A stretch of DNA of 64,000 bases, taken from assembly GCF_030733385.1 (NCBI RefSeq), contig NZ_JASHJC010000008.1:1-64000 (forward strand), read 5' to 3'. Numbering within the stretch: the stretch's first letter is position 1; the number at the start of each line of letters is the position of its first letter. This DNA comes from Roseovarius sp. MMSF_3359. GTDB taxonomy: Bacteria; Pseudomonadota; Alphaproteobacteria; Rhodobacterales; Rhodobacteraceae. The translations under genes were made by a program, and so were the position numbers. This document shows positions 1 to 64,000 of this stretch, piece by piece. Under the pieces are notes generated by a model. The model was given only the letters and a program-made list of their open reading frames with translations. It was not told the DNA's origin and did no database searches.

Positions 1-765
1 GATGCCGCGCCCGATTACCTGGAACTGATGGAAAAGCTGCGGCAAACCGTGGCCGAGCGGCCCGATGACCTGCGTGGGTTGCGCTTGCTTGTGCGCAACG
101 AGGCGGCCCTTGGCAATGTCGCTGCCGCCTATGCGGCGCAGCAGCAGACCATCCGCGTGAAAGGCCCCGAGGCCACCGCCGACGACCATGCCCTGCTGGC
201 CGACCTGATGATTGCGGCCGCCGGCGGTTATGTCTCGACCGAGGCCGAGGCTGCCCTGCGCACGGCGCTCCAGGCCGATCCGGACAACCCAACCTCGCGC
301 TATTACCTCGGTGCCTATCTGATGCAGGTGGACAGGCCCGATGCCGCTTTCCGGATCTGGGAAAGGCTCCTGCGCGAAAGCCCGCCCGATGCGCCCTGGG
401 TGACGCCCATCCGCGCCCAGATCGAAGATGTCGCCTGGCGTGCCGGTGTGCAGTATCAACTGCCCGAGGCACCGCGTGAGGCCCCGCGCGGGCCATCGGC
501 CGAGGACATGGAAGCCGCCGCCGACATGAGCGCCGACGAGCGGATGGAGATGATCCGCGGCATGGTCAGGAATCTCGCGGTGCGGGTCGAAAACGAGGCG
601 GTGCCGCCCGCGGATTGGGCGCGCCTGATCTCGGCCTATGCGGTGCTGGGCGAAAGGGAACTGGCGCAAAACGTGTGGAGCGATGCGCAAAAGACATTCT
701 GGGACGCGCCGAACGCGCTCGCGCTGATCCGGCAGGCGGCCATCGACGCGGGCCTGACCGAATGA
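1..765 (+). CDS. ccmI: c-type cytochrome biogenesis protein CcmI, C-terminal part (5' end outside window)
   Basis: The reading frame is open from base 1, so the N-terminus lies outside the window; about 254 C-terminal residues are seen. They form an alpha-helical, TPR-like region (repeats near AALRTALQADPDNP and YYLGAYLMQVDRPDAAF), then a Rhodobacter-type CcmI tail with a MIRGMV...W.RLI.AYAVLG pattern. CcmI holds apocytochrome c at the periplasmic face of the inner membrane for the haem ligation complex. The membrane anchor expected at the N-terminus is not visible here. The stop overlaps the ruvX start (ATGA), suggesting translational coupling. The family assignment rests on the tail and on the ccmI-ruvX order. 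Confidence 0.78.
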   Translation, partial: DAAPDYLELMEKLRQTVAERPDDLRGLRLLVRNEAALGNVAAAYAAQQQTIRVKGPEATADDHALLADLMIAAAGGYVSTEAEAALRTALQADPDNPTSRYYLGAYLMQVDRPDAAFRIWERLLRESPPDAPWVTPIRAQIEDVAWRAGVQYQLPEAPREAPRGPSAEDMEAAADMSADERMEMIRGMVRNLAVRVENEAVPPADWARLISAYAVLGERELAQNVWSDAQKTFWDAPNALALIRQAAIDAGLTE

Positions 766-1238
766 TTTTCGACGAGATTGAGGCGTTTGCCGCCGCCCTG
801 CCGGCGCATCGGGCGCTGATTGGCCTCGACCTGGGTGAAAAGACCATTGGCGTCGCCATCTCCGACGGATTGCTGTCCGTGGCCAGCCCGTTCGAGACCA
901 TCCGGCGGCGAAAATTCGGGCTGGATGCCGCGCGGCTTCTGGACATCGTGGCGGAGCGGAATGTGGGCGGGATCATCCTTGGCCTGCCGCGCAACATGGA
1001 CGGCTCCGAGGGGCCGCGCTGCCAATCGACCCGCGCTTTTGCGCGCAATCTCGAACGCCTGACCGACCTGCCGATCGGCTTCTGGGATGAACGACTGTCC
1101 ACCGTGGCCGCGGAAAAAGCCCTGTTAGAGGCGGATGCGACACGAAAACGTCGCGCGGAGGTCATAGATAACATCGCGGCGTCCTATATTCTGCAGGGAG
1201 TATTGGACCGTTTGAGCCATCTGAGGGCCTCATCATGA
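762..1238 (+). CDS. ruvX: Holliday junction resolvase-like protein RuvX/YqgF
   Basis: RuvX/YqgF is an RNase H-fold nuclease implicated in pre-16S rRNA processing and Holliday junction resolution. From the ATG at 762 the protein has 158 residues, a normal length. Family motifs are present: GLDLGEKTIGVAIS near the N-terminus (first catalytic Asp), GLPRNMDGSEG in the middle, WDERLST (Glu), and VIDNIAASYIL near the C-terminus (last acidic residue). The frame stays open upstream to 615, but the start at 762 overlapping the ccmI stop fits the family length. It overlaps the next gene by four bases, so three genes are likely co-translated. Confidence 0.93.
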   Translation: MIFDEIEAFAAALPAHRALIGLDLGEKTIGVAISDGLLSVASPFETIRRRKFGLDAARLLDIVAERNVGGIILGLPRNMDGSEGPRCQSTRAFARNLERLTDLPIGFWDERLSTVAAEKALLEADATRKRRAEVIDNIAASYILQGVLDRLSHLRASS

Positions 1239-1477
1239 GCGACGACATCCCCGTCTGGACCCGCAAGGAGATCGAAAGCCCCTGCGTGCGGATCTGCGTG
1301 GTGCATCCGGAGGCCCGGATCTGCACCGGTTGCTATCGCTCTGTCGATGAGATCAGCCGCTGGTCCAAGATGAGTGCCGATGAGCGCCGCGAGATCATGG
1401 CGGACCTGCCCAATCGCGCACCGCTTCTGCGCAAACGCCGGGGCGGCCGTGCCGCGCGGATGCAGCGGGGCCAGTAG
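1235..1477 (+). CDS. DUF1289 domain protein
   Basis: An 80-residue protein with the DUF1289 cysteine pattern SPCVRIC...ICTGCYRS (two Cys three apart, then a CxxC), followed by an Ile-Arg-rich helix and a basic C-terminal tail (LLRKRRGGRAARMQRG). The Cys arrangement suggests a small metal-binding fold, probably zinc; the biological role is not known. The ATG overlaps the ruvX stop (ATGA), so it probably shares the ccmI-ruvX transcript. No signal peptide or membrane segment is seen. Confidence 0.85.
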   Translation: MSDDIPVWTRKEIESPCVRICVVHPEARICTGCYRSVDEISRWSKMSADERREIMADLPNRAPLLRKRRGGRAARMQRGQ

Positions 1478-1523
1478 ACCGCGCCGCCACCTTTCGCGTC
1501 AGAGCAGACCGCAGTACCCTGGC

Positions 1524-1880
1524 CTATTCCGCGATCATGTAGAACTTGCGCAAGGTTTCTGTGATTTCCCAAACGCAGGGTGATCCCTTGGCGATGAAGA
1601 AGGTATCGCCCGCGCGGAAGGTTTCCGACCGGCCATCGGGATGCGTGAGGGTCACCGAGCCGGAAATGACGGTCATCATCTCATGCACCGGATAGGCGTC
1701 GATCTCTTCCCGGCAGGGCGCGCATTCCCACACACCGGCCAGGATCGACTCGTCTTCGGTGGCGTATGAGGTCAGGTTGATCTCCGAGTGATCCGCCGTT
1801 GTGAAAGCCTCCGCCGGGGTCATGGTGGACGGCTCCATCCCCTCGGGGTTCGGGACAAGTCGGAAACCATGCTGTGACAT
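1524..1880 (-). CDS. Cupin domain protein (EutQ/DUF861-like)
   Basis: A 118-residue single-domain cupin. The two beta-barrel motifs are visible: YPVHEMMTVISGSVTLTHPDG (residues about 63-83) and FRAGDTFFIAKGSPCVWEI (about 88-106). The first motif has E and H but not the full HxH, so metal binding may be altered. It lies nine bases downstream of the acyl-CoA synthetase on the same strand and is likely co-transcribed. Substrate unknown; such proteins are often small-molecule binding or isomerising enzymes. A CxxC-like pair (CAPC, residues about 53-56) is present. Confidence 0.83.
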   Translation of the reverse strand: MSQHGFRLVPNPEGMEPSTMTPAEAFTTADHSEINLTSYATEDESILAGVWECAPCREEIDAYPVHEMMTVISGSVTLTHPDGRSETFRAGDTFFIAKGSPCVWEITETLRKFYMIAE

Positions 1881-1889
1881 GCGCGCGCC

Positions 1890-3773
1890 CTACTCCGCCC
1901 ATTCCCAGGGCCTTGTGTAATTGCCCAGGACCTCGTTCAGCTTGGCCTCATCCACATCACTGGTCTTTTCCAGTTGCGCCACCAGGCCGCGTTTCTTGTC
2001 ATCGACCACATGGGTGACCCGCGCCGAAAGGCCCGCTTTTTCCAGGTCGGCATTGTAGATCCGGGTGATTGCGCTCTTGCGCAGGTCGGGCTTGAACACC
2101 TTGCCCACGGCGGTCTTGGGCAACTCGTCCAGCACCTCGATATACTTCGGGATGGCCGCGCGTTCATGCACATGGATCTTGCAATGCTCACGCAACTCTT
2201 CGCCGGTCACGCTCGCCCCTTCAACCAGTTCGACATAGGCGCAGGGGATTTCGCCCGCATGGGAATCCGGCTGCCCGATCGCACCGGCCATCGCGACGGA
2301 TTTATGCGCCATCAGCGCCTCTTCGATATCGGCAGGGTCGATGTTATGCCCGCCCCGAATGATGAGGTCCTTGGCCCGGCCCGTGATCCAGAGGTATCCA
2401 TCCTCGTCGATCCGTCCCAGATCGCCGGTGCGCAGGAACTTCTCCTTGTGGTAAAGATCGCGGTTCTTGGCGGCCTCGGTGTAGGTGTTGCCCGCGAAGA
2501 CGCCTGGATTGTCGATGCAGATCTCGCCCACCTCATCGGTGCCACACTCCGCCGGACCATCCGGCGTGTTGTTGAAGATCTTCACGTTGGTATAGGGCAG
2601 CGGCACGCCGACCGATCCCACCTTTTTCTCGCCCGTGGGCGGGTTGCAGGACACAAGGCAGGTCGCCTCGGTCAACCCATAGCCTTCGATCACGGTCATG
2701 CCGGTCGCGCTTTCGAACCGCTTGAAAAGCTCAAGCGGCATCGGGGCCGAGCCGGAAAAGGCGTTCTTGACCGAAGAGATATCGGCATCGACCTTGCGCT
2801 GCATCAGCGCCGCCGTGGCCGTCGGCACGGTGATGACGAAGCTGATTTTCCACCGCTCGCAGAGTTTCCAGAAATTGTCGAAAACCCCGTCGCCCCGGAA
2901 CCCGGCAGGTGTTGGGAAAACCACGTGCGCGCCGGATTTGATCATCGCCATCAGGATCACGTGGCAGGCGAAAACGTGGAAAAGCGGCAGCGGACACATG
3001 ATGACATCATGTTCGTCAAACAAGAGCTTGTGGCCCAGCCAGCCGTTATAAACCATGCCGGAATAGCGGTGCTGCGCCACCTTGGGCATGCCCGTCGTCC
3101 CGCCGGTATGGAAATAGGCCCCCACGCGATCCTTCTCCGCATCGGCAAAATCGAGCGAAGTGTTTTGCTTGGCCACTTCCTTGTTGAAGCTCAGCACGTC
3201 GGCGTGGTGGTTGCTGGGGTTTTTCGGCCGCACCAGCGGCACGATCCAGCTTTTCGGCGGGCTGAGATAGGTGTTGAGGTCGATCTCCAGCACCGTGTGG
3301 ACGCCCGGCGCGTGGCGCACGGCTTCGGCGGTCTTCTGGGCGATGTCGGTCTTTGGGAAGGACTTGAGCGTGACGACGACCTTGGCGTTCGTCTCCCGCA
3401 GGATCGCGCCGATCTGTTCGGGCTCCAGCAGCGGGTTGATTGGGTTGACGATCCCCGCGACCATTCCGCCAATCGTTGCCACCGCCGTTTCCAGGCAGTT
3501 GGGCAGCACCAGCGCCACAACGTCGGCCTCATTGACACGCAGGCTCCGATAGAGGTTCGCCGCCTGACAAACCTGATCGTGGAATTGCTGCCAGCTCAGC
3601 GTCTGCGCCTTGTCATCGGGGCCGGAAAAGAGCTGATAGGAAATTGCCGGACGGTCCGGGAAGGCCTTGGCCGTCTGTCGCAGCATCTGGTAGACCGTCT
3701 CGGGCCGCTCCCGTGCTTCCCACGGCATTTCGTCTTCGATGGCGCGCACATCTGCCTTGGTGGCAAAACTCAT
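1890..3773 (-). CDS. Acyl-CoA synthetase (AMP-forming, ANL superfamily)
   Basis: A 627-residue adenylate-forming enzyme that would activate a carboxylic acid to acyl-AMP and then acyl-CoA. Seen in order: the nucleotide-binding loop HTGGTTGMPKVAQH near residue 230, the GYGLTEATC motif near 365, the hinge region GRAKDLIIRGGHNIDPADIE near 455, and the C-terminal catalytic lysine in KTAVGKVFKP. It has no membrane segment or signal peptide. Chain-length preference cannot be read from the sequence. Transcribed away from the iron-binding protein gene; its leader contains a GC-rich hairpin (3821-3859). Confidence 0.9.
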   Translation of the reverse strand: MSFATKADVRAIEDEMPWEARERPETVYQMLRQTAKAFPDRPAISYQLFSGPDDKAQTLSWQQFHDQVCQAANLYRSLRVNEADVVALVLPNCLETAVATIGGMVAGIVNPINPLLEPEQIGAILRETNAKVVVTLKSFPKTDIAQKTAEAVRHAPGVHTVLEIDLNTYLSPPKSWIVPLVRPKNPSNHHADVLSFNKEVAKQNTSLDFADAEKDRVGAYFHTGGTTGMPKVAQHRYSGMVYNGWLGHKLLFDEHDVIMCPLPLFHVFACHVILMAMIKSGAHVVFPTPAGFRGDGVFDNFWKLCERWKISFVITVPTATAALMQRKVDADISSVKNAFSGSAPMPLELFKRFESATGMTVIEGYGLTEATCLVSCNPPTGEKKVGSVGVPLPYTNVKIFNNTPDGPAECGTDEVGEICIDNPGVFAGNTYTEAAKNRDLYHKEKFLRTGDLGRIDEDGYLWITGRAKDLIIRGGHNIDPADIEEALMAHKSVAMAGAIGQPDSHAGEIPCAYVELVEGASVTGEELREHCKIHVHERAAIPKYIEVLDELPKTAVGKVFKPDLRKSAITRIYNADLEKAGLSARVTHVVDDKKRGLVAQLEKTSDVDEAKLNEVLGNYTRPWEWAE

Positions 3774-4155
3774 TCATGATCCTCCCAAATCGCCCGATCT
3801 ATGCGGGCATGACTTTTCCCTTGCGCGCCAGCATGGGAGGGAAACGCCGGGCGCGCAAGTTTTACGCAGCGTATTTCGCCACGGAACCGGCGAATTCGCG
3901 GCACATCTCCGGCGAAATCACCGCCCCGCGCCGGAAATCAGCGGTTGATGCGCATGAGGCGCGCGTTTCCAAGCATTGCACCGAAGGAAGATCACGGTCG
4001 CTTGCCCGCTCACAAAAGGGCCCGACCGATGCAGGATCCTCATTCAGACCGTCCCCTTTTTTCGCGCAGATGTCGGGCATTAATCTTTTTCACTTGACTA
4101 TTTTTGTAAGAAATAAGATTTATCACCGAGTAATTTAGTCAGAAAAGGAAGCCCG
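3774..4155. promoter_or_regulatory. Divergent intergenic region: leader hairpin and iron-gene promoter
   Basis: 382 bases with no convincing gene. A perfect 10-bp inverted repeat, CTTGCGCGCC at 3821-3830 and GGCGCGCAAG at 3850-3859, would form a stem in the leader of the minus-strand acyl-CoA synthetase mRNA. On the plus strand a TTGACT (4094-4099) followed 17 bases later by an AT-rich hexamer (4117-4122) is a possible promoter for the iron-binding protein gene; the segment 4081-4137 is strongly AT-rich, as expected for a Fur/Irr/RirA-type controlled promoter, but no clean iron box was found. AAGGAAG at 4146-4152 is its ribosome binding site. Confidence 0.4.
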
Positions 4156-5163
4156 ATGAGGACCCTTACATTCGCTGCCGCCGCTTTTGCGCTTGCCACG
4201 CCTGCCCTGAGTCAGGAGGTCAATGTCTATTCCTCCCGCCACTACGACACCGATGATGCGCTTTATGCCAAGTTCACCGAAGAGACCGGCATCAAGGTCA
4301 ACCGCGTTGAAGCAAAGGCCGATGAGCTGATCGCGCGTCTTGAAGCCGAAGGTGACAACAGCCCGGCGGACGTTCTTATCACCGTCGATGTGGGCCGGAT
4401 GGACCGCGCGGAACAAGCCGGATTGCTACAGCCGATTTCGTCGGACGTGGTCGAAGAGCGCATCCCTGCGCATTTCCAGCACCCCGACAACCTGTGGATC
4501 GGCATCTCGCAACGCGCGCGGATCATCTATTATGCCAAGGACCGCGTCGAAACCCCGCCCCAAAGCTACGAGGAACTGGCGGATGAGAAATGGAACGACA
4601 TGATCTGCATCCGCTCTTCGTCAAACATCTACAACCAGTCGCTGATGGCCTCGATCATCGAAGTGCATGGCGAGGATGCGGCGCGTGAATGGGCGGCCGG
4701 AGTGCTGGCCAACATGGCGCGTGACCCGCAAGGCGGCGACACGGACCAGCTGCGCGGCGTGGTGTCGGGCGAATGTGACGTGGCCGTTGGCAATCACTAC
4801 TACTTCCTGCGGGGCTTCTCCAAGGATGTGGATGGCCTGACCTCGGGCATCGACAATATCGGCTGGGTCTGGCCCAACCAGGACGACCGCGGCACCCACG
4901 TGAACCTCTCAACCGCCGCCATTTTGGCCAATGCACCCAATGCCGAGAACGCGACAAAACTGGTTGAATTCCTGACCAGCGATTTCGCGCAGGAGCACTT
5001 GGCCGTGCAGAACCACGAATACCCTGCCGTGACCGGCGCAAAGGGGACCGAGACCACCGAACGCCTCGGTGAGTTCAAGGCAGATGACACGACACCCACC
5101 GCAGTGTTCAGCCGGAACGCAGGCAAGGCGCAGAAGGTCTTCAACGAGGTCGGCTGGAACTAA
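4156..5163 (+). CDS. Fe(3+) ABC transporter periplasmic substrate-binding protein (FutA/FbpA type)
   Basis: A 335-residue periplasmic binding protein of the ferric-iron (class II) family. Residues 1-19 are a signal peptide (FAAAAFALATPALSQ, cleavage near 19/20). The mature protein opens with VNVYSSRHYDTD, typical of FutA/FbpA, and has the tandem iron-binding tyrosines at Y215-Y216 (GNHYYFLRG). It would deliver Fe(3+) to an inner-membrane permease, but no permease or ATPase gene is adjacent, so the rest of the transporter must be encoded elsewhere. A rho-independent terminator follows immediately, supporting a monocistronic unit. The AT-rich promoter suggests iron control, which is inference. 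Confidence 0.92.
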   Translation: MRTLTFAAAAFALATPALSQEVNVYSSRHYDTDDALYAKFTEETGIKVNRVEAKADELIARLEAEGDNSPADVLITVDVGRMDRAEQAGLLQPISSDVVEERIPAHFQHPDNLWIGISQRARIIYYAKDRVETPPQSYEELADEKWNDMICIRSSSNIYNQSLMASIIEVHGEDAAREWAAGVLANMARDPQGGDTDQLRGVVSGECDVAVGNHYYFLRGFSKDVDGLTSGIDNIGWVWPNQDDRGTHVNLSTAAILANAPNAENATKLVEFLTSDFAQEHLAVQNHEYPAVTGAKGTETTERLGEFKADDTTPTAVFSRNAGKAQKVFNEVGWN

Positions 5164-5184
5164 TCAAGAGCAGCGAACGCGACC

Positions 5185-5218
5185 GGGCGGTGCCAAACGA
5201 TGGCGCCGCCCCTTTTTT
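5185..5218 (+). terminator. Rho-independent terminator of the iron-binding protein gene
   Basis: Stem GGGCGGTGCC (5185-5194) pairs with GGCGCCGCCC (5202-5211) with one G-U pair and a 7-base loop, followed by CTTTTTT to 5218. It lies 22 bases after the stop codon. Confidence 0.85.
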
Positions 5219-5241
5219 GTTGGGCCCCGCGGGCGGCTGGT

Positions 5242-6021
5242 TCAGTCAACCACGACCAGATCGACATCCTGCTCCTGCAGCATCGCCCGGATCGGCGCGG
5301 GCGGTTCCTTGTCGGTGTAAAAGACGTCGAAGCCCGGGGACTGGCCCAAGGCCACCGGCGCGCGCTTGTTGAACTTGTCATTGTCGGCCACGACGATATT
5401 GACCTGCGCATTGCCGGCGGCGACCCGGGCGATATTGGCCTCTTCGAGATCGTGCAGCATGAAGCCGGTCTCGGCATTCACCGCCCCCACGGAAAAGATC
5501 GCGAACCGCACGTTCAGCCGCCCGATCAGGTCAAGCGCCTCGGCCCCGAACGCCCCGCCGTCATGGGCGCGCAGCTCGCCACCGGCCAGGAACACCCGGT
5601 TGCCATTGCGCGTGGCAAGCGTGCTGGCCACAAAGGCGGAGTTGGTGACCACGAAAAGATCGCTGCGGGCTTTGAGCGCCATCGCCACATAAGCCGTTGT
5701 CGACCCGATATCGAGAAAGACGGAATCGCCATCGCTGATGTTCTCGGCCACCGCCACCGCCAGCCGCGCCTTGACATCCGCATGGGTGGAAATCCGGCTC
5801 TCAAAAGTCGGCTCCGAAATATCCTCGACCAGGTGCACCCCCCCGTGCACTTTGCGGACAATACTGGCCTGCTCAAGCGTGCGGATGTTGCGCCGGATGG
5901 TCTCGTTCGTGACGTTCAGCGTCTCCGCCAGGAAACTCACGCGGCACGACCCGCCCGCCTTGCGGAGTTCGTTGAGGATCTCCTCTTCCCGCTGATTTGT
6001 CGTCTTACCCTGTATCTGCAT
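5242..6021 (-). CDS. DeoR/GlpR-family transcriptional regulator
   Basis: A 259-residue DeoR-family protein: N-terminal winged HTH (about residues 7-60, including VTNETIRRNIRTLEQ, the DNA-recognition region) and a C-terminal DeoRC sensor domain (about 78-235) with the phosphosugar-type motifs FLDIGSTTAYVA and LAGGELRAHDGGAFG. Such regulators usually respond to phosphorylated metabolites. It is transcribed divergently from the betaine-type transporter operon, which encodes a kinase (10292-11161), so a phosphorylated product of that kinase is a reasonable inducer; this is inference. The intergenic region contains a direct repeat suited to a DeoR operator. Confidence 0.9.
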   Translation of the reverse strand: MQIQGKTTNQREEEILNELRKAGGSCRVSFLAETLNVTNETIRRNIRTLEQASIVRKVHGGVHLVEDISEPTFESRISTHADVKARLAVAVAENISDGDSVFLDIGSTTAYVAMALKARSDLFVVTNSAFVASTLATRNGNRVFLAGGELRAHDGGAFGAEALDLIGRLNVRFAIFSVGAVNAETGFMLHDLEEANIARVAAGNAQVNIVVADNDKFNKRAPVALGQSPGFDVFYTDKEPPAPIRAMLQEQDVDLVVVD

Positions 6022-6122
6022 GGCAGTCCTGTCGCTAATTGCAGTTCAGAAAGCCACAAAAAGCAACATTCGCCAAGTCAATTTTGCCGGATCGCCGAAA
6101 TTTTCCGCGCAATATCAGCAAA

Positions 6123-6140
6123 AAATGTGGGTAAATGTGG
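6123..6140. promoter_or_regulatory. Direct repeat AAATGTGG x2, candidate DeoR operator
   Basis: AAATGTGG occurs at 6123-6130 and again at 6133-6140, a 10-bp period that places both copies on one face of the helix. The repeats sit between the divergent DeoR gene (start 6021) and the transporter operon, just upstream of a TTGACT (6147-6152) that could be the operon -35 element. DeoR-family operators are often short direct repeats, so autoregulation plus operon repression is the likely reading. Confidence 0.45.
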
Positions 6141-6230
6141 TAATGATTGACTAAAACCAAGTTTTGCCGCAGGATTTTCGTACAACCAGACAAAAAAGCA
6201 CAGAAGACCAATGAAACGGGGAGAATTAAC

Positions 6231-7172
6231 ATGTTGAATTTCAAGAACTTGGGCGCCCTGGCGATTGCCGCCGCGACCGCATCCGCCGGGTGGGCCGCAG
6301 ATTCGTCCGATCCGATCAAGCTGACCCTGCATGACTGGTCCGGGCAGCTTATCAACACCAAGATCATGGGCTCGATCCTCGAAGAAGCCGGGTATAACGT
6401 CGAGTACGTTCAGGCCGACTACATCGCGCAGTTTGCCGGGCTCAAGACCGGTGATCTTCACCTTGCCATGGAGATCTGGGAAACCACGGGCCGCGGTGCG
6501 CTGGACGAGGCCGTGGCCACCGGCAATGTCGTCAATGTGGGCGAGACCGGCCTGATGGCGATCGAGGAGTGGTGGTATCCGCTCTACATGAAGGAACGGT
6601 GCCCCGGCCTGCCCAACTGGGAAGCCCTCAAGGATTGCGCCGAGGAATTCGCTACTGCCGAAACCGACCCGAACGGGCGCTATGTCGGCGGCCCGGTAAC
6701 CTGGGGCGGGTTCGATGACGAGCGTGTCGAGGCGTTGGAGCTTGATTTCGAAGTGGTGCATGCGGGCACCGATGCGGCGCTTTTTGCCGAACTCGAATCC
6801 GCCTATCAGCGGCAGGATCCGGTGATCCTCTGGGTCTATGTCCCGCACTGGGCGCCAGCGAAGTACGAAGGCGAATTCGTTGAATTCCCAGCCTACACAC
6901 CCGAATGCTACGAAGATCCCGCCTGGGGCATCAACCCGAATATGGCCTATGATTGCGGCAAGCCGCGCGGCCCGATCTGGAAAGCGGCGTGGTCCGGGCT
7001 TCAGGAAAACTGGCCCGGTGCCTATCCCATCATCGAGGCCTACAAGCTCACCAATGAAGAGATGAGCGCGATGGTCGGCAAGGCCGATCTCGACGGGGTG
7101 GACGTTGACACTGTGGTCGCCGACTGGATGGCCAAGAACAAGGATCGCTGGTCCGGCTGGATCGGTCAGTAA
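6231..7172 (+). CDS. Glycine betaine/proline-type ABC transporter substrate-binding protein (OpuAC family)
   Basis: Binding protein of the OpuAC family, 313 residues from the ATG at 6231. That start is chosen because GGGGAGA lies seven bases upstream and a signal peptide follows (LGALAIAAATASAGWAA, cleavage near residue 22); the open frame to 6147 has no such support. The mature domain is rich in Trp and Tyr (LHDWSGQ, AMEIWETT, IEEWWYPLYM, ILWVYVPHW), as in the aromatic cages that hold trimethylammonium groups. It captures the substrate for the permease and ATPase encoded next. Ligand identity is not readable; a quaternary amine is expected from family and from the downstream demethylase-like enzyme. 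Confidence 0.9.
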   Translation: MLNFKNLGALAIAAATASAGWAADSSDPIKLTLHDWSGQLINTKIMGSILEEAGYNVEYVQADYIAQFAGLKTGDLHLAMEIWETTGRGALDEAVATGNVVNVGETGLMAIEEWWYPLYMKERCPGLPNWEALKDCAEEFATAETDPNGRYVGGPVTWGGFDDERVEALELDFEVVHAGTDAALFAELESAYQRQDPVILWVYVPHWAPAKYEGEFVEFPAYTPECYEDPAWGINPNMAYDCGKPRGPIWKAAWSGLQENWPGAYPIIEAYKLTNEEMSAMVGKADLDGVDVDTVVADWMAKNKDRWSGWIGQ

Positions 7173-7182
7173 TCTCCCTGGG

Positions 7183-7217
7183 CCGGGGGGCGTGGGCGAC
7201 GCTTCCCGGTCATTTTT
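7183..7217 (+). terminator. Intra-operon attenuator-type hairpin after the binding-protein gene
   Basis: CCGGGGGGCGT (7183-7193) pairs with ACGCTTCCCGG (7199-7209) through two G-U pairs, with a 5-base loop, followed by TCATTTTT. Placed between the binding-protein gene and the ATPase gene, it probably lets the binding protein be made in excess over the membrane components. Confidence 0.6.
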
Positions 7218-7271
7218 CCAACAGGTTTGCTATCCTTCTGCCGTGCCAACGGTCAGAATCGGGGTGTCTTG

Positions 7272-8294
7272 ATGAACGCGAATATCAAGCTGTCATGCCG
7301 CAGCGTCTGGAAGCTCTACGGCAACGAAACCGACAGCTTCCTGCAACAGAACCCGGACCCGTCGGATGACGATATCCGCGATGCCGGGATCATCGGAGCG
7401 GTGCGCAACGCGAGCCTCGACATCGCCGAGGGCGAGATTTTCGTCATCATGGGGCTTTCGGGCTCGGGCAAGTCAACGCTCGTGCGGTGCCTGTCGCGCC
7501 TGATCGAACCCACGGGCGGCGAGGTGTTGTTCGATGGCGCCGATCTTCTGCGCGCCAGCGACGCCGAAATGATCGAGATTCGCCGTCACAAGCTCGGGAT
7601 GGTGTTCCAGCATTTCGCCCTCCTGCCCCACCTGAGCGTTTTGCAGAACGTGATGTTCCCCCTGACCGTGCAGGCCGTGCCGAAACCGCAGGCCGAGGCC
7701 AAGGCGCGCGAGGTGGTCGAGCTTGTGGGCCTCAAGGGGCGCGAGGATTATTACCCGCGCGAACTCAGCGGCGGGCAGCAGCAGCGCGTGGGGATCGCCC
7801 GGTCGCTCGTGACCGAACCCGACCTGTGGTTCCTCGACGAGCCGTTTTCGGCGCTCGATCCGCTGATCCGCCGCGAGATGCAGGATGAATTCCTGAGCCT
7901 GCAGGCGCGCCTGCACAAGACCATCGTTTTCATCACCCATGATTTCGACGAGGCGGTGCGCCTGGCCGACCGGATCGCGATCATGAAGGACGGCAAGATC
8001 ATCCAGGTCGCCACGCCCGAGGAGTTGGTGGTCAACCCGGCCTCGGATTATGTCGAGGAATTCACCCGCCACATCCCGCGTGACAAGGTGCTGACCGCGG
8101 GCGGGCTGATGACGCGCGGCGCAACTGCCGAAGGCACGCCGGTCCCGACCAATGCGCGGATTTCGGACGTGGCCGAACGGATCATCATGGCCGACGGCCC
8201 CGTGCCCGTGGCCGACCGGTCCGGCGAGATTGTCGGCACAATTGACCGCAAGGCCATCGCCCATGTCCTCTTTGGCGCGGGGGGCGGTGCATGA
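7272..8294 (+). CDS. Glycine betaine-type ABC transporter ATP-binding protein (ProV/OpuAA-like)
   Basis: ATPase subunit of the quaternary-amine importer, 340 residues from 7272 (GGGGTG just upstream; the frame is open to 7227). It has Walker A GLSGSGKST at about 61-69, the Q-loop in GMVFQHFALLPH, the signature LSGGQQQRVGIARSL, Walker B LWFLDEPFSALDP and the switch histidine in FITHDFDEA. A C-terminal extension after about residue 275 resembles the CBS-type osmosensing tail of ProV but is short. The insertion NETDSFLQQNPDPSDDDI near the N-terminus is typical of OpuAA/ProV. The stop overlaps the permease start (ATGA). Confidence 0.93.
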   Translation: MNANIKLSCRSVWKLYGNETDSFLQQNPDPSDDDIRDAGIIGAVRNASLDIAEGEIFVIMGLSGSGKSTLVRCLSRLIEPTGGEVLFDGADLLRASDAEMIEIRRHKLGMVFQHFALLPHLSVLQNVMFPLTVQAVPKPQAEAKAREVVELVGLKGREDYYPRELSGGQQQRVGIARSLVTEPDLWFLDEPFSALDPLIRREMQDEFLSLQARLHKTIVFITHDFDEAVRLADRIAIMKDGKIIQVATPEELVVNPASDYVEEFTRHIPRDKVLTAGGLMTRGATAEGTPVPTNARISDVAERIIMADGPVPVADRSGEIVGTIDRKAIAHVLFGAGGGA

Positions 8295-10288
8295 CCCGAC
8301 GGCTTAGCCCTGCCCTCGTGATCACGCTGAGCCTGGTCGTCATCACGATCATCCTCGGCACCTACGGGCGCGATCTTTCGAAGGCGCTTGATGCGCGCTG
8401 GCTGGTCAAATTCCCTTCCGCCTGGATCATCCCGTTCAAAACCTACATCTCGGCGGCTATGAAATGGCTCGTGGAAGAGGCGGCCATCGGCCCGCTTTCC
8501 TTCACCGATGTCACGCGCTCCATCGCCTGGCTGATCGAACAACCTTACCGTTTCGTGCTCTCTCTCCTAGGGGATGGCTTTACCACCGGTCAGGGCAACG
8601 CTGAGACCGTGATCCTGCCGCCGATAAGCTGGGTCGTGGTCACCGCAGCGGTCGTGGCGCTCGGGCATTACTGCCGCGACTGGATGCTGGCGGCGCTGGT
8701 TGGCGCCTGCTTCCTCTACCTCGCGATCTTCGGCCAGTGGGACAGCGCGATGGTCACCCTCGCCTCGGTCCTGATCGCCGTGCCGATCGGCGCGGGCGGC
8801 GGGCTTCTGATGGGCATCTGGGCCTATCGCCACCCGCGGGGCGAACGGTTCTTGATGCCGGTCCTCGACCTGATGCAGACGATCCCGATCTTTGCCTATC
8901 TCGTCCCGATCCTCTTCATGTTCGGCTTCGGCCCGGTCTCGGCCCTCGTGGCGACGATCATCTATGCCACCCCGCCAATGGTCCGCGTCACGATCCTCGC
9001 GCTCAAATCCGTCGATCCGGAACTGGTCGATTTCGGCCGCATGGCGGGGACCACACCACGGCAACTGATGTGGCGCGTGTTGGTCCCTTCGGCCTCCCAC
9101 AGCCTGATGGTGGGCGTTAATCAGGTCATCATGCTCACCCTCAACATGGTCATCATCGCATCGATGATCGGCGCGGGCGGGCTGGGATTCGACGTGCTGG
9201 CCGCGCTCAGGCGTCTTGATATCGGCGCGGGGTTCGAGGCCGGGATCGCCATCGTCGTGCTGGCCATCGCGGTTGACCGGCTGAGCCAGGCTTTCGCCGA
9301 ACGCATGGGGCAGATCCATCATGCACCCGAACACCAGTCGTGGATCGCCCGCCACAAACGCACCGCCATCGTTCTGGCGCTCCTCGCAATCACTTGGGCC
9401 TTTGGCCGGTTTGCCCCCGCGATCATGGCCTACCCAGAGGCGCAGACGATTACGACCGGCGCGTTCTGGGACGATACGGTCAAATACCTCAACGTGAACT
9501 TTTTCGACACGTTCGAGGCGATCAAGGTCTTCTTCCTCACCTATTTCCTTCTCCCCATCAAACGCACACTTCTGGGCATTCCCTGGCCCTGGACCATCGC
9601 CATGCTCATGCTTCTGGGCTGGCGCGCGGGCGGCTGGCGACTGGCGGTGCTCTGCGGCGGGCTGTCGGGCCTCATCGCCATCACCGGGCTTTGGTCCAAG
9701 GCGATGGTCACGGTCTATCTCTGCGGCGCGTCGGTCATCATCGCCACGCTGATCGGCGTTCCCCTGGGCGTTCTCGCCGCGCTCAACAAACGTGCGGGCG
9801 TGGTCATCAATGTGCTGATCGACACGCTGCAAACCTTGCCCAGTTTCGTCTACCTGATCCCTGTGGTGATGCTTTTCCGCGTGGGGGATTTCACCGCAAT
9901 GATCGCCATTGTGCTTTATGCCCTCGCCCCCGCCGTGCGCTATGCCGCCCACGGGGTGCGCAACGTGAGCCATGACCTGATCGAAGCGGGGATCGTGTCG
10001 GGCTGCACACCGCGGCAACTCCTGCGCCTGGTGCGCCTGCCGCTGGCCCTGCCCGAGATCCTGCTGGGCATCAACCAGACGATCATGCTGGCGCTGTCGA
10101 TGCTGGTCATCACCGCGCTCGTCGGCACCCGCGATCTGGGCCAAGAGGTCTATATCGCGCTGACCAAGGCCGACACGGGCCGCGGCATCGTCGCCGGTCT
10201 TGCCATCGCCTTCATCGCCATCATCGCCGACCGGCTGGTCAATGCCGGGGCAAGCGGCGCCCGCAAACGCTTTGGATTGGAGAGCTGA
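8291..10288 (+). CDS. Fused double-permease subunit of the betaine-type ABC transporter
   Basis: A 665-residue inner-membrane protein carrying two ABC-permease domains in one chain, where ProW/OpuAB normally has one. Each half has its own EAA-type coupling loop: DFGRMAGTTPRQLMWRVLVP near residue 250 and EAGIVSGCTPRQLLRLVRLP near residue 570. The two halves are similar in plan but divergent in sequence, so the transporter could assemble as a pseudo-dimer from one polypeptide with two ATPase subunits. Multiple hydrophobic segments are evident in each half. Start overlaps the ATPase stop by four bases; the kinase gene begins four bases after the stop. Confidence 0.9.
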   Translation: MTRRLSPALVITLSLVVITIILGTYGRDLSKALDARWLVKFPSAWIIPFKTYISAAMKWLVEEAAIGPLSFTDVTRSIAWLIEQPYRFVLSLLGDGFTTGQGNAETVILPPISWVVVTAAVVALGHYCRDWMLAALVGACFLYLAIFGQWDSAMVTLASVLIAVPIGAGGGLLMGIWAYRHPRGERFLMPVLDLMQTIPIFAYLVPILFMFGFGPVSALVATIIYATPPMVRVTILALKSVDPELVDFGRMAGTTPRQLMWRVLVPSASHSLMVGVNQVIMLTLNMVIIASMIGAGGLGFDVLAALRRLDIGAGFEAGIAIVVLAIAVDRLSQAFAERMGQIHHAPEHQSWIARHKRTAIVLALLAITWAFGRFAPAIMAYPEAQTITTGAFWDDTVKYLNVNFFDTFEAIKVFFLTYFLLPIKRTLLGIPWPWTIAMLMLLGWRAGGWRLAVLCGGLSGLIAITGLWSKAMVTVYLCGASVIIATLIGVPLGVLAALNKRAGVVINVLIDTLQTLPSFVYLIPVVMLFRVGDFTAMIAIVLYALAPAVRYAAHGVRNVSHDLIEAGIVSGCTPRQLLRLVRLPLALPEILLGINQTIMLALSMLVITALVGTRDLGQEVYIALTKADTGRGIVAGLAIAFIAIIADRLVNAGASGARKRFGLES

Positions 10289-10291
10289 GCC

Positions 10292-11161
10292 ATGAGCCAA
10301 CCCGATTTCCGCACCCTCCCCCTCTGGCAGGGAGAAATCACCGCGACGCCACTGACCGGCGGGATCACGAATGTGAACTACCTCGTCGAGGATGGAGCGC
10401 AGAAATACGTTGTCCGCGTGGGCGACGACATTCCGCTGCATCAGGTGATGCGGTTCAACGAGTTGGCCGCCAGCCGCGCGGCCCATGCCGCCGGATTGTC
10501 GCCCGCCGTGGTCCATGCCGAACCGGGCCTCACGGTGCTTGATTACATCGACAGCAAAACGTTGACCGAAGCGGATGTGCGCGCGCCCGAGATGCTGCCC
10601 CGCGCGCTTGACCTGGTAAAACGCTGCCACCGCGAGGTGCCCAAACACCTGCGCGGGCCAAGCCTCGTCTTCTGGGTTTTTCACGTGATCCGCGATTATG
10701 GCGCAACGCTGACGGATCGGGGCAGCAGCCAAACCGCGCTGATCCCCGAACTGATCGATATTGCTGGTCAGCTCGAAGAGGCGGCAGGCCCCTATGACAT
10801 CGTCTTCGGCCACAACGACCTGCTCTGCGGCAATTTCCTCGACGATGGTGACCGGCTCTGGCTGATCGATTTCGACTATGCCGGGTTCAACTCGCCACTC
10901 TTCGATCTGGGCGGGCTTGCATCGAATAACGGGCTGAGCGAGGCGCAGGAAGAGTGGATGCTTGAGACCTATTTCGAAGCACCGGTCACCGACGATCTGC
11001 GTCGCCGTTATTCGGCGATGAAATGCGCCTCGCTCCTGCGCGAGACGATGTGGAGCATGGTGTCGGAAATCACGTCGGAAATCGACTTTGACTACGGCGC
11101 CTACACCGCTGAAAACCTTGCACGATTCCGTGCAAGCCTTGAAACATTCAACCAAAGCTGA
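10292..11161 (+). CDS. Phosphotransferase, choline/ethanolamine kinase-like
   Basis: A 289-residue member of the APH/choline-kinase superfamily. The catalytic Brenner motif is H174-N-D176...N181 (FGHNDLLCGNF), followed by the metal-binding LIDFDYAG (D193, D195). The N-lobe has LTGGITNVNYLV (nucleotide-binding loop) and VVRVG for the lysine/arginine strand. It probably phosphorylates an alcohol-bearing amine that enters through the transporter encoded directly upstream; choline, a methylated ethanolamine or an analogue are candidates. The partner flavoprotein gene starts nine bases downstream. A DeoR-type regulator at the head of the operon is consistent with a phosphorylated inducer. The substrate is not established. 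Confidence 0.85.
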   Translation: MSQPDFRTLPLWQGEITATPLTGGITNVNYLVEDGAQKYVVRVGDDIPLHQVMRFNELAASRAAHAAGLSPAVVHAEPGLTVLDYIDSKTLTEADVRAPEMLPRALDLVKRCHREVPKHLRGPSLVFWVFHVIRDYGATLTDRGSSQTALIPELIDIAGQLEEAAGPYDIVFGHNDLLCGNFLDDGDRLWLIDFDYAGFNSPLFDLGGLASNNGLSEAQEEWMLETYFEAPVTDDLRRRYSAMKCASLLRETMWSMVSEITSEIDFDYGAYTAENLARFRASLETFNQS

Positions 11162-11170
11162 GGCACCGAC

Positions 11171-13615
11171 ATGGCTGATCTCCCCTCCACCGCCAAGGCC
11201 GTCATCATCGGGGGTGGCATCATCGGATGTTCCACCGCCTATCACTTGGCCAAACTGGGCTGGACCGACACCGTCCTTCTGGAGCGCAAGAAGCTGACCT
11301 CCGGCACCACGTTCCACGCGGCGGGGCTTGTGGGGCAATTGCGGTCCAACGCAAACATCACGCAGCTTCTGGGCTATTCCGTCGATCTCTACACCAAGCT
11401 CGAGGAGGAAACCGGCCTTGGCACCGGCTGGAAGATGAACGGGGGGCTGCGGCTGGCGTGTAACGAGGAACGCTGGACCGAGGTCAAGCGGCAGGCCACC
11501 ACGGCGCATTCCTTCGGGCTTGAAATGGAGCTGCTGACGCCCGCGGAGGCGCTGAAGCTTTGGCCGCTCATGGATATCTCTGATCTTGTCGGCGCGGCCT
11601 TCATGCCCACCGATGGGCAGGCCAACCCGTCTGATATCACGCAAGCATTGGCAAAAGGCGCACGGATGGCCGGCGCCACGATCCTTGAGGACACGAAGGT
11701 GACCGATCTGGAGGTCGAAAACGGCCGTATCCGCGCGGTCATCACCGATCAGGGGCGGATTGAGTGCGAAAAGGTGATCGTCTGCGCCGGGCAATGGACC
11801 CGCGATTTCGCCGCTAAATTCGGCGTCAACGTGCCGCTGGTGTCGATGGAGCACCAATATATGCTGACCGAGCCGATGGGCGTGCCCTCGAACCTGCCGA
11901 CGCTGCGTGATCCTGACCGGCTTTGTTACTACAAGGAAGAGGTCGGCGGGCTGGTCATGGGCGGGTATGAACCGAACCCGATCCCCTGGGCCGTGGACGG
12001 CATTCCGGAAGGGTTCCACTACACCCTGCTCGACAGCAATTACGACCATTTCGAGCAGATCATGGAGAAATCCCTGGGCCGCGTCCCCGCGCTTGAAACC
12101 GCCGGGATCAAGACGCTCACCAACGGGCCCGAAAGTTTCACGCCGGACGGTAATTTCATCATCGGCGAGGCGCCGGAACTCAGGAATTTCTATGTCGGCG
12201 CCGGGTTCAATGCCTTTGGTATCGCCTCGGGCGGCGGTGCGGGCATGGCGCTTGCCGAGTGGGCGCATAAGGGCGAGCCGCCATTTGATCTCTGGTCCGC
12301 CGATATCCGCCGCTTTGGCCGACCGCATTTCGATACCGACTGGGTCCGCACCCGCACGGTCGAGGCCTATGGCAAGCACTACACGATGGCCTGGCCGCAT
12401 GAGGAACATGATAGCGGCCGCCCCTGCCGCAAGTCGCCGCTCTATGACACGCTGGCCGAACAAGGCGCTTGCTTTGGCGAAAAGCTGGGCTGGGAGCGGC
12501 CCAACTGGTTTGCCGACGTGGCGGCTGGCGAGGCACCCAAGGATATCTACAGCTTTGGCCGCCAGAACTGGTTTGCCGCCAACGCCCGCGAACACCGCGC
12601 CGCGCGTGAGGCCGCGATCGTGATCGACCAGACGTCTTTTGCCAAATTTATACTCAAAGGCCCCGATGCGCAGGCGGCGCTGAACTGGATCGCAGCGGGC
12701 AATGTGAACAAGCCCGTGGGCGCGCTGACCTATACCCAGATGCTCAACGACAAGGGCGGGATCGAATGTGACCTGACCATCGCGCGGGTGGCGGAGGAGG
12801 AGTTTTACATCGTCACCGGTACCGGTTTCGCCACCCATGATTTCAACTGGATCAGCCGGAATATCCCCGAGGAGATGAATTGCCAGCTTTTCGATGTGAC
12901 CTCATCTAATGCTGTCCTATCCCTGATGGGGCCCGAGGCGCGCAATATCCTGCAAAAGGTCACCCGCGCGGATGTCTCGGACGCGGGGTTCAAATTCGGC
13001 ACGGTGCAGACCATCGGCATCGCCGGATGCCCGGTGCAGGCGCTCAGGATCACCTATGTGGGCGAATTGGGGTGGGAGCTGCACCTGCCCGTCGAATACG
13101 CGCAGACGGTCTATGCCGCGCTGATGCGGGCCGGAGCGGATCACGGGTTGCTCAACGCGGGCTACCGGACAATTGAATCGCTTAGGCTCGAGAAGGGATA
13201 CCGCGCCTGGGGCTCGGATATCGGGCCGGATCACACGCCGTTCGAGGCCGGTCTTGGCTGGGCCACGAAACTACGCAGCAACACGGATTTCAAAGGCCGC
13301 GCCGCGACCGAAGCGCAACGCGCGGACGGGGTGCAAAAGATGCTGGCGACCTTCACGGTCGATCCGGATGTGGTCCTGCTGGGCCGCGAGACGATCTATC
13401 GCGATGGCGAGCGGGTCGGTTGGCTGACCTCAGGCGGGTTTGGCCACACGGTCGGCAAATCCATTGGGTTGGGGTATGTGCGGAACCCCGATGGCGTAGA
13501 CGCAGACTTCGTGATGTCGGGGAATTACGAGCTCGAAGTCGCGACCGAGCGCTTCCCCGCGCAGGTCCATCTGCAGCCGCTCTATGACCCGGAGATGACC
13601 CGCGTGAAGGCCTGA
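11171..13615 (+). CDS. GcvT-type FAD-dependent oxidoreductase (dimethylglycine/sarcosine dehydrogenase-like)
   Basis: An 814-residue two-part flavoenzyme. Residues about 10-380 are a DAO-type FAD domain with the dinucleotide motif IGGGIIGCSTAYHLAKLG (about 13-30) and SGTTFHAAGL, whose His49 matches the covalent FAD attachment site of dimethylglycine and sarcosine dehydrogenases. About 430-800 are aminomethyltransferase (GcvT) domains that usually pass the oxidised methyl group to tetrahydrofolate, with GELGWELHLPVEY characteristic of GcvT. It should oxidatively demethylate an N-methylated amine. Its position last in a transporter-kinase operon suggests it acts on the imported compound or a product of it. 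Confidence 0.9.
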   Translation: MADLPSTAKAVIIGGGIIGCSTAYHLAKLGWTDTVLLERKKLTSGTTFHAAGLVGQLRSNANITQLLGYSVDLYTKLEEETGLGTGWKMNGGLRLACNEERWTEVKRQATTAHSFGLEMELLTPAEALKLWPLMDISDLVGAAFMPTDGQANPSDITQALAKGARMAGATILEDTKVTDLEVENGRIRAVITDQGRIECEKVIVCAGQWTRDFAAKFGVNVPLVSMEHQYMLTEPMGVPSNLPTLRDPDRLCYYKEEVGGLVMGGYEPNPIPWAVDGIPEGFHYTLLDSNYDHFEQIMEKSLGRVPALETAGIKTLTNGPESFTPDGNFIIGEAPELRNFYVGAGFNAFGIASGGGAGMALAEWAHKGEPPFDLWSADIRRFGRPHFDTDWVRTRTVEAYGKHYTMAWPHEEHDSGRPCRKSPLYDTLAEQGACFGEKLGWERPNWFADVAAGEAPKDIYSFGRQNWFAANAREHRAAREAAIVIDQTSFAKFILKGPDAQAALNWIAAGNVNKPVGALTYTQMLNDKGGIECDLTIARVAEEEFYIVTGTGFATHDFNWISRNIPEEMNCQLFDVTSSNAVLSLMGPEARNILQKVTRADVSDAGFKFGTVQTIGIAGCPVQALRITYVGELGWELHLPVEYAQTVYAALMRAGADHGLLNAGYRTIESLRLEKGYRAWGSDIGPDHTPFEAGLGWATKLRSNTDFKGRAATEAQRADGVQKMLATFTVDPDVVLLGRETIYRDGERVGWLTSGGFGHTVGKSIGLGYVRNPDGVDADFVMSGNYELEVATERFPAQVHLQPLYDPEMTRVKA

Positions 13616-13706
13616 TCCCGGCAGTCACCAACCGAAAGGGTTGCAGCGGCAACAATCCCACCGTGCCTGCGCGCCGCATCCGGAATTGCCCATTTCGGGG
13701 CATGGC

Positions 13707-14603
13707 TCAGTTCAGCAGGATGAGGCCCAGAATACTGGCGCTGAGCAGCGCGATGCCAAGTGCCTCGCGGCCCGCGATCTTTTCGCGGAAGAAAAGCACC
13801 GACGCCATGAGCGAAAAGATCACCTCGATCTGCCCGACGGCAAAGACATAGGCCGCGTTCTGCAAGGTGAAAGCCGTGAACCAGCAGAGCGAGCCTGCCA
13901 TGCCGGTGAGCCCCATCCAGACCGCGGTGCGCCGGGCCGCGATGACGCGGGTGATCTCGCCCTTTTCCCGCCAGGCCAGCCAACCCGCCATGCCCAAAGC
14001 CTGCGCGGTGGTCACGATGGCCAGCGATATGCAGGCGCGCAGGAACGGATCATCGCTGGCGATCTCCAGCGTGGCACCGCGATACCCCACCGCCGAGATG
14101 GCGAAGAGCGCCCCGGACGCAAGGCCCAGACCCGCCGCCTTGTTGAAAAGCCGCGCCCCCTGCCCCGCGATGCGGTTGTCCGACAGGATCAGCACCCCCA
14201 GCAGGCCGATGACGATCGCGATGAACCCCGGCAGGCTGATCCGGTCACCCAGGACCAGCAGGCCGACCAGCGCCGTCTGGATCACCTCGGTCTTCTTGAA
14301 GGTGATGCCCACGGCGAAGTTCCGCTGCGCGAAAAGCGCCACGACGCACCAGGTGGCGAGGATCTGCGCCAGTCCACCGCTCAGCGCGTAAATCCAAAAA
14401 AGCCCGCCATAGGACGGCCATCCGGCGCCCGCGTGGAGCACGTAGGCCAGGGCCAACGTGACGACGAATGGCATCGAATAGACAAACCGCGCAAAGGTGG
14501 CCCCGCCGGTGCTGAGCGTGCCCATGCTGAGGTGTTTTTGCAGCATGAAGCGCAGCGTCTGGAACGCGGCCGCAGCGATTGAGATGATGATCCAGGCCTC
14601 CAT
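13707..14603 (-). CDS. EamA/DMT-family transporter
   Basis: A 298-residue polytopic membrane protein of the drug/metabolite transporter superfamily with about ten hydrophobic segments in two EamA repeats (for example VFSLMASVLFFREKIAGREA at the C-terminal repeat). The start at 14603 (MEAWIIISIAAAAFQTLRF) is preferred; an upstream ATG at 14615 adds four residues. Convergent with the flavoprotein gene, it shares a strand with the desaturase genes upstream and is separated from them by 21 bases. Substrate unknown. It is only distantly similar to the two EamA proteins at the right end of the window. Confidence 0.86.
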   Translation of the reverse strand: MEAWIIISIAAAAFQTLRFMLQKHLSMGTLSTGGATFARFVYSMPFVVTLALAYVLHAGAGWPSYGGLFWIYALSGGLAQILATWCVVALFAQRNFAVGITFKKTEVIQTALVGLLVLGDRISLPGFIAIVIGLLGVLILSDNRIAGQGARLFNKAAGLGLASGALFAISAVGYRGATLEIASDDPFLRACISLAIVTTAQALGMAGWLAWREKGEITRVIAARRTAVWMGLTGMAGSLCWFTAFTLQNAAYVFAVGQIEVIFSLMASVLFFREKIAGREALGIALLSASILGLILLN

Positions 14604-14624
14604 GTGGCCCGTCATGCCCGGGAT

Positions 14625-15521
14625 TTACCGCTTGCGCCAGAGCGGATGCGGCACCGGGTCCTTGGCGCGCCAGAAATACTGGCGGAAAATCTGCCCGTAG
14701 GAGCGATAGATATAGCTGTCGTTGCGGCGGATGTACTTGTCCCGGTCGGAGCGGTAGAGCGCGGGCAGATCGTACCAGGCCACCTTGGGGTGCATGTGAT
14801 GAACGACATGCAGGTTATTGTTCAGAAAGAGAAAGCTCAGCGGTCCGCGATCTTCGACAATCGCTGTGCGGCCACTGCATTTCTCATGGGCGCGGTGTTC
14901 GAGAAAAGTGCGGATCTTGATGATGCCATAGCCGAAATAGGCCGCCACGAGATACGCCCATAATGGCATCGGCGACAGCCAGACCACCCACAGCACCACC
15001 AGGACGGACGGGACCTGCAACAGCCAGGCGCGTGTTACGTCTCCGTCGCCCGCGCGCATCGCCCTGAGATCGGCGCGCAGAAAGGCGGCAAACCCGATGG
15101 CCGGGCCAATCGACATGCGCCCCAGAAGCGTGTTGTTGAACATCAGGAGGCGCTGCACCCATCGCGGCTGACGCGCCCAGGTTTCGGGGTCGAGATAGTT
15201 GGATTCGGGGTCATCATACGGGTCGGTAAGATTGCTGTCCTGGTGATGGGCCAGGTGCAGGTCACGGAACCGGCGATAGGGCACCAGGAGCCCGAGGCAA
15301 GGAAACCCGATCCCCTCATTGATCCGCTCGTTGCGGAACGGATGGCCATGGATCATTTCGTGGGTCAGCGACGAATGCAGCGCGATGAAAATCGTCGCCG
15401 TGGCCACCCCGAGCGGCAGCCAGATCGCCGCCAGCCAGAAGACCGACACACCCCATCCTGCATAGCAGGCTATCAGCAGGGCCAGCGTGGGCCATTCAAC
15501 CTTTGCCGGCGCCCTAGTCAT
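14625..15521 (-). CDS. Membrane fatty acid desaturase/hydroxylase-family protein
   Basis: A 298-residue integral membrane di-iron enzyme. Three histidine boxes are visible: HSSLTHEMIHGHP, HLAHHQDSN and HVVHHMHPKVAWY, with another His in LEHRAHEKC. Four or so hydrophobic segments flank them. This pattern is that of fatty acid desaturases and the related beta-carotene/alkane hydroxylases; the acyl substrate cannot be told. Start at 15521 (MTRAPAKVEW) overlaps the end of the DUF2061 gene by eight bases, so the two are translationally coupled. An EamA transporter gene follows on the same strand. Confidence 0.87.
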   Translation of the reverse strand: MTRAPAKVEWPTLALLIACYAGWGVSVFWLAAIWLPLGVATATIFIALHSSLTHEMIHGHPFRNERINEGIGFPCLGLLVPYRRFRDLHLAHHQDSNLTDPYDDPESNYLDPETWARQPRWVQRLLMFNNTLLGRMSIGPAIGFAAFLRADLRAMRAGDGDVTRAWLLQVPSVLVVLWVVWLSPMPLWAYLVAAYFGYGIIKIRTFLEHRAHEKCSGRTAIVEDRGPLSFLFLNNNLHVVHHMHPKVAWYDLPALYRSDRDKYIRRNDSYIYRSYGQIFRQYFWRAKDPVPHPLWRKR

Positions 15522-15720
15522 GGGACCGCCCCCACCGAACATGCGCCCAGAAACGCTCGTAGACGAAATAGCAACTCAGCCCGATCACCGTGTTGATGAC
15601 CGCGATCGCCCCGCCCATTGTGGCCGATCCGGTCATGACAAGGCCCACAAGGCTCATCATCACCAGTCCCAACAGGTTCCAGGCCACCGCCTTCACCAGG
15701 GTGCGCTGTCTCGTCTCCAT
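15514..15720 (-). CDS. DUF2061 small membrane protein
   Basis: A 68-residue protein from ATG 15720 (preceded by GGGGAA), with two hydrophobic helices (AVAWNLLGLVMMSLVGLVM and GAIAVINTVIGLSCYFVYE) and the DUF2061 ending YERFWAHVRWG. A GTG start at 15744 is possible but lacks a better ribosome site. DUF2061 proteins have no established function. The eight-base overlap with the desaturase gene suggests a subunit or chaperone role for that membrane enzyme, which is inference. Confidence 0.82.
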   Translation of the reverse strand: METRQRTLVKAVAWNLLGLVMMSLVGLVMTGSATMGGAIAVINTVIGLSCYFVYERFWAHVRWGRSHD

Positions 15721-15825
15721 GAATTCCCCAAATCTTCCCTTCACGAATTTGTTACGACAGAAAATGACAGGAGGGGATTCCGTTTCTAGTTAACATTCCT
15801 CTGCATTGATGATAAAAATCACCAT

Positions 15826-16683
15826 ATGATGGAAAAAGCAGACAAACGGCTGCGCGCTCTCCTGTTTCGGTCCCGGCTGGGGGATGCCATGCGCGACCGC
15901 GACGTCACGCAAAGCGCATTGGCCCGCCGTGTGGGGGTGGACCGTTCGACCATATCGCAACTGCTCAAAAGCCAGGGCGCCCGCCTGCCCAATGCGCAGG
16001 TCGTGGCGGAATGCGCCGCGGCGCTTGGTGTCTCGGCCGATTGGCTCCTGGGGTTGACGGACCGCCCCGAGACAGCCGCCGACATCGTCGCCAACTCCAT
16101 GTCCCTGACCGAAGCACCCCGAGCGCTTGTCGATGAGCAGATTTTCCAGTGGCACAAGGAGGCCGCCGGGTACAAGATCCGCCATGTCCCTGCCGGCCTT
16201 CCGGATATGCTCAAAACCCGCGCGATGCTTGAATGGGAATACGCGCCCCATCTGGGCCGCTCGACAGATCAGGTCATCGGCGCGTCCGAGGACCGGTTGG
16301 AATGGATGCGCGGGGCGCAATCCGATTATGAAATTGCCCTGCCGATGTATGCGCTGACGAGTTTCGCCCGCGGCGAGGGCTATTACCGCGGTCTCGATGC
16401 TGACATTCGCCGGGGTCAGATCGAGCACCTTCTGGACGTCGCGCAGCAGCTCTATCCTCGGCTACGGCTCTACCTTTTCGATGCGCGCCGCGTTTTTTCC
16501 GCCCCGGTCACGATCTTCGGGCCGCTACTGGCCGTGGTCTATATCGGGCGCAATTACATGGCCTTTCGCGATACCGAACGGGTGCAGGTCCTGACCGCGC
16601 ATTTCGACCACCTCATTCGCGAAGCCGCCGTCACCGCTCGCAAATTGCCGGATTTCCTCAACGAAGAGTGTCAAATTCGATAA
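15826..16683 (+). CDS. XRE-family helix-turn-helix transcriptional regulator
   Basis: A 285-residue regulator with an N-terminal lambda-repressor-type HTH (about residues 14-75: VTQSALARRVGVDRSTISQL is the helix-turn-helix) and a long C-terminal region without an obvious known sensor domain but with a Trp/Tyr-rich core (QIFQWHKEAAGYK, EWEYAPHLG). ATG at 15826 and 15829 are both possible. It is divergent from the DUF2061-desaturase unit, and the 105-base gap is AT-rich (TTAACATTCC, ATGATAAAAATC), so control of those genes is plausible. Confidence 0.85.
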   Translation: MMEKADKRLRALLFRSRLGDAMRDRDVTQSALARRVGVDRSTISQLLKSQGARLPNAQVVAECAAALGVSADWLLGLTDRPETAADIVANSMSLTEAPRALVDEQIFQWHKEAAGYKIRHVPAGLPDMLKTRAMLEWEYAPHLGRSTDQVIGASEDRLEWMRGAQSDYEIALPMYALTSFARGEGYYRGLDADIRRGQIEHLLDVAQQLYPRLRLYLFDARRVFSAPVTIFGPLLAVVYIGRNYMAFRDTERVQVLTAHFDHLIREAAVTARKLPDFLNEECQIR

Positions 16684-16696
16684 GCAGGAACGGTGC

Positions 16697-18610
16697 CTAT
16701 TCCGGCCGGCCCACTGCGTCTTCGACAAGCCGCACGGCCCCTGCCGGGGTCAGGTGATCATGATCGCGATACCAGCTTTGTGCCGCCGTCCCCGAATAAC
16801 AGAATTCCGCATCGCAAAAGACCGCCCTCGGGTCATGAACATGCAGCTCGGGGTGAGAGAGCTTGAGCTTTTCGATGATCTGATCCATTTCCCGCAAGCT
16901 GCGATCAACATCCTCACGAGCCAGGCGAAGGGGACATTTCCCAAACCAACCCGCCGCCCTTGTGCTGCAATGGACGGGACTGTGGATCATTTCCGGGTTA
17001 TCGGAGATCAGCAACACCTGCTTGCCGGAGGCCAGGAGCCTGCCAACGGTCTCCTGCAGCCCCTCAAGCAGCAATGCCTGCCTCTGCTCGATCTCTGCGG
17101 GGTCGAGATGTTCCGGCTCATGCGCCCGTCGGCGCAGCAATTCCCACACCCCGTAGCCACTCAGGACAACCTGTTTGATCCCCTGATCTTCGATAGCGTA
17201 TGCGATTGATTTGTCTATGAAATCCTGCGCGCACTGCATGAACCCGTCAATTTCCCGGCCTTTGGTGACAACCGGAAAACACCCGCCACTGACGAAGATG
17301 ATCGGGTTTTCGGTTGTGTCGGCAAAGACCTCACGGATACCGAATGCCAGATGTTGGGCGTGGCTGTCGCCGATGATGGCCGACGTCGGCGCCGCATTAT
17401 CATCCAGGATCGAACATCTGCCGCCGGCCTCTTCGCGGGTGCCAAAGGGGTAACATTTTGTCCAGCCCTGCCATTGGGTCTGCAGGTCCAATGCGTCAAA
17501 GGCCGGACGTATCTGCTTCGGCAGGTTCACCCCAAGGGTCAAGATGCCGATACTCGCCGCAGCGGCGGTGATAAGTACAGTGCGGACGCGGAAATGCTTC
17601 TTGCGAAATGGCCGCTCGATAAAACGCCAGGTGATCCAGGCCAGCAGCAAGGTGAGTACGGTCAGCGCCAGAAACAGGTATGATCCCTGCGGCAATCCGA
17701 AGAGATAGCGCGAGAAGACGAACAGCGGCTGGTGCCAGAGGTACATGCTGTAGGAAATCAGGCCAATTCCGACGCAGGCCCGCAAGCTCAACAGGCGATG
17801 CGTGAGCGTCCCCGGCGCGGCAAAGAGGATGACGAGGGCCGTGCCCACCGTCGGCACCAGCGCATAAAGACCCGGGAAGGGCGTTCTTCCATCGAAGAGA
17901 ACCACCGCGGCGGCGATGGCGAGCAACCCGGCGGCGGCAAGCCCATCCCCGACCCGTCCCGCCCGGATCCCCCCGCGCCCCTGCAGGTAAAGGGCGGCAA
18001 AAGCGCCGATCAGCAACTCCCATCCACGCGCATGCAGCAGGAAAAACGTCGCCGACGGATAGGCAAGCGCGCCCCATTCCGCCAAGGACAGGCTGATGAA
18101 GAAAAGCACCGCCAACACCGCGATCAGCGGCCTCAGGCCAAACCGCCAGAGCGCCATCAGGAGGAGCGGAAAGATGATGTAAAACTGCTCTTCAACCGCC
18201 AGGCTCCAGGTATGCAAGAGCGGTTTCAACTCGGCCGCCGTGTCGAAATACCCGCTTTGCAGCCAAAAGAGGATGTTCGAGGCAAACATGCCCACGGCCA
18301 TGACACTGTGGAGAAACTCGGTCAGGTCCTTGGGCAGCAGGATGAACCAGGCGACGGGAATGCAGCAGAGCACGACAAAGAAAAGCGCGGGCAGAATTCG
18401 GCGGGCGCGACGGTCATAGAACCCGGCAAGGCTGAAACTCCCAGTTTTCAGTTCCTCGGCGATCAGGCTGGTGATGAGATAGCCGCTGATGACAAAAAAC
18501 ACGTCAACGCCGACGAACCCGCCGGCAAAAGGCGCAAAACCCGCGTGGAAGAAGATGACCGGCAGGACAGCAACCGCGCGCAAACCGTCAATTTCGGCGC
18601 GGTACTTCAC
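16697..18610 (-). CDS. Acyltransferase 3 with C-terminal SGNH domain (OafA/OafB-like)
   Basis: A 637-residue membrane O-acyltransferase from GTG 18610, chosen because GGGGCAGGG lies just upstream and the family start YRAEIDGLRAVAVLPV follows at once. Residues 1 to about 340 are the acyltransferase-3 domain with about ten membrane segments, including GVDVFFVISGYLI and DRRARRILPALF. From about 400 on is a periplasmic SGNH domain with the GDSHAQH block, an oxyanion-type FVSGGCFPV and the catalytic DHDHLTPAGA near the C-terminus. Such fusions acetylate surface polysaccharides. It sits beside the tRNA-Leu island, a common setting for envelope-modifying genes. Confidence 0.88.
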   Translation of the reverse strand: MKYRAEIDGLRAVAVLPVIFFHAGFAPFAGGFVGVDVFFVISGYLITSLIAEELKTGSFSLAGFYDRRARRILPALFFVVLCCIPVAWFILLPKDLTEFLHSVMAVGMFASNILFWLQSGYFDTAAELKPLLHTWSLAVEEQFYIIFPLLLMALWRFGLRPLIAVLAVLFFISLSLAEWGALAYPSATFFLLHARGWELLIGAFAALYLQGRGGIRAGRVGDGLAAAGLLAIAAAVVLFDGRTPFPGLYALVPTVGTALVILFAAPGTLTHRLLSLRACVGIGLISYSMYLWHQPLFVFSRYLFGLPQGSYLFLALTVLTLLLAWITWRFIERPFRKKHFRVRTVLITAAAASIGILTLGVNLPKQIRPAFDALDLQTQWQGWTKCYPFGTREEAGGRCSILDDNAAPTSAIIGDSHAQHLAFGIREVFADTTENPIIFVSGGCFPVVTKGREIDGFMQCAQDFIDKSIAYAIEDQGIKQVVLSGYGVWELLRRRAHEPEHLDPAEIEQRQALLLEGLQETVGRLLASGKQVLLISDNPEMIHSPVHCSTRAAGWFGKCPLRLAREDVDRSLREMDQIIEKLKLSHPELHVHDPRAVFCDAEFCYSGTAAQSWYRDHDHLTPAGAVRLVEDAVGRPE

Positions 18611-19175
18611 GCGCCCTGCCCCGCATGCAGATGCTGTTTGGGGGCGGTGCCATCCGCCAAACCGCAAAACCGGGGCGGCAGGGAAAGGACTGCGGCTCTG
18701 ACTGGTCGGGATTGTCTGCTCACCTTAAAATCACCACGCCTCGTCGTCGCTTTGCGGTGCAGGTCATGTGCGTGACCCGCCCCGGCACCACCCGGCCTCG
18801 ATCTCAGGGTGGCTGGCTCATAGCTCTACACAGACCTTGCAATTTGTCAAAATCAAGCGACAGCAGAAATTCGGAACGGGGATGAGCCCGGGCAGCATTC
18901 AACCACATTGCCGCAAAGTAACTTCTATTTACGATGACGCGGGTGGTGGGATTTGACCCCCCCGGATATTGCAACACCGGAACTCAAATCTGGCGCATCA
19001 TTATTAACATATTGATTGATATACATTTCCTAACGTCAATGATTGAAAAACTACCCACTGTCGACGTCCCTAACAACTAAGCAGATCACTGATCTTGCAG
19101 ATATTTGTCATGTGACACTAGAGAATTCCAGACATAATCATGTTGGGGAGCGGCGGATGTAAGAAGATGTAAGCT
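18611..19175. other. Gene-poor, AT-richer intergenic region at the left side of the tRNA-Leu island
   Basis: About 565 bases with no supported gene. Base composition falls from the high-GC style of the acyltransferase to AT-rich sequence from about 18860 (for example ATTATTAACATATTGATTGA near 19000). The only structured item found is a tRNA-like direct repeat at 18939-18960, listed separately. Confidence 0.6.
18939..18960 (+). repeat. Degenerate copy of the tRNA-Leu 3' end, candidate att remnant
   Basis: This 22-base segment matches 20287-20308 (the tRNA-Leu acceptor stem and T-arm, plus-strand sense) at 18 of 22 positions in the same orientation without gaps; the shared core is GCGGG.GGTGGGA. 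The copy lies on the side of the tRNA facing its 3' end, as expected for the second attachment site of a tRNA-integrating element. Similarity is short and imperfect, so it could be a decayed tRNA fragment or chance. Confidence 0.4.
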
Positions 19176-20279
19176 GTGGCGGCCATCTTTGGCTTCAGGC
19201 CGGGCGCCGCCTTCGATCAGGAGTTAGATTTGACCGTTTTCTCACAGATCAAGATGTTCAATCCACCATCCTGGGCTGCCTTCACAGATGGTGCAATCAC
19301 GACAAATCGGATCGAGCATTTCCCACCTTCTTCCATACCTACACTTTATGGTTTGGATGGGAAAAAATTTAAGTCCAGACTGCGCCGAGTGATGAGTAAA
19401 TGTGTAGTGCTCAATGATAGGTGCATTTTTTGGGCGGGCGATGTTGAACTGGCGCGGCATGCTTGCAGGGCGTTGATAGCTCACAACCCTCGGACACAAG
19501 AGGAGTTCAACGCCGTCATTGGGCGGCTTGATCCGAAAACCTTGGCTAGCGTACAAATTATGCTGACTGTTTTTGACGGCGAGGCGATCCGCGAATTTGG
19601 CTACTGGTTATATGGCACCAGTCTTTCACAATCTGTTGAACTAGTCGGCGGTGGTTCCGGCTGGGAAGACCTAATCGAGATTAGCAGCGAGAGTTCGTTC
19701 GGGTTTGACCTTCATAACCCTCAAACAAGCGAAATCACCAACGCCGTTTACTGGGCTCTTGCCGCCATAGCAAGCATGCTTGACATTGAAAGGAACTCAC
19801 CTGTTCAGGGTCATTTAGATTATGGTGGCTGCGCCGATCTGATTTCGTTCGGACCAACTGGTTTCGTCCGAGAAAGTTTCTGTGTGATCGAAGCCATCAC
19901 GTCCAAGGTGGCACCTCGAGAAGATCTTGCAATAACAGGTTTCTTTGCATCGTATGGGATCGAAGGTGGATCAATCGTTTCTTACACCGATTTGACAAAT
20001 CTTGACCCGCAAGATCCCTTCGTGGTCTCGCAAAGCCACGAAATACTGGCGGACTCAAAACAGAAGCCATCCCTAGATAGAATAGGCGGTCCGTTACCCT
20101 ACTCGATTGTAAGAGTTCGGTGTGAGGACCGCCAATACACCTACTTCGGCAACAGTCCATTTCATATTCGCACTTTAATTGAGGATGAAATGGTTAGGCT
20201 AGATATCGAACCACGATCAGACAAAGACATTGGAGACGTTTTCTACGAAGGTCTGAACAGTCTTCGTTGGGAGCTATAA
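19176..20279 (+). CDS. Hypothetical protein, low-GC orphan next to tRNA-Leu
   Basis: A 367-residue protein from GTG 19176 (an ATG at 19254 would give 341 residues). I do not recognise the family. Base composition is unlike its neighbours: 24 of 60 bases are G or C in 19321-19380 against well over 60 percent nearby. The N-terminal half has a layout reminiscent of Ntn-hydrolase/proteasome-type folds: a strand with AAFTDGAITTNRIEHF, basic KFKSRLRRVMSKCVVL, then FWAGDVELARHACRALI and a glycine-rich ELVGGGSG; no N-terminal nucleophile is apparent and this is only a weak resemblance. No signal peptide or membrane segment. It lies alone between a candidate att remnant and tRNA-Leu, suggesting acquisition by transfer. 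Confidence 0.7.
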   Translation: MAAIFGFRPGAAFDQELDLTVFSQIKMFNPPSWAAFTDGAITTNRIEHFPPSSIPTLYGLDGKKFKSRLRRVMSKCVVLNDRCIFWAGDVELARHACRALIAHNPRTQEEFNAVIGRLDPKTLASVQIMLTVFDGEAIREFGYWLYGTSLSQSVELVGGGSGWEDLIEISSESSFGFDLHNPQTSEITNAVYWALAAIASMLDIERNSPVQGHLDYGGCADLISFGPTGFVRESFCVIEAITSKVAPREDLAITGFFASYGIEGGSIVSYTDLTNLDPQDPFVVSQSHEILADSKQKPSLDRIGGPLPYSIVRVRCEDRQYTYFGNSPFHIRTLIEDEMVRLDIEPRSDKDIGDVFYEGLNSLRWEL

Positions 20280-20282
20280 GCT

Positions 20283-20368
20283 TGGTGCGGGCGGTGGGAC
20301 TCGAACCCACACGGCCATTCGGCCTTCAGATTTTAAGTCTGATATGTCTACCATTCCATCACGCCCGC
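20283..20368 (-). tRNA. tRNA-Leu(UAA)
   Basis: Read on the minus strand, the acceptor stem GCGGGCG pairs with CGCCCGC, the anticodon loop is CTTAAAA (anticodon TAA), a long variable arm is present (AAGGCCGAATGGCCGT region), and the T-arm is GTGGGTTCGAGTCCCAC. Discriminator A and the CCA end are encoded (20283-20286). A tRNA with a long variable arm and anticodon UAA reads leucine codons UUA/UUG. The 3' end faces the orphan gene and the candidate att remnant. Confidence 0.97.
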
Positions 20369-20544
20369 GGATGACGTGTCGGGCCTCGTTGCAGGCTTGA
20401 TAGATTACCTATCGCCGCCGCGCGCCGATGACAACGTGCTTTGGAAAAACGCGGGCATTTATGGAACCGCTTTATGAGGTGCTGCGCCGTCGCAGACCTT
20501 CCCGACCGTCCGCTCCGCTAAGGGTCAAACCGCCCGAGGGGCGA

Positions 20545-21090
20545 TCACAACTCCTGCTCGCCGCTCTCAAGCGAGGGCAGCAGTGCGCGCTCGGACAGCC
20601 ACGGGTTTAGCGCCAGCGCGGCCCGCAGGCTCAGCGCCGCTTCGGCCTTTCGCTCCAGCCCCACAAGCGTCAGCGCCCGCCCGGCAAGCGCCGCCACATG
20701 CCGCGGTGAAAGGGCGATAGCACGGTTCAGGTCCGGCAGGGCGGCGGCAAAATCCTGTCGCAGGAAATTCACGAAGGCGCGCTGATTATACCCTTCGGCA
20801 TAGTTCGGGCAGTAGGTGACCAACGCATCGAGCGCGACCATCGCGCCGTCATAGTCGTAGGACGCACGCCGACTCATCCCCTCATCGAGCAATTCCTGCG
20901 CGTAGTCATCCGGCGCATCCGCCCAATATTGCCACATGTCGTTCGATATCTGCAGGCCGGTCGCCTGATCCGGCGCCTGTTGCGCGGATTGGATCAGGTC
21001 GTTCAATGCGTCGCTGTGGTCAGGCGCATCGGGGCAGGTTTCGGCAAGGGCGGGGCCAGCAACAAGAAGGGCAAGGATCGCGTATTTCAT
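20545..21090 (-). CDS. Secreted TPR-repeat protein
   Basis: A 181-residue protein from ATG 21090 with a clear signal peptide (MKYAILALLVAGPALAE, cleavage near residue 16); an upstream ATG at 21117 would bury it. After an N-terminal helical part with two Cys (TCPDAPDHSD and YCPNYAEGY), there are two to three TPR motifs: ASYDYDGAMVALDALVTYCP, FLRQDFAAALPDLNRAIALS and GLERKAEAALSLRAALALNP. It probably acts in the periplasm as a protein-protein interaction module. No partner is apparent; it shares strand with the putR gene 30 bases upstream and could be co-transcribed. Confidence 0.85.
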   Translation of the reverse strand: MKYAILALLVAGPALAETCPDAPDHSDALNDLIQSAQQAPDQATGLQISNDMWQYWADAPDDYAQELLDEGMSRRASYDYDGAMVALDALVTYCPNYAEGYNQRAFVNFLRQDFAAALPDLNRAIALSPRHVAALAGRALTLVGLERKAEAALSLRAALALNPWLSERALLPSLESGEQEL

Positions 21091-21120
21091 GACCCGATAA
21101 TGGCGCGCCAACCGCACAGG

Positions 21121-21597
21121 TCAAATCACATCCGGGACAACACTCTCCTTGACCGCCTGCATCGCGACATAGGTGGAGGTATGTGCGACATGCGGCAGTG
21201 ACGAGATATGCTCGCCCAATACCCGCCGGTAATCGCTCATGTTCTGGGTGCGGATTTTCATCAGGTAGTCGAAATTGGCCGCGATCATATGCACCTGCTC
21301 GATCTCGGGGATCTTGGCCACCGCCGCGTTGAAATCCGCAAGCGCCTTTTCTCGCGTATCGTTAAGGCGCACCTCGACAAAACTGACATGGTCCATGCCA
21401 AGGCGGATCGGGTCGAAAAGCGCGGAATAGCCGGTGATCACCCCCTCCTTCTCCAACCGCCTGAGCCGCGCCTGGGTCGGGGATTTCGACAAGCCGATTT
21501 CACGCGCGAGATCGGTGATGCTGATTCGACCATCCCCGGACAGCACCCGCAGGATGGCCCGGTCAAACCCGTCAAGTTCCGTCTTTCCACTTTGCAT
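21121..21597 (-). CDS. putR: Lrp/AsnC-family regulator, PutR-type
   Basis: A 158-residue Lrp-family protein: HTH about residues 12-62 (RISITDLAREIGLSKSPTQA), then the RAM effector domain with FVEVRLND and the ligand-region IEQVHMIAANFDYLMKIR. It is divergent from putA across about 110 bases, the arrangement of PutR in Rhodobacter and other alphaproteobacteria, where PutR activates putA when proline is present. The intergenic region is AT-rich with two copies of TTCAGG (21610-21615 and 21645-21650), possible half-sites. The PutA here lacks a DNA-binding domain, so a separate regulator is needed. Confidence 0.88.
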   Translation of the reverse strand: MQSGKTELDGFDRAILRVLSGDGRISITDLAREIGLSKSPTQARLRRLEKEGVITGYSALFDPIRLGMDHVSFVEVRLNDTREKALADFNAAVAKIPEIEQVHMIAANFDYLMKIRTQNMSDYRRVLGEHISSLPHVAHTSTYVAMQAVKESVVPDVI

Positions 21598-21707
21598 ATC
21601 TTTTTTCCCTTCAGGTAGCCAAAACGACCTGCATAATCCACCAATTCAGGAAAAATAACTCATGTAACCATGATACGATAGCCCAATTCGCCAAATGGGG
21701 GTGCATC

Positions 21708-24700
21708 ATGCCATACGATACCGATATCCGCAGTAAGATCGACCACGCCACATATGCAGATGAGGCCGAGACGCTCGCCCGCCTGGTGGCCGAGGCCGAT
21801 TTGTCGCCCGAGGATCGCGCCCGCATTTCGGCGCGCGGCGCGCAGCTCGTTCGCGACATCCGCGGACAATCGAGCCCGGGCCTGATGGAGGTGTTCCTCG
21901 CCGAGTACGGCCTTTCCACCGATGAAGGCGTGGCCCTGATGTGCCTGGCCGAAGCCCTGTTGCGCGTGCCGGATGCGGAAACCATCGACGCGCTGATCGA
22001 AGACAAGATCGCGCCCTCGGACTGGGGCAAGCACATGGGGCACTCCACCTCATCGCTGGTCAACGCCTCGACCTGGGCCTTGATGCTGACCGGGAAGGTC
22101 CTGAAAGAAGACAAGACCGGCCCCGTCGGCCACCTGCGTGGCGCGATCAAACGTCTGGGGGAGCCGGTGATCCGCACCGCCGTGGCCCGGGCGATGAAGG
22201 AAATGGGTCGGCAATTCGTGCTGGGTGAGACCATCCAGGGCGCGATGGAACGCGCCGCGGGGATGGAGAAGAAAGGTTATTCCTACTCCTATGACATGCT
22301 GGGCGAGGCCGCGCGCACGGACGCGGACGCCACGCGCTATCACCTCGCCTATTCGCGGGCGATCACCGCGATCGCGCAGGCCTGCGACAAGGCGGATATC
22401 CGCGACAATCCGGGCATCTCGGTCAAGCTTTCGGCGCTTCATCCCCGCTATGAGGTGGCACAACGCGAGCAGGTCATGGAGATCCTGGTGCCGCGCCTGC
22501 GCTCGCTGGCGCTTCTGGCGAAATCCGCGCGTATGGGGCTCAATATCGACGCCGAAGAGGCCGATCGCCTGTCTCTTTCACTCGATGTGATCGAAACCGT
22601 TCTGGCTGAGCCTGCGCTCGCCGGATGGGACGGGTTCGGCGTCGTCGTGCAGGCTTTCGGGCAACGCGCGGGCCATGTGCTCGACTATCTGCACGATCTG
22701 GCGGTGCGGCTTGATCGCCGGATCATGGTGCGCCTGGTCAAGGGCGCCTATTGGGATACCGAGATCAAGCTGGCGCAGGTCGAAGGCATCGATGGCTTTC
22801 CGGTCTTCACCAAGAAGGCCGCAACCGATGTCAGCTATATCGCCAATGCCCGCAAACTCCTCGGCATGACGGACCGGATTTATCCGCAATTCGCCACCCA
22901 TAACGCCCACACGGTTGCCGCCATTCTCGACATGGCGACCGACAAGAAAACGTTTGAATTCCAGCGTTTGCATGGCATGGGTGAAGCGTTGCATGACATC
23001 GTTCTGCAATCCGAGGGCACCCGTTGCCGGATTTATGCCCCCGTGGGTGCGCATCGCGACCTCTTGGCCTATCTCGTGCGCCGCCTTTTGGAAAACGGGG
23101 CGAACTCCAGCTTCGTGAACCAGATCGTGGACGAGGATGTGGCGCCGGAAGTGGTGGCCCGCGACCCGTTTGAGGCCCTCGGCGACCCGGCCCCGCATCT
23201 GCCCACCGGGCCGGAGCTGTTCCAGCCGGAACGGCCTAATTCCAAGGGGTTCGACCTCAAACACCAACCCACGCTCGACCTGATCGAAGGCGCCCGTGCG
23301 CCCTTTGCCAACCATCAATGGACCTCCGGCCCGATCCTTGCCGGAAAGGCAAAGCCGCTGGACGCCAAGCCAGTTATCAACCCGGCCAACCCGGCGGACG
23401 TGGTGGGCCACGTGTCCAACACCAGCCCGGCGGATATCGAAACCGCGCTGGACAACGCCGCGCCGTGGGAGGCCGGCGTTGAAGAGCGCGCGCGCGTGCT
23501 GAACAAGGTCGCGGACCTCTACGAAGAAAACTTCGGAGAGCTCTTCTCGCTCCTGTCGCGCGAGGCCGGCAAGATCTGGATCGACGAAGTGGCCGAACTG
23601 CGCGAAGCGGTTGATTTCCTGCGCTATTACGCGGCCAACGCGCCTGCGACCCCGCCCGTGGGCGTCTTTACCTGCATCGCGCCGTGGAACTTCCCGCTGG
23701 CGATTTTCACCGGCCAAATGGCCGCCGCCCTCGCCTCGGGCAATGCGGTGCTGTCGAAACCCGCCGAACAAACCCCGCTCATCGCGCATTTCGCGGTGTC
23801 GCTGATGCACAAGGCGGGGGTTCCGGACACCGTCCTGCAACTCCTGCCCGGCGGCGGCGATGTGGGCGCGGCACTGACCTCGGACGCCCGCGTCGGCGGC
23901 GTGGCCTTCACCGGCTCCACCGCGACGGCCATGAAAATCCGCAGCGCCATGGCGGAAAACCTCGCCCCCGGCGCGCCGCTGATCGCGGAAACCGGCGGGC
24001 TGAACGCGATGATCGTCGATTCAACCGCCCTGCCCGAGCAAGCCGTTGGCGCGATCGTCGAATCCGCCTTCCAATCCGCCGGGCAAAGGTGTTCGGCCCT
24101 GCGCTGCCTTTACGTGCAGGAGGATATTGCCGAGCCTTTCATCAAGATGCTCAAAGGCGCGATGGATGCGCTGGTGATCGGCGATCCGTGGTCTGTCGCC
24201 ACCGATTGCGGTCCTGTTATCGACGAAGCCGCGCGCAAGGGCATCGCCGATCATATCCAGCAAGCCCGCGCCGAGGGCCGCTTGATGCATGAGCTCAAGA
24301 CGCCGAACTCGGGCACCTATATCGCGCCTACGCTGATCCGGGTCGATGGGATCGACAAGCTCGAGCGGGAGATCTTTGGCCCGGTCCTGCACCTGGCCAC
24401 CTTTGGCTCGGAAGAGTTGGACGGCGTGATCGACACGATCAACGCCACCGGCTATGGCCTGACCTTCGGTCTGATGACCCGGATCGACGACCGGGTGCAA
24501 CATGTGACCGAACGGGTGAATGCCGGCAACCTCTATGTCAACCGCAACCAGATCGGCGCCATCGTCGGCAGCCAACCCTTCGGCGGTGAGGGCCTTTCCG
24601 GCACCGGCCCCAAGGCGGGCGGCCCGAACTACCTCGCCCGTTTCTCGGCCACCAAAGCGCCGATGGCGGGAGCGAACTGGTCCGCCGAGATGGCCACAAA

Positions 24701-25139
24701 AGACGCCCAATCGGTACTCTCGGCGGCACGGCAGACGGACCCCGCGATCCATGCGGCCCATGTCCTGCCCGGCCCTACCGGCGAATCGAACCGCCTGACC
24801 GCCCATGCCCGTGATCCGATCCTTTGCCTGGGTCCGGGCGCCGATGCGGCGGCGGCGCAGGCCAAGGCGGTCACCGATCTGGGCGGGATCGCGGTGCAGG
24901 CCACAGGGTCGCTCGCCGCCGATGCGCTGACCGCGCTCGATGATGTGTCCGGCGCAATCTGGTGGGGAGACGAGGCCTCCGCCCGCGACTACGCCCGCGC
25001 GCTTTCCAAGCGCAATGGGCCAATCCTGCCGCTCATCACCGGGCTGCCGGACACCGGTCATGTGCTGCACGAACGCCATGTCTGCGTCGACACCACGGCG
25101 GCGGGCGGGAACGCGGCCCTGCTTGGCGGCGCGTCGTAA
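21708..25139 (+). CDS. putA: Bifunctional proline dehydrogenase/L-glutamate gamma-semialdehyde dehydrogenase PutA
   Basis: A 1143-residue two-enzyme protein converting proline to glutamate. The proline dehydrogenase barrel is about residues 70-470 (NPGISVKLSALHPRY, MVRLVKGAYWDTEIK, FATHNAHTVAAI). The aldehyde dehydrogenase is about 530-1000 with PWNFPLAIFTGQMAAAL, FTGSTATAMKI, the catalytic Glu in ETGGLNA and the catalytic Cys in SAGQRCSALRC. A C-terminal region to 1143 resembles the trifunctional-type tail. The N-terminal ribbon-helix-helix DNA-binding domain of E. coli PutA is absent, which fits the separate putR gene. Proline is also a common osmolyte in marine habitats. Confidence 0.96.
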   Translation: MPYDTDIRSKIDHATYADEAETLARLVAEADLSPEDRARISARGAQLVRDIRGQSSPGLMEVFLAEYGLSTDEGVALMCLAEALLRVPDAETIDALIEDKIAPSDWGKHMGHSTSSLVNASTWALMLTGKVLKEDKTGPVGHLRGAIKRLGEPVIRTAVARAMKEMGRQFVLGETIQGAMERAAGMEKKGYSYSYDMLGEAARTDADATRYHLAYSRAITAIAQACDKADIRDNPGISVKLSALHPRYEVAQREQVMEILVPRLRSLALLAKSARMGLNIDAEEADRLSLSLDVIETVLAEPALAGWDGFGVVVQAFGQRAGHVLDYLHDLAVRLDRRIMVRLVKGAYWDTEIKLAQVEGIDGFPVFTKKAATDVSYIANARKLLGMTDRIYPQFATHNAHTVAAILDMATDKKTFEFQRLHGMGEALHDIVLQSEGTRCRIYAPVGAHRDLLAYLVRRLLENGANSSFVNQIVDEDVAPEVVARDPFEALGDPAPHLPTGPELFQPERPNSKGFDLKHQPTLDLIEGARAPFANHQWTSGPILAGKAKPLDAKPVINPANPADVVGHVSNTSPADIETALDNAAPWEAGVEERARVLNKVADLYEENFGELFSLLSREAGKIWIDEVAELREAVDFLRYYAANAPATPPVGVFTCIAPWNFPLAIFTGQMAAALASGNAVLSKPAEQTPLIAHFAVSLMHKAGVPDTVLQLLPGGGDVGAALTSDARVGGVAFTGSTATAMKIRSAMAENLAPGAPLIAETGGLNAMIVDSTALPEQAVGAIVESAFQSAGQRCSALRCLYVQEDIAEPFIKMLKGAMDALVIGDPWSVATDCGPVIDEAARKGIADHIQQARAEGRLMHELKTPNSGTYIAPTLIRVDGIDKLEREIFGPVLHLATFGSEELDGVIDTINATGYGLTFGLMTRIDDRVQHVTERVNAGNLYVNRNQIGAIVGSQPFGGEGLSGTGPKAGGPNYLARFSATKAPMAGANWSAEMATKDAQSVLSAARQTDPAIHAAHVLPGPTGESNRLTAHARDPILCLGPGADAAAAQAKAVTDLGGIAVQATGSLAADALTALDDVSGAIWWGDEASARDYARALSKRNGPILPLITGLPDTGHVLHERHVCVDTTAAGGNAALLGGAS

Positions 25140-25183
25140 AGCATCTCTTGACGCCAACGGTCGGGGCCGCCACGGTGGCCCCG

Positions 25184-25927
25184 ATGTTACCCATCCGTGA
25201 CCATAATCCGTCGGGGCGCACCCCTTATGTCACCTACGCGCTGATTGCGATCAACGTCGTCGTCTTCATCAGCTATTGGCACCTGTTCAGCGACGCCCGC
25301 GCCATCAACGCCTTCTTCAACGATTGGGCCATGATCCCGCGACAGGTCACCCAGACCGGCGATTATGGCGGCCTCTTCACGTCGATGTTCCTGCATGGCG
25401 GGTTGATGCACCTTGGCGGTAACATGCTGTTTTTATGGATTTTCGGCGACAATATCGAAGACGAAATGGGCCATCTGCCGTTTCTTCTCTTCTATCTTGC
25501 CGCCGGCATCGGCGCGGGCCTTGTGCATGTCCTCTCCGCACCGGGATCGCTGGTGCCGACGGTGGGCGCCTCGGGCGCCATCGCCGGTGTCATGGGCAGC
25601 TACCTGCTGCTCTATCCCAAGGCAAAGGTCGATATTTTCCTCTTCTTGGTGATCTTCTTTCGCATCCTGCCGATCCCCGCCTGGATCATGCTCGGCGTCT
25701 GGTTCGGGCTGCAACTATTCAACGGCGTCGGGGCGGATCCGGCGGCCGGCGGCGTCGCCTATTGGGCCCATGCGGGCGGGTTCGTCATCGGCAGCCTCCT
25801 GAGCCTGCCCTTGTTTCTGCGCCTCGGCGGGCCGCGCTTCTGGGCGCGGACAGACGGCCACCCGCCCCACCCCGAGGCCGAATACCAGATTGGCCGCACC
25901 CGCATTCCAACCGTGAGGCGACGATGA
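25184..25927 (+). CDS. Rhomboid family intramembrane serine protease
   Basis: A 247-residue polytopic protein from ATG 25184 (MLPIRDHNPSGRTPYVTYALI). It has the rhomboid active-site plan: HLGGNMLFLWIFGDN in TM2 (oxyanion Asn), the nucleophile motif GASGAIAGVMGSY in TM4, and the catalytic His in AHAGGFVIG in TM6. The loop-1 style segment between TM1 and TM2 is present. It cleaves membrane-protein substrates within the bilayer; the substrate is unknown. It starts 44 bases after putA and overlaps the next gene by four bases (ATGA). Confidence 0.92.
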   Translation: MLPIRDHNPSGRTPYVTYALIAINVVVFISYWHLFSDARAINAFFNDWAMIPRQVTQTGDYGGLFTSMFLHGGLMHLGGNMLFLWIFGDNIEDEMGHLPFLLFYLAAGIGAGLVHVLSAPGSLVPTVGASGAIAGVMGSYLLLYPKAKVDIFLFLVIFFRILPIPAWIMLGVWFGLQLFNGVGADPAAGGVAYWAHAGGFVIGSLLSLPLFLRLGGPRFWARTDGHPPHPEAEYQIGRTRIPTVRRR

Positions 25928-26292
25928 CCCAGATCACCAAATCCACCTGCCATTGCGGCGCGGTCGAGCTCCGCCTGACCCTACCCGACGGGATCGAGAA
26001 TCCGCACCGTTGCGATTGCAGTTTCTGTCGCCGCAGGGCCGCACCGACGGTCAGTGTGCCCCTGGCCAATCTCGAGGTCGTGCGCGGCGCGGACAAGCTC
26101 GCGCTCTACACCTGGAACACCGGCACGGCGCAGCATTATTTCTGCAAAATCTGCGGGATCTATACACACCATCAGCGCCGGTCAAACCCGAACGAGTTCG
26201 GCGTGAACCTGGGCACGATCGAAGGGATCAACCCGGCGGATTTCGAACCCATGCCCTGGGATGATGGCGTGAACCACCCGTCGGATGCCTAG
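25924..26292 (+). CDS. GFA/CENP-V family protein
   Basis: A 122-residue protein with the zinc-binding cysteine pattern of the glutathione-dependent formaldehyde-activating (Gfa) fold: CHCGAVELR near residue 9, CDCSFCRRR near 32, and CKICGIYTHHQ near 76. The fold is usually an S-(hydroxymethyl)glutathione synthase-like or uncharacterised carbon-sulfur lyase-type protein; substrate unknown. It is coupled to the rhomboid gene by a four-base overlap. Convergent with the inositol monophosphatase gene 42 bases on. Confidence 0.9.
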   Translation: MTQITKSTCHCGAVELRLTLPDGIENPHRCDCSFCRRRAAPTVSVPLANLEVVRGADKLALYTWNTGTAQHYFCKICGIYTHHQRRSNPNEFGVNLGTIEGINPADFEPMPWDDGVNHPSDA

Positions 26293-26334
26293 AGCGTTAG
26301 AGAGGCGACCAGAAACGGTTCTCTCGCCATCGCA

Positions 26335-27123
26335 TCAGGTGTCGCGGATCACCTTGGCAAACTTGTCGAAGATCGCCTCGTTGGCGCAGATGATCTCGCC
26401 ATCCTCGAGAATATCACCACCTTCGCGCAGCGGCTCGACCAGCGCGCCCGCCTCGCGCAGGATGATGACACCCGCGGCCAGGTCCCAGGCGTTCAACCGC
26501 CGCTCCCAGAACCCGTCAAACCGCCCGGCCGCGACATAGGCCAGGTCCAGAGCTGCGGAGCCAAACCGCCGGACCCCCGCACAGGTGGGCATCAACCGTG
26601 CCAGGTCCTGCAACGTCTCGGGCAGATCGGCGCGCCCGCCGAAGGGCAGACCAGTGGCAAAAAGCGCCTCGATCATCTTGTCCCGCCCCGAGACGCGCAA
26701 CCGGCTCTCGTTCATCCAGGCCCCTTCGCCCTTCTCGGCGAAAAATGCCTCGTCCTTCGTGGGGTCATAAATCACCCCGGCCACCACCTGGCCCTTATTT
26801 TCAAGGGCAATCGACACGGCCCAATGCGGTAGCCCGTGCAGGAAATTCGTGGTCCCATCGAGCGGGTCGACGATCCAGCGGCGCGTCGGGTCCTTGCCCT
26901 CTTCACCGCCGCCCTCCTCGCCCAGCCAACCATAGGTCGGGCGCGCATTCATCAGCTCGGATTTGATGATCTGCTCGGCGGCGATATCGGCGCGGCTCAC
27001 GAAATCGCCCGCGCCCTTCATGCTCACCTGGAGGTTCTCGACCTCGCGGAAATCCTTGGCAAGCGCGCGGCCCGCTTTCCGCGCCGCTCTCAGCATAACA
27101 TTCAGATTGGCACTAAGGGCCAT
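26335..27123 (-). CDS. suhB: Inositol monophosphatase family protein (SuhB-like)
   Basis: A 262-residue Mg-dependent phosphatase. Metal-binding motifs: GEEGG (Glu, about residue 68), WIVDPLDGTTNFLHGLP (about 83-99, the DPLDGT signature) and NAWDLAAGVIIL (about 211-222, WDxAAG). Start at 27123 is chosen because GAGGAG lies eight bases upstream; ATG 27129 is too close to it. SuhB in E. coli also works in rRNA antitermination; other members of the family dephosphorylate inositol phosphate, histidinol phosphate or PAP. A sigma-70-like promoter is visible upstream. The exact substrate is not decided by sequence. Confidence 0.88.
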   Translation of the reverse strand: MALSANLNVMLRAARKAGRALAKDFREVENLQVSMKGAGDFVSRADIAAEQIIKSELMNARPTYGWLGEEGGGEEGKDPTRRWIVDPLDGTTNFLHGLPHWAVSIALENKGQVVAGVIYDPTKDEAFFAEKGEGAWMNESRLRVSGRDKMIEALFATGLPFGGRADLPETLQDLARLMPTCAGVRRFGSAALDLAYVAAGRFDGFWERRLNAWDLAAGVIILREAGALVEPLREGGDILEDGEIICANEAIFDKFAKVIRDT

Positions 27124-27152
27124 GACCATCGCTCCTCAAGGTTCAGGCCGCG

Positions 27153-27181
27153 CGTATACGCCCCGAAAGCCAGCTTGCCAA
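27153..27181 (-). promoter_or_regulatory. Candidate sigma-70 promoter of the inositol monophosphatase gene
   Basis: On the minus strand, TTGGCA (27181-27176) and TATACG (27158-27153) are 17 bases apart, about 30 bases upstream of the start codon at 27123. Confidence 0.5.
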
Positions 27182-27224
27182 GGGGGTCAACAGCGACAGT
27201 TGCCCCCAACATCAGAGATAAGAC

Positions 27225-27313
27225 AGGCGCGCGCCACACGCGGCCCGAGGAGAAGGCCGGAGGCCGCCGACGAGATATCCGGCGTGCGCGGCACGCGCAC
27301 TCAACCTGACAAC
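27225..27313 (-). repeat. Dispersed repeat, copy 1, with 17-base palindromic core
   Basis: The part 27268-27313 matches 33038-33083 at 45 of 46 bases; similarity continues more weakly (23 of 30 over 27241-27270 against 33011-33040) and both copies begin near AGGCGCGCG. The core GTGCGCGGCACGCGCAC (27284-27300) is a 7-bp inverted repeat around GCA. This copy lies between suhB and metR, four bases after the metR stop, in the same orientation to its gene as copy 2. It may be a REP-type element or a shared transcription-termination/mRNA-stability element. Confidence 0.75.
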
Positions 27314-27316
27314 AAA

Positions 27317-28231
27317 TCAACCCTGACCGGCGCGCTGCAATCTCACCGGAATCTCCCGGGCCAGCCGGATCAGATGCGCCATATAGGGCTTGTCCGCATC
27401 CTCTTCGCGGATCGCCGCGTAAAGCCGCTTGGTCAGCCCCTTTTCCGTCACCTTCCGCGTGACATAATCCGTGCTCGTGCGCACCTCGCGGATCACCCAA
27501 TCGGGCAAGACCGCCACCCCGCGGTTGGACGCCACCAGAAGCAGGATCACCGCCGTCAGTTCCACCTGCCTGATCCCGCGCGGCTCCACTTTCGCGGGCG
27601 TCAGCAATTCGGTGAACACGTCGAGGCGTGAGCGATCCACCGGATAGGTGATCAGCATCTCGTCGCGGAAATCCTCTGCCACCACGAATTCCTTCGCGGC
27701 CAGCGGATGCTGGCTCGATGCCACGAAAACCGGCTCGTAATCGAACAGCGGTTTGAAAATCACACCCGGCAGGTCCTCGGGATCCGACGATACAACCAGA
27801 TCGACCTCTTCCTTCTGCAGGGCGGGCAAGGCGTCAAAGGCAAGGCCCGGCCGGATATCCACATCCACATCCGCCCAGGTCTTGCGAAACCGCTCCAGCA
27901 CCGGAAACAGCCATTCGAAACAAGCATGGCATTCGATCGCGATATGCATCCGCCCCGCGCTGCCCTCGCGCACCCCTTCGAACTCGGCTTCCAGGGCTTC
28001 GATTTCCGGCAAGACCTTCTCGGCAAGACGCAACAGCCGATGCCCCGCCGCCGAGAGCTTCAAAGGCTTCGACCGGCGCACGAAAAGCTCAACACCGGCC
28101 TGATCCTCCAACCCCTTGATCTGATGGCTCAACGCCGATTGCGTGATGTGCAGGATCTCCGCCGCACGCGCCAGCCCGCCCGCGCGATGAATGGCCCGGA
28201 TCGTCTTGAGGTGCCGAAACTCGATATGCAT
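27317..28231 (-). CDS. metR: LysR-family regulator MetR
   Basis: A 304-residue LysR-type regulator with the MetR signature: HIEFRHLKTIRAIHRAGGL and ITQSALSHQIKGLE in the HTH (residues about 3-60), and IECHACFEWLFPVLERFRK in the effector domain, where MetR proteins carry the same ECHxCFxWL core. Homocysteine is the usual co-effector. ATG 28231 is preferred to 28249 because the latter would place the start inside the palindrome at 28237-28256 and lengthen the family N-terminus. It is divergent from metF, a classic MetR target pair. Confidence 0.9.
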   Translation of the reverse strand: MHIEFRHLKTIRAIHRAGGLARAAEILHITQSALSHQIKGLEDQAGVELFVRRSKPLKLSAAGHRLLRLAEKVLPEIEALEAEFEGVREGSAGRMHIAIECHACFEWLFPVLERFRKTWADVDVDIRPGLAFDALPALQKEEVDLVVSSDPEDLPGVIFKPLFDYEPVFVASSQHPLAAKEFVVAEDFRDEMLITYPVDRSRLDVFTELLTPAKVEPRGIRQVELTAVILLLVASNRGVAVLPDWVIREVRTSTDYVTRKVTEKGLTKRLYAAIREEDADKPYMAHLIRLAREIPVRLQRAGQG

Positions 28232-28236
28232 AAATT

Positions 28237-28256
28237 GAACAAACCTCATCTTGTTC
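28237..28256. promoter_or_regulatory. Inverted repeat in metR-metF intergenic region, candidate MetR site
   Basis: GAACAA (28237-28242) and TTGTTC (28251-28256) are perfect arms with an 8-base spacer, immediately upstream of the metR start and about 75 bases before metF. A second AT-rich element TGAATATTATGAAAT follows at 28258-28272, resembling the TGAA half of the MetR consensus. Confidence 0.45.
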
Positions 28257-28330
28257 GTGAATATTATGAAATTGTCTCACAACAGCCGACCTGCAACAAG
28301 AGGACAATTCACTCTGTCAGGATTGTTGCC

Positions 28331-29197
28331 ATGCCCGCGCCCAACATCTCGTTCGAATTCTTCCCGCCAAAATCTCTCGAAGGGTCCTTCCGCCTTTGGG
28401 ACACGGTACAATCACTCGCCCCGCTTGCGCCCCGCTTCGTCTCGGTCACCTACGGCGCAGGAGGTACCACGCGGGAGTTGACCCGCGACGCGGTCCGCAC
28501 GCTGCACAGCAGTTCCGGCCTCAACGTCGCGGCACATCTGACCTGCGTCGATGCCAGCCGGTCAGAGACCCTCGCGATAGCAAATGATTTCGCCGCCGCC
28601 GGCGTGACTGAAATCGTGGCCCTGCGCGGCGATCCGCCCAAGGGCAGCGGCGCCTTCCGGCCACACCCCGATGGCTTCAACGACAGTTGCGAGCTGATCG
28701 CGGCCCTCGCAGAGACCGGCAAGTTCACCCTGCGTGTCGGTGCCTATCCGGAAAAGCATCCCGAGGCCGCGGATCAGAAGGCCGATATCGACTGGCTCAA
28801 ACGCAAGATCGACGCCGGCGCCTCGGAGGCGATCACGCAGTTCTTCTTCGAGGCCGATACGTTCTTCCGCTTCCGCGATGCCTGCGTGAAGGCCGGGATC
28901 GACGCGCCAATCATCCCCGGCATCCTGCCGATCGAAAACTGGCAGAATGCGCGGCGGTTTTCGCTGGCCTGCGGTGCCAACGTCCCTGCATGGATGGATG
29001 ATCTCTTCGACAAGGCCATTCGCGATGATCGCCATGATTTGCTGGCCACGGCCCTCGCGACCGAGCTGTGCAGCAAACTGATGGATGGCGGTGTCGAAGA
29101 CCTGCATTTCTATACTCTGAACCGCCCCGAACTCACGCGCGACATCTGCCACGCCCTCGGTGTGGTCCCCGAAGTCTCCCTGCGCCACGTCGCCTGA
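28331..29197 (+). CDS. metF: Methylenetetrahydrofolate reductase MetF
   Basis: A 288-residue flavin-dependent TIM-barrel enzyme reducing 5,10-methylenetetrahydrofolate to 5-methyltetrahydrofolate for methionine synthesis. The N-terminus ISFEFFPPK is the family signature (catalytic Glu in EFFPP); also FVSVTYGAGGTTRE, the LTCVDAS strand, and FFFEADTFFRFRDACVKAGI. Start at 28331 fits the family; the frame is open far upstream but that is antisense to metR. Likely activated by MetR from the divergent site. The last residues overlap nothing; a thioesterase gene starts 72 bases on. Confidence 0.95.
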   Translation: MPAPNISFEFFPPKSLEGSFRLWDTVQSLAPLAPRFVSVTYGAGGTTRELTRDAVRTLHSSSGLNVAAHLTCVDASRSETLAIANDFAAAGVTEIVALRGDPPKGSGAFRPHPDGFNDSCELIAALAETGKFTLRVGAYPEKHPEAADQKADIDWLKRKIDAGASEAITQFFFEADTFFRFRDACVKAGIDAPIIPGILPIENWQNARRFSLACGANVPAWMDDLFDKAIRDDRHDLLATALATELCSKLMDGGVEDLHFYTLNRPELTRDICHALGVVPEVSLRHVA

Positions 29198-29269
29198 CAC
29201 GGGATTGCGCTTGATCCGCCTCCGCCGCCCTGCCAAACAAAAGGTCAGGGCGGGCAAAGGAGGCATCGC

Positions 29270-29758
29270 ATGAAATTCGTGGACGCTTTGGAGGATCTGC
29301 CCAGCGCATCGGACCTCGGGTCACGATCAGGCCTCGAGTTCATGCGCGCCATCCTGGCAGGTGAACTCGCCGCACCGCCCATCGCCCGAAACCTGGGGTT
29401 TCAACTCACCGATGTTGAGGATGGCAGCGCCACCTTCGAAGGCACGCCCGAATTCGGCGCCCTGAACCCCATGCGCGGCGTGCATGGCGGCTGGTACGGC
29501 ACCATCCTCGACAGTGCGATGGCCTGCGCCGTCATGACCAAGGTGCCGCAGGGGGCAATCTACACCACCCTCGAATACAAGATAAACATCACCCGCGCGA
29601 TCCCGGTTGGCACTCCCGTTCGGACCATCGGTTCGGTCGATCACGCCGGGCGCACCACATCCGTGGCCAGCGGCGAAATCCGCGGTATCGAAGACAACCG
29701 TCTTTATGCCACAGGCACGACCACCTGCCTTATCATGAAGGCACCTAACGCTGGCTAA
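29270..29758 (+). CDS. PaaI-family hotdog thioesterase
   Basis: A 162-residue hotdog-fold protein. The central helix motif GVHGGWYGTILDSAMACAVM (about residues 73-92) matches the PaaI/YdiI thioesterase pattern with the catalytic Asp at the end of the helix's first turns; the rest (TTLEYKINITRAIPVG, SGEIRG) is typical of the beta-sheet. It hydrolyses an acyl-CoA; the acyl group is unknown. An AGGAG site lies seven bases upstream. It stands alone after metF and is convergent with the DUF2235 gene. Confidence 0.88.
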   Translation: MKFVDALEDLPSASDLGSRSGLEFMRAILAGELAAPPIARNLGFQLTDVEDGSATFEGTPEFGALNPMRGVHGGWYGTILDSAMACAVMTKVPQGAIYTTLEYKINITRAIPVGTPVRTIGSVDHAGRTTSVASGEIRGIEDNRLYATGTTTCLIMKAPNAG

Positions 29759-29838
29759 ATGGCTGGACCCGCTCCCTTTTTGCGACGGGGCGGGCGGGTG
29801 GGCGGCGCAAAAAGGGAGCGCGCGACGCACACCATATC

Positions 29839-30900
29839 TCACCCGATCTGCTGGTGCAGAACTTCCTCCAAACCCCGGTCGGTAACGGTGTCGTGCAACC
29901 GTTCACTCGGATCCTCTCCGACCTTACGCGCAGTTCTCAACAAGAAGATCTTGCTCCATCCCTGCCAGGTGCCAACCGACGGCGCATGGGCATCCATCGG
30001 GAAACGGCCCCGCCACCCCTCCGGCAAGGGCAGACCACAAAGCTCGGCCCGCTCCAACATCCATTGCAACGGCACATTCGCCAACGGCCGCGCTGCGTGG
30101 TATCCGCTCAACTGACCGCCGATATCCCCGTGGCTTCCCCGAAACCAGACCTGTTCGACCTTACCGGAATGATCCGGAGGGCTTTCCCACATCACGGGCG
30201 CATAGACCGCCCGCGTCTCGTCAAGCGCCAGCGCATGATAGCCATGACGCACCGACGGGCCCAACCTGTGCGAATGGAACGAATGGGCCGCTTCCGCCCA
30301 ACGCCAGAGGATCGGCAGACGCAACCCAAGCGCCTTGACCGTGTCCCAGACACCTACCATCTCGATCGGCGTATCCGGATGGCAGAATTCGTCGGCAAAA
30401 TCCCGGGCGACCGGGCTGCCGGGGGTGCATTGATAATGCCGGTACGCCGTCATGATGTTACGCTCGGTGGCGTGTTCATCGCGCAGAAGACCGACCGTGT
30501 CTATCAGGCCAGCAAGCGACCTGACCGCGTAGGCGCCCCGTGAATATCCCAAAAGGAAAATCCGGTCACCGGCCTTGTACCGGCTGGCCAGATACCCATA
30601 GGCGCGCCGGATCTGCCGGTTGATGCCCCGCCCCACCATCACATCCGGTGTCGCCCGCCAATCCTGCCACTGCAACCCCGCTTCATAATAAACAGACAAA
30701 TCCGGCCCACTGACCTCAGACAAAAGCCGATAGGTCAGCCCCGCGTTGCTTTCACATCCCGGCGTCAGGGACGACATCGTCCCATCCAGGATCAGCACAT
30801 GGGTCACCTGCCCCCGCGCCCTGGCGTATCCGGTTTGCCCGCGGCGCAGTCCGGGCCGCAGAAACTCGAAAACCGTCTTTGTCCAAGTGCGCCAGGACAT
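29839..30900 (-). CDS. DUF2235 family alpha/beta-hydrolase-like protein
   Basis: A 353-residue protein of the DUF2235 family, the catalytic-domain family that includes type VI secretion phospholipases of the Tle1 group. The nucleophile elbow is FLLGYSRGAYAVRSL (GxSxG, about residues 118-132), with LILDGTM near the N-terminus (oxyanion strand) and an HGDIGG motif near 245 typical of the family. There is no signal peptide and no T6SS (vgrG/PAAR) gene nearby, so a housekeeping lipase/esterase role is as likely as an effector role. A 415-base gap precedes it. Confidence 0.85.
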   Translation of the reverse strand: MSWRTWTKTVFEFLRPGLRRGQTGYARARGQVTHVLILDGTMSSLTPGCESNAGLTYRLLSEVSGPDLSVYYEAGLQWQDWRATPDVMVGRGINRQIRRAYGYLASRYKAGDRIFLLGYSRGAYAVRSLAGLIDTVGLLRDEHATERNIMTAYRHYQCTPGSPVARDFADEFCHPDTPIEMVGVWDTVKALGLRLPILWRWAEAAHSFHSHRLGPSVRHGYHALALDETRAVYAPVMWESPPDHSGKVEQVWFRGSHGDIGGQLSGYHAARPLANVPLQWMLERAELCGLPLPEGWRGRFPMDAHAPSVGTWQGWSKIFLLRTARKVGEDPSERLHDTVTDRGLEEVLHQQIG

Positions 30901-31315
30901 GCCTTTGCCTTACCTTTCTTCTCCACCGGATGCCCGCCAGTTCCTCGGTGGCCGACACCTGTTTTTCTTATACTGCCGGGCCGCCATCCGGCCCCGCCCC
31001 CTCAACCTAGTCGCCAAATTCACGTTCGGCAAAGCCTGACGGCATCGGAGGCGCTGATCGCGGACAAGCAGAGCCATCTTGCCGCGTTTTCGTGAAGGCC
31101 GGGTTACTGTGACAGCACGCGACCTTACAGGCCAGCAACCCGCCCCAAAATTCATGTTTTATATCAGATGACTATGTGCTGGGACGGCGACCAAAACCGC
31201 CATTCAAGGAAAGATCCACCAAACCGGCCGATCCGTTGCGTGTCGTTGAATTTCGGATCAGATCAGGAGCCATCGCCCGACCCGGTCAACAGATCGTGAC
31301 AACGGCACCACCGCG
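30901..31315. other. Intergenic region without a recognisable gene
   Basis: No convincing coding region, tRNA, terminator or repeat was found on either strand. It includes an AT-rich stretch (TTCATGTTTTATATCAGATG near 31151-31170) that could hold a promoter, and lies between the starts/ends of two minus-strand genes (DUF2235 protein and ornithine decarboxylase). Confidence 0.55.
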
Positions 31316-32443
31316 TCAGAGGGCGGCAACCGTAACCGGCGCCCCGAGCCCGTAGCCATTGAACTGCGTCGTCAATGACCGCGAATAAGCGCCCATCCCG
31401 GCAAAGAGCACGTAATCCCCCTCTTCGATATCCGACGGCAGCGGGAGCGGATCCGGCAGCCGGTCGATGCTGTCGCATGTCGGGCCGAAGACGACCCGCG
31501 GTTGCGCCGCACCGTCGCGCCATTGTCCCCCGGCACCAAGCACCCGTACCCGGTCGGTGCAGCAGATATCGCGCATCTCGAACAGCCCGCCATAGATGCC
31601 ATCATTGAGGAAAAGCGAGCCATCAGCGCGCAGCGCCTTGACCCGGGCGGCCAACGTGAAGGCATCCGCCACCATCGCTCGCCCCGGCTCACAGACAAGC
31701 GCGGGCGCCTCATCCCCGAAACATGCATCCACCTCGGCCCGGATGTGATCGAAAATCGCCTCAAGGTCGGGCGCGGCCCCGGTCCGATGCGCGGCAAATC
31801 CGCCGCCTACGTTCAGCCGCGCGAGGCGCACCCCGGCCTCACGGGCCATCTCGGCCACAACCTTGATATAGCTGCCCCATGCCGCCGGATCGGCACATTG
31901 CGTCCCCGGATGGAACGTGACCGACGGCACGAAACCCTTGTCCACAACCTGGCGCAGCAAAGCCGCCGCACGCGCGGGTCCAACGCCGAATTTCTCCCCG
32001 AAATCATAGGCGGCACCCGCAACCGGCAAGGCAAGCCGCACCGAGATCTCCGCTCCGGCGGGCACCTGCGAAAGCTTCTTCAACTCCCGTTCGCAATCAA
32101 CGGAATAGGACATGATCCCCAGGGCCACGGCCACGGAAATCTCCTCCTGCGACCGCACCGGATTGTGATAATGAAGCACCGCATCGGGACAGACCGAGCG
32201 CACCGCATACATCTCCCGCGGGCTTGCCACGTCAAAGGCGCGGATACCCGCTGCCACGAGATTGGCCAGCACTTCCTCCCCGGCATTGGCCTTGACCGCA
32301 TAGGTCACGAGACCGTCAAACCCGTCCTGGAACCGCCGCGCCGTCGCCTGCAAAACCGCCGGACAGAAATAGACCAACGCCGCATCCGGCAGATGCCGCA
32401 GGAGATGCGCCCGGGGGTCGGGCCAGTTCGGAGAATTATGCAT
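31316..32443 (-). CDS. Ornithine/lysine decarboxylase, fold type III (eukaryotic-type ODC)
   Basis: A 375-residue PLP enzyme of the alanine-racemase-like decarboxylase group making putrescine from ornithine. K51 in YAVKANAGEEV binds PLP; HPGTQCADPAAW, GGGFAAH (phosphate-binding Gly-rich loop), CEPGRAMVADAF and GPTCDSIDRL (the Cys-Asp pair that closes the active site at the dimer interface) are all present. The Lrp-type regulator gene is divergent across 109 bases. The product putrescine connects it functionally with the polyamine transporter/degradation operon at 53417-59466, although the two are far apart. Confidence 0.92.
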   Translation of the reverse strand: MHNSPNWPDPRAHLLRHLPDAALVYFCPAVLQATARRFQDGFDGLVTYAVKANAGEEVLANLVAAGIRAFDVASPREMYAVRSVCPDAVLHYHNPVRSQEEISVAVALGIMSYSVDCERELKKLSQVPAGAEISVRLALPVAGAAYDFGEKFGVGPARAAALLRQVVDKGFVPSVTFHPGTQCADPAAWGSYIKVVAEMAREAGVRLARLNVGGGFAAHRTGAAPDLEAIFDHIRAEVDACFGDEAPALVCEPGRAMVADAFTLAARVKALRADGSLFLNDGIYGGLFEMRDICCTDRVRVLGAGGQWRDGAAQPRVVFGPTCDSIDRLPDPLPLPSDIEEGDYVLFAGMGAYSRSLTTQFNGYGLGAPVTVAAL

Positions 32444-32502
32444 CGCAGTGCCTCATAACGTCTTTTTTCCCATCGTTCCGGGATTCACCGTCGATTTCAC
32501 GT

Positions 32503-32522
32503 GTCATTTTATATATTATGAC
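32503..32522. promoter_or_regulatory. AT-rich palindrome between ODC and Lrp genes
   Basis: GTCATTTTATATATTATGAC has perfect 5-bp arms (GTCAT/ATGAC) around an AT-rich centre. It is central in the divergent region, 60 bases upstream of the ODC start and 31 bases upstream of the Lrp-type start. AT-rich palindromes with about this spacing are typical Lrp/AsnC-family sites, so control of ODC and of its own gene is likely. Confidence 0.5.
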
Positions 32523-32552
32523 TGAAATACTTAACAAAATGACGAACAAGAT

Positions 32553-32987
32553 ATGCAAACTGACGAAACCGATCTCGCACTGCTCTCACTTCTGGGGGAA
32601 AACGCTCGCACACCGGTGGCCACCCTCGCACGCAAACTCGGCCTCGCCCGCACCACGGTGCAGGCCCGGCTTGACCGGCTCGAAACCACGGGCGTCATCC
32701 TCGGCTACAGCCTCCGCCTGGGGCAGACCGCCCGTCCGCCCCTGCGCGCCACCGTCCTGGTCAGCATCGAACCCCGCAGCGCCCCGGCGATCCTCGCACG
32801 CCTCAAATCACTCACCGAGGTCCGGCGTGTCCACACCACGTCCGGCCGTTTCGACCTGATCGTCTCGCTTGAGGCCACAACCACCGAGGCACTGGATGAA
32901 ACCCTCGACCGCATCGGTGAGGCGAAAGGCGTCAACCGCTCCGAAAGCCTGATCCACCTCTCCACCAAACTCGACCGCGGCCCCTGA
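32553..32987 (+). CDS. Lrp/AsnC-family transcriptional regulator
   Basis: A 144-residue Lrp-family regulator: HTH in residues about 4-55 (TPVATLARKLGLARTTVQARL), hinge, and RAM domain from about 65 (ATVLVSIEPRSAPAILA, HTTSGRFDLIVSLEA). It is divergent from the ornithine decarboxylase gene and most likely senses ornithine, putrescine or a related amino acid; that is inference from position. The stop at 32985-32987 directly abuts copy 2 of the dispersed repeat. Convergent with the LysR gene that follows. Confidence 0.9.
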   Translation: MQTDETDLALLSLLGENARTPVATLARKLGLARTTVQARLDRLETTGVILGYSLRLGQTARPPLRATVLVSIEPRSAPAILARLKSLTEVRRVHTTSGRFDLIVSLEATTTEALDETLDRIGEAKGVNRSESLIHLSTKLDRGP

Positions 32988-33083
32988 AGGCGCGCGACAT
33001 CAGACCGACGCGCCCCGAGGAGGACGTCGGAGACGGACGACGAGATATCCGGCGTGCGCGGCACGCGCACTCAATCTGACAAC
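32988..33083 (-). repeat. Dispersed repeat, copy 2, with 17-base palindromic core
   Basis: Begins directly after the Lrp stop and fills the whole gap to the convergent LysR gene; its right end codes for the last residues of that LysR protein (RLSD and stop). The 46 bases 33038-33083 match copy 1 (27268-27313) with one difference. The palindromic core GTGCGCGGCACGCGCAC is at 33054-33070. As in copy 1, it lies at the 3' end of a minus-strand LysR-family gene. Confidence 0.75.
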
Positions 33084-33964
33084 CTCTGCCTTTCGCACCA
33101 ATCCAGCAGCCAGTCGCGAAACACCCGAGCCGGCGGGCGGAGCGCCGCGCGGTCGGGATAGACCAGGTGATACGCCTCGCGCCCCCATACCGACACGCCG
33201 GGCAGACATGGAACAAGCCCCGCCTCCCGCATCGCCTTGTCGCTGGCAGGCGCCCGCGCCAGGGCGATCCCGGCCCCCTCAGAAGCCAGCGCCATCGCCA
33301 TCATCGTGCTGTCGGCATAGAAGTACCGCGCCTGGCCCGGCAAAATCCCGAGACTGTCGAACACATGCGGCCACCCGGCGCGATGCGTCGCCACCTCGAT
33401 CAACCGGTGCCGCATCAGATCGGCGGGGCCGTCAATCCCCGCCACGACCTCCGGCAATGCCACGGGATAGAGTTTCTCGCCCAGAAGCTTGTCGCCTTCC
33501 GCACCATAAGCCTGCGGGCTGCCAAAGATGATCTGCAGATCCGTAAACCCCCGGGCGAACTCGAAAGGCAGGTTGGCGGTGGTCAGGGTCATGTTGATGT
33601 CCGGGTGGGCAGAGGTGAAATCCTCATATCCCCGCGACAGCAGCCCTTGCGCGAAAATCAGGACCGATTGCACGAAAAGCTGTTGCGCCCGAGCCGCCCC
33701 AAAAAGCCCCTCGGTCGCATTCTCCAGCGTGAGAAGCGCCTGCTGCACCGACGGCAGATACGCCCGCCCCACCGCCGTCAGGCTGACCGCATGGGCGTGA
33801 CGGTCGAAAAGCGCCACGCCCAACCGCTCTTCAAGCGCCCTGACCTGCTGCGACACGGCGGCAGGTGACATGTTGAGCTGCACCGCCGCCCGCGCGAAAC
33901 TCTCGCATCGGGCGGCAGCTTCGAACACACGTAACCAGTTGAGCGAGGGAAGATTGACCGACAT
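33071..33964 (-). CDS. LysR-family transcriptional regulator (GcvA-like)
   Basis: A 297-residue LysR-type regulator of the GcvA subgroup: the HTH is in residues about 6-65 (NWLRVFEAAARCESFARAA, SPAAVSQQVRALEERLG), followed by a two-lobed ligand-binding domain. It is divergent from the PhyH/HD/sterol-desaturase operon and is the obvious candidate regulator. A perfect palindrome with a T-N11-A core lies five bases upstream of its start. In the dispersed-repeat copy 2 the stop codon and last residues are inside the repeat, so the C-terminus may have been changed by the repeat. Confidence 0.9.
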   Translation of the reverse strand: MSVNLPSLNWLRVFEAAARCESFARAAVQLNMSPAAVSQQVRALEERLGVALFDRHAHAVSLTAVGRAYLPSVQQALLTLENATEGLFGAARAQQLFVQSVLIFAQGLLSRGYEDFTSAHPDINMTLTTANLPFEFARGFTDLQIIFGSPQAYGAEGDKLLGEKLYPVALPEVVAGIDGPADLMRHRLIEVATHRAGWPHVFDSLGILPGQARYFYADSTMMAMALASEGAGIALARAPASDKAMREAGLVPCLPGVSVWGREAYHLVYPDRAALRPPARVFRDWLLDWCERQRLSD

Positions 33965-33969
33965 GCCGC

Positions 33970-33992
33970 AAGGCTAAGCTCAACTTAGCCTT
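33970..33992. promoter_or_regulatory. Perfect 9-bp palindrome with T-N11-A core, candidate LysR operator
   Basis: AAGGCTAAG (33970-33978) and CTTAGCCTT (33984-33992) are exact reverse complements around CTCAA. Inside it, T at 33975 and A at 33987 form the T-N11-A pattern of LysR binding sites. It lies between the divergent LysR gene (start 33964) and the PhyH gene (start 34070), about 80 bases upstream of the latter, a normal activator position. Confidence 0.65.
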
Positions 33993-34069
33993 AGCGTCCA
34001 GCACTATCGTTCTGCTTTTTCGACCGCAACGAGTAGCCTGCCCAAAGATCAAACCAAGGAGCGCCCAAG

Positions 34070-34978
34070 GTGCCGAAACCTCAATCTCTCATCGACGGTC
34101 GCTTGTCCGAGGGCGAGATCAGCCAATATTGGCGCGACGGATACCTCTTTCCCCTGGACGTTTTTGGCTCGGATGAGGCCCAATCATACCGCTCCGAGTT
34201 GGAAGAGATCGAGCGCGACTGGCGCGAGGCCGACCTGCCGCATCCGCTCAACATGTACAAGCGCACCAATGCCCATTGCGTGCTCCCCCTGGCGGCGCGG
34301 ATGGCCAGCGACCCGCGCGTGCTGGACGCGGTCGAGGGTATCCTTGGCCCCGACCTGATGATCTGGTCGGCGGAGTTTTTCATCAAGGAACCGCGCACCA
34401 CCCATGTGGTCGGCATGCATCAGGACCTCACCTATTGGGGCCTGGGAGAGACCTCGGACCAAGTCACCGCCTGGATTGCCCTTTCACCGGCCACGGTGGA
34501 AAGCGGCTGCATGGATTTCGTCCGGGGCAGCCACAAGAACCCGATCCTGCCCCACAACGACACATTCTCGGAAAACAATCTGCTCTCACGCGGACAGGAG
34601 ATTGCCGTGGACGTGGCCGACGAAGACAAGACCCATATCGAGTTGCAACCGGGACAGATGTCGCTGCATCACGGGCTGACGATCCACGGCTCGGGTCCCA
34701 ACCGCTCGGACGACCGGCGCGTGGGCTTTGCCATCCGCTACCTCAATCCGAACGCACAGCAACAGGTCGCCAAGCGCGATTTCGCGATGCTGGCCCGCGG
34801 CGCCGACCTGCAGGGCAACTTCATTCACTATGCCGCACCGACCGGAAATTTCGCGCCGCATTCCCTGACGCTCTACGATCAAATCCTCGCCGCCCAAAGG
34901 GACGCCCTTTCAGAAGGGGTTGACAGCGGCGCGCTCTTTAGCGGCCATAGGAACATGCAGAAACAAGGGATCGCTTAA
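34070..34978 (+). CDS. PhyH-family Fe(II)/2-oxoglutarate dioxygenase (PhnY/TmpA-like)
   Basis: A 302-residue phytanoyl-CoA dioxygenase-family enzyme from GTG 34070 (AAGGAG eight bases upstream). The iron facial triad is visible: H117 and D119 in GMHQDLTYWG, and the distal His in LTIHGSGPNRSDDRR (about H206), with an Arg ten residues on for 2-oxoglutarate. The next gene encodes an HD-domain protein of the type that completes phosphonate cleavage in PhnY/PhnZ and TmpA/TmpB. In those pairs the PhyH enzyme hydroxylates the carbon next to phosphorus. Substrate here is unknown; a 2-aminoethylphosphonate derivative is a working guess. It is the first gene of a three-gene operon. Confidence 0.88.
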   Translation: MPKPQSLIDGRLSEGEISQYWRDGYLFPLDVFGSDEAQSYRSELEEIERDWREADLPHPLNMYKRTNAHCVLPLAARMASDPRVLDAVEGILGPDLMIWSAEFFIKEPRTTHVVGMHQDLTYWGLGETSDQVTAWIALSPATVESGCMDFVRGSHKNPILPHNDTFSENNLLSRGQEIAVDVADEDKTHIELQPGQMSLHHGLTIHGSGPNRSDDRRVGFAIRYLNPNAQQQVAKRDFAMLARGADLQGNFIHYAAPTGNFAPHSLTLYDQILAAQRDALSEGVDSGALFSGHRNMQKQGIA

Positions 34979-35596
34979 ATGGACAAAGTCAGCTTTACCC
35001 AGATGAAAGACGGCACCAAGGAAGAGTATGAATTCCTCACCGCCCATGAGATCGACCATACCAAACACACCGCGCAAAGGTTGCTGAAGGCGCTTGTGGA
35101 TCTGGACGAAAGCCTTTCGGGCTACCAGATCACCCGCCTGGGCCACTCCGTGCAATCGGCAACACGGGCCTGGCGCGATGGGGCGGACACCGATTGGGTC
35201 GTCGGCGCGCTTCTGCACGATATCGGCGATATCTATGCGCCCTACAACCACGACGAATATGCCGCGACGATCCTCAAACCCTTCGTGCGGGAGCAGGTCA
35301 CCTGGTGCGTGCAAACCCATGGCGATTTCCAAATGCTCTATTACGGCCATCACCTTGACGGCGCGGACCAGCACAAGCGCGACCGCCACAAGGACAACCC
35401 CTATTTCGACGATTGCGCCGAATTCTGCGAACGGTGGGACCAGGCGAGTTTCGACCCGGATTACGATGACCTGCCGCTCGACTTCTTCGCACCCATGGTC
35501 GAAGAAGTCTTTGCCCGGGAGCCCTACAGCGCCGATGTGATACAGCCCGGGATGCGCAAGCCACTCACCGACAAAACGGTTGCCGCCAGCCGGTAA
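34979..35596 (+). CDS. HD-domain protein, PhnZ/TmpB/MIOX-like diiron oxygenase candidate
   Basis: A 205-residue HD-domain protein starting one base after the PhyH stop. The metal ligands follow the PhnZ plan: H56 (ITRLGHSVQSA), H80-D81 (ALLHDIGDIYAPYNH), H91, H114 (CVQTHGDFQ) and D154 (ERWDQASFD); H56-H80 spacing of 24 equals PhnZ H34-H58. By hand alignment Tyr49 falls where PhnZ has its substrate-binding Glu27, and the Tyr24 position holds Leu46, so substrate recognition probably differs. PhnZ and TmpB are mixed-valent diiron oxygenases that split hydroxyphosphonates to phosphate and a carboxylate. Annotation as a phosphohydrolase would be misleading. Confidence 0.82.
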   Translation: MDKVSFTQMKDGTKEEYEFLTAHEIDHTKHTAQRLLKALVDLDESLSGYQITRLGHSVQSATRAWRDGADTDWVVGALLHDIGDIYAPYNHDEYAATILKPFVREQVTWCVQTHGDFQMLYYGHHLDGADQHKRDRHKDNPYFDDCAEFCERWDQASFDPDYDDLPLDFFAPMVEEVFAREPYSADVIQPGMRKPLTDKTVAASR

Positions 35597-35623
35597 CGCA
35601 CTGACCAGACAGGGATTTTTGAC

Positions 35624-36640
35624 ATGGAGCCGTCCGTGAACACTCGAGTTGTGCCTGAACGCAAGGGGCGCAAGACCTGGAATTACACGCCCGATCTGCC
35701 TCTTCGGCTCGCCCCCTATTGGGACTGGCCGCTTAGGCCACTGGCCTCGGTCAGGTACCTCCTGCGCAGTTGGAACCCGGTGGCGCAGCGGTTTCTCTTT
35801 CTGCTCGCGGCAATCGCCGTGTGGACCTGGTTCACGCCCGATCTTGACCGGGCGCGCACGCTCAGCCTCGATTGGATTTTCGATATCTGGCTGCGCAACC
35901 TCGTGATCCTGCTCGTGGTGGCGGGCGGGCTGCACCTGGCGCTCTGGAAGTACCGAACCCAGGCCGACGAGTACCGCTATGACATGCGACCGATGGTCAA
36001 GGGTGCAAAGATCTTCACCTTCAAGAACCAGGTCTGGGACAACATGTTCTGGACGCTTGGCCCGGCGCTTGCCTTCGCGACCTTCTGGGAGGCCCTGATG
36101 TGGTACGCCTATGCCAACGGTTGGGCCAGTATGATCACGCTCACGTCCAACCCGGTCTGGTTCGTGCTCCTGATCGTGCTCATCCCGATCTGGGCCGGGT
36201 TTCATTTCTACTGGCTGCACCGGCTCCTGCATGTCGGCCCGCTTTACACCCGTATTCACGCCTGGCATCACCGCAACATCAACACCGGGCCCTGGTCCGG
36301 GCTTGCCATGCACCCGGTCGAAAGCTTCTTACTGATGTTCGACACCATGATTTTCTTCCTTCTGCCCGCGCACCCCACACATGTTCTATTTTTGATATTT
36401 CATCACCTGATTGGCGCCCCGACATCGCATGCAGGGTTTGAAAACATCAAGTTTGGTAAATCCGCCAAGCTGGGCCTGGGTGACTTTTTTCACCAGCTTC
36501 ACCACAAGTTCTTCGATTGTAACTACGGCACCTGGGAGACGCCCTGGGATAAATGGTTCAACACCTTCCATGACGGCACGACCGAGGGTGACAGCCATAT
36601 CCGGGAGCGGCGCCGCAAGATCTGGTCACGGGCTGGCTAG
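35624..36640 (+). CDS. Sterol desaturase/fatty acid hydroxylase superfamily membrane protein
   Basis: A 338-residue membrane enzyme with four or more hydrophobic segments and the diiron histidine boxes: HRLLHVGP, HAWHHRNI, HHLIGAPTSHAGFE and HQLHHKFFDCNYG. The family hydroxylates or desaturates lipids and also includes alkylglycerol monooxygenase. Start is 27 bases after the HD gene with GACAGGGA upstream, so it is co-transcribed. Its pairing with a soluble PhnY/PhnZ-like pair is unusual and suggests a lipid-borne or membrane-partitioning substrate, such as a phosphonolipid; this is inference. A 9-bp hairpin follows at 36656-36690. Confidence 0.87.
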   Translation: MEPSVNTRVVPERKGRKTWNYTPDLPLRLAPYWDWPLRPLASVRYLLRSWNPVAQRFLFLLAAIAVWTWFTPDLDRARTLSLDWIFDIWLRNLVILLVVAGGLHLALWKYRTQADEYRYDMRPMVKGAKIFTFKNQVWDNMFWTLGPALAFATFWEALMWYAYANGWASMITLTSNPVWFVLLIVLIPIWAGFHFYWLHRLLHVGPLYTRIHAWHHRNINTGPWSGLAMHPVESFLLMFDTMIFFLLPAHPTHVLFLIFHHLIGAPTSHAGFENIKFGKSAKLGLGDFFHQLHHKFFDCNYGTWETPWDKWFNTFHDGTTEGDSHIRERRRKIWSRAG

Positions 36641-36655
36641 AGCCTAAAAACCCGC

Positions 36656-36690
36656 GCAGGTGCGCGCAGCTTGCCCCTGCACGCACCTGC
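36656..36690 (+). terminator. Hairpin downstream of the PhyH/HD operon
   Basis: GCAGGTGCG (36656-36664) pairs exactly with CGCACCTGC (36682-36690) around a 17-base loop, 16 bases after the stop codon. No U-tract follows, so termination efficiency is uncertain; it may act as an mRNA-end stabiliser. The rest of the gap to 36881 holds nothing recognisable except an AT-rich run near 36850. Confidence 0.45.
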
Positions 36691-36881
36691 TTCGGGATCC
36701 GGCCGGCCAGGAAGAAAACCGGCGATCCGTGTTCGATTGCAAGACCACCGCAGACAAATGTCGATATGCCTCGAATGGCCCCGGAGGACAGGACTGAAAC
36801 CGCCCCCTTCTTTCGACCTTATGGCAAGGAGAGATTCGCGCCAAAGTATATTTTTTCTAAAATTTTATCGCGCCAGAGTTG

Positions 36882-37859
36882 TTATTTGCGGCCCAGCAAA
36901 CCCAAACTGCGAAACCATATGAACAGCAACCCGCCGATGATGGCCAAGGCCAGGGTCACGATCCAGAAAGATCCGCCATATTGCGTCCCCGGCACACCGC
37001 CCACATTGATGCCCAGCAAACCGGTGATGAGCCCAAGGGGCAGGAAAATTGCCGCAACGACCGACAAGATCAACATCTGCTGGTTCATCGTCTCCGCGCG
37101 GGCATCCATGATCTGATCCTGGACCACTTGCGCCCGATCGCGGATGGCGTCCAGTTCTTCGGCTAGGCGGGTCATCCGCTCCGTCGCCTCCCTCAGGCGC
37201 GCGCGGCCTTCCGGCGCGATCCACGCCATCTCTTCGATCTCGAATGTGCTGAGCGCGTCCCGCTGCGGCGCCATGTGCCGCCGGAGCATGATGGACACCC
37301 GCCGCACATTGGCCAGATCGAACCGCGATGCGGGCACGCCTCCGTCGATCAGTTGATCTTCGAGCACGTCGACCTTTTCGTTCAACTCCGCCACCACCGG
37401 CTCCGCCCGGTCGGCGAGCCGCAAGGCCAGACGCGCGACCAGTTCCGCGGGGTGTTCCGCGCCCTGCCCCCGCTCGAACCCCGCCATCACATCCGCCACG
37501 GCCCGCAGTTGCCGCAGTTGAACACTCATGACCAGCTTCTCGGTGATCCACATCCGGAGCGAGATCATGTCCTCGACCTCGTCCCCGGGGTTCAGGTTGA
37601 CGCCACGCAGGTTCATCAACACCCCGTCGCCGTGCACCGTGCAGCGCGGCCGCGTTTCGGGCGCCAGCAACGCGCGCAGCACCAGCGGGTCAAGCCCCGC
37701 CTCTTCTAACCAGCCTCGTGCCCCCTCCTGCGCCACATCCACATGCAGCCAGACATAACCCGGCGCATGCATATCAAGCAGGTGCGGACCTTGACCCACA
37801 TGCACCGCCGTGGCCGCGCCCGCCTCCGTCACGTGCCATTGGGAAACACCGTCCATCAT
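36882..37859 (-). CDS. ZntB/CorA-family zinc or magnesium transporter
   Basis: A 325-residue member of the 2-TM-GxN family. The long cytoplasmic alpha/beta and coiled-coil region (residues 1 to about 255, with heptad-rich [14 protein letters not shown] and [14 protein letters not shown]) precedes two membrane helices; the pore motif is [12 protein letters not shown] (GIN, ZntB-type variant of CorA's GMN). The C-terminus ends in a basic RSLGLLGRK. ZntB moves zinc with protons; CorA moves Mg. Motif favours ZntB. Its start is 143 bases from valS, divergently. Confidence 0.88.
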
Positions 37860-38002
37860 CCTGCCTCCGTTCGCCTCTCCACAATCTGCGCCGTATTTTC
37901 GCGCCTGTCACGGGGCCGCAAGAAAATACCGTCGCGACCTTCCCCTTGCCCCCTCGTTTCGCTAGACGTGCGGGCAACAGATTTATGACGCGAGGCGCCC
38001 CC

Positions 38003-41000
38003 ATGGCGATGGAAAAAACCTTCAACGCGGCCGAGGCCGAAGACCGCATCTACAAGGCCTGGGAAGCGGCCGACGCCTTTGCCGCAGGCGCCAATGCCAA
38101 ACCTGGGGCCGAGACGTTTTCGATCATGATCCCGCCGCCCAACGTGACCGGCGTGCTGCACATGGGCCATGCGTTCAACAACACATTGCAGGATATCCTG
38201 ATCCGCTGGCACCGGATGCGCGGCTTCGACACGCTCTGGCAGCCGGGGACCGATCATGCGGGCATCGCCACGCAGATGGTCGTGGAACGCCGCCTTGCGG
38301 AAACACAACAGCCCAGCCGCGCAGAGATGGGGCGCGAGGCCTTCACGCAGAAGATCTGGGAGTGGAAAGCGGAATCCGGTGGCACGATCGTCAGTCAGCT
38401 CAAGCGCCTCGGCGCCTCCTGTGACTGGTCGCGCGAGGCCTTCACCATGTCCGGCGCCCCCGGGGCGCCCGCCGACGTGGCCAGCGGCAATTTCCACGAT
38501 GCGGTCATCAAGGTCTTTGTCGAAATGTACAACAAGGGCCTGATTTACCGCGGCAAGCGGCTCGTGAATTGGGATCCGCATTTTGAAACCGCGATTTCCG
38601 ACCTTGAGGTCGAGAATATCGAGGTTGCCGGCCATATGTGGCACTTCAAATACCCGCTCGCCGGTGGGGCCACCTATACCTATGTCGAAAAGGATGAAGA
38701 CGGGAATGTAACGCTCGAAGAAGAGCGCGATTATATCTCCATCGCCACGACCAGGCCCGAAACGATGCTGGGCGACGGTGCGGTTGCGGTCCACCCCTCG
38801 GATGAACGGTATGCGCCAATCATCGGAAAACTCTGTGAAATTCCCGTTGGCCCCAAGGAGCATCGCCGCCTGATCCCGATCATCACCGATGAATATCCTG
38901 ACCCTGATTTCGGCTCGGGCGCGGTCAAGATCACCGGCGCGCATGATTTCAACGACTACCAGGTCGCCAAGCGCGGCGGCATCCCGATGTACCGGTTGAT
39001 GGACACGAAAGGCGCGATGCGCGCTGACGGCACGCCCTATGCCGAGATGGCCGAGATTGCGATGGCCGTCGCCAAGGGTGAGCGGGAATTGAGCGAGGCC
39101 GAGGCCGATACAATCAACCTCGTCCCCGATGATCTACGCGGGCTGGACCGGTTTGAGGCGCGCAAGAAGGTTGTCGAACAGATCACCTCCGAGGGGCTGG
39201 CGGTGATGGAGCTTGTCCCGGTGACCGATGCGGATGGCGGTGAAAGCGTCGATGCGCGGCCTCTGGTCGAAAACAAGCCGATCATGCAGCCCTTTGGCGA
39301 CCGCTCCAAGGTGGTGATCGAGCCGATGCTGACCGACCAGTGGTTTGTCGACACGGACAAAATCGTCGGTCCCGCGCTGGAAGCGGTCAAGGACGGCACG
39401 GTAAAAATCCTGCCCGAAAGCGGAGAGCGCACCTATTACCACTGGCTGGAAAACATCGAGCCCTGGTGCATCTCGCGCCAGCTCTGGTGGGGGCATCAGA
39501 TCCCGGTTTGGTATGGACCGAAAGTTCACTACAAGGAACACGCTGACGGCAATGTCGATTTCGAGATCGACTTCAGTGAACTTACTTCATTTTGCGCCGC
39601 AACCAAGGCTGAAGCTATCGAGAAAGCGCAAGCCCATTACGGCATCACGGTAAGCGCCTTCGCTGATGAAACGGAAGCGAAGGCGGCCGCGAGCGACCCG
39701 CAAAAAATTATGGCTGCCCCAATCTATCGCGACCCAGATGTGCTTGACACCTGGTTTTCCTCCGGTCTCTGGCCTATCGGCACACTGGGCTGGCCCGAGG
39801 AGACAGAGGAACTCAAGAAATACTTCCCCACCTCGGTGCTGGTCACCGGGCAGGACATCCTGTTCTTCTGGGTCGCGCGGATGATGATGATGCAGTTGGC
39901 GGTGCTGGATGAGGCCAAACCCGTCACCGAGCGCATCCCCTTCCACGATGTTTACCTGCACGGGCTTGTCCGCGATGCCAAGGGCAAGAAGATGTCGAAA
40001 TCCACCGGCAACGTCATGGATCCGCTTGATATCATTGACGAATACGGCGCCGACGCGCTGCGCTTCTCCTCCGCAGCGATGGCCGCGTTGGGCGGGGTCC
40101 TGAAGCTCGATATGGAGCGGATCAAGGGTTACCGCAATTTCGGCACCAAGCTCTGGAACGCTGCGCGCTTTGCCGAGATGAACGGCGCGACGGGCAGCGA
40201 TGGCACCCTGCCCCAACCCTCCGCCACCGTGAACAAATGGATCATCGGTGAGACCGCCAAGGTCCGCGAGGCCGTTGATGCCGCGATGGCGGGCTACCGT
40301 TTCAACGACGCGGCCTCGGCGCTTTATGCCTTTGTCTGGGGCAAGGTGTGTGACTGGTATGTGGAGTTTTCCAAACCGCTTCTGCTCGATGGGGACGCCG
40401 CCACCAAGGCCGAGACGCAGGCCACGATGGCCTGGGTGATCGACCAATGTCTGATCCTGCTTCATCCGATCATGCCCTTTATCACCGAAGAGCTTTGGGG
40501 CACTTTGGGCGACCGGCAAAAGATGCTGATCCACGCGGAATGGCCCACCTATGGCGCTGAGATCATTGACGAAAGCGCCGACCGCGAGATGAACTGGGTG
40601 ATCGACCTGATCGACGGCATCCGCTCAGCCCGGGCGCAGGTTCGGGTGCCGGTGGGGCTTTACGTGCCGCTGGTCGTGACCGAGCTGAGCGATGTCGGCC
40701 GCGCCGCATGGGCCAACAACGAGACCATGATCAAGCGCCTTGCGCGGATCGAGGACCTGAGCGAAGTGGACGCCTTCCCCAAGGGCTGCATCACCGTACC
40801 TGCCGAGGGCGCGAGCTTTGGCCTGCCGCTGGCGGATGTGATCGACGTGGGCGAGGAAAAGGCGCGGTTGGAGAAGACGATTAGCAAGCTCGACAAGGAG
40901 TTGGGCGGCTTGCGCGGACGTCTGAACAACCCGAAATTCGTCGAAAGCGCGCCGGACGAGGTGGTGGCCGAGGCCCGCGAAAACCTCGCCTTGCGCGAGG

Positions 41001-41053
41001 AAGAGCATGGCAAGCTGCAAGCGGCATTGGACCGGCTGAACGAGATCGGTTGA
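38003..41053 (+). CDS. valS: Valine-tRNA ligase
   Basis: A 1016-residue class I aminoacyl-tRNA synthetase. Start at 38003 ([14 protein letters not shown]) matches the family N-terminus; in-frame ATG 37985 and 38009 are alternatives. Landmarks are the HIGH-type [10 protein letters not shown] near residue 46, [11 protein letters not shown], the editing domain with [22 protein letters not shown], the KMSKS loop KKMSKSTGN, and the C-terminal coiled-coil ([14 protein letters not shown]). It charges tRNA-Val and edits threonine. The region about 39580-39760, within the editing/connective part, shows a few different codons (AACTTACTTCATTTTGC) but no frameshift. Confidence 0.97.
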
Positions 41054-41106
41054 GCCGTCGGGAAAAGACCGAGACAGTTCTTGGGCTTTCCGCGTCTGTG
41101 CAGAAC

Positions 41107-41137
41107 CACCCGCCCCGGGTCACGCCCGGGGCGGGTG
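41107..41137. terminator. Perfect 13-bp GC-rich hairpin between convergent valS and crotonase genes
   Basis: CACCCGCCCCGGG (41107-41119) and CCCGGGGCGGGTG (41125-41137) are exact reverse complements with a TCACG loop. It is very stable, lies 54 bases after the valS stop and 129 bases after the crotonase stop on the other strand, and has no U-tract; probably a bidirectional transcription barrier or 3'-end stabiliser. Confidence 0.5.
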
Positions 41138-41265
41138 AGGATTCTACAAAAAGCCATGCCGGATGAGCGGACGATTGATATCCGCACAGGAAAGTACCCG
41201 GTCGCGCTGGCTGCGCCAGCACTCGGCGCCTGCGGCGGGCGGGGGGCTCGCTGCGCTCGCCCTTT

Positions 41266-42048
41266 TCAGAATACCGGTTTGCGCTTTGCCATATTGGCAG
41301 CAATGACCTCCATCTGGTGCGGTTTGCCGATCAGGTCCGCCTGCTCGCGGCTTTCGGCGAGCAACACCGCGTCCGCATGGGCACCGCTCTCGGCAAATTC
41401 GATCAGTCGTTTTGCAGCACGGATCGCGGACGGACTTTTGCCCGCGATATCTTCTGCAATCTCAAGCGCCTTTGCGCGGGGATCCTCGGCAAGTTCGGTG
41501 ACCAGACCCCAGGTGCAGGCCGTTTCCGCCGGTATCGGCGTGGCGGAATAGATCATGCGGCGAATGACATCGCTGCGCGCCAGGCGCGGCAGCAAGACCA
41601 TCCCGCCCATGTCGGGGATAAGGCCCCATTTCATCTCCATGATCGCCAGCTTCGCGTCGGGGGCGGCAATGCGGATATCGGCGCCAAGCGCCAGTTGGAA
41701 CCCGGCGCCATAGACCGCCCCGTGCAGCGCCGCGATGACCGGCACCGGCACGCGCCGCCAAACCATGGCGACCTCCTGGAAGAGATTGGTGTTGCCATGG
41801 GTCCGCGGCATCACCAAAGCCTCGGGATCGCCGGCGGCCAGTTGCGCGAAACTCATCACGTCGAGACCGGCGCAGAAGGACTTGCCTTCGCCCGCCAGCA
41901 CGACGGCGCGGATATCGGCCTCGAGAAGGTCCTGCCCTGTCGCAACGATGGCATCCGCCATCTCGGGATCGACAGCGTTCATCTTGTCGGGGCGGGACAG
42001 GGTGACCCGGGCGATGTGATCGGTGATGTCAACGGAAACGCGGCTCAT
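41266..42048 (-). CDS. Crotonase/enoyl-CoA hydratase-family protein
   Basis: A 260-residue crotonase-fold enzyme acting on a CoA thioester. Oxyanion-hole segments: KSFCAGLDVMSF (about residues 56-67) and HGAVYGAGFQLALGADIRIA (about 110-129). The acidic region MEMKWGLIPDMGGMVLLPRL has Asp where many hydratases carry Gly-Ala after Pro, and no clear second catalytic Glu is apparent, so isomerase or hydrolase activity cannot be excluded. A small Tat-signal peptide gene lies 60 bases upstream on the same strand, so the two could share a transcript. Confidence 0.88.
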   Translation of the reverse strand: MSRVSVDITDHIARVTLSRPDKMNAVDPEMADAIVATGQDLLEADIRAVVLAGEGKSFCAGLDVMSFAQLAAGDPEALVMPRTHGNTNLFQEVAMVWRRVPVPVIAALHGAVYGAGFQLALGADIRIAAPDAKLAIMEMKWGLIPDMGGMVLLPRLARSDVIRRMIYSATPIPAETACTWGLVTELAEDPRAKALEIAEDIAGKSPSAIRAAKRLIEFAESGAHADAVLLAESREQADLIGKPHQMEVIAANMAKRKPVF

Positions 42049-42108
42049 GGAACTTCTCCTCTGTTGGCCCCATGAAAGCCCAAACGCCGACCTACCGCCA
42101 GTGGAACG

Positions 42109-42273
42109 TCAGGGCACGATGCGTTCCACGGCCCGCATCATGCCGAGCGATTTGTCATAGACCAGTGTCAGGATGCGGCGTCCGCCGGTGCGCGTGGCGA
42201 TTGCGGGCACGGATCGCAGCGTTCCCGCGGCAAGCGTGGCGGCAATGAACCCGCGGCGTGTAAAATCGGGCAT
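42109..42273 (-). CDS. Small protein with Tat-type signal, 54 residues
   Basis: Too short for usual gene calling. ATG 42273 follows GGAGGGG with six bases spacing, then PDFTRRGFIAATLAAG, with the twin-arginine motif TRRGF at residues 5-9 and a hydrophobic stretch after it, and a short basic remainder (ATRTGGRRILTLVYDKSL) that ends at VERIVP with TGA at 42109. The reading frame is consistent with the high-GC coding style. As the protein is barely longer than the signal, the mature part is about 25-30 residues. No known family. It could also be a decayed remnant of a larger Tat-exported protein. Confidence 0.6.
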   Translation of the reverse strand: MPDFTRRGFIAATLAAGTLRSVPAIATRTGGRRILTLVYDKSLGMMRAVERIVP

Positions 42274-42374
42274 GATATCCCCTCCCTGATGACCGAACTG
42301 CCATTTGACGTAAACACGCCGCTTTTGTTTTCAAGGGCTTGCGGTGCGCTGCGCGATACCGTTATCTCACCTGC

Positions 42375-43481
42375 ATGACCGGTCCGCGATACACCAAACT
42401 CGTCCAATCCCTGCCTGCCAGCGTGCCTTTTGTCGGCCCCGAGGAGCAGGAACGCACCCGCGGCGCGGCTTTTGCGGCGCGGCTTGGGGCAAATGAAAAC
42501 GTGTTTGGTCCGTCACCCAAGGCCATCGCCGCCATGCGGGCCGCGTCGGGCGAGATCTGGAAATACGGTGACCCGGCGAGCCATGATCTGCGCCAGTCGC
42601 TGGCTGCGCATCTGTCGGTCGCGCCGCAAAATATCGTGGTGGGCGAAGGGATTGACGGGTTGCTTGGCTATCTCGTGCGGATGCTGATCGGCCCGGGCGA
42701 TGCGGTGGTCACCTCGGACGGGGCCTATCCCACGTTCAACTACCATGTGGCGGGCTTCGGCGGGGTGCTGCACAAGGTGCCTTATCGCGACGATCGCGAA
42801 GACCCTGAGGCCCTTTTCCGGCGCGCCGCGGAGGTGGGTGCGAAGCTGGTGTATCTTGCGAACCCCGACAACCCGATGGGGACGTGGCAGCGCGGCGAGG
42901 ATATCCGTGGTGCGCTTGACCTCCTGCCCGACGGCTGCCTGTTGCTGCTCGACGAGGCCTATATCGAATTTGCACCGACCGACGCCGTGCCACAGATCGC
43001 CATCGACGACGCCCGTGTCGTCCGGATGCGCACCTTTTCAAAGGCTTACGGCATGGCGGGCGCACGCGTGGGTTATGCCTTCGGGGCCGAGGAGCTGATC
43101 CGCAGCTTCGACAAGATCCGCAATCATTTCGGTATGAACCGCGCAGCCCAGATCGGCGCCTCGGCCGCGCTGGAGGATCAGGCGTGGTTGAAGCAGGTTC
43201 AAGACCAGGTGGCCGCCTCCCGCGCCGAAATCAGCCGGATCGCGGGTGAAAACGGGCTGAAGGCACTCGCCTCGGCCACGAATTTCGTGGCGGTGGATTG
43301 CGGCCAGGACGGCGAGTTTGCGCGCGATGTGCTGACCGGTCTCGTCAACCGTGGCCTCTTTGTCCGCATGCCATTCGTGGCGCCGCAGGACCGCTGCATC
43401 CGGATCAGTTGCGGCAGGCCAGAGGATCTGGCGCTTCTGGCGGACGCCCTTCCCGATGCGCTGGCAGATGCCCGCCGTTGA
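42375..43481 (+). CDS. PLP-dependent aminotransferase, HisC-like
   Basis: A 368-residue class I/II aminotransferase resembling histidinol-phosphate aminotransferase. Seen: LGANENVFGPSP (substrate loop), SDGAYPTFNYHVAG, ANPDNPMGTW (PLP-binding Asn), LDEAYIEFAP (Asp and Tyr) and the Schiff-base Lys in TFSKAYGMAGARVGYAFG. No other his genes are near, so it may use a different amino acid, such as an aromatic or cyclic one. ATG 42375 begins MTGPRYTKLVQ. The next gene is a short membrane protein 58 bases on. I therefore avoid the hisC symbol. Confidence 0.87.
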   Translation: MTGPRYTKLVQSLPASVPFVGPEEQERTRGAAFAARLGANENVFGPSPKAIAAMRAASGEIWKYGDPASHDLRQSLAAHLSVAPQNIVVGEGIDGLLGYLVRMLIGPGDAVVTSDGAYPTFNYHVAGFGGVLHKVPYRDDREDPEALFRRAAEVGAKLVYLANPDNPMGTWQRGEDIRGALDLLPDGCLLLLDEAYIEFAPTDAVPQIAIDDARVVRMRTFSKAYGMAGARVGYAFGAEELIRSFDKIRNHFGMNRAAQIGASAALEDQAWLKQVQDQVAASRAEISRIAGENGLKALASATNFVAVDCGQDGEFARDVLTGLVNRGLFVRMPFVAPQDRCIRISCGRPEDLALLADALPDALADARR

Positions 43482-43539
43482 CGGGTTTTTGTGGCGGATT
43501 TTACCGCGCCACGCTTGTTTTCTGCGCTAAGTTACCACC

Positions 43540-43716
43540 ATGCGAAGAGGAAACCTGCCTTCCGCCCCGAACTACACCAACGCCGCGCTGGTGATGGGGT
43601 TGGTGAATTTACTCTGGATTTTCATGACACTGTGGGCTGTCTTTGGATTTCCCTTTGTCCTGCTCACCGGATTTGTGCTCGACCGGATCATCACCCGCAT
43701 TGGTGCGCGCGGTTAG
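43540..43716 (+). CDS. Small membrane protein, 58 residues
   Basis: Not long enough for usual gene calling but with strong coding character. ATG 43540, stop TAG 43714-43716. After a polar N-terminus (RRGNLPSAPNYTNA) it has two hydrophobic stretches, ALVMGLVNLLWIFMTLW and AVFGFPFVLLTGFVLDRII, and ends in IGARG. No clear Shine-Dalgarno is visible. It lies between the HisC-like aminotransferase and the phosphatase gene, same strand. Function unknown. Confidence 0.65.
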   Translation: MRRGNLPSAPNYTNAALVMGLVNLLWIFMTLWAVFGFPFVLLTGFVLDRIITRIGARG

Positions 43717-43876
43717 GGCCAGGATCGCGCCAAGGGTGCCCGGCGGGTCCAACCGACGACGCGCCGCCACACCGCCCTGTCCTCCAACCGATCTTGTGGC
43801 TTGTCTTACCCCCGCGCCTTGCCTACATGGTGGCGAGCCGGGCCGGATCAGGCCCCTGACGGAGCGCACGGACCTC

Positions 43877-44560
43877 ATGAGCCTTTTCAAACGCATCGTG
43901 GATTGGGAAAAAGATCTGCGTGCCTCCTATAATGTCGATCTCTCGACGCCGGAAAACCGGCGCCGCGCGCATATCTACAACCTGTGGTTCGACCACGCGA
44001 TCTTGCGCAAATTCTGGACGAATTTCTTTCCCGTCGCCCCCGGCGTTTATCGGTCGAACCAGCCGACCCATGAGCGGTTCGTGAAACTCAAGGCGATGGG
44101 GATCAAATCGGTTCTGAACCTGCGCGGATCGGCGGGCGCGGCGCATTACCTGGTCGAGGAGGAAAGCTGCCGCAAACTCGGGCTGAACCTGGTCAATTGC
44201 ACATTGCATGCGCGCTATGCGGCCCCGCGTGAGGATATCCTGGCGGTGATCCGGGCGTTCCGCGAAATCGAGAAGCCCTTTGTCATGCACTGCAAATCCG
44301 GTGCCGACCGGGCGGGTTTTGCCAGTGCGATCTATCTTCTGGTGATCGAAGGCAAGCCGCTCGCAGAGGCGCGCAAGATGCTGAGCGTCAAATACCTGCA
44401 CCTGAAATGGTCGCGCACCGGCATCCTTGGCTTCATCTTCGACATGTATGAAGAGCGCAATGCGCAGGAACCGATTGATTTCGAAGACTGGGTTGCCACG
44501 GAGTATGACAGCACCGAGGCGCAGGCGAAATACAACGCCACCCATAATCCAAAATTCTGA
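43877..44560 (+). CDS. Dual-specificity/tyrosine phosphatase-family protein
   Basis: A 227-residue cysteine phosphatase from ATG 43877 (MSLFKRIVDWEKDL); the frame extends upstream to 43643 but without support. The signature HCKSGADRAG (Cys-x5-Arg) is near residue 138 and the general-acid region is near ARYAAPRED. Upstream VYRSNQPTHERFVKLKAMGI is typical of the DSP fold. Targets could be phosphoproteins or phosphoinositides; not readable. Convergent with the glycosyltransferase gene, nine bases apart. Confidence 0.87.
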   Translation: MSLFKRIVDWEKDLRASYNVDLSTPENRRRAHIYNLWFDHAILRKFWTNFFPVAPGVYRSNQPTHERFVKLKAMGIKSVLNLRGSAGAAHYLVEEESCRKLGLNLVNCTLHARYAAPREDILAVIRAFREIEKPFVMHCKSGADRAGFASAIYLLVIEGKPLAEARKMLSVKYLHLKWSRTGILGFIFDMYEERNAQEPIDFEDWVATEYDSTEAQAKYNATHNPKF

Positions 44561-44569
44561 AGGGGCGCT

Positions 44570-45241
44570 TCAGTAGCGCCGTGCCAACTGCTCGGGGGCC
44601 GCGCCGGCAAGGTAGCGCAAAAGCAGGATCAGGTTCCGCAATCCGCGCCGCATCCACCCGTCGCGCCGATACCGGTCCGCGCCGGTGGTGATCGCCAGCG
44701 GCAACATCACCAGACGCCCCTTGAGTTTGCGGACGATGGCCACGTCCTCCATCAGGGGAATGTCCGGGAAACCACCGATGGCGTCGTAGTCCGCGCGCGA
44801 GATCAGGAGGCCCTGATCGCCATAGGGCAGCCCGAAGAGCCTTGACCGGAGGTTCGCCCAGCCCGCCACCAACGCCGGTGCCATACCACGCGCGTCGAAT
44901 TTCAGGCGAAAGCAGGCCGGGCGGCCCGCGGCCATTTGGGCCTCCACCGCGTCGCTCCAGCCGTCTGGCAGTTGCGAATCTGCATGTAAAAACAACAGCC
45001 AATCGCCGCCCGCGGCCCCGGCCCCTCGGCGCAACTGACCACCGCGCGATGGCGGGCCAGAGACCTGCACCGCGCCTGCCTCTTCGGCAATTGCCATGGT
45101 CGCGTCCTGCGACCCGCCATCGGAAATCACCAGTTCACGGATCAACCCGGTCTCAACCCCCGCCATCAACGCGCTCAGGCAAGCGGGCAGCGCCGACGCC
45201 GCATTCAGCGTGGGGATGACGACAGATAGTTTTGCGCGCAT
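44570..45241 (-). CDS. Glycosyltransferase family 2 protein (TIGR04283-like)
   Basis: A 223-residue GT-A fold protein starting at 45241 (MRAKLSVVIPTLNAAS). Motifs: VISDGGSQDATMAI (nucleotide-sugar region), FLHADSQLP (DxD-like metal site) and GLPYGDQGLLISRADYDAIGG, typical of the TIGR04283 transferases that often pair with rSAM/selenodomain proteins; no such partner is adjacent. The acceptor is unknown. The gene is divergent from ygfZ across 67 bases and is convergent with the phosphatase gene. Confidence 0.88.
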   Translation of the reverse strand: MRAKLSVVIPTLNAASALPACLSALMAGVETGLIRELVISDGGSQDATMAIAEEAGAVQVSGPPSRGGQLRRGAGAAGGDWLLFLHADSQLPDGWSDAVEAQMAAGRPACFRLKFDARGMAPALVAGWANLRSRLFGLPYGDQGLLISRADYDAIGGFPDIPLMEDVAIVRKLKGRLVMLPLAITTGADRYRRDGWMRRGLRNLILLLRYLAGAAPEQLARRY

Positions 45242-45308
45242 CTCGGGGGTCCCTGTTGCAGTCACCGACGTGACCTATATTACACGGATAACAAATCCTG
45301 GAGGGGTC

Positions 45309-46046
45309 ATGAACCGCACGATCCTCGAAATCGCTGGCAATGATGCCACCACGTTCCTGCAAGGGCTGGTCACCAATGACGTGGCCCGCCTTGACCAGGG
45401 GTTGGTCTATGCTGCGCTGCTGACCCCGCAGGGCAAGTACCTGGCGGATTTCTTCCTGATCCAGCACGGCAGCGCCATCCTTCTGGACGTGGATGCCGGT
45501 CTTGCGCCGGGCCTGCTTCAGCGGCTCACCATGTACAAGCTGCGGGCGGATGTCATGATCACCCCGTCGGATCTGGGCGTCAGTCGGGGGACGGGCGACA
45601 CACCACAAGGCGCCCTGCCCGATCCGCGGCATCCTGATCTGGGTTGGCGGCTCTACGGCGGGCAAGCCGACGATGACGGGACAGATTTCGACGCAATTCG
45701 CGTGGCCCATTGCATCCCCGAGACCGGGATCGAACTCACCCCCGATACCTTCATCCTCGAAGCCGGGTTCGACCGGCTGAACGGCGTCGATTTCCGCAAA
45801 GGCTGCTACGTCGGACAGGAAGTGACCGCGCGGATGAAACACAAGACCGAATTGCGCAAGGGCCTGCGCACCGTCCAGATCGACGGGACCGCGCCGGTCG
45901 GCACCGCCATCACTGCGGATGGAAAACCTGCCGGAACGCTTTTCACGCAATCCGAGGGGCAGGCCATCGCCTACCTGCGGTTTGACCGCGCCAAAGGTGC
46001 GATGCAGGCGGAAGACGCGCGGATCACACTCCCGAGCGGGGCGTAA
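45309..46046 (+). CDS. ygfZ: Folate-binding protein YgfZ (CAF17-related)
   Basis: A 245-residue GcvT-fold protein from ATG 45309 (MNRTILEIAGNDATTFLQG). It carries the invariant KGCYVGQEVTARMKHK signature (about residues 165-180), which includes the redox-active Cys of YgfZ proteins. YgfZ assists iron-sulfur enzyme maturation, including MiaB in tRNA modification, with tetrahydrofolate. The stop codon overlaps the T-run complement of the efp terminator (46045-46050), so the two convergent genes share the segment. Confidence 0.92.
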   Translation: MNRTILEIAGNDATTFLQGLVTNDVARLDQGLVYAALLTPQGKYLADFFLIQHGSAILLDVDAGLAPGLLQRLTMYKLRADVMITPSDLGVSRGTGDTPQGALPDPRHPDLGWRLYGGQADDDGTDFDAIRVAHCIPETGIELTPDTFILEAGFDRLNGVDFRKGCYVGQEVTARMKHKTELRKGLRTVQIDGTAPVGTAITADGKPAGTLFTQSEGQAIAYLRFDRAKGAMQAEDARITLPSGA

Positions 46047-46069
46047 AAAAGGGGCCGATGACGGCCCCT
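46045..46069 (-). terminator. Rho-independent terminator of efp
   Basis: On the minus strand AGGGGCC (46069-46063), loop GTCATC, GGCCCCT (46056-46050) and then TTTTT (46049-46045). It follows the efp stop by about 26 bases and overlaps the ygfZ stop codon. Confidence 0.85.
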
Positions 46070-46095
46070 CCCTGTCGGTTTTTGCAACCAGTGCG

Positions 46096-46659
46096 CTAGG
46101 CGCGCTCGGAATATTCCATGGTCTCCGTGTTGACCACGATCGCCTCATCCGGGCCGACGAAGGGCGGCACCATGACCTTGACGCCATTGTCGAGGATGGC
46201 GGGCTTGAAGCTGTTCGCGGCGGTCTGTCCCTTCACCACCGGTTCGGTCTCGGCGATGGTGCAGGTGACCTTCTGCGGCAAGGTCGCGTTGAGTGCTTCG
46301 GCCTCGTAAAACTCCACCGTGATCGTCATGCCATCCTGCAGAAACGGCCGACGATCGCCAAGGATATCAGCGGGAAGTTGGATCTGCTCATAGGTCTCGG
46401 CATCCATGAAATGGAGCTGACCGTCATCCTCGTAGAGGAACTGCTGATCTTTCTGCTCCAGCCGGACACGCTCGACCTTGTCGGCGCTGCGGAAACGCTC
46501 GTTCAACTTGGAGCCATTGCGCAGATTGCGCAGCTCGACCTGGGCAAAAGCGCCGCCCTTACCGGGCTTTACATGGTCGACCTTCACGGCGGACCAAAGC
46601 CCGTCATTATGTTCCAGAACATTGCCTGGGCGGATCTCGTTTCCGTTGATTTTCGGCAT
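46096..46659 (-). CDS. efp: Translation elongation factor P
   Basis: A 187-residue EF-P from ATG 46659 ([19 protein letters not shown]). The modified-lysine loop is [16 protein letters not shown] (Lys near residue 33-36), then the S1-like domains with [22 protein letters not shown] relieves ribosome stalling at polyproline. The terminator and a candidate promoter are both visible, so it is likely transcribed alone. Modification enzymes are not in the window. Confidence 0.96.
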
Positions 46660-46701
46660 TGGGCAAAACCTTGGCAAAAGGTTGATCGGAGTTTGACATA
46701 C

Positions 46702-46730
46702 CCTATATCTGGGGACATGACAGGGCGCAA
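46702..46730 (-). promoter_or_regulatory. Candidate sigma-70 promoter of efp
   Basis: On the minus strand TTGCGC (46730-46725) and TATAGG (46707-46702) are 17 bases apart, about 43 bases upstream of the efp ATG. Confidence 0.42.
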
Positions 46731-46772
46731 GACGACGAAATATCGTGCTGCAAGTGCGAAAGGTATGCGATT

Positions 46773-46793
46773 AATGCATGGAAGCTATGCATT
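46773..46793. promoter_or_regulatory. Palindrome AATGCAT-N7-ATGCATT between efp and the DUF6280 gene
   Basis: AATGCAT (46773-46779) and ATGCATT (46787-46793) are exact reverse complements with a 7-base spacer, about 85 bases upstream of the DUF6280-type gene at 46877. A protein-binding site for a dimeric regulator is the simplest reading. Confidence 0.4.
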
Positions 46794-46876
46794 TAAAGCC
46801 TATCCGAATCACTGAAAGATCGTCATAAAGGGCGCCACGCCAAAATTACAAGAGCAAAGAAAAACAAGGACGAACC

Positions 46877-47197
46877 ATGAAGGATTTCGTTGACGGCACA
46901 GCCTTCAAAAGTGAACAGGGCAATCGTGCACGTAAACTTTTCGCAGCCGTCGTACTGGCTGCACTGGACGACGCCATTTCTGATGACAAGAAATATGGCA
47001 ACGGACCGGAACAGATCGCCCGCTGGGCGCGCTCCCGCGATGGCCGCGAGGTGCTGACCTGTGCCGGGATCGACCCGAACGAACGTGTCGTTTCGGGACT
47101 GATGGAATTTGTCTCGAAAGGCGTTCGGACATCGGTCGCGCTTTCGCGTGAAGAAAGCGAACGCCGCAATGCGGCCGCTCAGGCCGAAGCCGCCTGA
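46877..47197 (+). CDS. DUF6280-type conserved small protein
   Basis: A 106-residue soluble protein with no known function (MKDFVDGTAFKSEQGNRARKL). From memory it matches the DUF6280 group, conserved in Rhodobacteraceae, with the WARSRDGREVL and NERVVSGLMEFVSKGVRTSV segments. It is basic and helix-rich and could bind nucleic acid, but that is inference. AAGGA lies upstream of the ATG, a palindrome lies about 85 bases upstream, and a strong terminator follows, so it is a tightly delimited single gene. Confidence 0.8.
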   Translation: MKDFVDGTAFKSEQGNRARKLFAAVVLAALDDAISDDKKYGNGPEQIARWARSRDGREVLTCAGIDPNERVVSGLMEFVSKGVRTSVALSREESERRNAAAQAEAA

Positions 47198-47224
47198 CGC
47201 AAGAAAACCCGAAGAGGTTTCGAA

Positions 47225-47253
47225 AGCCCTGCCTTCGGCGGGGCTTTTCTTTT
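47225..47253 (+). terminator. Rho-independent terminator after the DUF6280 gene
   Basis: AGCCCTGCC (47225-47233), loop TTC and GGCGGGGCT (47237-47245), one G-U pair, then TTTTCTTTT. Lies 27 bases after the stop codon. Confidence 0.85.
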
Positions 47254-47348
47254 GCCGTCGAATGGGCATTTGGATGACGCCTCGCAGCGCCATACAGCAG
47301 GAGAGGTTCTGACCTCGCGCCACTCAACCCAAGGTAGCGCCCGCCCTG

Positions 47349-47933
47349 TCAGGTGCCGCCCGTCGCAAAGATAAAGACCCAAAAGAAGACCGGCGCCAAT
47401 TGCATCGCCGCGGCCACGCAGATCACCGCGCGCGACCTGAGGCTGCCAAAGCGGAAGAAGAGCAGAATGCAAAACCCGAAGGAGACCAGCATCTCGATCG
47501 GGCCCACGATATCGCCGTAATGCTGCCTGTCCCAATAGCTGACCGGGCTGTGAAATACCCAATCGCTGAGCGGCCAGAAATGCGCGCGCCCGTCGTCGTG
47601 GTGCAGCGGAAAATCGAATGCCAGGTGCAGCAGCCCTGCCCCGGCAAAAACCATCGCCGTGGTGGATCTGAACCACCATGCCAGCCCCAGGCCAATCCCC
47701 CAGAGAATGAACGAGTTGTCGATCTTGAACACCATCTGCCAGGCATCGGAAAAGTAAAGCGTATCAAACACATACCCCGGGCTGTACCCCAGCACGAAGA
47801 GCGAGATACCTGCCATGAGATAAAGCGACAGGTCCGGCGCCAGCGCCCCGGCGAGCGCCGCGATCGTCCGGGGGCGTTCGTGGGGGCGGGCAAAGGCCGC
47901 GGCGGCAAAAATCAGATGGGCGGGTGTGTTCAT
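47349..47933 (-). CDS. Polytopic membrane protein, YdjM/YbcI-like (metal-dependent hydrolase-like)
   Basis: A 194-residue membrane protein starting MNTPAHLIFAAAAF at 47933 with about four to five hydrophobic segments. Its His and Asp residues in membrane-adjacent positions (N-terminal TPAHLIF, GLLHLAFDFPLHHDDGRAHF) resemble the YdjM/YbcI membrane-bound metal-dependent hydrolase group, whose activity is unproven. Divergent from cobQ across 57 bases, so a role in the cobalamin setting is possible but not shown. Confidence 0.75.
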   Translation of the reverse strand: MNTPAHLIFAAAAFARPHERPRTIAALAGALAPDLSLYLMAGISLFVLGYSPGYVFDTLYFSDAWQMVFKIDNSFILWGIGLGLAWWFRSTTAMVFAGAGLLHLAFDFPLHHDDGRAHFWPLSDWVFHSPVSYWDRQHYGDIVGPIEMLVSFGFCILLFFRFGSLRSRAVICVAAAMQLAPVFFWVFIFATGGT

Positions 47934-47990
47934 GTCTTTCCCTCGGCGCAGGTGGCCTTTATCACCTGATGAGGGAGTATGGGGCAGACC

Positions 47991-49457
47991 ATGACAAAAG
48001 CAATCATGATCCAGGGGGCGGGCTCGAATGTGGGCAAGTCGATGGTTGTCGCGGGCCTCGCCCGGGCTTTTGCCAATCGCGGTCTGTCGGTTGCCCCCTT
48101 CAAGCCGCAGAACATGTCCAACAATGCTGCGGTAACCACGAATGGTGGCGAAATCGGGCGGGCGCAGGCCCTGCAGGCGATGGCCAGCCGGCGCGCGCCG
48201 CATACGGACATGAACCCAGTTCTGCTAAAGCCGGAATCCGAGATCGGCGCGCAGATCATCCTCAATGGCGAGCGGTTCGCGACGATGCGTGCGGCGGACT
48301 ATGGCAAGGCGAAGTCGCAGCTCTTGCCGCCTGTTCTGGAGAGTTTTCACAGGCTTTGCGGCACCGCCGACCTGGTCCTGATCGAAGGGGCTGGCAGCCC
48401 GGCCGAGATCAACCTGCGATCCGGTGATATCGCCAATATGGGCTTTGCCGAGGCGGCGGGTGTGCCGGTGATCCTCATCGGCGACATCGACCGTGGGGGC
48501 GTGATCGCGCAGATCGTTGGCACGCAGGTCATTCTGCCCAAGGCTGATGCGGATCTCATCAAAGCCTTTGCAATCAACAAGTTCCGGGGTGACACTCAAC
48601 TATTCGATGACGGTCTCAGGGAAACGGTACGCCGGACCGGCTGGCCCTCGCTTGGTGTCATCCCGTGGTTTGATCAGGCGTGGCGGCTGCCGGCGGAGGA
48701 TGTGCTCGACATTTCCTCGGCCAGCGGTGGCGCATGCAAGATTGCGGTTCCCCGCCTGTCGCGCATCGCCAATTTCGACGATCTCGATCCGCTGTCGTCG
48801 GAGCCGGGCGTACAGGTGGAGATCATCCAGCCCGGACGCCCCTTGCCCGGCGATGCAACGCTGGTGCTGATCCCCGGCAGTAAATCCACCATCGGTGACC
48901 TTGCGGATTTTCGCGCCAATGGCTGGGATATCGACCTCGCCGCGCATATCCGGCGCGGGGGCCATGTGCTGGGTCTGTGTGGCGGGTATCAGATGCTGGG
49001 CCAGAGCGTTGCCGACCCGGAGGGAATCGAAGGCGCCCCATCCGAGGTCAATGGGCTGGGGCATCTGGATATCCGCACGGTTATGAAGCCAAAAAAGCGG
49101 GTGGTTCTGACCCAGGCCACCTATACGGCCACGGGCGACCCGGTTGAAGGCTACGAGATCCACCTGGGAGAGACCGATGGCCCGGATTGCGACCGGGCCT
49201 GGCTGTCGGTGAATGGTCAGCGCGCGGGGGCGGCGAGCGCCGACGGGCGTATCCGGGGATGTTACCTGCACGGGCTCTTCACGTCGGACACTTTCCGGGC
49301 CTCATTCCTGGCCGAACTGGGCGCGACGTCGCAAATCGCCTATGGCGCCGATGTCGAAGACACGTTGGATGCGTTGGCGCAGCACCTTGAAAGTCACATG
49401 GACCTTGATTTGCTGCTGGAACTGGCCGAGACGCCGCGGAGTTATTCCAACTCCTGA
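47991..49457 (+). CDS. cobQ: Cobyric acid synthase CobQ
   Basis: A 488-residue ATP-dependent amidotransferase that amidates the b, d, e and g side chains of adenosylcobyrinic diamide. ATG 47991 ([20 protein letters not shown]) is preferred; ATG 47979 sits only two bases from the GAGGGA. The P-loop-like N-terminus, NMSNNAAVT, then the glutaminase motif [10 protein letters not shown] (catalytic Cys) and RGCYLHGLF (His) are present. No other cob gene is nearby, so cobQ is isolated here. Its last 16 bases overlap the convergent polar-organiser gene. Confidence 0.95.
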
Positions 49458-50776
49458 CTGGCCAATGCGCGGTGGATTTCACGACGCACGAGCTTGCGCA
49501 CGTTGCGGGTGATCCGCTCTCCCAAAGCGCCCTGCAACTCCTGTCTGACGATCTCGCTGACCATGTCACGCAGCGACTCTTCGTCGAGCATTGCTTCTTC
49601 CGTCGCCAAGGTCTCAGCTGCTTCGTCGGCCGCGTGTTCCCGGGCGCGGTTCTCGTCATCGGCCTGGCGCGCTCCTGATTGCGACCGGAAGACAAACGGG
49701 GCCGGATCCGTGTCGGACATCATTTCCTGCAGGTCATCCACACCCGATTGATCCGCGTCTTCGACCGCTGTTTGGGTCTCCGTGACAGGCGGCACACGCG
49801 CCAGATCGGCCATGACCCGCGCCAGATCGGCGTCGTCATCCTCCGCGGATACCTCCGCTGTTGCCTCATCATCCGTTTCGCCTTGGTCACTGTCGGTCTG
49901 CGCCGCCTCGTCCTCGGCTTCCGGAACTTCCAGATCTTCTGCCGGGTCCGCCGCCGCTGCGGTCTCCTCGACTATCATATCGGCCGGATCGCCTTCGACG
50001 TCATCTGCATCATCCTCGGACACAGCCGCCTCATCGGCCTCGTCCGCATCCTCTTGCCAGGGAAGCGGGCCAACCGGGCTGGCAGCATTGTCATCTTCGG
50101 TGGTGCCGTCCGGGTCCCAGGCGTCTTCGGTCGTGGCAATGATCGCCTCAAACTCCGCAGCGCGGCGCTGCAGGTTGTTGGCGGCTTCATCGTCGGCCGT
50201 CTCGCCCGCGCTGTCCGCGCGTTCGTGATCTTCCAGAACGCGAAAGTCCGGCGGGTTTTCGCCATCGTCTGCGGCGTCCTGCACGGTCAGCGATGCTTCG
50301 TCTATTTCATTAGAATTCTCGGTAGTTTCGGACAGGATCGCGTCCAGCGTATCCAGAGAATCTGTGTCCTCGGCAGTGACGTCCGTCTCCTCCTCAGCAA
50401 CCTTGGCGTCATCCGTCGCCTCAAGCTCTTCATCCGGCGCCGCAGCGTCGGCAATCTTTTCAAAAAACGCCTCGTCAGAGGCCGCTTCGGTTTCTGTCGC
50501 TGTCACGTCCTCGGGCGCATCTTCGACAGGCTCGGCGGCGCCGTCATCATCGGCCAGAAGTTCGGTAATATCCTGATCTTCAACGGCATTCTCGGCACTC
50601 TCAGCCACGTCATCGGCGGGTTCATCGACCCTCAGCGCAGGGGTCAGGACCAACTTCTCCGCCACGTCTTCCTGCGCTTCACCCTCACCGCGCTCAGCCT
50701 GGTCCGACGTGGACACAAGCCGGCGGATTGAGGACAGGACGTCTTCGATTTCCACGTTTGTTACGGGTTTCGACAT
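49442..50776 (-). CDS. PopZ-like polar organising protein (acidic linker, N- and C-terminal helices)
   Basis: A 444-residue acidic protein. The N-terminus ([21 protein letters not shown]) resembles the Caulobacter PopZ N-terminal interaction helix (TMEEILASIRRIISED in PopZ as I recall it), and the C-terminus has helical [18 protein letters not shown] and [15 protein letters not shown] like the PopZ oligomerisation region. Between them are about 350 residues dominated by Glu, Asp and Ala, presumably disordered. Length is much more than the 177 of Caulobacter PopZ. In Caulobacter, PopZ forms a polar matrix anchoring the chromosome origin. ATG 50776 matches the short PopZ head; ATG 50803 is possible. 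Homology is by motif only. Confidence 0.65.
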
Positions 50777-50848
50777 GTCTGAATACCACTCTTGCCTGAG
50801 CATAGTTTATCTATGCGCACCATCTCACACAACCGATTAGAAAAGGAT

Positions 50849-52255
50849 TTAGTTTTTGCCCAGGGCCCGCAAAACTTTGTCCAGCTGCCGCCCCTGCTTG
50901 CTGCTGTTGGTCGGCGCGTCCTTGACCAGATTGTAGTAAGCGGTCGCATCATAGGTCTGCACACCCAGATTGAGGTCTTTGGCCGTCAACTGCCCGGTGG
51001 CCGCCAGCACCCCGTAGGCAGCGATGTAAACATCGACCTGCGCCGAGATCAGGTTGGCGCGGGCATCGAGCAACTCCTGCTCGGTGTCCAGAACGTCAAG
51101 CGTGGTCCGGGCGCCCAGTTTGGCCTCTTCGCGGACACCGTTGAACGCGACCGTCGCGGCGCGGACGCCCTCTTCACCGGCAGCCGCAGCAGCCCGGGCC
51201 GCCCGCAGGTTCGCATAGGCGTTACCGACATTCTGCTGCACCAGATGACGTACTTCGTGCAACGCGCCACGCTGTGCATCGCGCTGCGCCATCGCCTGGC
51301 GTGTCGCCGCGCTCAGCCGTCCCCCCTGATAGATCGGGCCGGTGACTTCGATCCCGACCGATCCGTTGCGGGCAAAATTGGAACCGCCAAGCTCTTCCTC
51401 GGCGCTCAAGCGCGTCGCCAGGTTGACGGTCGGGCGGACCGCGGCCTTGGCGACCTGGATGTTCAGGTCGGCCACCGCCACGTTATGGCGGGCCTGCAAC
51501 ATGTCGGGATGCTGACGCACGGCAACCGCCTTGGCGGCCTCCACGTCCCCCGACAAACGCGGCAGACGGGACGGCGGAACCAGGTTGCCGGGTTTACGGC
51601 CGACGGCGGCGCGAAACTCCTCGACCGCCTGCAGCAGATCACCCTGCGCAAGCGCCAGCCCGCTGCGGGCATTGGCCAGACGCGATTCCGCCTGTGCCAC
51701 ATCGGTCCGCGTCACCTCACCGACTTCGAACCGGTCCTTCGCAGCGCGCAGCTCTTCCTGCAGCAGCCTCAGGTTGTTTCGACGGATGGAAACGAACTCG
51801 TTGTTGCGGCGCACATTCATATAGGCCGTAACCGCACGTAAAAGCACCTGTTGCTCGATCGAGATCAACCCCTGGCGCGTCGCCAGAACCAATTCCTTTT
51901 GCGATTCAATCTGCAGCCGCGTCCGCCCGAAATCGAAAAGCAGCAGCGTTCCCGTAATCCCGACATTGATGTCGGTCGAGTGGCTGTTATTTGTGCCCGT
52001 TCTATTGCGGTTACGTCCGAACGATCGGGTGAGATCCGACGACCAACTGATGATCGGGCGCAGCCCCGAGACGGCAATCGCCACGTCCTCATCGGCGGCA
52101 CGCAAAAGCGCCCGGTTTTGGCGCAGAAGGCCACTGTGGTCATAGGCACTCGCCAGCGCATCGGCCAAAGTCTCAGCCGTGGCAACCGCCGGCGCGCCAA
52201 CGGTCAACGCGATCGTCAGCCCCGCCACCTTGAGCGTTGAAAAAATGCCTCTCAT
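50849..52255 (-). CDS. tolC: TolC-family outer membrane channel protein
   Basis: A 468-residue TolC-type outer membrane efflux protein from ATG 52255. Residues 1-27 are a signal peptide (GLTIALTVGAPAVATAE). The two homologous halves each have a long helical pair (LGARTTLDVLDTEQELLDARANL is the hallmark C-terminal part, and TRTDVAQAESRLANARSGLAL its N-terminal counterpart). It serves type I secretion or RND efflux through the outer membrane; no inner-membrane partner is adjacent. The pcm-like gene lies 35 bases upstream, same strand, as seen in other alphaproteobacteria. Confidence 0.92.
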   Translation of the reverse strand: MRGIFSTLKVAGLTIALTVGAPAVATAETLADALASAYDHSGLLRQNRALLRAADEDVAIAVSGLRPIISWSSDLTRSFGRNRNRTGTNNSHSTDINVGITGTLLLFDFGRTRLQIESQKELVLATRQGLISIEQQVLLRAVTAYMNVRRNNEFVSIRRNNLRLLQEELRAAKDRFEVGEVTRTDVAQAESRLANARSGLALAQGDLLQAVEEFRAAVGRKPGNLVPPSRLPRLSGDVEAAKAVAVRQHPDMLQARHNVAVADLNIQVAKAAVRPTVNLATRLSAEEELGGSNFARNGSVGIEVTGPIYQGGRLSAATRQAMAQRDAQRGALHEVRHLVQQNVGNAYANLRAARAAAAAGEEGVRAATVAFNGVREEAKLGARTTLDVLDTEQELLDARANLISAQVDVYIAAYGVLAATGQLTAKDLNLGVQTYDATAYYNLVKDAPTNSSKQGRQLDKVLRALGKN

Positions 52256-52290
52256 CACAGCCGCCTCCAATTGACCGGGCCTTCTGGCCC

Positions 52291-52944
52291 TCAGAACGTA
52301 AACGCCGCGTGTCTTTCGAACCCTGGCATCACAGGGGCGCCTGCGTTGAATGAAAACCGCCAGTTGATCCGGCCATCAATCTTGTAGCCGACGCGCACCA
52401 CGCCCAATGCGCCTTCCATGAACAGGCAGCCGATCCGCCCGCCATCCTTGAGCTGGTCGGTCAGACCTTCCGGCAGGTGTTCAACCGCGCCCTGGATGGT
52501 GATGACGTCATAAGGGCCATGCTCCGGCGCGCCTGCGGTCAACGGTCCCTCGTGCAGGATCACGTTGTCGGCGCCGTTCTCGACCAGAAGCCCGGTGGCC
52601 TCTGCCACCATGTCCGCGTTGTCCTCGACCGCGACAACCGCTTCGGCCATCCGCGCCATTACGGCGGCGGAATAGCCCAGGGCCGATCCGATATCCAGAA
52701 CGAGCTCATCGCCCCGGATTTCCAGCGCATCCAGCATCTTGGCCAATGTCCGCGGCTCCAGCATCACGCGCCCGCCGCCCAGGTCGATATTCTCGCCCAC
52801 ATAGGCCGCTTCGCGCAGGCCACGCGGCACAAACGCCTCACGCGGGACGGAAAGCATCGCATCAATGATCGGGAACTTGGTCACATCCGACGGACGGATC
52901 TGGGTATCAACCATCATCGTGCGGCGCTCGGTATAGTCGGTCAT
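52291..52944 (-). CDS. Protein-L-isoaspartate O-methyltransferase-family protein
   Basis: A 217-residue class I SAM methyltransferase of the PCMT group. The N-terminus ([21 protein letters not shown]) and VPREAFVP are as in bacterial Pcm; the SAM-binding motif is [19 protein letters not shown] near residue 82. It would methylate isoaspartyl residues in damaged proteins, but this shorter group lacks some Pcm residues and may have another target. It lies immediately upstream of tolC, perhaps transcribed together. A tRNA-Cys lies on the other strand 143 bases away. Confidence 0.85.
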
Positions 52945-53087
52945 CTGCTAAACTCTTGCGTTCGGAATCCTTGTCCACGGTTGTGGCACAGAAGGGGCGC
53001 ATGAACAATGCCTGCCAACGGCGATTTCCTGCCCCAGACCTCTTGCGCAGTCCCGGGTGATCGGATAATCCGCCTACACCACAAGGC

Positions 53088-53161
53088 GGCGAGTTGGCGG
53101 AGTGGTGACGCAGCGGATTGCAAATCCGTGTACACCGGTTCGATTCCGGTACTCGCCTCCA
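53088..53161 (+). tRNA. tRNA-Cys(GCA)
   Basis: Acceptor stem GGCGAGT (53088-53094) pairs with ACTCGCC (53151-53157); the anticodon loop TTGCAAA gives GCA; T-arm ACCGGTTCGATTCCGGT; discriminator T and encoded CCA (53159-53161). Reads UGC/UGU. Between here and 53416 there is no gene. Confidence 0.97.
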
Positions 53162-53416
53162 TTAAAAATCAATGACTTGGATATCTTTTTCGTTGACGGT
53201 AGCCCGGCTAGGCAAGCTCTCGCTTCACCGGCAATCCTGTGCCGCGGGTGATTTTTGATCGCTGGTGTCATCTCCTATCAGCAAGGTCTCACAGGAAATC
53301 GGTTGTTCCGTGACCTCCTGCCTAAAGGTGGAGCCAAAACGCAGAAGGCAGGTTTATCCTGTTCTGGGAAGCTTCGCGGCGATGCGGAGTTGGGGGGCTT
53401 TAATCAGAACCCCCCT
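53162..53416. other. Intergenic region after tRNA-Cys
   Basis: No gene found. CCTGCCT (53319-53325) and AGGCAGG (53346-53352) form a 7-bp inverted repeat, and the terminator-like arms near 53392-53415 close the region. Confidence 0.5.
53392..53415 (-). terminator. Terminator-like hairpin after the polyamine operon
   Basis: GGGGGG (53392-53397) and CCCCCC (53410-53415) form a 6-bp stem with a 12-base loop, one base past the stop of the aminotransferase gene on the minus strand. No U-tract follows, so it is only a candidate. Confidence 0.45.
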
Positions 53417-54790
53417 CTAGATGCCTAGTTCACCCGCCACAGTCTGGATACTTTCGCGCAGGATGCCTTCGACGTCCGAGATCATCGCCTCGTCCATGAT
53501 GAGCGTGGGTGACAGGATCAGGATGTTGCCCAAGGCCCGGGCGATCAGGCCCCTTTCCTGGGCCTCCTGTGCCACTTTCGATCCGATCATCGCGTCCGAG
53601 TCAAACTCCTCCCGCGTTTCCTTGTTCTTGACGAACTCGATCCCCATCATGAAATGCGATCCGCGCACTTCGCCGACCATGTCGATATCATCGAGACCCC
53701 GCAGGGCGTTTTCGAAAACCTTGCCCGTCGTCTGGACCCGCTCGGGGATGCCCTCCCGCTCGAGGATGTCGATATTGGCGAGCCCTGCCGCCGCCGCCGC
53801 CGGGTGGCCGGAATAGGTCATGCCGTGCAGGAACATCGCGTCCGGCCCCGAGATCACGTCATGGATTTCACTTGAGATGATCGTCGCCGAGAGCGGCTGA
53901 TAGCCCGATGTCAGACCCTTGGCGGTGGTGATGATGTCCGGCACGCAGTCATAGGCATCCTCTGACGCGAACATATGGCCGAGCCGCCCCCAGGCGGTCA
54001 CCACCTCATCGGCGACATAGGCGATGTCATGCTCGGCAGTAACTTCGCGCATGCGCTTGTGATAGCCCGCCGGTGCGGTGATGACCCCACCCGCGCCCTG
54101 GATCGGTTCGGCAAAGAAAGCACAGATCTTGTCAGCGCCGATCTTCGCGATCGTGTCGAGCATGTCCTGCTCCAGGATTTCGAGGAACTCGGCGTCAGTC
54201 ATCTCGGGCGCTTCGCGGTATTTATGCGGGGCCTTCAGGTGATGCACGAGGCCATCGGCCGCCGTGTGCCAGCCCTCGGAATAGGCCGGCGTGGTCAGCG
54301 CCATCGCCAGATGGGTCGAGCCGTGATAGCCGCCCATGCGCGACAGCACCTGCCGTTTCTCGGGCTTGCCCCTGAGGATGTTGTAGTGATGCAGCATCCG
54401 GACCGCCGTATCGTTCGCCACCGATCCGGAATTGGCAAAATAGACATGGTTGAGCTGCCCCGGTGCGAGGGAGGCCACCTTTTCCGCAAGGGCCGCTGCG
54501 GCGGGGTGGGTGAAGTTGTAGAAGGTCGAATAATAGTCGAGCGTCCTGAGTTGATCGGTGATCGCGTCGATGATCTCGTCGCGGCCATGGCCCACGTTCA
54601 CGCACCAAAGCCCGCCGATCCCGTCGATCAGCTTGTTGCCCTCGCTATCGGTCACATGCGCGCCCTTGGCCGAGACGATCGCGGTGCGTGCGCCGTCCTG
54701 CTTGAGCGCGTTCAGGTTGGCAAAGGATTGGATCAGATGGGTGTCGGATGTCAGCACATCGTCGGTACGGCTTGGAATATCGAGTGTCAT
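53417..54790 (-). CDS. Class III aminotransferase, putrescine/polyamine-pyruvate type
   Basis: A 457-residue PLP enzyme of the omega-amino acid/putrescine:pyruvate aminotransferase group (SpuC-like). PLP-contact elements: GSVANDTAVRM near the N-terminal third, YVADEVVTAWGRLGHMF (Asp for the pyridine N), and the Schiff-base Lys in TTAKGLTSGYQPL, followed by HGMTYSGHPAAAAAG. Being last in the polyamine operon, it most likely transaminates putrescine to 4-aminobutanal with pyruvate. The start ATG overlaps the C-N hydrolase stop by four bases. Confidence 0.9.
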   Translation of the reverse strand: MTLDIPSRTDDVLTSDTHLIQSFANLNALKQDGARTAIVSAKGAHVTDSEGNKLIDGIGGLWCVNVGHGRDEIIDAITDQLRTLDYYSTFYNFTHPAAAALAEKVASLAPGQLNHVYFANSGSVANDTAVRMLHHYNILRGKPEKRQVLSRMGGYHGSTHLAMALTTPAYSEGWHTAADGLVHHLKAPHKYREAPEMTDAEFLEILEQDMLDTIAKIGADKICAFFAEPIQGAGGVITAPAGYHKRMREVTAEHDIAYVADEVVTAWGRLGHMFASEDAYDCVPDIITTAKGLTSGYQPLSATIISSEIHDVISGPDAMFLHGMTYSGHPAAAAAGLANIDILEREGIPERVQTTGKVFENALRGLDDIDMVGEVRGSHFMMGIEFVKNKETREEFDSDAMIGSKVAQEAQERGLIARALGNILILSPTLIMDEAMISDVEGILRESIQTVAGELGI

Positions 54791-55554
54791 TCTGGGATCT
54801 CCCTGTAGTCGGCCAGTTGCGTCGAAAGCAGGGCCGGGTCGGCATCATGGGCGATGTCGGTCACGATGAGGGTTTCGGTGGTATGGGCCGCGGCAAGCAC
54901 ACTGCCGTCGGGGGCGGCAACAAGAGAATGACCGCCAAAAAGCAGGTCCCCTTCCGTGCCGCAGTAATTGGCATAGGCAATGGTCACCGCATGGGTGTAG
55001 GCCTGCGCCGGAACGGTCAGGCGCGAGACGTTTTCGAACCCGGCGGGGTTGGCCGTCGGGACAAGCACAAGGTCCACGCCCTTGCGGGCCAGCGCCTGCA
55101 GATGATGGGAAAACTCGACATCATAGCAGATCATCAAGGCGCAGGTACGGCCATCGAATTCGAAGAGGCTATAGGCGTCACCGAAGGCAAAACTGGCCTT
55201 TTCCATCGGACCGAAAAGCTGCACCTTGCGGTAATGCGCCAGCACGGCGCCATCGGGACCAAATGCCGTTGCGGCGTTGTAGACCGCATCCCCGTCCCGC
55301 TCGGCCCAGCCGATGGTCAGCCCGCACCCCGAGGCGCGGGCCATTTCCGCCAGGCGGTTGCACCAGTCCCCGCCCCGGGGCTGAGACTGGCCAAGGTGCA
55401 GGGCGGGCTGATTGTAGCCCGGCAGGTAAAGTTCGGGGAAGGTGACCATGCGAGCACCGGCTCGGGCCGCAGCATCAAGCTGCTGGCGGATCCGCGCAAG
55501 ACCCGCCTCCGCGTCGCCCCCTGTGGGTGGCCCCTGGTATATCCCGATCTTCAT
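54787..55554 (-). CDS. Carbon-nitrogen hydrolase (nitrilase superfamily)
   Basis: A 255-residue nitrilase-superfamily amidohydrolase with the Glu-Lys-Cys triad: E41 in FPELYLPGY, K109 in YRKVQLFGPME and the nucleophile Cys in LMICYDVEFSHH. In a polyamine operon the likely substrate is an N-carbamoyl or gamma-glutamyl amide, such as N-carbamoylputrescine (AguB-like); exact specificity is not readable. It lies between the binding-protein gene and the aminotransferase, with 16 bases to the former and a four-base overlap to the latter. Confidence 0.87.
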   Translation of the reverse strand: MKIGIYQGPPTGGDAEAGLARIRQQLDAAARAGARMVTFPELYLPGYNQPALHLGQSQPRGGDWCNRLAEMARASGCGLTIGWAERDGDAVYNAATAFGPDGAVLAHYRKVQLFGPMEKASFAFGDAYSLFEFDGRTCALMICYDVEFSHHLQALARKGVDLVLVPTANPAGFENVSRLTVPAQAYTHAVTIAYANYCGTEGDLLFGGHSLVAAPDGSVLAAAHTTETLIVTDIAHDADPALLSTQLADYREIPE

Positions 55555-55570
55555 CTGCCGAGGCGCCTTG

Positions 55571-56605
55571 TCACTTCTTCAGGTTGGTCCAGATCTGGTC
55601 ATAGACCTTCTGGGTTTCCTGGTCGCAGACCTCGACAAAGACGGTGTTGATCCCCTCTGGCGGGTTCTGCTCGGGCATGGTCTTGAGAACCTCGTCGATA
55701 TGATCCTCGGCCCCTTTTACCCCGGACTTGTAGCGCGCGAAGTTGGTCACGGCGCCCATGTTTTCGGGCTCCAGCAGGAAGTCCATGAACTTCAGGGCAT
55801 TGTCGCGGTTGGGCGCATCCTTGAGCAGGACGACATTGTCCATCCAGACGATCAAGCCCTGGCTCGGATAGGCATATTCGACATTCGCGCCCTCTTCACG
55901 CGCCTTGGCACCAAACCCGTTCCAGATCATGCCCGCCGCCGCATCGCCGGAAACGAGCACGTCCTTGGCGGTGTCCGAGTTGAACGACACCCAATTCTCT
56001 TTCGATGCCTGCAACAGATCATTGAGCGCCTGGAGCTGATCGCGGTCCTGGGTGCATTGCGGCACGTCAAGATGCAGGGAGGCGAGCAACATCACCTCAC
56101 CCTGACTGTCGAGGATGTTGATCTTGCCGGCCAGCTCGGCAGGCGGGTTGAAGATGATATCGGTGGTGTTGATGTCGCCCTGATAAGTGTCGCGGTTGAC
56201 CATGAAGGAGGTCGACCCCCACTGGTACGGGATCGAGCTTGCCCGGCCCGGATCGAAGCTGGGGTCGGCCCATTCCTCGGCGATGTTGCCGGCATTGGCC
56301 AATTCACCCTCAGCGATGGTATCGAGCATCCCCTCACCGGCCATGATCTTGACCATGTAATCGCCCGGCACGGCCAGGTCATAGGTGCCGATACCGCCCG
56401 CCTTGAGCGAGGCGAGCAGCGATTCATTGGAATCGAACGTGTCCATGACCACATCGATGCCGGTCTCGGCGGTGAACTTGTCCAGCAATTCCTGCGGGAT
56501 GTATTCAAACCAGTGGTAGAGCACCACCTGCCCTTCGGCGTGGGCGGCTTGCGCACCGATGCTGAGCGCCAGGGCCGCAGCGGTTGTTTTCAGCAGATTT
56601 TTCAT
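55571..56605 (-). CDS. potF: Polyamine ABC transporter substrate-binding protein (PotF/PotD-like)
   Basis: A 344-residue periplasmic binding protein from ATG 56605, preceded by AAGGAGGT at ideal spacing. Residues 1-23 are a signal peptide (TTAAALALSIGAQAAHAEG). The mature part starts VVLYHWFEYIP and has TFDSNESLLASLKAGGIGTYDLAVP and AAAGMIWNGFGAKAREE, as in PotF/PotD. It binds putrescine or spermidine; the PotF-like sequence favours putrescine. It follows the two permease genes in the transcript and precedes the C-N hydrolase. Confidence 0.9.
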   Translation of the reverse strand: MKNLLKTTAAALALSIGAQAAHAEGQVVLYHWFEYIPQELLDKFTAETGIDVVMDTFDSNESLLASLKAGGIGTYDLAVPGDYMVKIMAGEGMLDTIAEGELANAGNIAEEWADPSFDPGRASSIPYQWGSTSFMVNRDTYQGDINTTDIIFNPPAELAGKINILDSQGEVMLLASLHLDVPQCTQDRDQLQALNDLLQASKENWVSFNSDTAKDVLVSGDAAAGMIWNGFGAKAREEGANVEYAYPSQGLIVWMDNVVLLKDAPNRDNALKFMDFLLEPENMGAVTNFARYKSGVKGAEDHIDEVLKTMPEQNPPEGINTVFVEVCDQETQKVYDQIWTNLKK

Positions 56606-56624
56606 AGTTACCTCCTTGTTTTGG

Positions 56625-57434
56625 TTATTTGGCATTGTCCGATTTGCTGATGAAATATGAGATCGTGACCATGACGACCGACACCGCAAGAAGCATGGTC
56701 GAGATGGCCATGATGTTGGGTTTGATCCCCTGCTTGACCGCACCGAAGATCGCCGTCGGCAGTGTCTCGACCCCGGCGCCCTTGACGAAATTCGTGATGA
56801 TGAAGTCGTCGAGCGAAATGATAAAGGCCAGCAGGAACCCCGAGATGATCCCCGGCATCATGAGCGGCAGGAGGATCTTGGTGAATGCCTGCCGCCTGGT
56901 CGCGTAAAGGTCCATCGCAGCCTGTTCGTAGCTGTCTTCGATCCCCTGCATCCGCGCGGAAATCGGCATGTAGGCAAAGGGGATGCAAAACGCGATATGG
57001 GCCAGAAGGATCGTCGTGTAGCCCCGCACGAAGCCGATCGAGTTGAAGAAGATCAGCGTCGCCACGGCGGTCACGATTTCCGGCACCATCAGCGGCAGGG
57101 AGATCAGCCCGAAAGACAGCGTGCGCAGCCGGAAGGTGCCGCTCCGGATCATGCCGGTGGCCGCCAGGGTGGCGATGGTTGTCGCCGTGGTTGCGGCGAT
57201 CAGTGCGATGGTGAAACTGTTCCACGCCGCCCGCTTGTACTTGTCGGCTTCGACGCCGGTGAACACATCGACATACCACCTGAGGCTCACCCCTTCCCAG
57301 TTGGTGATCGAGTTGCTGGCGTTGAAGGAATAGACCGTAACGACAATGAGCGGCGCATAAAGCAGTGTGAGGCACAGGATCGTCATCGGCAAAAAGCCGG
57401 GATAGCGCCGGATATCATGGGTGCGACGGGCCAT
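56625..57434 (-). CDS. potI: Polyamine ABC transporter permease (PotI-like)
   Basis: A 269-residue permease with about six membrane helices, starting [17 protein letters not shown] at 57434, which overlaps the stop of the upstream permease. The EAA loop is [21 protein letters not shown] near residue 165. It forms the channel with the PotH-like subunit. Frames extend upstream but are antisense or in the neighbouring gene. Confidence 0.9.
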
Positions 57435-58363
57435 CAGCCGGCTCCCTTCTGCGCCCGCGCCTGCTGGCGGGCGAGGATCAGCAGGATGATTAAGACCATG
57501 GTCAGAAGTATCATCGCCGATGCCGCGCCAAAGGGCCAATTACCGGCGTTGCCTTTGAACTGCTCTTCGATGAGCGAGCCGATCATGAAATTCTTGGCGC
57601 CGCCCAGAAGATCCGGCGCGAGGAACGAGCCGAGCGAGGGGACAAAGACCAGGATGCAGCCCGCGATGACCCCCGGCTTGACCGCCGGCAGCAGCACGCG
57701 GCGCAGGGTGGTCCATTTGCTGGCGTAAAGGTCGGCGGCCGCTTCGGACAGGGTGAAATTGTAGCGTTCGACCGAGGCATAGATCGGCAACACCATGAAC
57801 GGCAGGTAGGAATAGAACAGCCCCAGTTGCACCGCGAAATTGGTATTCACGATCCGCAGGGGATCGTCGATCAGGCCGGTCGCAAGCAGCAGGTCGTTAA
57901 GCGGCCCCTGGTCGCGCAGCACGAATTTCATCGACACGGTCCGGATCAGCAGGTTGACCCAATAGGGGATCGTGATGAGAAACACCCAGAGCGGGCGCAC
58001 ACGCTCGGGCCGGGTCGCGATGAAATAGGCCGTCGGGAACCCGATCACGAGGCTCAGAATCGTGGCGGCACCGGCCTGCCAGATCGAGCGCCAGAAGATG
58101 TTGATATAGGTCCATTCGATGGCGCAAGGTTCGTCCCCGAAAAGGCCCCTGTTGCAGAAGAACTGGTCATAGGCCGCAAGCGAGAATTCCCAGATCACCC
58201 CGCCGCGGAATTCCTTGGTCAGGAAGGAATAGACCAGCATCATCGCGACCGGTGCCAGCACGAGGATGGTCAGCACCGCCCAGGCGGGCAGTAAAAGCCA
58301 TGTCCGTGCCTCCTTGTAGGTGTCGGAGCGGGCCGAGCCGCCGGATGCCGCGCCTGCCGCCAT
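57434..58363 (-). CDS. potH: Polyamine ABC transporter permease (PotH-like)
   Basis: A 309-residue permease with six or so membrane helices and the EAA loop [21 protein letters not shown] near residue 215. A PotH/PotB-type large extracytoplasmic insertion (residues about 60-95, [14 protein letters not shown]) is present. Start codon overlaps the ATPase stop (58363), and its stop overlaps the PotI start, so three membrane/ATPase genes are translationally coupled. Confidence 0.9.
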
Positions 58364-59466
58364 CAGTCCACCAGGAGGCGCGCGGCCCCCGCCTCCATGT
58401 TGACATGAACCGCGCGGCCTGGCTCGAAAATGCGGGCATTGCCGCGGTCCGAATTCGATGAGCGCACGGTGATGTCGGGGCCTTCGCGCAGGGCGACGAT
58501 GGTCTGGATATCCGTGCCGACAAAGATGTTGTCGCGGACGGTGCCTTCGAGGCTTTGTGCCTCCGTCGGCCCGTCAGACAGGAAAAGGCGTTCTGGCCGG
58601 ATCGACATGTGGACATGGGCGCCCTGCCCGATCCCCTCGACCGCATCGCAACTAAGGATGTAGCCACCACCAAGATCGCAGGTCGCGCGGTCGTCCTTGA
58701 CCTCGTTGACGGACACTTCGAGCAGGTTCGTCTCGCCGATGAAATCCGCGACAAAGACGTTATGCGGCGCCTCGTAGATATCGCGCGCGGCGCCCAGTTG
58801 CTGCAATCGCCCATCGGACATGACCGCGATGCGGTCCGACATGGTCAGGGCCTCTTCCTGATCGTGGGTTACGAAGATGAAGGTGATCCCGGTTTCGCGC
58901 TGGAGCGCCTTCAACTCGTACCGCATCGCCTGGCGCAGCTTGAGATCAAGCGCAGAAAGCGGCTCATCGAGAAGCAGCACCTTGGGTTGCGGCGCCAGCG
59001 CACGGGCCAGCGCGACGCGCTGCTGCTGACCGCCCGAAAGCTGCGAGGGCTGCCGGTCGGCAAAGCGCGAGAGCTGCACCAGTTCGAGCATCTCGCCCGC
59101 CCGCGCCCGCGCCTCGGCTTTCGAGCGCCCGAGCATTTCAAGCCCGAAGGCCACGTTGTCCGTCACACTCATATGCGGAAAAAGCGCGTAGTTCTGAAAG
59201 ACCGTGTTGACGGGCCGCTTGTTGGGCGGCAGCGTTTCGATCTCGTCCCCGAAGAGATAGATCTCCCCTTCGGTCACGTCCTCGAACCCCGCAATCATGC
59301 GCAAAAGCGTGGTCTTGCCGCATCCCGACGGGCCAAGCAACGTGAAGAATTCATTATCCGCAATGGTGAGCGAGATATCCCGCAGCGCCGTGAATGTGCC
59401 GTAGCGTTTCGTGACGTGGTCGATACTGACCGCAACAGTATCGGCCGCTGACGCTGTATTTCCCAT
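58363..59466 (-). CDS. potG: Polyamine ABC transporter ATP-binding protein (PotG/PotA-like)
   Basis: A 367-residue ATPase with Walker A GPSGCGKTTL (about residues 45-54), signature LSGGQQQRVALARAL, Walker B VLLLDEPLSALD, and a C-terminal TOBE domain (from about 270, MSIRPERLFLS). It energises polyamine import. First gene of the operon; its start lies 50 bases from the GGGGTATATACCCC palindrome, and a half-site TATACCCC (59471-59478) sits right at the leader. Confidence 0.92.
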   Translation of the reverse strand: MGNTASAADTVAVSIDHVTKRYGTFTALRDISLTIADNEFFTLLGPSGCGKTTLLRMIAGFEDVTEGEIYLFGDEIETLPPNKRPVNTVFQNYALFPHMSVTDNVAFGLEMLGRSKAEARARAGEMLELVQLSRFADRQPSQLSGGQQQRVALARALAPQPKVLLLDEPLSALDLKLRQAMRYELKALQRETGITFIFVTHDQEEALTMSDRIAVMSDGRLQQLGAARDIYEAPHNVFVADFIGETNLLEVSVNEVKDDRATCDLGGGYILSCDAVEGIGQGAHVHMSIRPERLFLSDGPTEAQSLEGTVRDNIFVGTDIQTIVALREGPDITVRSSNSDRGNARIFEPGRAVHVNMEAGAARLLVD

Positions 59467-59515
59467 TGCCTATACCCCCTAAAGCGGCAAGATTAGGTTA
59501 AGAACTTCTATGAGA

Positions 59516-59529
59516 GGGGTATATACCCC
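59516..59529. promoter_or_regulatory. Perfect palindrome GGGGTATATACCCC, candidate LuxR-family operator
   Basis: Fourteen-base perfect palindrome at 59516-59529. Half-sites recur nearby: TATACCCC at 59471-59478 and GGTATA at 59536-59541. The array lies between the divergent polyamine operon (start 59466) and LuxR-type gene (start 59543), so it probably coordinates both. One dimeric regulator binding in the centre and half-site assistance on each side would fit. Confidence 0.65.
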
Positions 59530-59542
59530 CGGAGTGGTATAG

Positions 59543-60331
59543 ATGGATACGCCCACCCCCGCCGAAACCCACCTGGCGCAGACCATTGACGCGCTTGGAC
59601 AGGCCGATTTCACCGAGGCGATGAACCGGTGGCTGCAGGCCGAAATCCGTCAGGATAATTGCACCATCCTGGCCTATTTCGACGGGCGCCGCCCCCTGTC
59701 GCTGTCGCGGAGCGCGACGACCAACGCGGTCCACAGGAATTTCGAAAAGACCTATGTTGCAGGTGCTTACCTGCTGGACCCGTTCCACAACCTGCATGTC
59801 AACCGGGCGGCGGCGGGCGTTTACCGGCTGTCGGACATCGCGCCGGATCAATTCCATCGCAACCCCTATTTCCTCGACTATTATTCGGCCACCACCCTGC
59901 TGGATGAAATCGCCTTTGTCACCTATCCGGCCCGCGATATCTCGCTGCATATTTGTCTTGGCCGCGACCGAAGCTCCAAATCACGCTTCAATTCGAAGGA
60001 GTTGGCAACAGCGCATCGGATTGCGCCTATCGTCCTGTCGCTCGCCAACCGTCAATGGGCGGGCCTCGCGGCGCAAGGTGATTATTCCGACACCGCCGTG
60101 ACCGACCGCCTTGTTGCCTCGCTGGCGCGAACCCATGGCATCAAGCTCAGCCAGCGCCAGGCGGAAGTGGCCTTTTTCATCCTGCGCGGTCATTCATCCG
60201 TGTCAATCGGGCTCACGCTCGGGGTCAGCCCGCAAACGGTGAAAGTCTTCCGCAAGCAGCTTTACCGGAAATGCGCGATCAGCTCACAAGCGGAGCTGTT
60301 TCGCCTGATGCTGCCATTGCTGAGCGAGTGA
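59543..60331 (+). CDS. LuxR-family transcriptional regulator
   Basis: A 262-residue regulator with a C-terminal LuxR/FixJ HTH (residues about 200-258, LSQRQAEVAFFILRGHSSVS and LGVSPQTVKVFRKQLYRK) and an N-terminal sensor region (about 20-180, VAGAYLLDPFHNLHVNRAAAG) without clear AHL-binding hallmarks. GGAG lies eight bases upstream. No luxI synthase is near, so an orphan LuxR or a polyamine-type sensor is likely. It is divergent from the polyamine operon across the GGGGTATATACCCC palindrome. Confidence 0.87.
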   Translation: MDTPTPAETHLAQTIDALGQADFTEAMNRWLQAEIRQDNCTILAYFDGRRPLSLSRSATTNAVHRNFEKTYVAGAYLLDPFHNLHVNRAAAGVYRLSDIAPDQFHRNPYFLDYYSATTLLDEIAFVTYPARDISLHICLGRDRSSKSRFNSKELATAHRIAPIVLSLANRQWAGLAAQGDYSDTAVTDRLVASLARTHGIKLSQRQAEVAFFILRGHSSVSIGLTLGVSPQTVKVFRKQLYRKCAISSQAELFRLMLPLLSE

Positions 60332-60376
60332 GCCGCCCACCGGGCGGGACGCAAATCGCTGCGTGGTCGCAAACTC

Positions 60377-61369
60377 TTAGCTGGAAACCACCGTCCCCTT
60401 GCCCGCCTGCGCCGCCCGTTGCCGTGCGAGGGTCGCGATGGCGGTGTCCTGCACGCCGGTTCCGGTCAGGTCCGCGATGGTGATATCGCGGTCATTGGCG
60501 CGCCCGGCGGCCTTGCCCGTGACGATATCGCCAATTTCCGGGAATACGTCGTCAGGCGAAAACAACCCGGCCTCGAGCGCGGGCCGCAACTCACCCAGGA
60601 TGGCGGTTTGGGATTGCCGGTCAGGCACATAGAGCGCCGCCCGCGTCAGGCAGGCGGGGTCCAGTTCGCATTTATGCGCCTGATCCGATCCCATGGCGGT
60701 GATATGTTGCCCGTCCTCCAACCAGTCCGACATAAGCACAGGCTGAGCCGCGGGTGTGGTTGTCACCACGATATCGGCCCCCTTGACCGCCTGCGCCGCC
60801 TCGGGCTGCGCCGTTACCTCAATGCCAAGCTCGCGGCGCAACTCATCGGCGGCTTGCTCAGCCTTTGCCGCATCGCGCGCCCAGATCACTGCCCGGGTGA
60901 TGGGCCTCACCAGCGTCAGCGCCTTGAGTTGCAGGCGCGCCTGCATCCCCGCACCAATGATGCAGGCCGATGACGCCTCGGGGCGGGCCAGATGCCGGGC
61001 GGCCACAGCACCGGCGGCGGCGGTCCGAACCTCGGTCAGATAACCATTGTCGAGCAAAACCGCCTCGACCTGGCCGGTCTTGGCGGAGAAAACCACCATG
61101 ATCCCGTTCGTCGATGGCAGGCCCAGGGACGGGTTGTCGTAAAACCCCGGCGACATCTTGATCGTGAAGCTCTCCGCCCCGGCGATATGGGCGGTTTTGA
61201 CATCGACCTCGCCATTGCTCTCGGCGATGGCCATCGACATGATCGGCGGCATCGCGACATTGCCCGCGGACAGGGCCGCAAAGCCCTGCTCGACGCAATC
61301 GACAACCGCCACGTCCAGGGGCACCAGCGCCCGCAAATCCGCTTCGGTCAGAATGTTGATGTCCGGCAT
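60377..61369 (-). CDS. Ornithine cyclodeaminase/mu-crystallin family protein
   Basis: A 330-residue NAD(P)-dependent enzyme of the OCD/mu-crystallin/alanine-dehydrogenase group. The Rossmann motif is IIGAGMQARLQLKAL near residue 138, and TAAAGAVAARHLARP precedes it. NAD-binding and the FTIKMSPGFYDNP segment are as in the family. Activities include ornithine to proline, N-methylalanine dehydrogenase-type or imine reduction. It is followed on the minus strand by nothing and preceded by a SAM methyltransferase 48 bases away, a combination that suggests metabolism of an N-methylated or cyclic amino acid. Confidence 0.85.
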   Translation of the reverse strand: MPDINILTEADLRALVPLDVAVVDCVEQGFAALSAGNVAMPPIMSMAIAESNGEVDVKTAHIAGAESFTIKMSPGFYDNPSLGLPSTNGIMVVFSAKTGQVEAVLLDNGYLTEVRTAAAGAVAARHLARPEASSACIIGAGMQARLQLKALTLVRPITRAVIWARDAAKAEQAADELRRELGIEVTAQPEAAQAVKGADIVVTTTPAAQPVLMSDWLEDGQHITAMGSDQAHKCELDPACLTRAALYVPDRQSQTAILGELRPALEAGLFSPDDVFPEIGDIVTGKAAGRANDRDITIADLTGTGVQDTAIATLARQRAAQAGKGTVVSS

Positions 61370-61417
61370 CGCTCTCCCCCTGCTATCACGGCACCCTAAT
61401 GTCCATGGCGCACCCCG

Positions 61418-62302
61418 TCACCCGGCGGATGCCGCGACGGGCGAGACCGGCCAGTTTGCCACCGGGGTCGCCTCCGCCGCCGGGCGGGCCAGGAAAAGCT
61501 GCGCATGGAAATAGCCGGTTGTTTCATACCCGTCGGTCTTGTGGCCCCGCGCTTCGGCATTGGCGATGGCGCGGGCCTGTTCGTCGGCATCGGCAAACCG
61601 GCGGTGCCGAAACGGCGGCACATCGAGTGCCTCGACCGTCAGGCCATGACCGGCCATGATTTCCATCGCCTCGGCGGTGTCATTGCCGCGGATCGGGGCC
61701 GTGATGACCCAAGGCGCGCGCGCCCCTGCCCCGCTCAACACCCGGTCGAGTGCGGCGGGCAGCATATGGGCCACGCTGCCGCATTCGATCACGAGGTCGG
61801 TCGCGGCCAGCGCCTCCTGCAAGGCCGGGCTCGGCGCATCCGCCTGGAGGTTTTCGGGGAAAACTTCATCAAAAATGCCCACCGCACGGGCATAGTCGAG
61901 CGCCTTGTCGGCAATGTCGATGCCAAAACTCCGGTCCTCCTGATCCCCGCGGCGATGCCCGGCGAACCAGTCGCGGTCGGCGGCGATCACCGCCTCAGAG
62001 GTGGCATCGTCAAACCACGGATCGCGGTACCGGGTCAGCACGTCGTCCAATGACACCTCATGGCGCGTGAGCGCCCCGCCAATACCATAGCCGCTGGCGA
62101 AATCCATCACCCCGGCGGAGGTGAGCCCCCGCACCCGCTTGAGTTCGGCCAGGACCGCCCGGAACGCCGCTGCCGCATAATGCGCCGTGCGGAACCCCGC
62201 ATGATCCATCGCCCGGTAATAGGCGCGGCAATCCGGCAGGTTATAGATATCGTCAAAAATGGTGACGATCTTTTGCGCGCGCTCGCCCTGGTTCTCGATC
62301 AT
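61418..62302 (-). CDS. SAM-dependent methyltransferase-like protein
   Basis: A 294-residue protein from ATG 62302 (MIENQGERAQKIVTIF); longer frames to 62554 run into the divergent region. The SAM-binding motif VMDFASGYGIGGALTR (about residues 65-80) and a second motif FGIDIADKALDYAR are typical of class I methyltransferases; CGSVAHMLPAALDRVL is motif IV-like. It is likely co-transcribed with the OCD-family gene. Substrate not readable. The divergent transporter gene starts at 62512. Confidence 0.8.
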   Translation of the reverse strand: MIENQGERAQKIVTIFDDIYNLPDCRAYYRAMDHAGFRTAHYAAAAFRAVLAELKRVRGLTSAGVMDFASGYGIGGALTRHEVSLDDVLTRYRDPWFDDATSEAVIAADRDWFAGHRRGDQEDRSFGIDIADKALDYARAVGIFDEVFPENLQADAPSPALQEALAATDLVIECGSVAHMLPAALDRVLSGAGARAPWVITAPIRGNDTAEAMEIMAGHGLTVEALDVPPFRHRRFADADEQARAIANAEARGHKTDGYETTGYFHAQLFLARPAAEATPVANWPVSPVAASAG

Positions 62303-62432
62303 TGTTTCTGGCCCTAATCCTATTCGGTCAAACTTGCAGTCAGACGCATATAGGCACAAGCGCAAATCACCCCATCGGGTATGTCGGTCAATCGCAGAGT
62401 TGTGAATTCCCGCAAGGGTTGAAACACGTTTG

Positions 62433-62450
62433 CGTTCCCTGACCGGAACG
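62433..62450. promoter_or_regulatory. Inverted repeat CGTTCC-CTGACC-GGAACG upstream of the first EamA gene
   Basis: CGTTCC (62433-62438) and GGAACG (62445-62450) are exact reverse complements around CTGACC. The same spacer and a variant with a compensating change occur before the second EamA gene (63653-63670). It lies 61 bases upstream of the first EamA start. Confidence 0.55.
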
Positions 62451-62511
62451 TGAGGCCATCGTGACCCCGGGCGGTTGTAGGCTGCTCTCAACGCCATCGG
62501 GGACAGTTCAG

Positions 62512-63576
62512 ATGACCTATACCGACAGCAAAGCCACTCATGGAATGATCGCAACGGGCAAGGCCCCGACGGGCCTGCCCTTCCTCACCATGGGGGCCGG
62601 CTTTGCTTGGATTGCGGTGCTGGTCTATGCCTCGTCCAACTCGATCGTCACGCTTCTGGTCGATATCGGCCGCGCCAACCCGGTGGCGGCCGGGCGCAAC
62701 GCGATTACCTATTGCAACCTGCTTTTTCTGGGCTCGCTGATTTCCGTCATCCCGATGATCGCGATCTTCCACCGGGATTGGACCCGCAAGAACCTGCGCC
62801 GCTTGTCACGGCGCGATTGGGGCATCCTCACGGTCTCGGCCTTCCTGTCCTCGGCTGTGACACCGGGGCTATTCTTCTACGCGCTCGAACACACGACCGT
62901 CACGAACGTGGTGCTGATCGGCCGGATCGAGCCGCCGCTTTTCTTGCTCGCTGCATGGCTCTTTCTCAACGAGGATCTGAACCCCTGGGCCATGTGGGCG
63001 GGGTTGATCGCGCTCATCGGCGCGGTGTTGATGATCGGGATGCGCGGCAATGGCGCGCTGTTCCAATTCGGCGCCGGAGAGCTTGCGACCATTGCCGCCA
63101 CGCTCTCGTTCATCGCCTCGACCATCGTCACGCGGGTGGGCCTGCGTGGCGTCCCCTTGGGCATCTTTTCGATCTACCGGACGGTGCTTGGCGCGGGGCT
63201 TTACTTCCTGCTGGCAATGTACCTCTTCGGACCGGCTCATTTTCAGGACCTCTTTGCCCCCGTCGTCCTCAAATGGATCTGGGTCTATGCCATCGTGGTG
63301 ATCGTGATCGGGCAGTTTTCCTGGAATCTCGGCCTGAAATATGCCCGTTCCGGCGACGTGTCGCTCGCCACGTCGTTTTCACCATTGGCCGCAATCGTCT
63401 TTGCCATGCTCCTTCTGGGCGAAGATCCCGGACCGGGCCTGATCCCCGGGGGCGCCGTGATCCTGACCGGGATCGCCATCGGCCATTTCGGGCGCCGCCG
63501 CACGCGGCAAACCCGTCGCCGCGCCAGCAACCTCGCCATGGAGCATGAAGGAAAGCTCAATTTCAAAGGTGCCTGA
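62512..63576 (+). CDS. EamA/DMT-family transporter, tandem copy 1
   Basis: A 354-residue membrane protein with about ten hydrophobic segments in two EamA repeats and a long polar tail. ATG 62512 (MTYTDSKATHGMIATGK) is preferred. Characteristic VYASSNSIVTLLVDIGR and RNAITYCNLLFLGSLIS are also found, with changes, in the next gene. It probably exports or imports an amino-acid-like metabolite; the adjacent OCD-family enzyme and methyltransferase suggest a product of those. Substrate unknown. Confidence 0.87.
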   Translation: MTYTDSKATHGMIATGKAPTGLPFLTMGAGFAWIAVLVYASSNSIVTLLVDIGRANPVAAGRNAITYCNLLFLGSLISVIPMIAIFHRDWTRKNLRRLSRRDWGILTVSAFLSSAVTPGLFFYALEHTTVTNVVLIGRIEPPLFLLAAWLFLNEDLNPWAMWAGLIALIGAVLMIGMRGNGALFQFGAGELATIAATLSFIASTIVTRVGLRGVPLGIFSIYRTVLGAGLYFLLAMYLFGPAHFQDLFAPVVLKWIWVYAIVVIVIGQFSWNLGLKYARSGDVSLATSFSPLAAIVFAMLLLGEDPGPGLIPGGAVILTGIAIGHFGRRRTRQTRRRASNLAMEHEGKLNFKGA

Positions 63577-63652
63577 TCCGCGCCATCAGCCTGTTTTTGT
63601 TACATCTCGCCACGCTGGCGTGACCCCAAACAGGCGTTTTGCAACAATGTTT

Positions 63653-63670
63653 CGTAGCCTGACCGCAACG
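63653..63670. promoter_or_regulatory. Variant inverted repeat CGTAGC-CTGACC-GCAACG upstream of the second EamA gene
   Basis: CGTAGC (63653-63658), CTGACC, GCAACG (63665-63670). One pair in the arms is mismatched, and one inner pair has changed from C-G to G-C relative to the copy at 62433-62450, so symmetry is kept at that pair by compensating substitutions. It lies 98 bases upstream of the second EamA start. Confidence 0.5.
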
Positions 63671-63768
63671 TGATGGCTTTGTGACGGAACCGGGCCGCCG
63701 CACCGCTTGACCGGGCAACATGCCGCCTCGTAAGCAGGATGAAATCAATTATTTAGGGGACATAAATC

Positions 63769-64000
63769 ATGAGCACCGCCAGCACGCAGCCCGATACCGG
63801 CATGTCCAAGGCGCTGATGGGCGCGGTCCTCGTCTGGGTGGCGGTCATCGTCTATGCCTCCTCCAACTCCATCGTCTCGCTTCTGGCCGATATCGGACGG
63901 CAGAACACCGTGATGGGCCGCAACGCGGTGTCGCTGTGCAACCTGCTCTTCCTCGGCAGCCTGATTTCCCTGGTGCCGATGGTGTTCATGTTCTGGCGGG
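63769..64000 (+). CDS. EamA/DMT-family transporter, tandem copy 2 (runs past window end)
   Basis: ATG 63769 preceded by an AGGGGA. About 77 residues are seen: a polar start, then VAVIVYASSNSIVSLLADIG and NAVSLCNLLFLGSLISLVPM. These correspond to copy 1 closely, with identity in VYASSNSIV.LL.DIGR and CNLLFLGSLIS, showing a tandem duplication. The C-terminus lies outside the window. The two copies have comparable upstream palindromes, so both may be regulated alike. Confidence 0.85.
   Translation, partial: MSTASTQPDTGMSKALMGAVLVWVAVIVYASSNSIVSLLADIGRQNTVMGRNAVSLCNLLFLGSLISLVPMVFMFWR

Follow-up and report, generated by a model that had tools for sequence, protein, structure and literature searches.

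Two-gene systems that pair a 2-oxoglutarate (2OG)-dependent hydroxylase with an HD-domain protein have been described for 2-trimethylaminoethylphosphonate (TmpA/TmpB), 2-aminoethylphosphonate (PhnY/PhnZ), and methylphosphonate (GIM8-type PhnY/PhnZ1), and the HD-domain oxygenases named in the available text of a review are MIOX, PhnZ, and TmpB (PMC8177086). We analyzed a window of 64,000 nucleotides from the marine bacterium Roseovarius sp. MMSF_3359 (contig NZ_JASHJC010000008.1, positions 1 to 64,000), in which a pair of this general layout is joined by a gene for a membrane protein. A literature search with partial coverage recognized no paper on this operon or on the clade of its HD protein.

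The operon consists of three genes on the plus strand, which encode a predicted PhyH-family Fe(II)/2-oxoglutarate hydroxylase with a GTG start (302 aa; 34070–34978), an HD-domain protein (205 aa; 34979–35596), and an integral membrane protein of the FA_hydroxylase (sterol-desaturase) family (338 aa; 35624–36640). The HD start follows the PhyH stop with a spacing of 0 nt, and 27 nt separate the HD gene from the FA_hydroxylase gene. Divergently encoded on the minus strand is a GcvA-like LysR-type regulator (33071–33964; HTH_1 78.8 bits with a cut-off of 26.6, LysR_substrate 70.0 bits), which scores 202.5 against the PRK11139 GcvA model, under its cut-off of 288; the LysR and PhyH starts lie 105 nt apart. 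These open reading frames and the tight operon divergent from a LysR gene are located exactly as proposed in a previous interpretation of the same DNA (the sequence-only reading).

The PhyH protein clearly belongs to its family (Pfam PhyH, 111.7 bits with a cut-off of 22), and the Fe ligands proposed for it, H117, D119, and H206, are invariant in all 12 rows of an alignment that leaves out L083 and L097, which have a stop codon within the match. In contrast to TmpA, it is a PhyH protein and not a BBOX/TmpA-like enzyme, and it reaches only 17.8 against the methylphosphonate hydroxylase model (cut-off 500). Assignment as a chlorinating enzyme was dropped, as D119 is kept and the TIGR01762 score is 63 with a cut-off of 226.

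For the HD protein, the five ligands listed in the sequence-only reading (H56, H80, D81, H114, and D154) were confirmed, but a sixth, H91, had been missed; the complete six-ligand set of mixed-valent diiron oxygenases (MVDOs) is invariant in 22/22 rows. The structure model (pLDDT 92.7) matches PhnZ (Z 17.2), TmpB (Z 16.3), and MIOX (Z 11.3), with the next fold at Z 7.7; Foldseek with the same model returned PhnZ at E 2.7e-6 and MIOX at E 0.44, and hhalign against the TmpB/PhnZ alignment gave E 3.8e-18. By structure match and hhalign, the protein thus groups with PhnZ/TmpB/MIOX and not with dNTPase/phosphohydrolase-type HD proteins, which the earlier interpretation had named as the grouping that would count against it. 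That it is a phosphohydrolase and that the neighboring oxygenases act alone is highly improbable: while the HD Pfam score of 23.7 bits exceeds the cut-off of 22 and one relative is annotated as 'phosphohydrolase', the six ligands follow the oxygenase pattern and all folds other than PhnZ, TmpB, and MIOX stay at Z ≤7.7, so that a hydrolase-type assignment was dropped. We consider it likely that the HD protein is an oxygenase of the MVDO type, with a predicted diiron cofactor and O2 chemistry.

The two-gene arrangement, the HD fold, and the six ligands are thus shared with TmpA/TmpB, and PhnY/PhnZ likewise combine a 2OG hydroxylase with an HD protein. However, the description of the HD protein as PhnZ-type does not hold in the strict sense, since family cut-offs, substrate loop, and clade all fail. 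Scores against the curated PhnZ/TmpB families are far below their cut-offs (TIGR03276, 32.6 with a cut-off of 214.6; NF049941, 32.0 with 300; NF052439, 23.9 with 300), and the latter pair of values also separates the protein from the GIM8-type PhnY/PhnZ1 system. The YxxE substrate loop (described in the available text of PMC8177086), in which the tyrosine but not the glutamate is invariant in 18/18 TmpB/PhnZ rows, is absent from the HD protein, which has L46xxY49 at the corresponding columns. Also absent are the QGG of the TmpB/PhnZ alignment and the KR that invariably follows the fifth ligand there, the window protein reading H114-GDF-QM. In a quick tree with long branches, from which sequences with a stop were left out, 12 TmpB/PhnZ rows lie on one side of a branch with an SH-aLRT of 100 and a length of 4.5, and the HD protein lies outside.

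Two MIOX rows split off in this tree as well (SH-aLRT 100). As judged from sequence, the protein therefore represents a clade outside both PhnZ/TmpB and MIOX. A MIOX-like cleavage of a ring or polyol would agree with the ligand pattern, with the HDEY motif common to the window protein and two MIOX proteins, with the missing YxxE, which MIOX also lacks according to the available text of PMC8177086, with a Pfam MIOX (PF05153) score of 23.7 bits just under the gathering score of 25, and with the annotation of one relative as 'inositol oxygenase family protein'. Nonetheless, we regard it as very unlikely: the fold is clearly closer to PhnZ/TmpB, the proteins differ in clade and size, no inositol gene was found among the annotated part of the HD neighbors, and the HD gene has an operonic hydroxylase partner, which MIOX does not need (PMC8177086, available text).

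Of 385 alphaproteobacterial genomes sampled, 111 contain a member of the HD clade, 2 of them by weak partial matches alone (E 4e-11 and 5e-11). Among the best 80 HD loci listed, mainly from Rhodobacteraceae, PhyH adjoins HD in 35 and an FA_hydroxylase gene (FAH) does so in 12, both beyond chance; the two occur together beside HD in 3, and neither is present there in 36. PhyH–HD pairs, the number of which is an 'at least' among the PhyH matches listed, also occur in genomes of other families (G131, G405, and G142). Moreover, HD and TmpA-family genes co-occur in 52 genomes, in 8 of which the two share a strand and lie ≤100 nt apart, with a chance expectation of 0.005 for pairing at ≤150 nt. In three further loci (L203, L204, and L215), the gene before HD encodes a 2OG enzyme from a different family (DIOX_N and 2OG-FeII_Oxy, as scanned for L203), presumably 'IPNS-like'. 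The HD proteins of L169, with a TmpA-like partner, and L170, with a PhyH partner, are sisters (SH-aLRT 98). The pair of a 2OG-type hydroxylase and an HD protein is thus real and recurrent, as the earlier interpretation had held, and the HD clade swaps its partner between PhyH, TmpA-like enzymes, other 2OG enzymes, and the membrane enzyme.

The membrane protein resembles the sterol desaturase/fatty acid hydroxylase superfamily in its PF04116 match (70.2 bits with a cut-off of 31), its histidine motifs (HRLLH at 199, HAWHH at 212, and HQLHH at 290), and five hydrophobic segments, of which two overlap. It differs in that no usable PDB relative was found by sequence, profile, or model (a poor one, pLDDT 65.7); WRAP-T chains matched by profile over short stretches only (best E 7e-4), which was taken as chance. 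Of 9 loci obtained with FAH as the query, 6 have FAH downstream of HD; 3 of these 6 (L261, L264, and L265) are the genomes of L066, L057, and L107 from the HD query. With FAH beside HD in 12/80 best-listed loci, and together with PhyH in 3/80, the view that the membrane enzyme marks a variant pathway was not borne out: the trio is largely absent from orthologous loci, an outcome close to the second one that the sequence-only reading had named as counting against it, and the FAH gene is accessory, yet regulator and operator are shared.

LysR homologs (58–79%) are divergent from PhyH–HD or FAH units in relatives, and the candidate operator of the window, a perfect 9+9 nt inverted repeat without a strand assignment (AAGGCTAAG-N5-CTTAGCCTT; 33970–33992), has the core TAAG-N5-CTTA, which recurs in 29 of the 30 intergenic regions taken from beside LysR homologs, FAH-only loci included. 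These 30 regions contain at least 1 duplicate, since L123 and L062 are one genome, and several genus mates among the relatives are likewise already named loci. The LysR protein would switch the operon via this site. In a genome-wide pattern search, the window operator is the only site with ≤2 mismatches; 3 more sites at 3 mismatches are fewer than in the reversed-pattern control (14 per strand) and do not indicate further regulon members. A promoter scan found none (mean of shuffles, 1.0). Since the exact site was not found ≤250 nt upstream in any of the 45 HD loci that lack PhyH (9 of these have FAH, and 36 have neither), control by LysR and this operator is not universal across HD loci.

The family names PhyH and FA_hydroxylase derive from acyl hydroxylation. 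Together with the shared operator and the FAH genes following HD, they would suit a pathway resembling alpha-oxidation, in which PhyH and FA_hydroxylase 2-hydroxylate an acyl chain or lipid, after which cleavage by HD turns the 2-hydroxy acid into an acid one step shorter, and so would an isovaleryl-CoA-dehydrogenase-like gene close to HD in L212 (E 7e-208), the sequence cluster of which occurs in 5/75 loci; its member in L174 has no PDB match at E 1e-60. We consider this pathway unlikely, as the conserved unit around the window lacks an acyl-CoA gene and PhyH finds its closest PDB counterpart in 6zyk (2.2e-39), with phytanoyl-CoA dioxygenase 2a1x at just 1.1e-11. Furthermore, the characterized enzymes closest to the TmpA-like partners, TmpA and BBOX, have small oniums as substrates (PMC9296572, available text).

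The sequence-only reading had instead proposed that PhyH and HD form a PhnY/PhnZ-like pair for phosphonates, extended by the membrane enzyme to hydrophobic or lipid-linked ones. This draws on PhnZ and TmpB as the nearest solved folds, on the TmpA-like partners of HD relatives, and on a PstS-like protein that follows HD in L178 and L182, but it is improbable given that the residues and family scores characteristic of PhnZ/TmpB are missing and that no phosphonate-degradation gene is present among the annotated part of the HD neighbors; nor did anything pointing to lipid-linked phosphonates emerge incidentally. Because a genuine TmpA–TmpB pair sits elsewhere in the same genome, the HD-linked TmpA-like enzymes have lost the phosphonate-binding asparagines N187 and N287 (9/9; D replaces N187 in all 9, and R or K is kept at R288), and relatives have choline/betaine/carnitine-type neighbors, the substrate is probably not a phosphonate. 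The asparagine signature is a feature of the relatives and not of the window PhyH, and the D signature also occurs in a TmpA-like operon without HD (L280).

The choline/betaine/carnitine-type neighbors come from loci opened by choice and do not represent a controlled count. In two plasmid loci, the surroundings of HD include a choline-binding protein and enzymes resembling choline dehydrogenase and betaine-aldehyde dehydrogenase (BADH-like): L285 has, adjacent and on the same strand, TmpA-like, HD, ChoX (458 bits, cut-off 379), choline-dehydrogenase-like, and BADH-like genes, and L290 has HD with BetI-like, choline-dehydrogenase-like, ChoX (467), BADH-like, and GbcB-like genes. Close to HD in L281 are genes resembling those for L-carnitine dehydrogenase (344 bits, under the cut-off of 414) and for keto-acid cleavage. 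Unlike these three relatives, the window's own unit contains no choline/betaine genes, and the minority of neighbors annotated in the 80 best-listed loci give no onium link for the window's own branch. Further arrangements include an operon of DmdA (over cut-off), MFS, Rid-like, TmpA-like, and HD genes (L161/L279) and a TmpA-like, GbcA-like Rieske, and HD series (L276). MTTB and Rieske genes may be widespread in genomes of this kind.

Our preferred explanation, to which we assign a probability of about 0.4 as a whole, is that PhyH first hydroxylates a small compound and that the HD protein then uses O2 to cleave the bond adjacent to the introduced hydroxyl, converting an 'onium' (quaternary-ammonium) nutrient of the type of choline, carnitine, or betaine to a glycine-betaine-like product. 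That HD acts after the hydroxylase is probable, whereas the onium substrate is a tentative assignment at somewhat less than even odds. The hydroxylation step would be interchangeable, with relatives relying for it on TmpA-like or other 2OG enzymes, or possibly on the membrane FA_hydroxylase. The more general proposal of a third MVDO HD clade that cleaves a C–C or other non-phosphonate bond of hydroxylated oniums, with interchangeable hydroxylases from unrelated superfamilies including a membrane diiron enzyme, is rather doubtful. C–C cleavage would be the carbon counterpart of PhnY/PhnZ. If true, a separate six-ligand HD clade would extend this oxygenase chemistry far past phosphonates and might account for an unrecognized bacterial route to choline- or betaine-type nitrogen. 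The earlier interpretation thus retains its MVDO-like HD protein and recurrent pair, but its phosphonate substrate is improbable and the membrane gene is not supported as a pathway marker.

Substrates may differ between HD branches. Other genes by HD, which like the PstS-like and isovaleryl-CoA-dehydrogenase-like ones speak against the onium reading, encode class II aldolases (L188 and L284), an M19 peptidase with a peptide/nickel-type binding protein (L270), and AstE-like proteins (L208 and L213); decarboxylase and AsnC neighbors were dropped as pathway parts, as not all loci have them beside HD. Neighbor genes were called by codon score, and the caller misses genes, including HD in some loci; one called ORF, f25, apparently corresponds to a reading frame of FAH. 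Plasmids yielded 14 HD matches, from which H1, H2, H3, H5, H7, H9, H10, H13, and H14 were opened, H3 lying outside the analysis. In plasmid records, members of the clade are labeled 'HD domain-containing protein', 'phosphohydrolase', 'inositol oxygenase family protein', or hypothetical, and counts of phnZ-like genes based on HD matches need not all mean phosphonate use.

The sequence-only reading had the coordinates of the three genes (PhyH, 34070-34978; HD, 34979-35596; FAH, 35624-36640; all forward strand) and of the divergent LysR gene (33071-33964, reverse strand) exactly right, and its family names for all four were matched by domain search. The PhyH stop abuts the HD start, and FAH, a membrane protein of the FA_hydroxylase (sterol-desaturase) family, starts 27 nt after HD. 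The ligands it had named were kept in every aligned row, both in PhyH (H117, D119, and H206; 12/12) and in HD (H56, H80, D81, H114, and D154; 22/22). Since a sixth ligand, H91, is kept in all 22 rows as well, the HD protein has the full H...HD...H...H...D pattern described as defining HD-domain oxygenases (PMC8177086).

The description of this protein as PhnZ-type holds for its fold. For an AlphaFold2 model built on alignment A1 (pLDDT 92.7), the nearest PDB chains were PhnZ (Z 17.2), TmpB (Z 16.3), and myo-inositol oxygenase (MIOX; Z 11.3), with further PDB rows at Z 7.7 or below; Foldseek returned PhnZ and TmpB at E about 1e-5 or better and MIOX only at E 0.44, and the HD profile matched that of 18 TmpB/PhnZ proteins with a probability of 99 (E 3.8e-18). 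However, judged by scores, motifs, and phylogeny, the protein is not PhnZ or TmpB. It reached 32.6, 32.0, and 23.9 bits on three curated phosphonate models, all below the respective cut-offs (214.6, 300, and 300). Neither the YxxE loop, with a tyrosine shared by all 18 TmpB/PhnZ rows, nor the QGG motif is present (the loop columns read L46xxY49), and QM stands where those proteins have an invariant KR following the fifth ligand. In a quick tree of 104 rows with long branches, TmpB/PhnZ and MIOX rows each split off with SH-aLRT 100 (branch lengths 4.5 and 5); they attach to the HD rows at separate points, so that this tree does not root the HD clade. No paper describing this clade was recognised in the literature searched, the coverage of which was partial. 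Furthermore, a TmpA-TmpB pair that is genuine by the curated models is encoded on another contig of the same genome (L254, 5591-7365; G000:C34), with TmpB (356 bits, cut-off 300) directly after TmpA (601 bits, cut-off 400), so that the unit studied here exists alongside that pathway.

Members of the HD clade occur in 111 of the 385 alphaproteobacterial genomes sampled and, counting weaker matches, in 26 of 60 relatives. The three-gene order, whose conservation had been proposed as a check, is not general: among the best 80 HD loci of named genomes, five of them truncated near HD where the contig stops, both PhyH and FAH adjoin HD in only 3, PhyH alone in 32, FAH alone in 9, and neither in 36. 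Among genus mates, HD at 73% identity or more occurs in 17 genomes, and orthologues of PhyH (at least 54%), seen in 8 genomes, and close orthologues of FAH (at least 79%), seen in 2, are confined to genomes with such an HD. These adjacency counts and the genus-mate distribution thus mark the trio as rare and HD as the common core. Gene orders comprised PhyH-HD-FAH (window, L043, and L060), FAH-PhyH-HD (L062), and HD-FAH (nine loci). At L196 (3375-4750), a tandem pair of HD-clade genes follows PhyH, SDR, and Rieske genes, the PhyH frame being apparently split. At L284 (5052-7353), on a 12.9-kb mobilizable Sphingobium plasmid, HD lies between a class II aldolase and an alpha/beta hydrolase, beside an insertion element.

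Outside the family of the window, the hydroxylase next to HD varies. In eight genomes spanning five families (G083, G140, G208, G294, G298, G372, G375, and G391), a TmpA-family gene lies 36-98 nt from HD on the same strand, compared to 0.005 such pairs expected within 150 nt for the 52 genomes holding both genes. The same arrangement occurs beside a broken HD in G316; a Rieske gene separates the two in G099, and they are divergent in G183. PhyH-HD pairs were found in at least three genomes outside the family of the window (G131, G405, and G142), and another 2OG-family gene precedes HD in L203, L204, and L215. L169, where the partner is TmpA-like, and L170, where it is PhyH, have sister HD proteins (SH-aLRT 98), so that the HD protein was retained when its hydroxylase was swapped.

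None of the TmpA-like partners in those eight genomes and in L285 reached the TmpA cut-off of 400, their scores being 334-358 bits. The four of these partners that were scanned against NCBIfam (L161, L169, L182, and L285) scored higher for TmpA than for BBOX and TMLD, and the enzymes of L168 and L276 slightly higher for BBOX than for TmpA. The phosphonate-binding residues reported for TmpA are N187, N287, and R288 (PMC9296572); in all nine HD-linked TmpA-like enzymes, the first is D, the second P, T, or S, and the third R or K. The same signature was found in L271 and L272 (genomes of 1.2-1.3 Mb, HD elsewhere) and in L280, which has no HD; L168 (divergent from HD) and L276 (Rieske gene between) are without the aspartate signature. 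By its spacing to the cage tyrosine, we read the aspartate as corresponding to D231 of trimethyllysine hydroxylase, which is reported to help bind trimethyllysine (PMC7764450). This residue signature points to an onium compound, the far end of which would not be a phosphonate, as the substrate of the HD-linked TmpA-like enzymes. The L280 operon (6251-8513) reads DmdA-MFS-Rid-TmpA-like, with an unrelated 382-aa gene in the place of HD.

Neighbouring genes agree with an onium substrate at several loci. A Pseudomonas aeruginosa plasmid carries, in this order, genes for LysR, a TmpA-like enzyme, HD, a choline-binding protein (458 bits, cut-off 379), and choline-dehydrogenase-like and BADH-like enzymes; on a Rhizobium megaplasmid, a GbcB-like reductase gene lies upstream of HD, and downstream come a BetI-like gene on the opposite strand and genes for choline-dehydrogenase-like, choline-binding (467 bits), and BADH-like proteins. 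HD adjoins carnitine-dehydrogenase-like and keto-acid-cleavage-like genes in L281, and L161 and L279 share the operon DmdA (above cut-off), MFS, Rid-like, TmpA-like, and HD. These loci are hand-picked rather than a controlled enrichment, and in the 80 closest loci a minority of the neighbours was annotated. Against an onium context stand a PstS-like protein after HD (L178 and L182), class II aldolases beside it (L188 and L284), an isovaleryl-CoA-dehydrogenase-like gene nearby (L212), and M19 peptidase, peptide-type binding protein, or AstE-like genes beside other HDs. Substrates may well differ between branches of the clade.

The window also holds, about 20 kb from the operon, an onium uptake cluster (7227-13615). 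It comprises an ABC transporter of the betaine/proline/choline family, whose ProV-type ATPase (351 bits) and choline permease (392 bits) each exceed the model cut-off, together with a kinase-like gene and a FAD/GcvT demethylase-like gene; a binding-protein-like ORF (6231-7172) had no NCBIfam match. An ectoine utilization EutC-like gene is located at 60377-61369 (519 bits, cut-off 472). Elsewhere in this genome, a PhyH paralogue (41%) clusters with carnitine-dehydrogenase-like, keto-acid-cleavage-like, DoeA-like, and GbcA-like Rieske genes (L255, 190-12206; G000:C31).

The LysR-PhyH intergenic region contains a perfect 9+9 nt inverted repeat; no other site in the genome comes within 2 mismatches of it. 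Among 30 intergenic regions next to LysR homologues with at least 40% identity, 29 contain TAAG-N5-CTTA, and these 29 include both the FAH-only loci (L268, L292, and L293) and a distant one (L274); all loci collected, 2.86 Mb in total, contain 50 such sites. FAH and PhyH-HD thus share one LysR regulator and candidate operator. Upstream of HD in the loci without PhyH (45/80), no TAAG-N5-CTTA was found, which argues that these are under other control.

We propose that the unit acts on a small onium compound, which would first be hydroxylated and then cleaved. PhyH would turn the substrate into a carbinol, the hydrogen of which would be taken by a diiron-superoxide of HD, whereupon the adjoining bond would break; this cleavage is assumed from the likeness to PhnZ, TmpB, and MIOX, for which hydrogen abstraction by diiron-superoxide followed by bond cleavage has been proposed (PMC8177086 and PMC10574752). 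FAH would most likely be another hydroxylase controlled by the same LysR protein, serving as an alternative or in addition.

A FAH query against 218 genomes of the family returned 9 close FAH genes, 6 of them with HD directly upstream (three in genomes already found through HD). In the other three, a divergent gene for the same LysR (66%) flanks FAH at L268, a PF06253 (MTTB) gene and one for a FAD/GcvT protein are found nearby at L267, and the neighbours at L269 include a choline-sulfatase (876 bits, cut-off 433) as well as an MTTB gene; in marine bacteria including Ruegeria pomeroyi, a PF06253 protein is described as the glycine betaine-binding subunit of the demethylase (PMC12478193). Plasmids contributed 3 FAH genes at E 1e-90 or better, one following HD (L286) and two arranged as LysR-FAH. 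A PanB-like gene (ketopantoate hydroxymethyltransferase family), possibly handling a C1 unit, follows FAH in L286 (8659-9483) and L268 (7880-8719).
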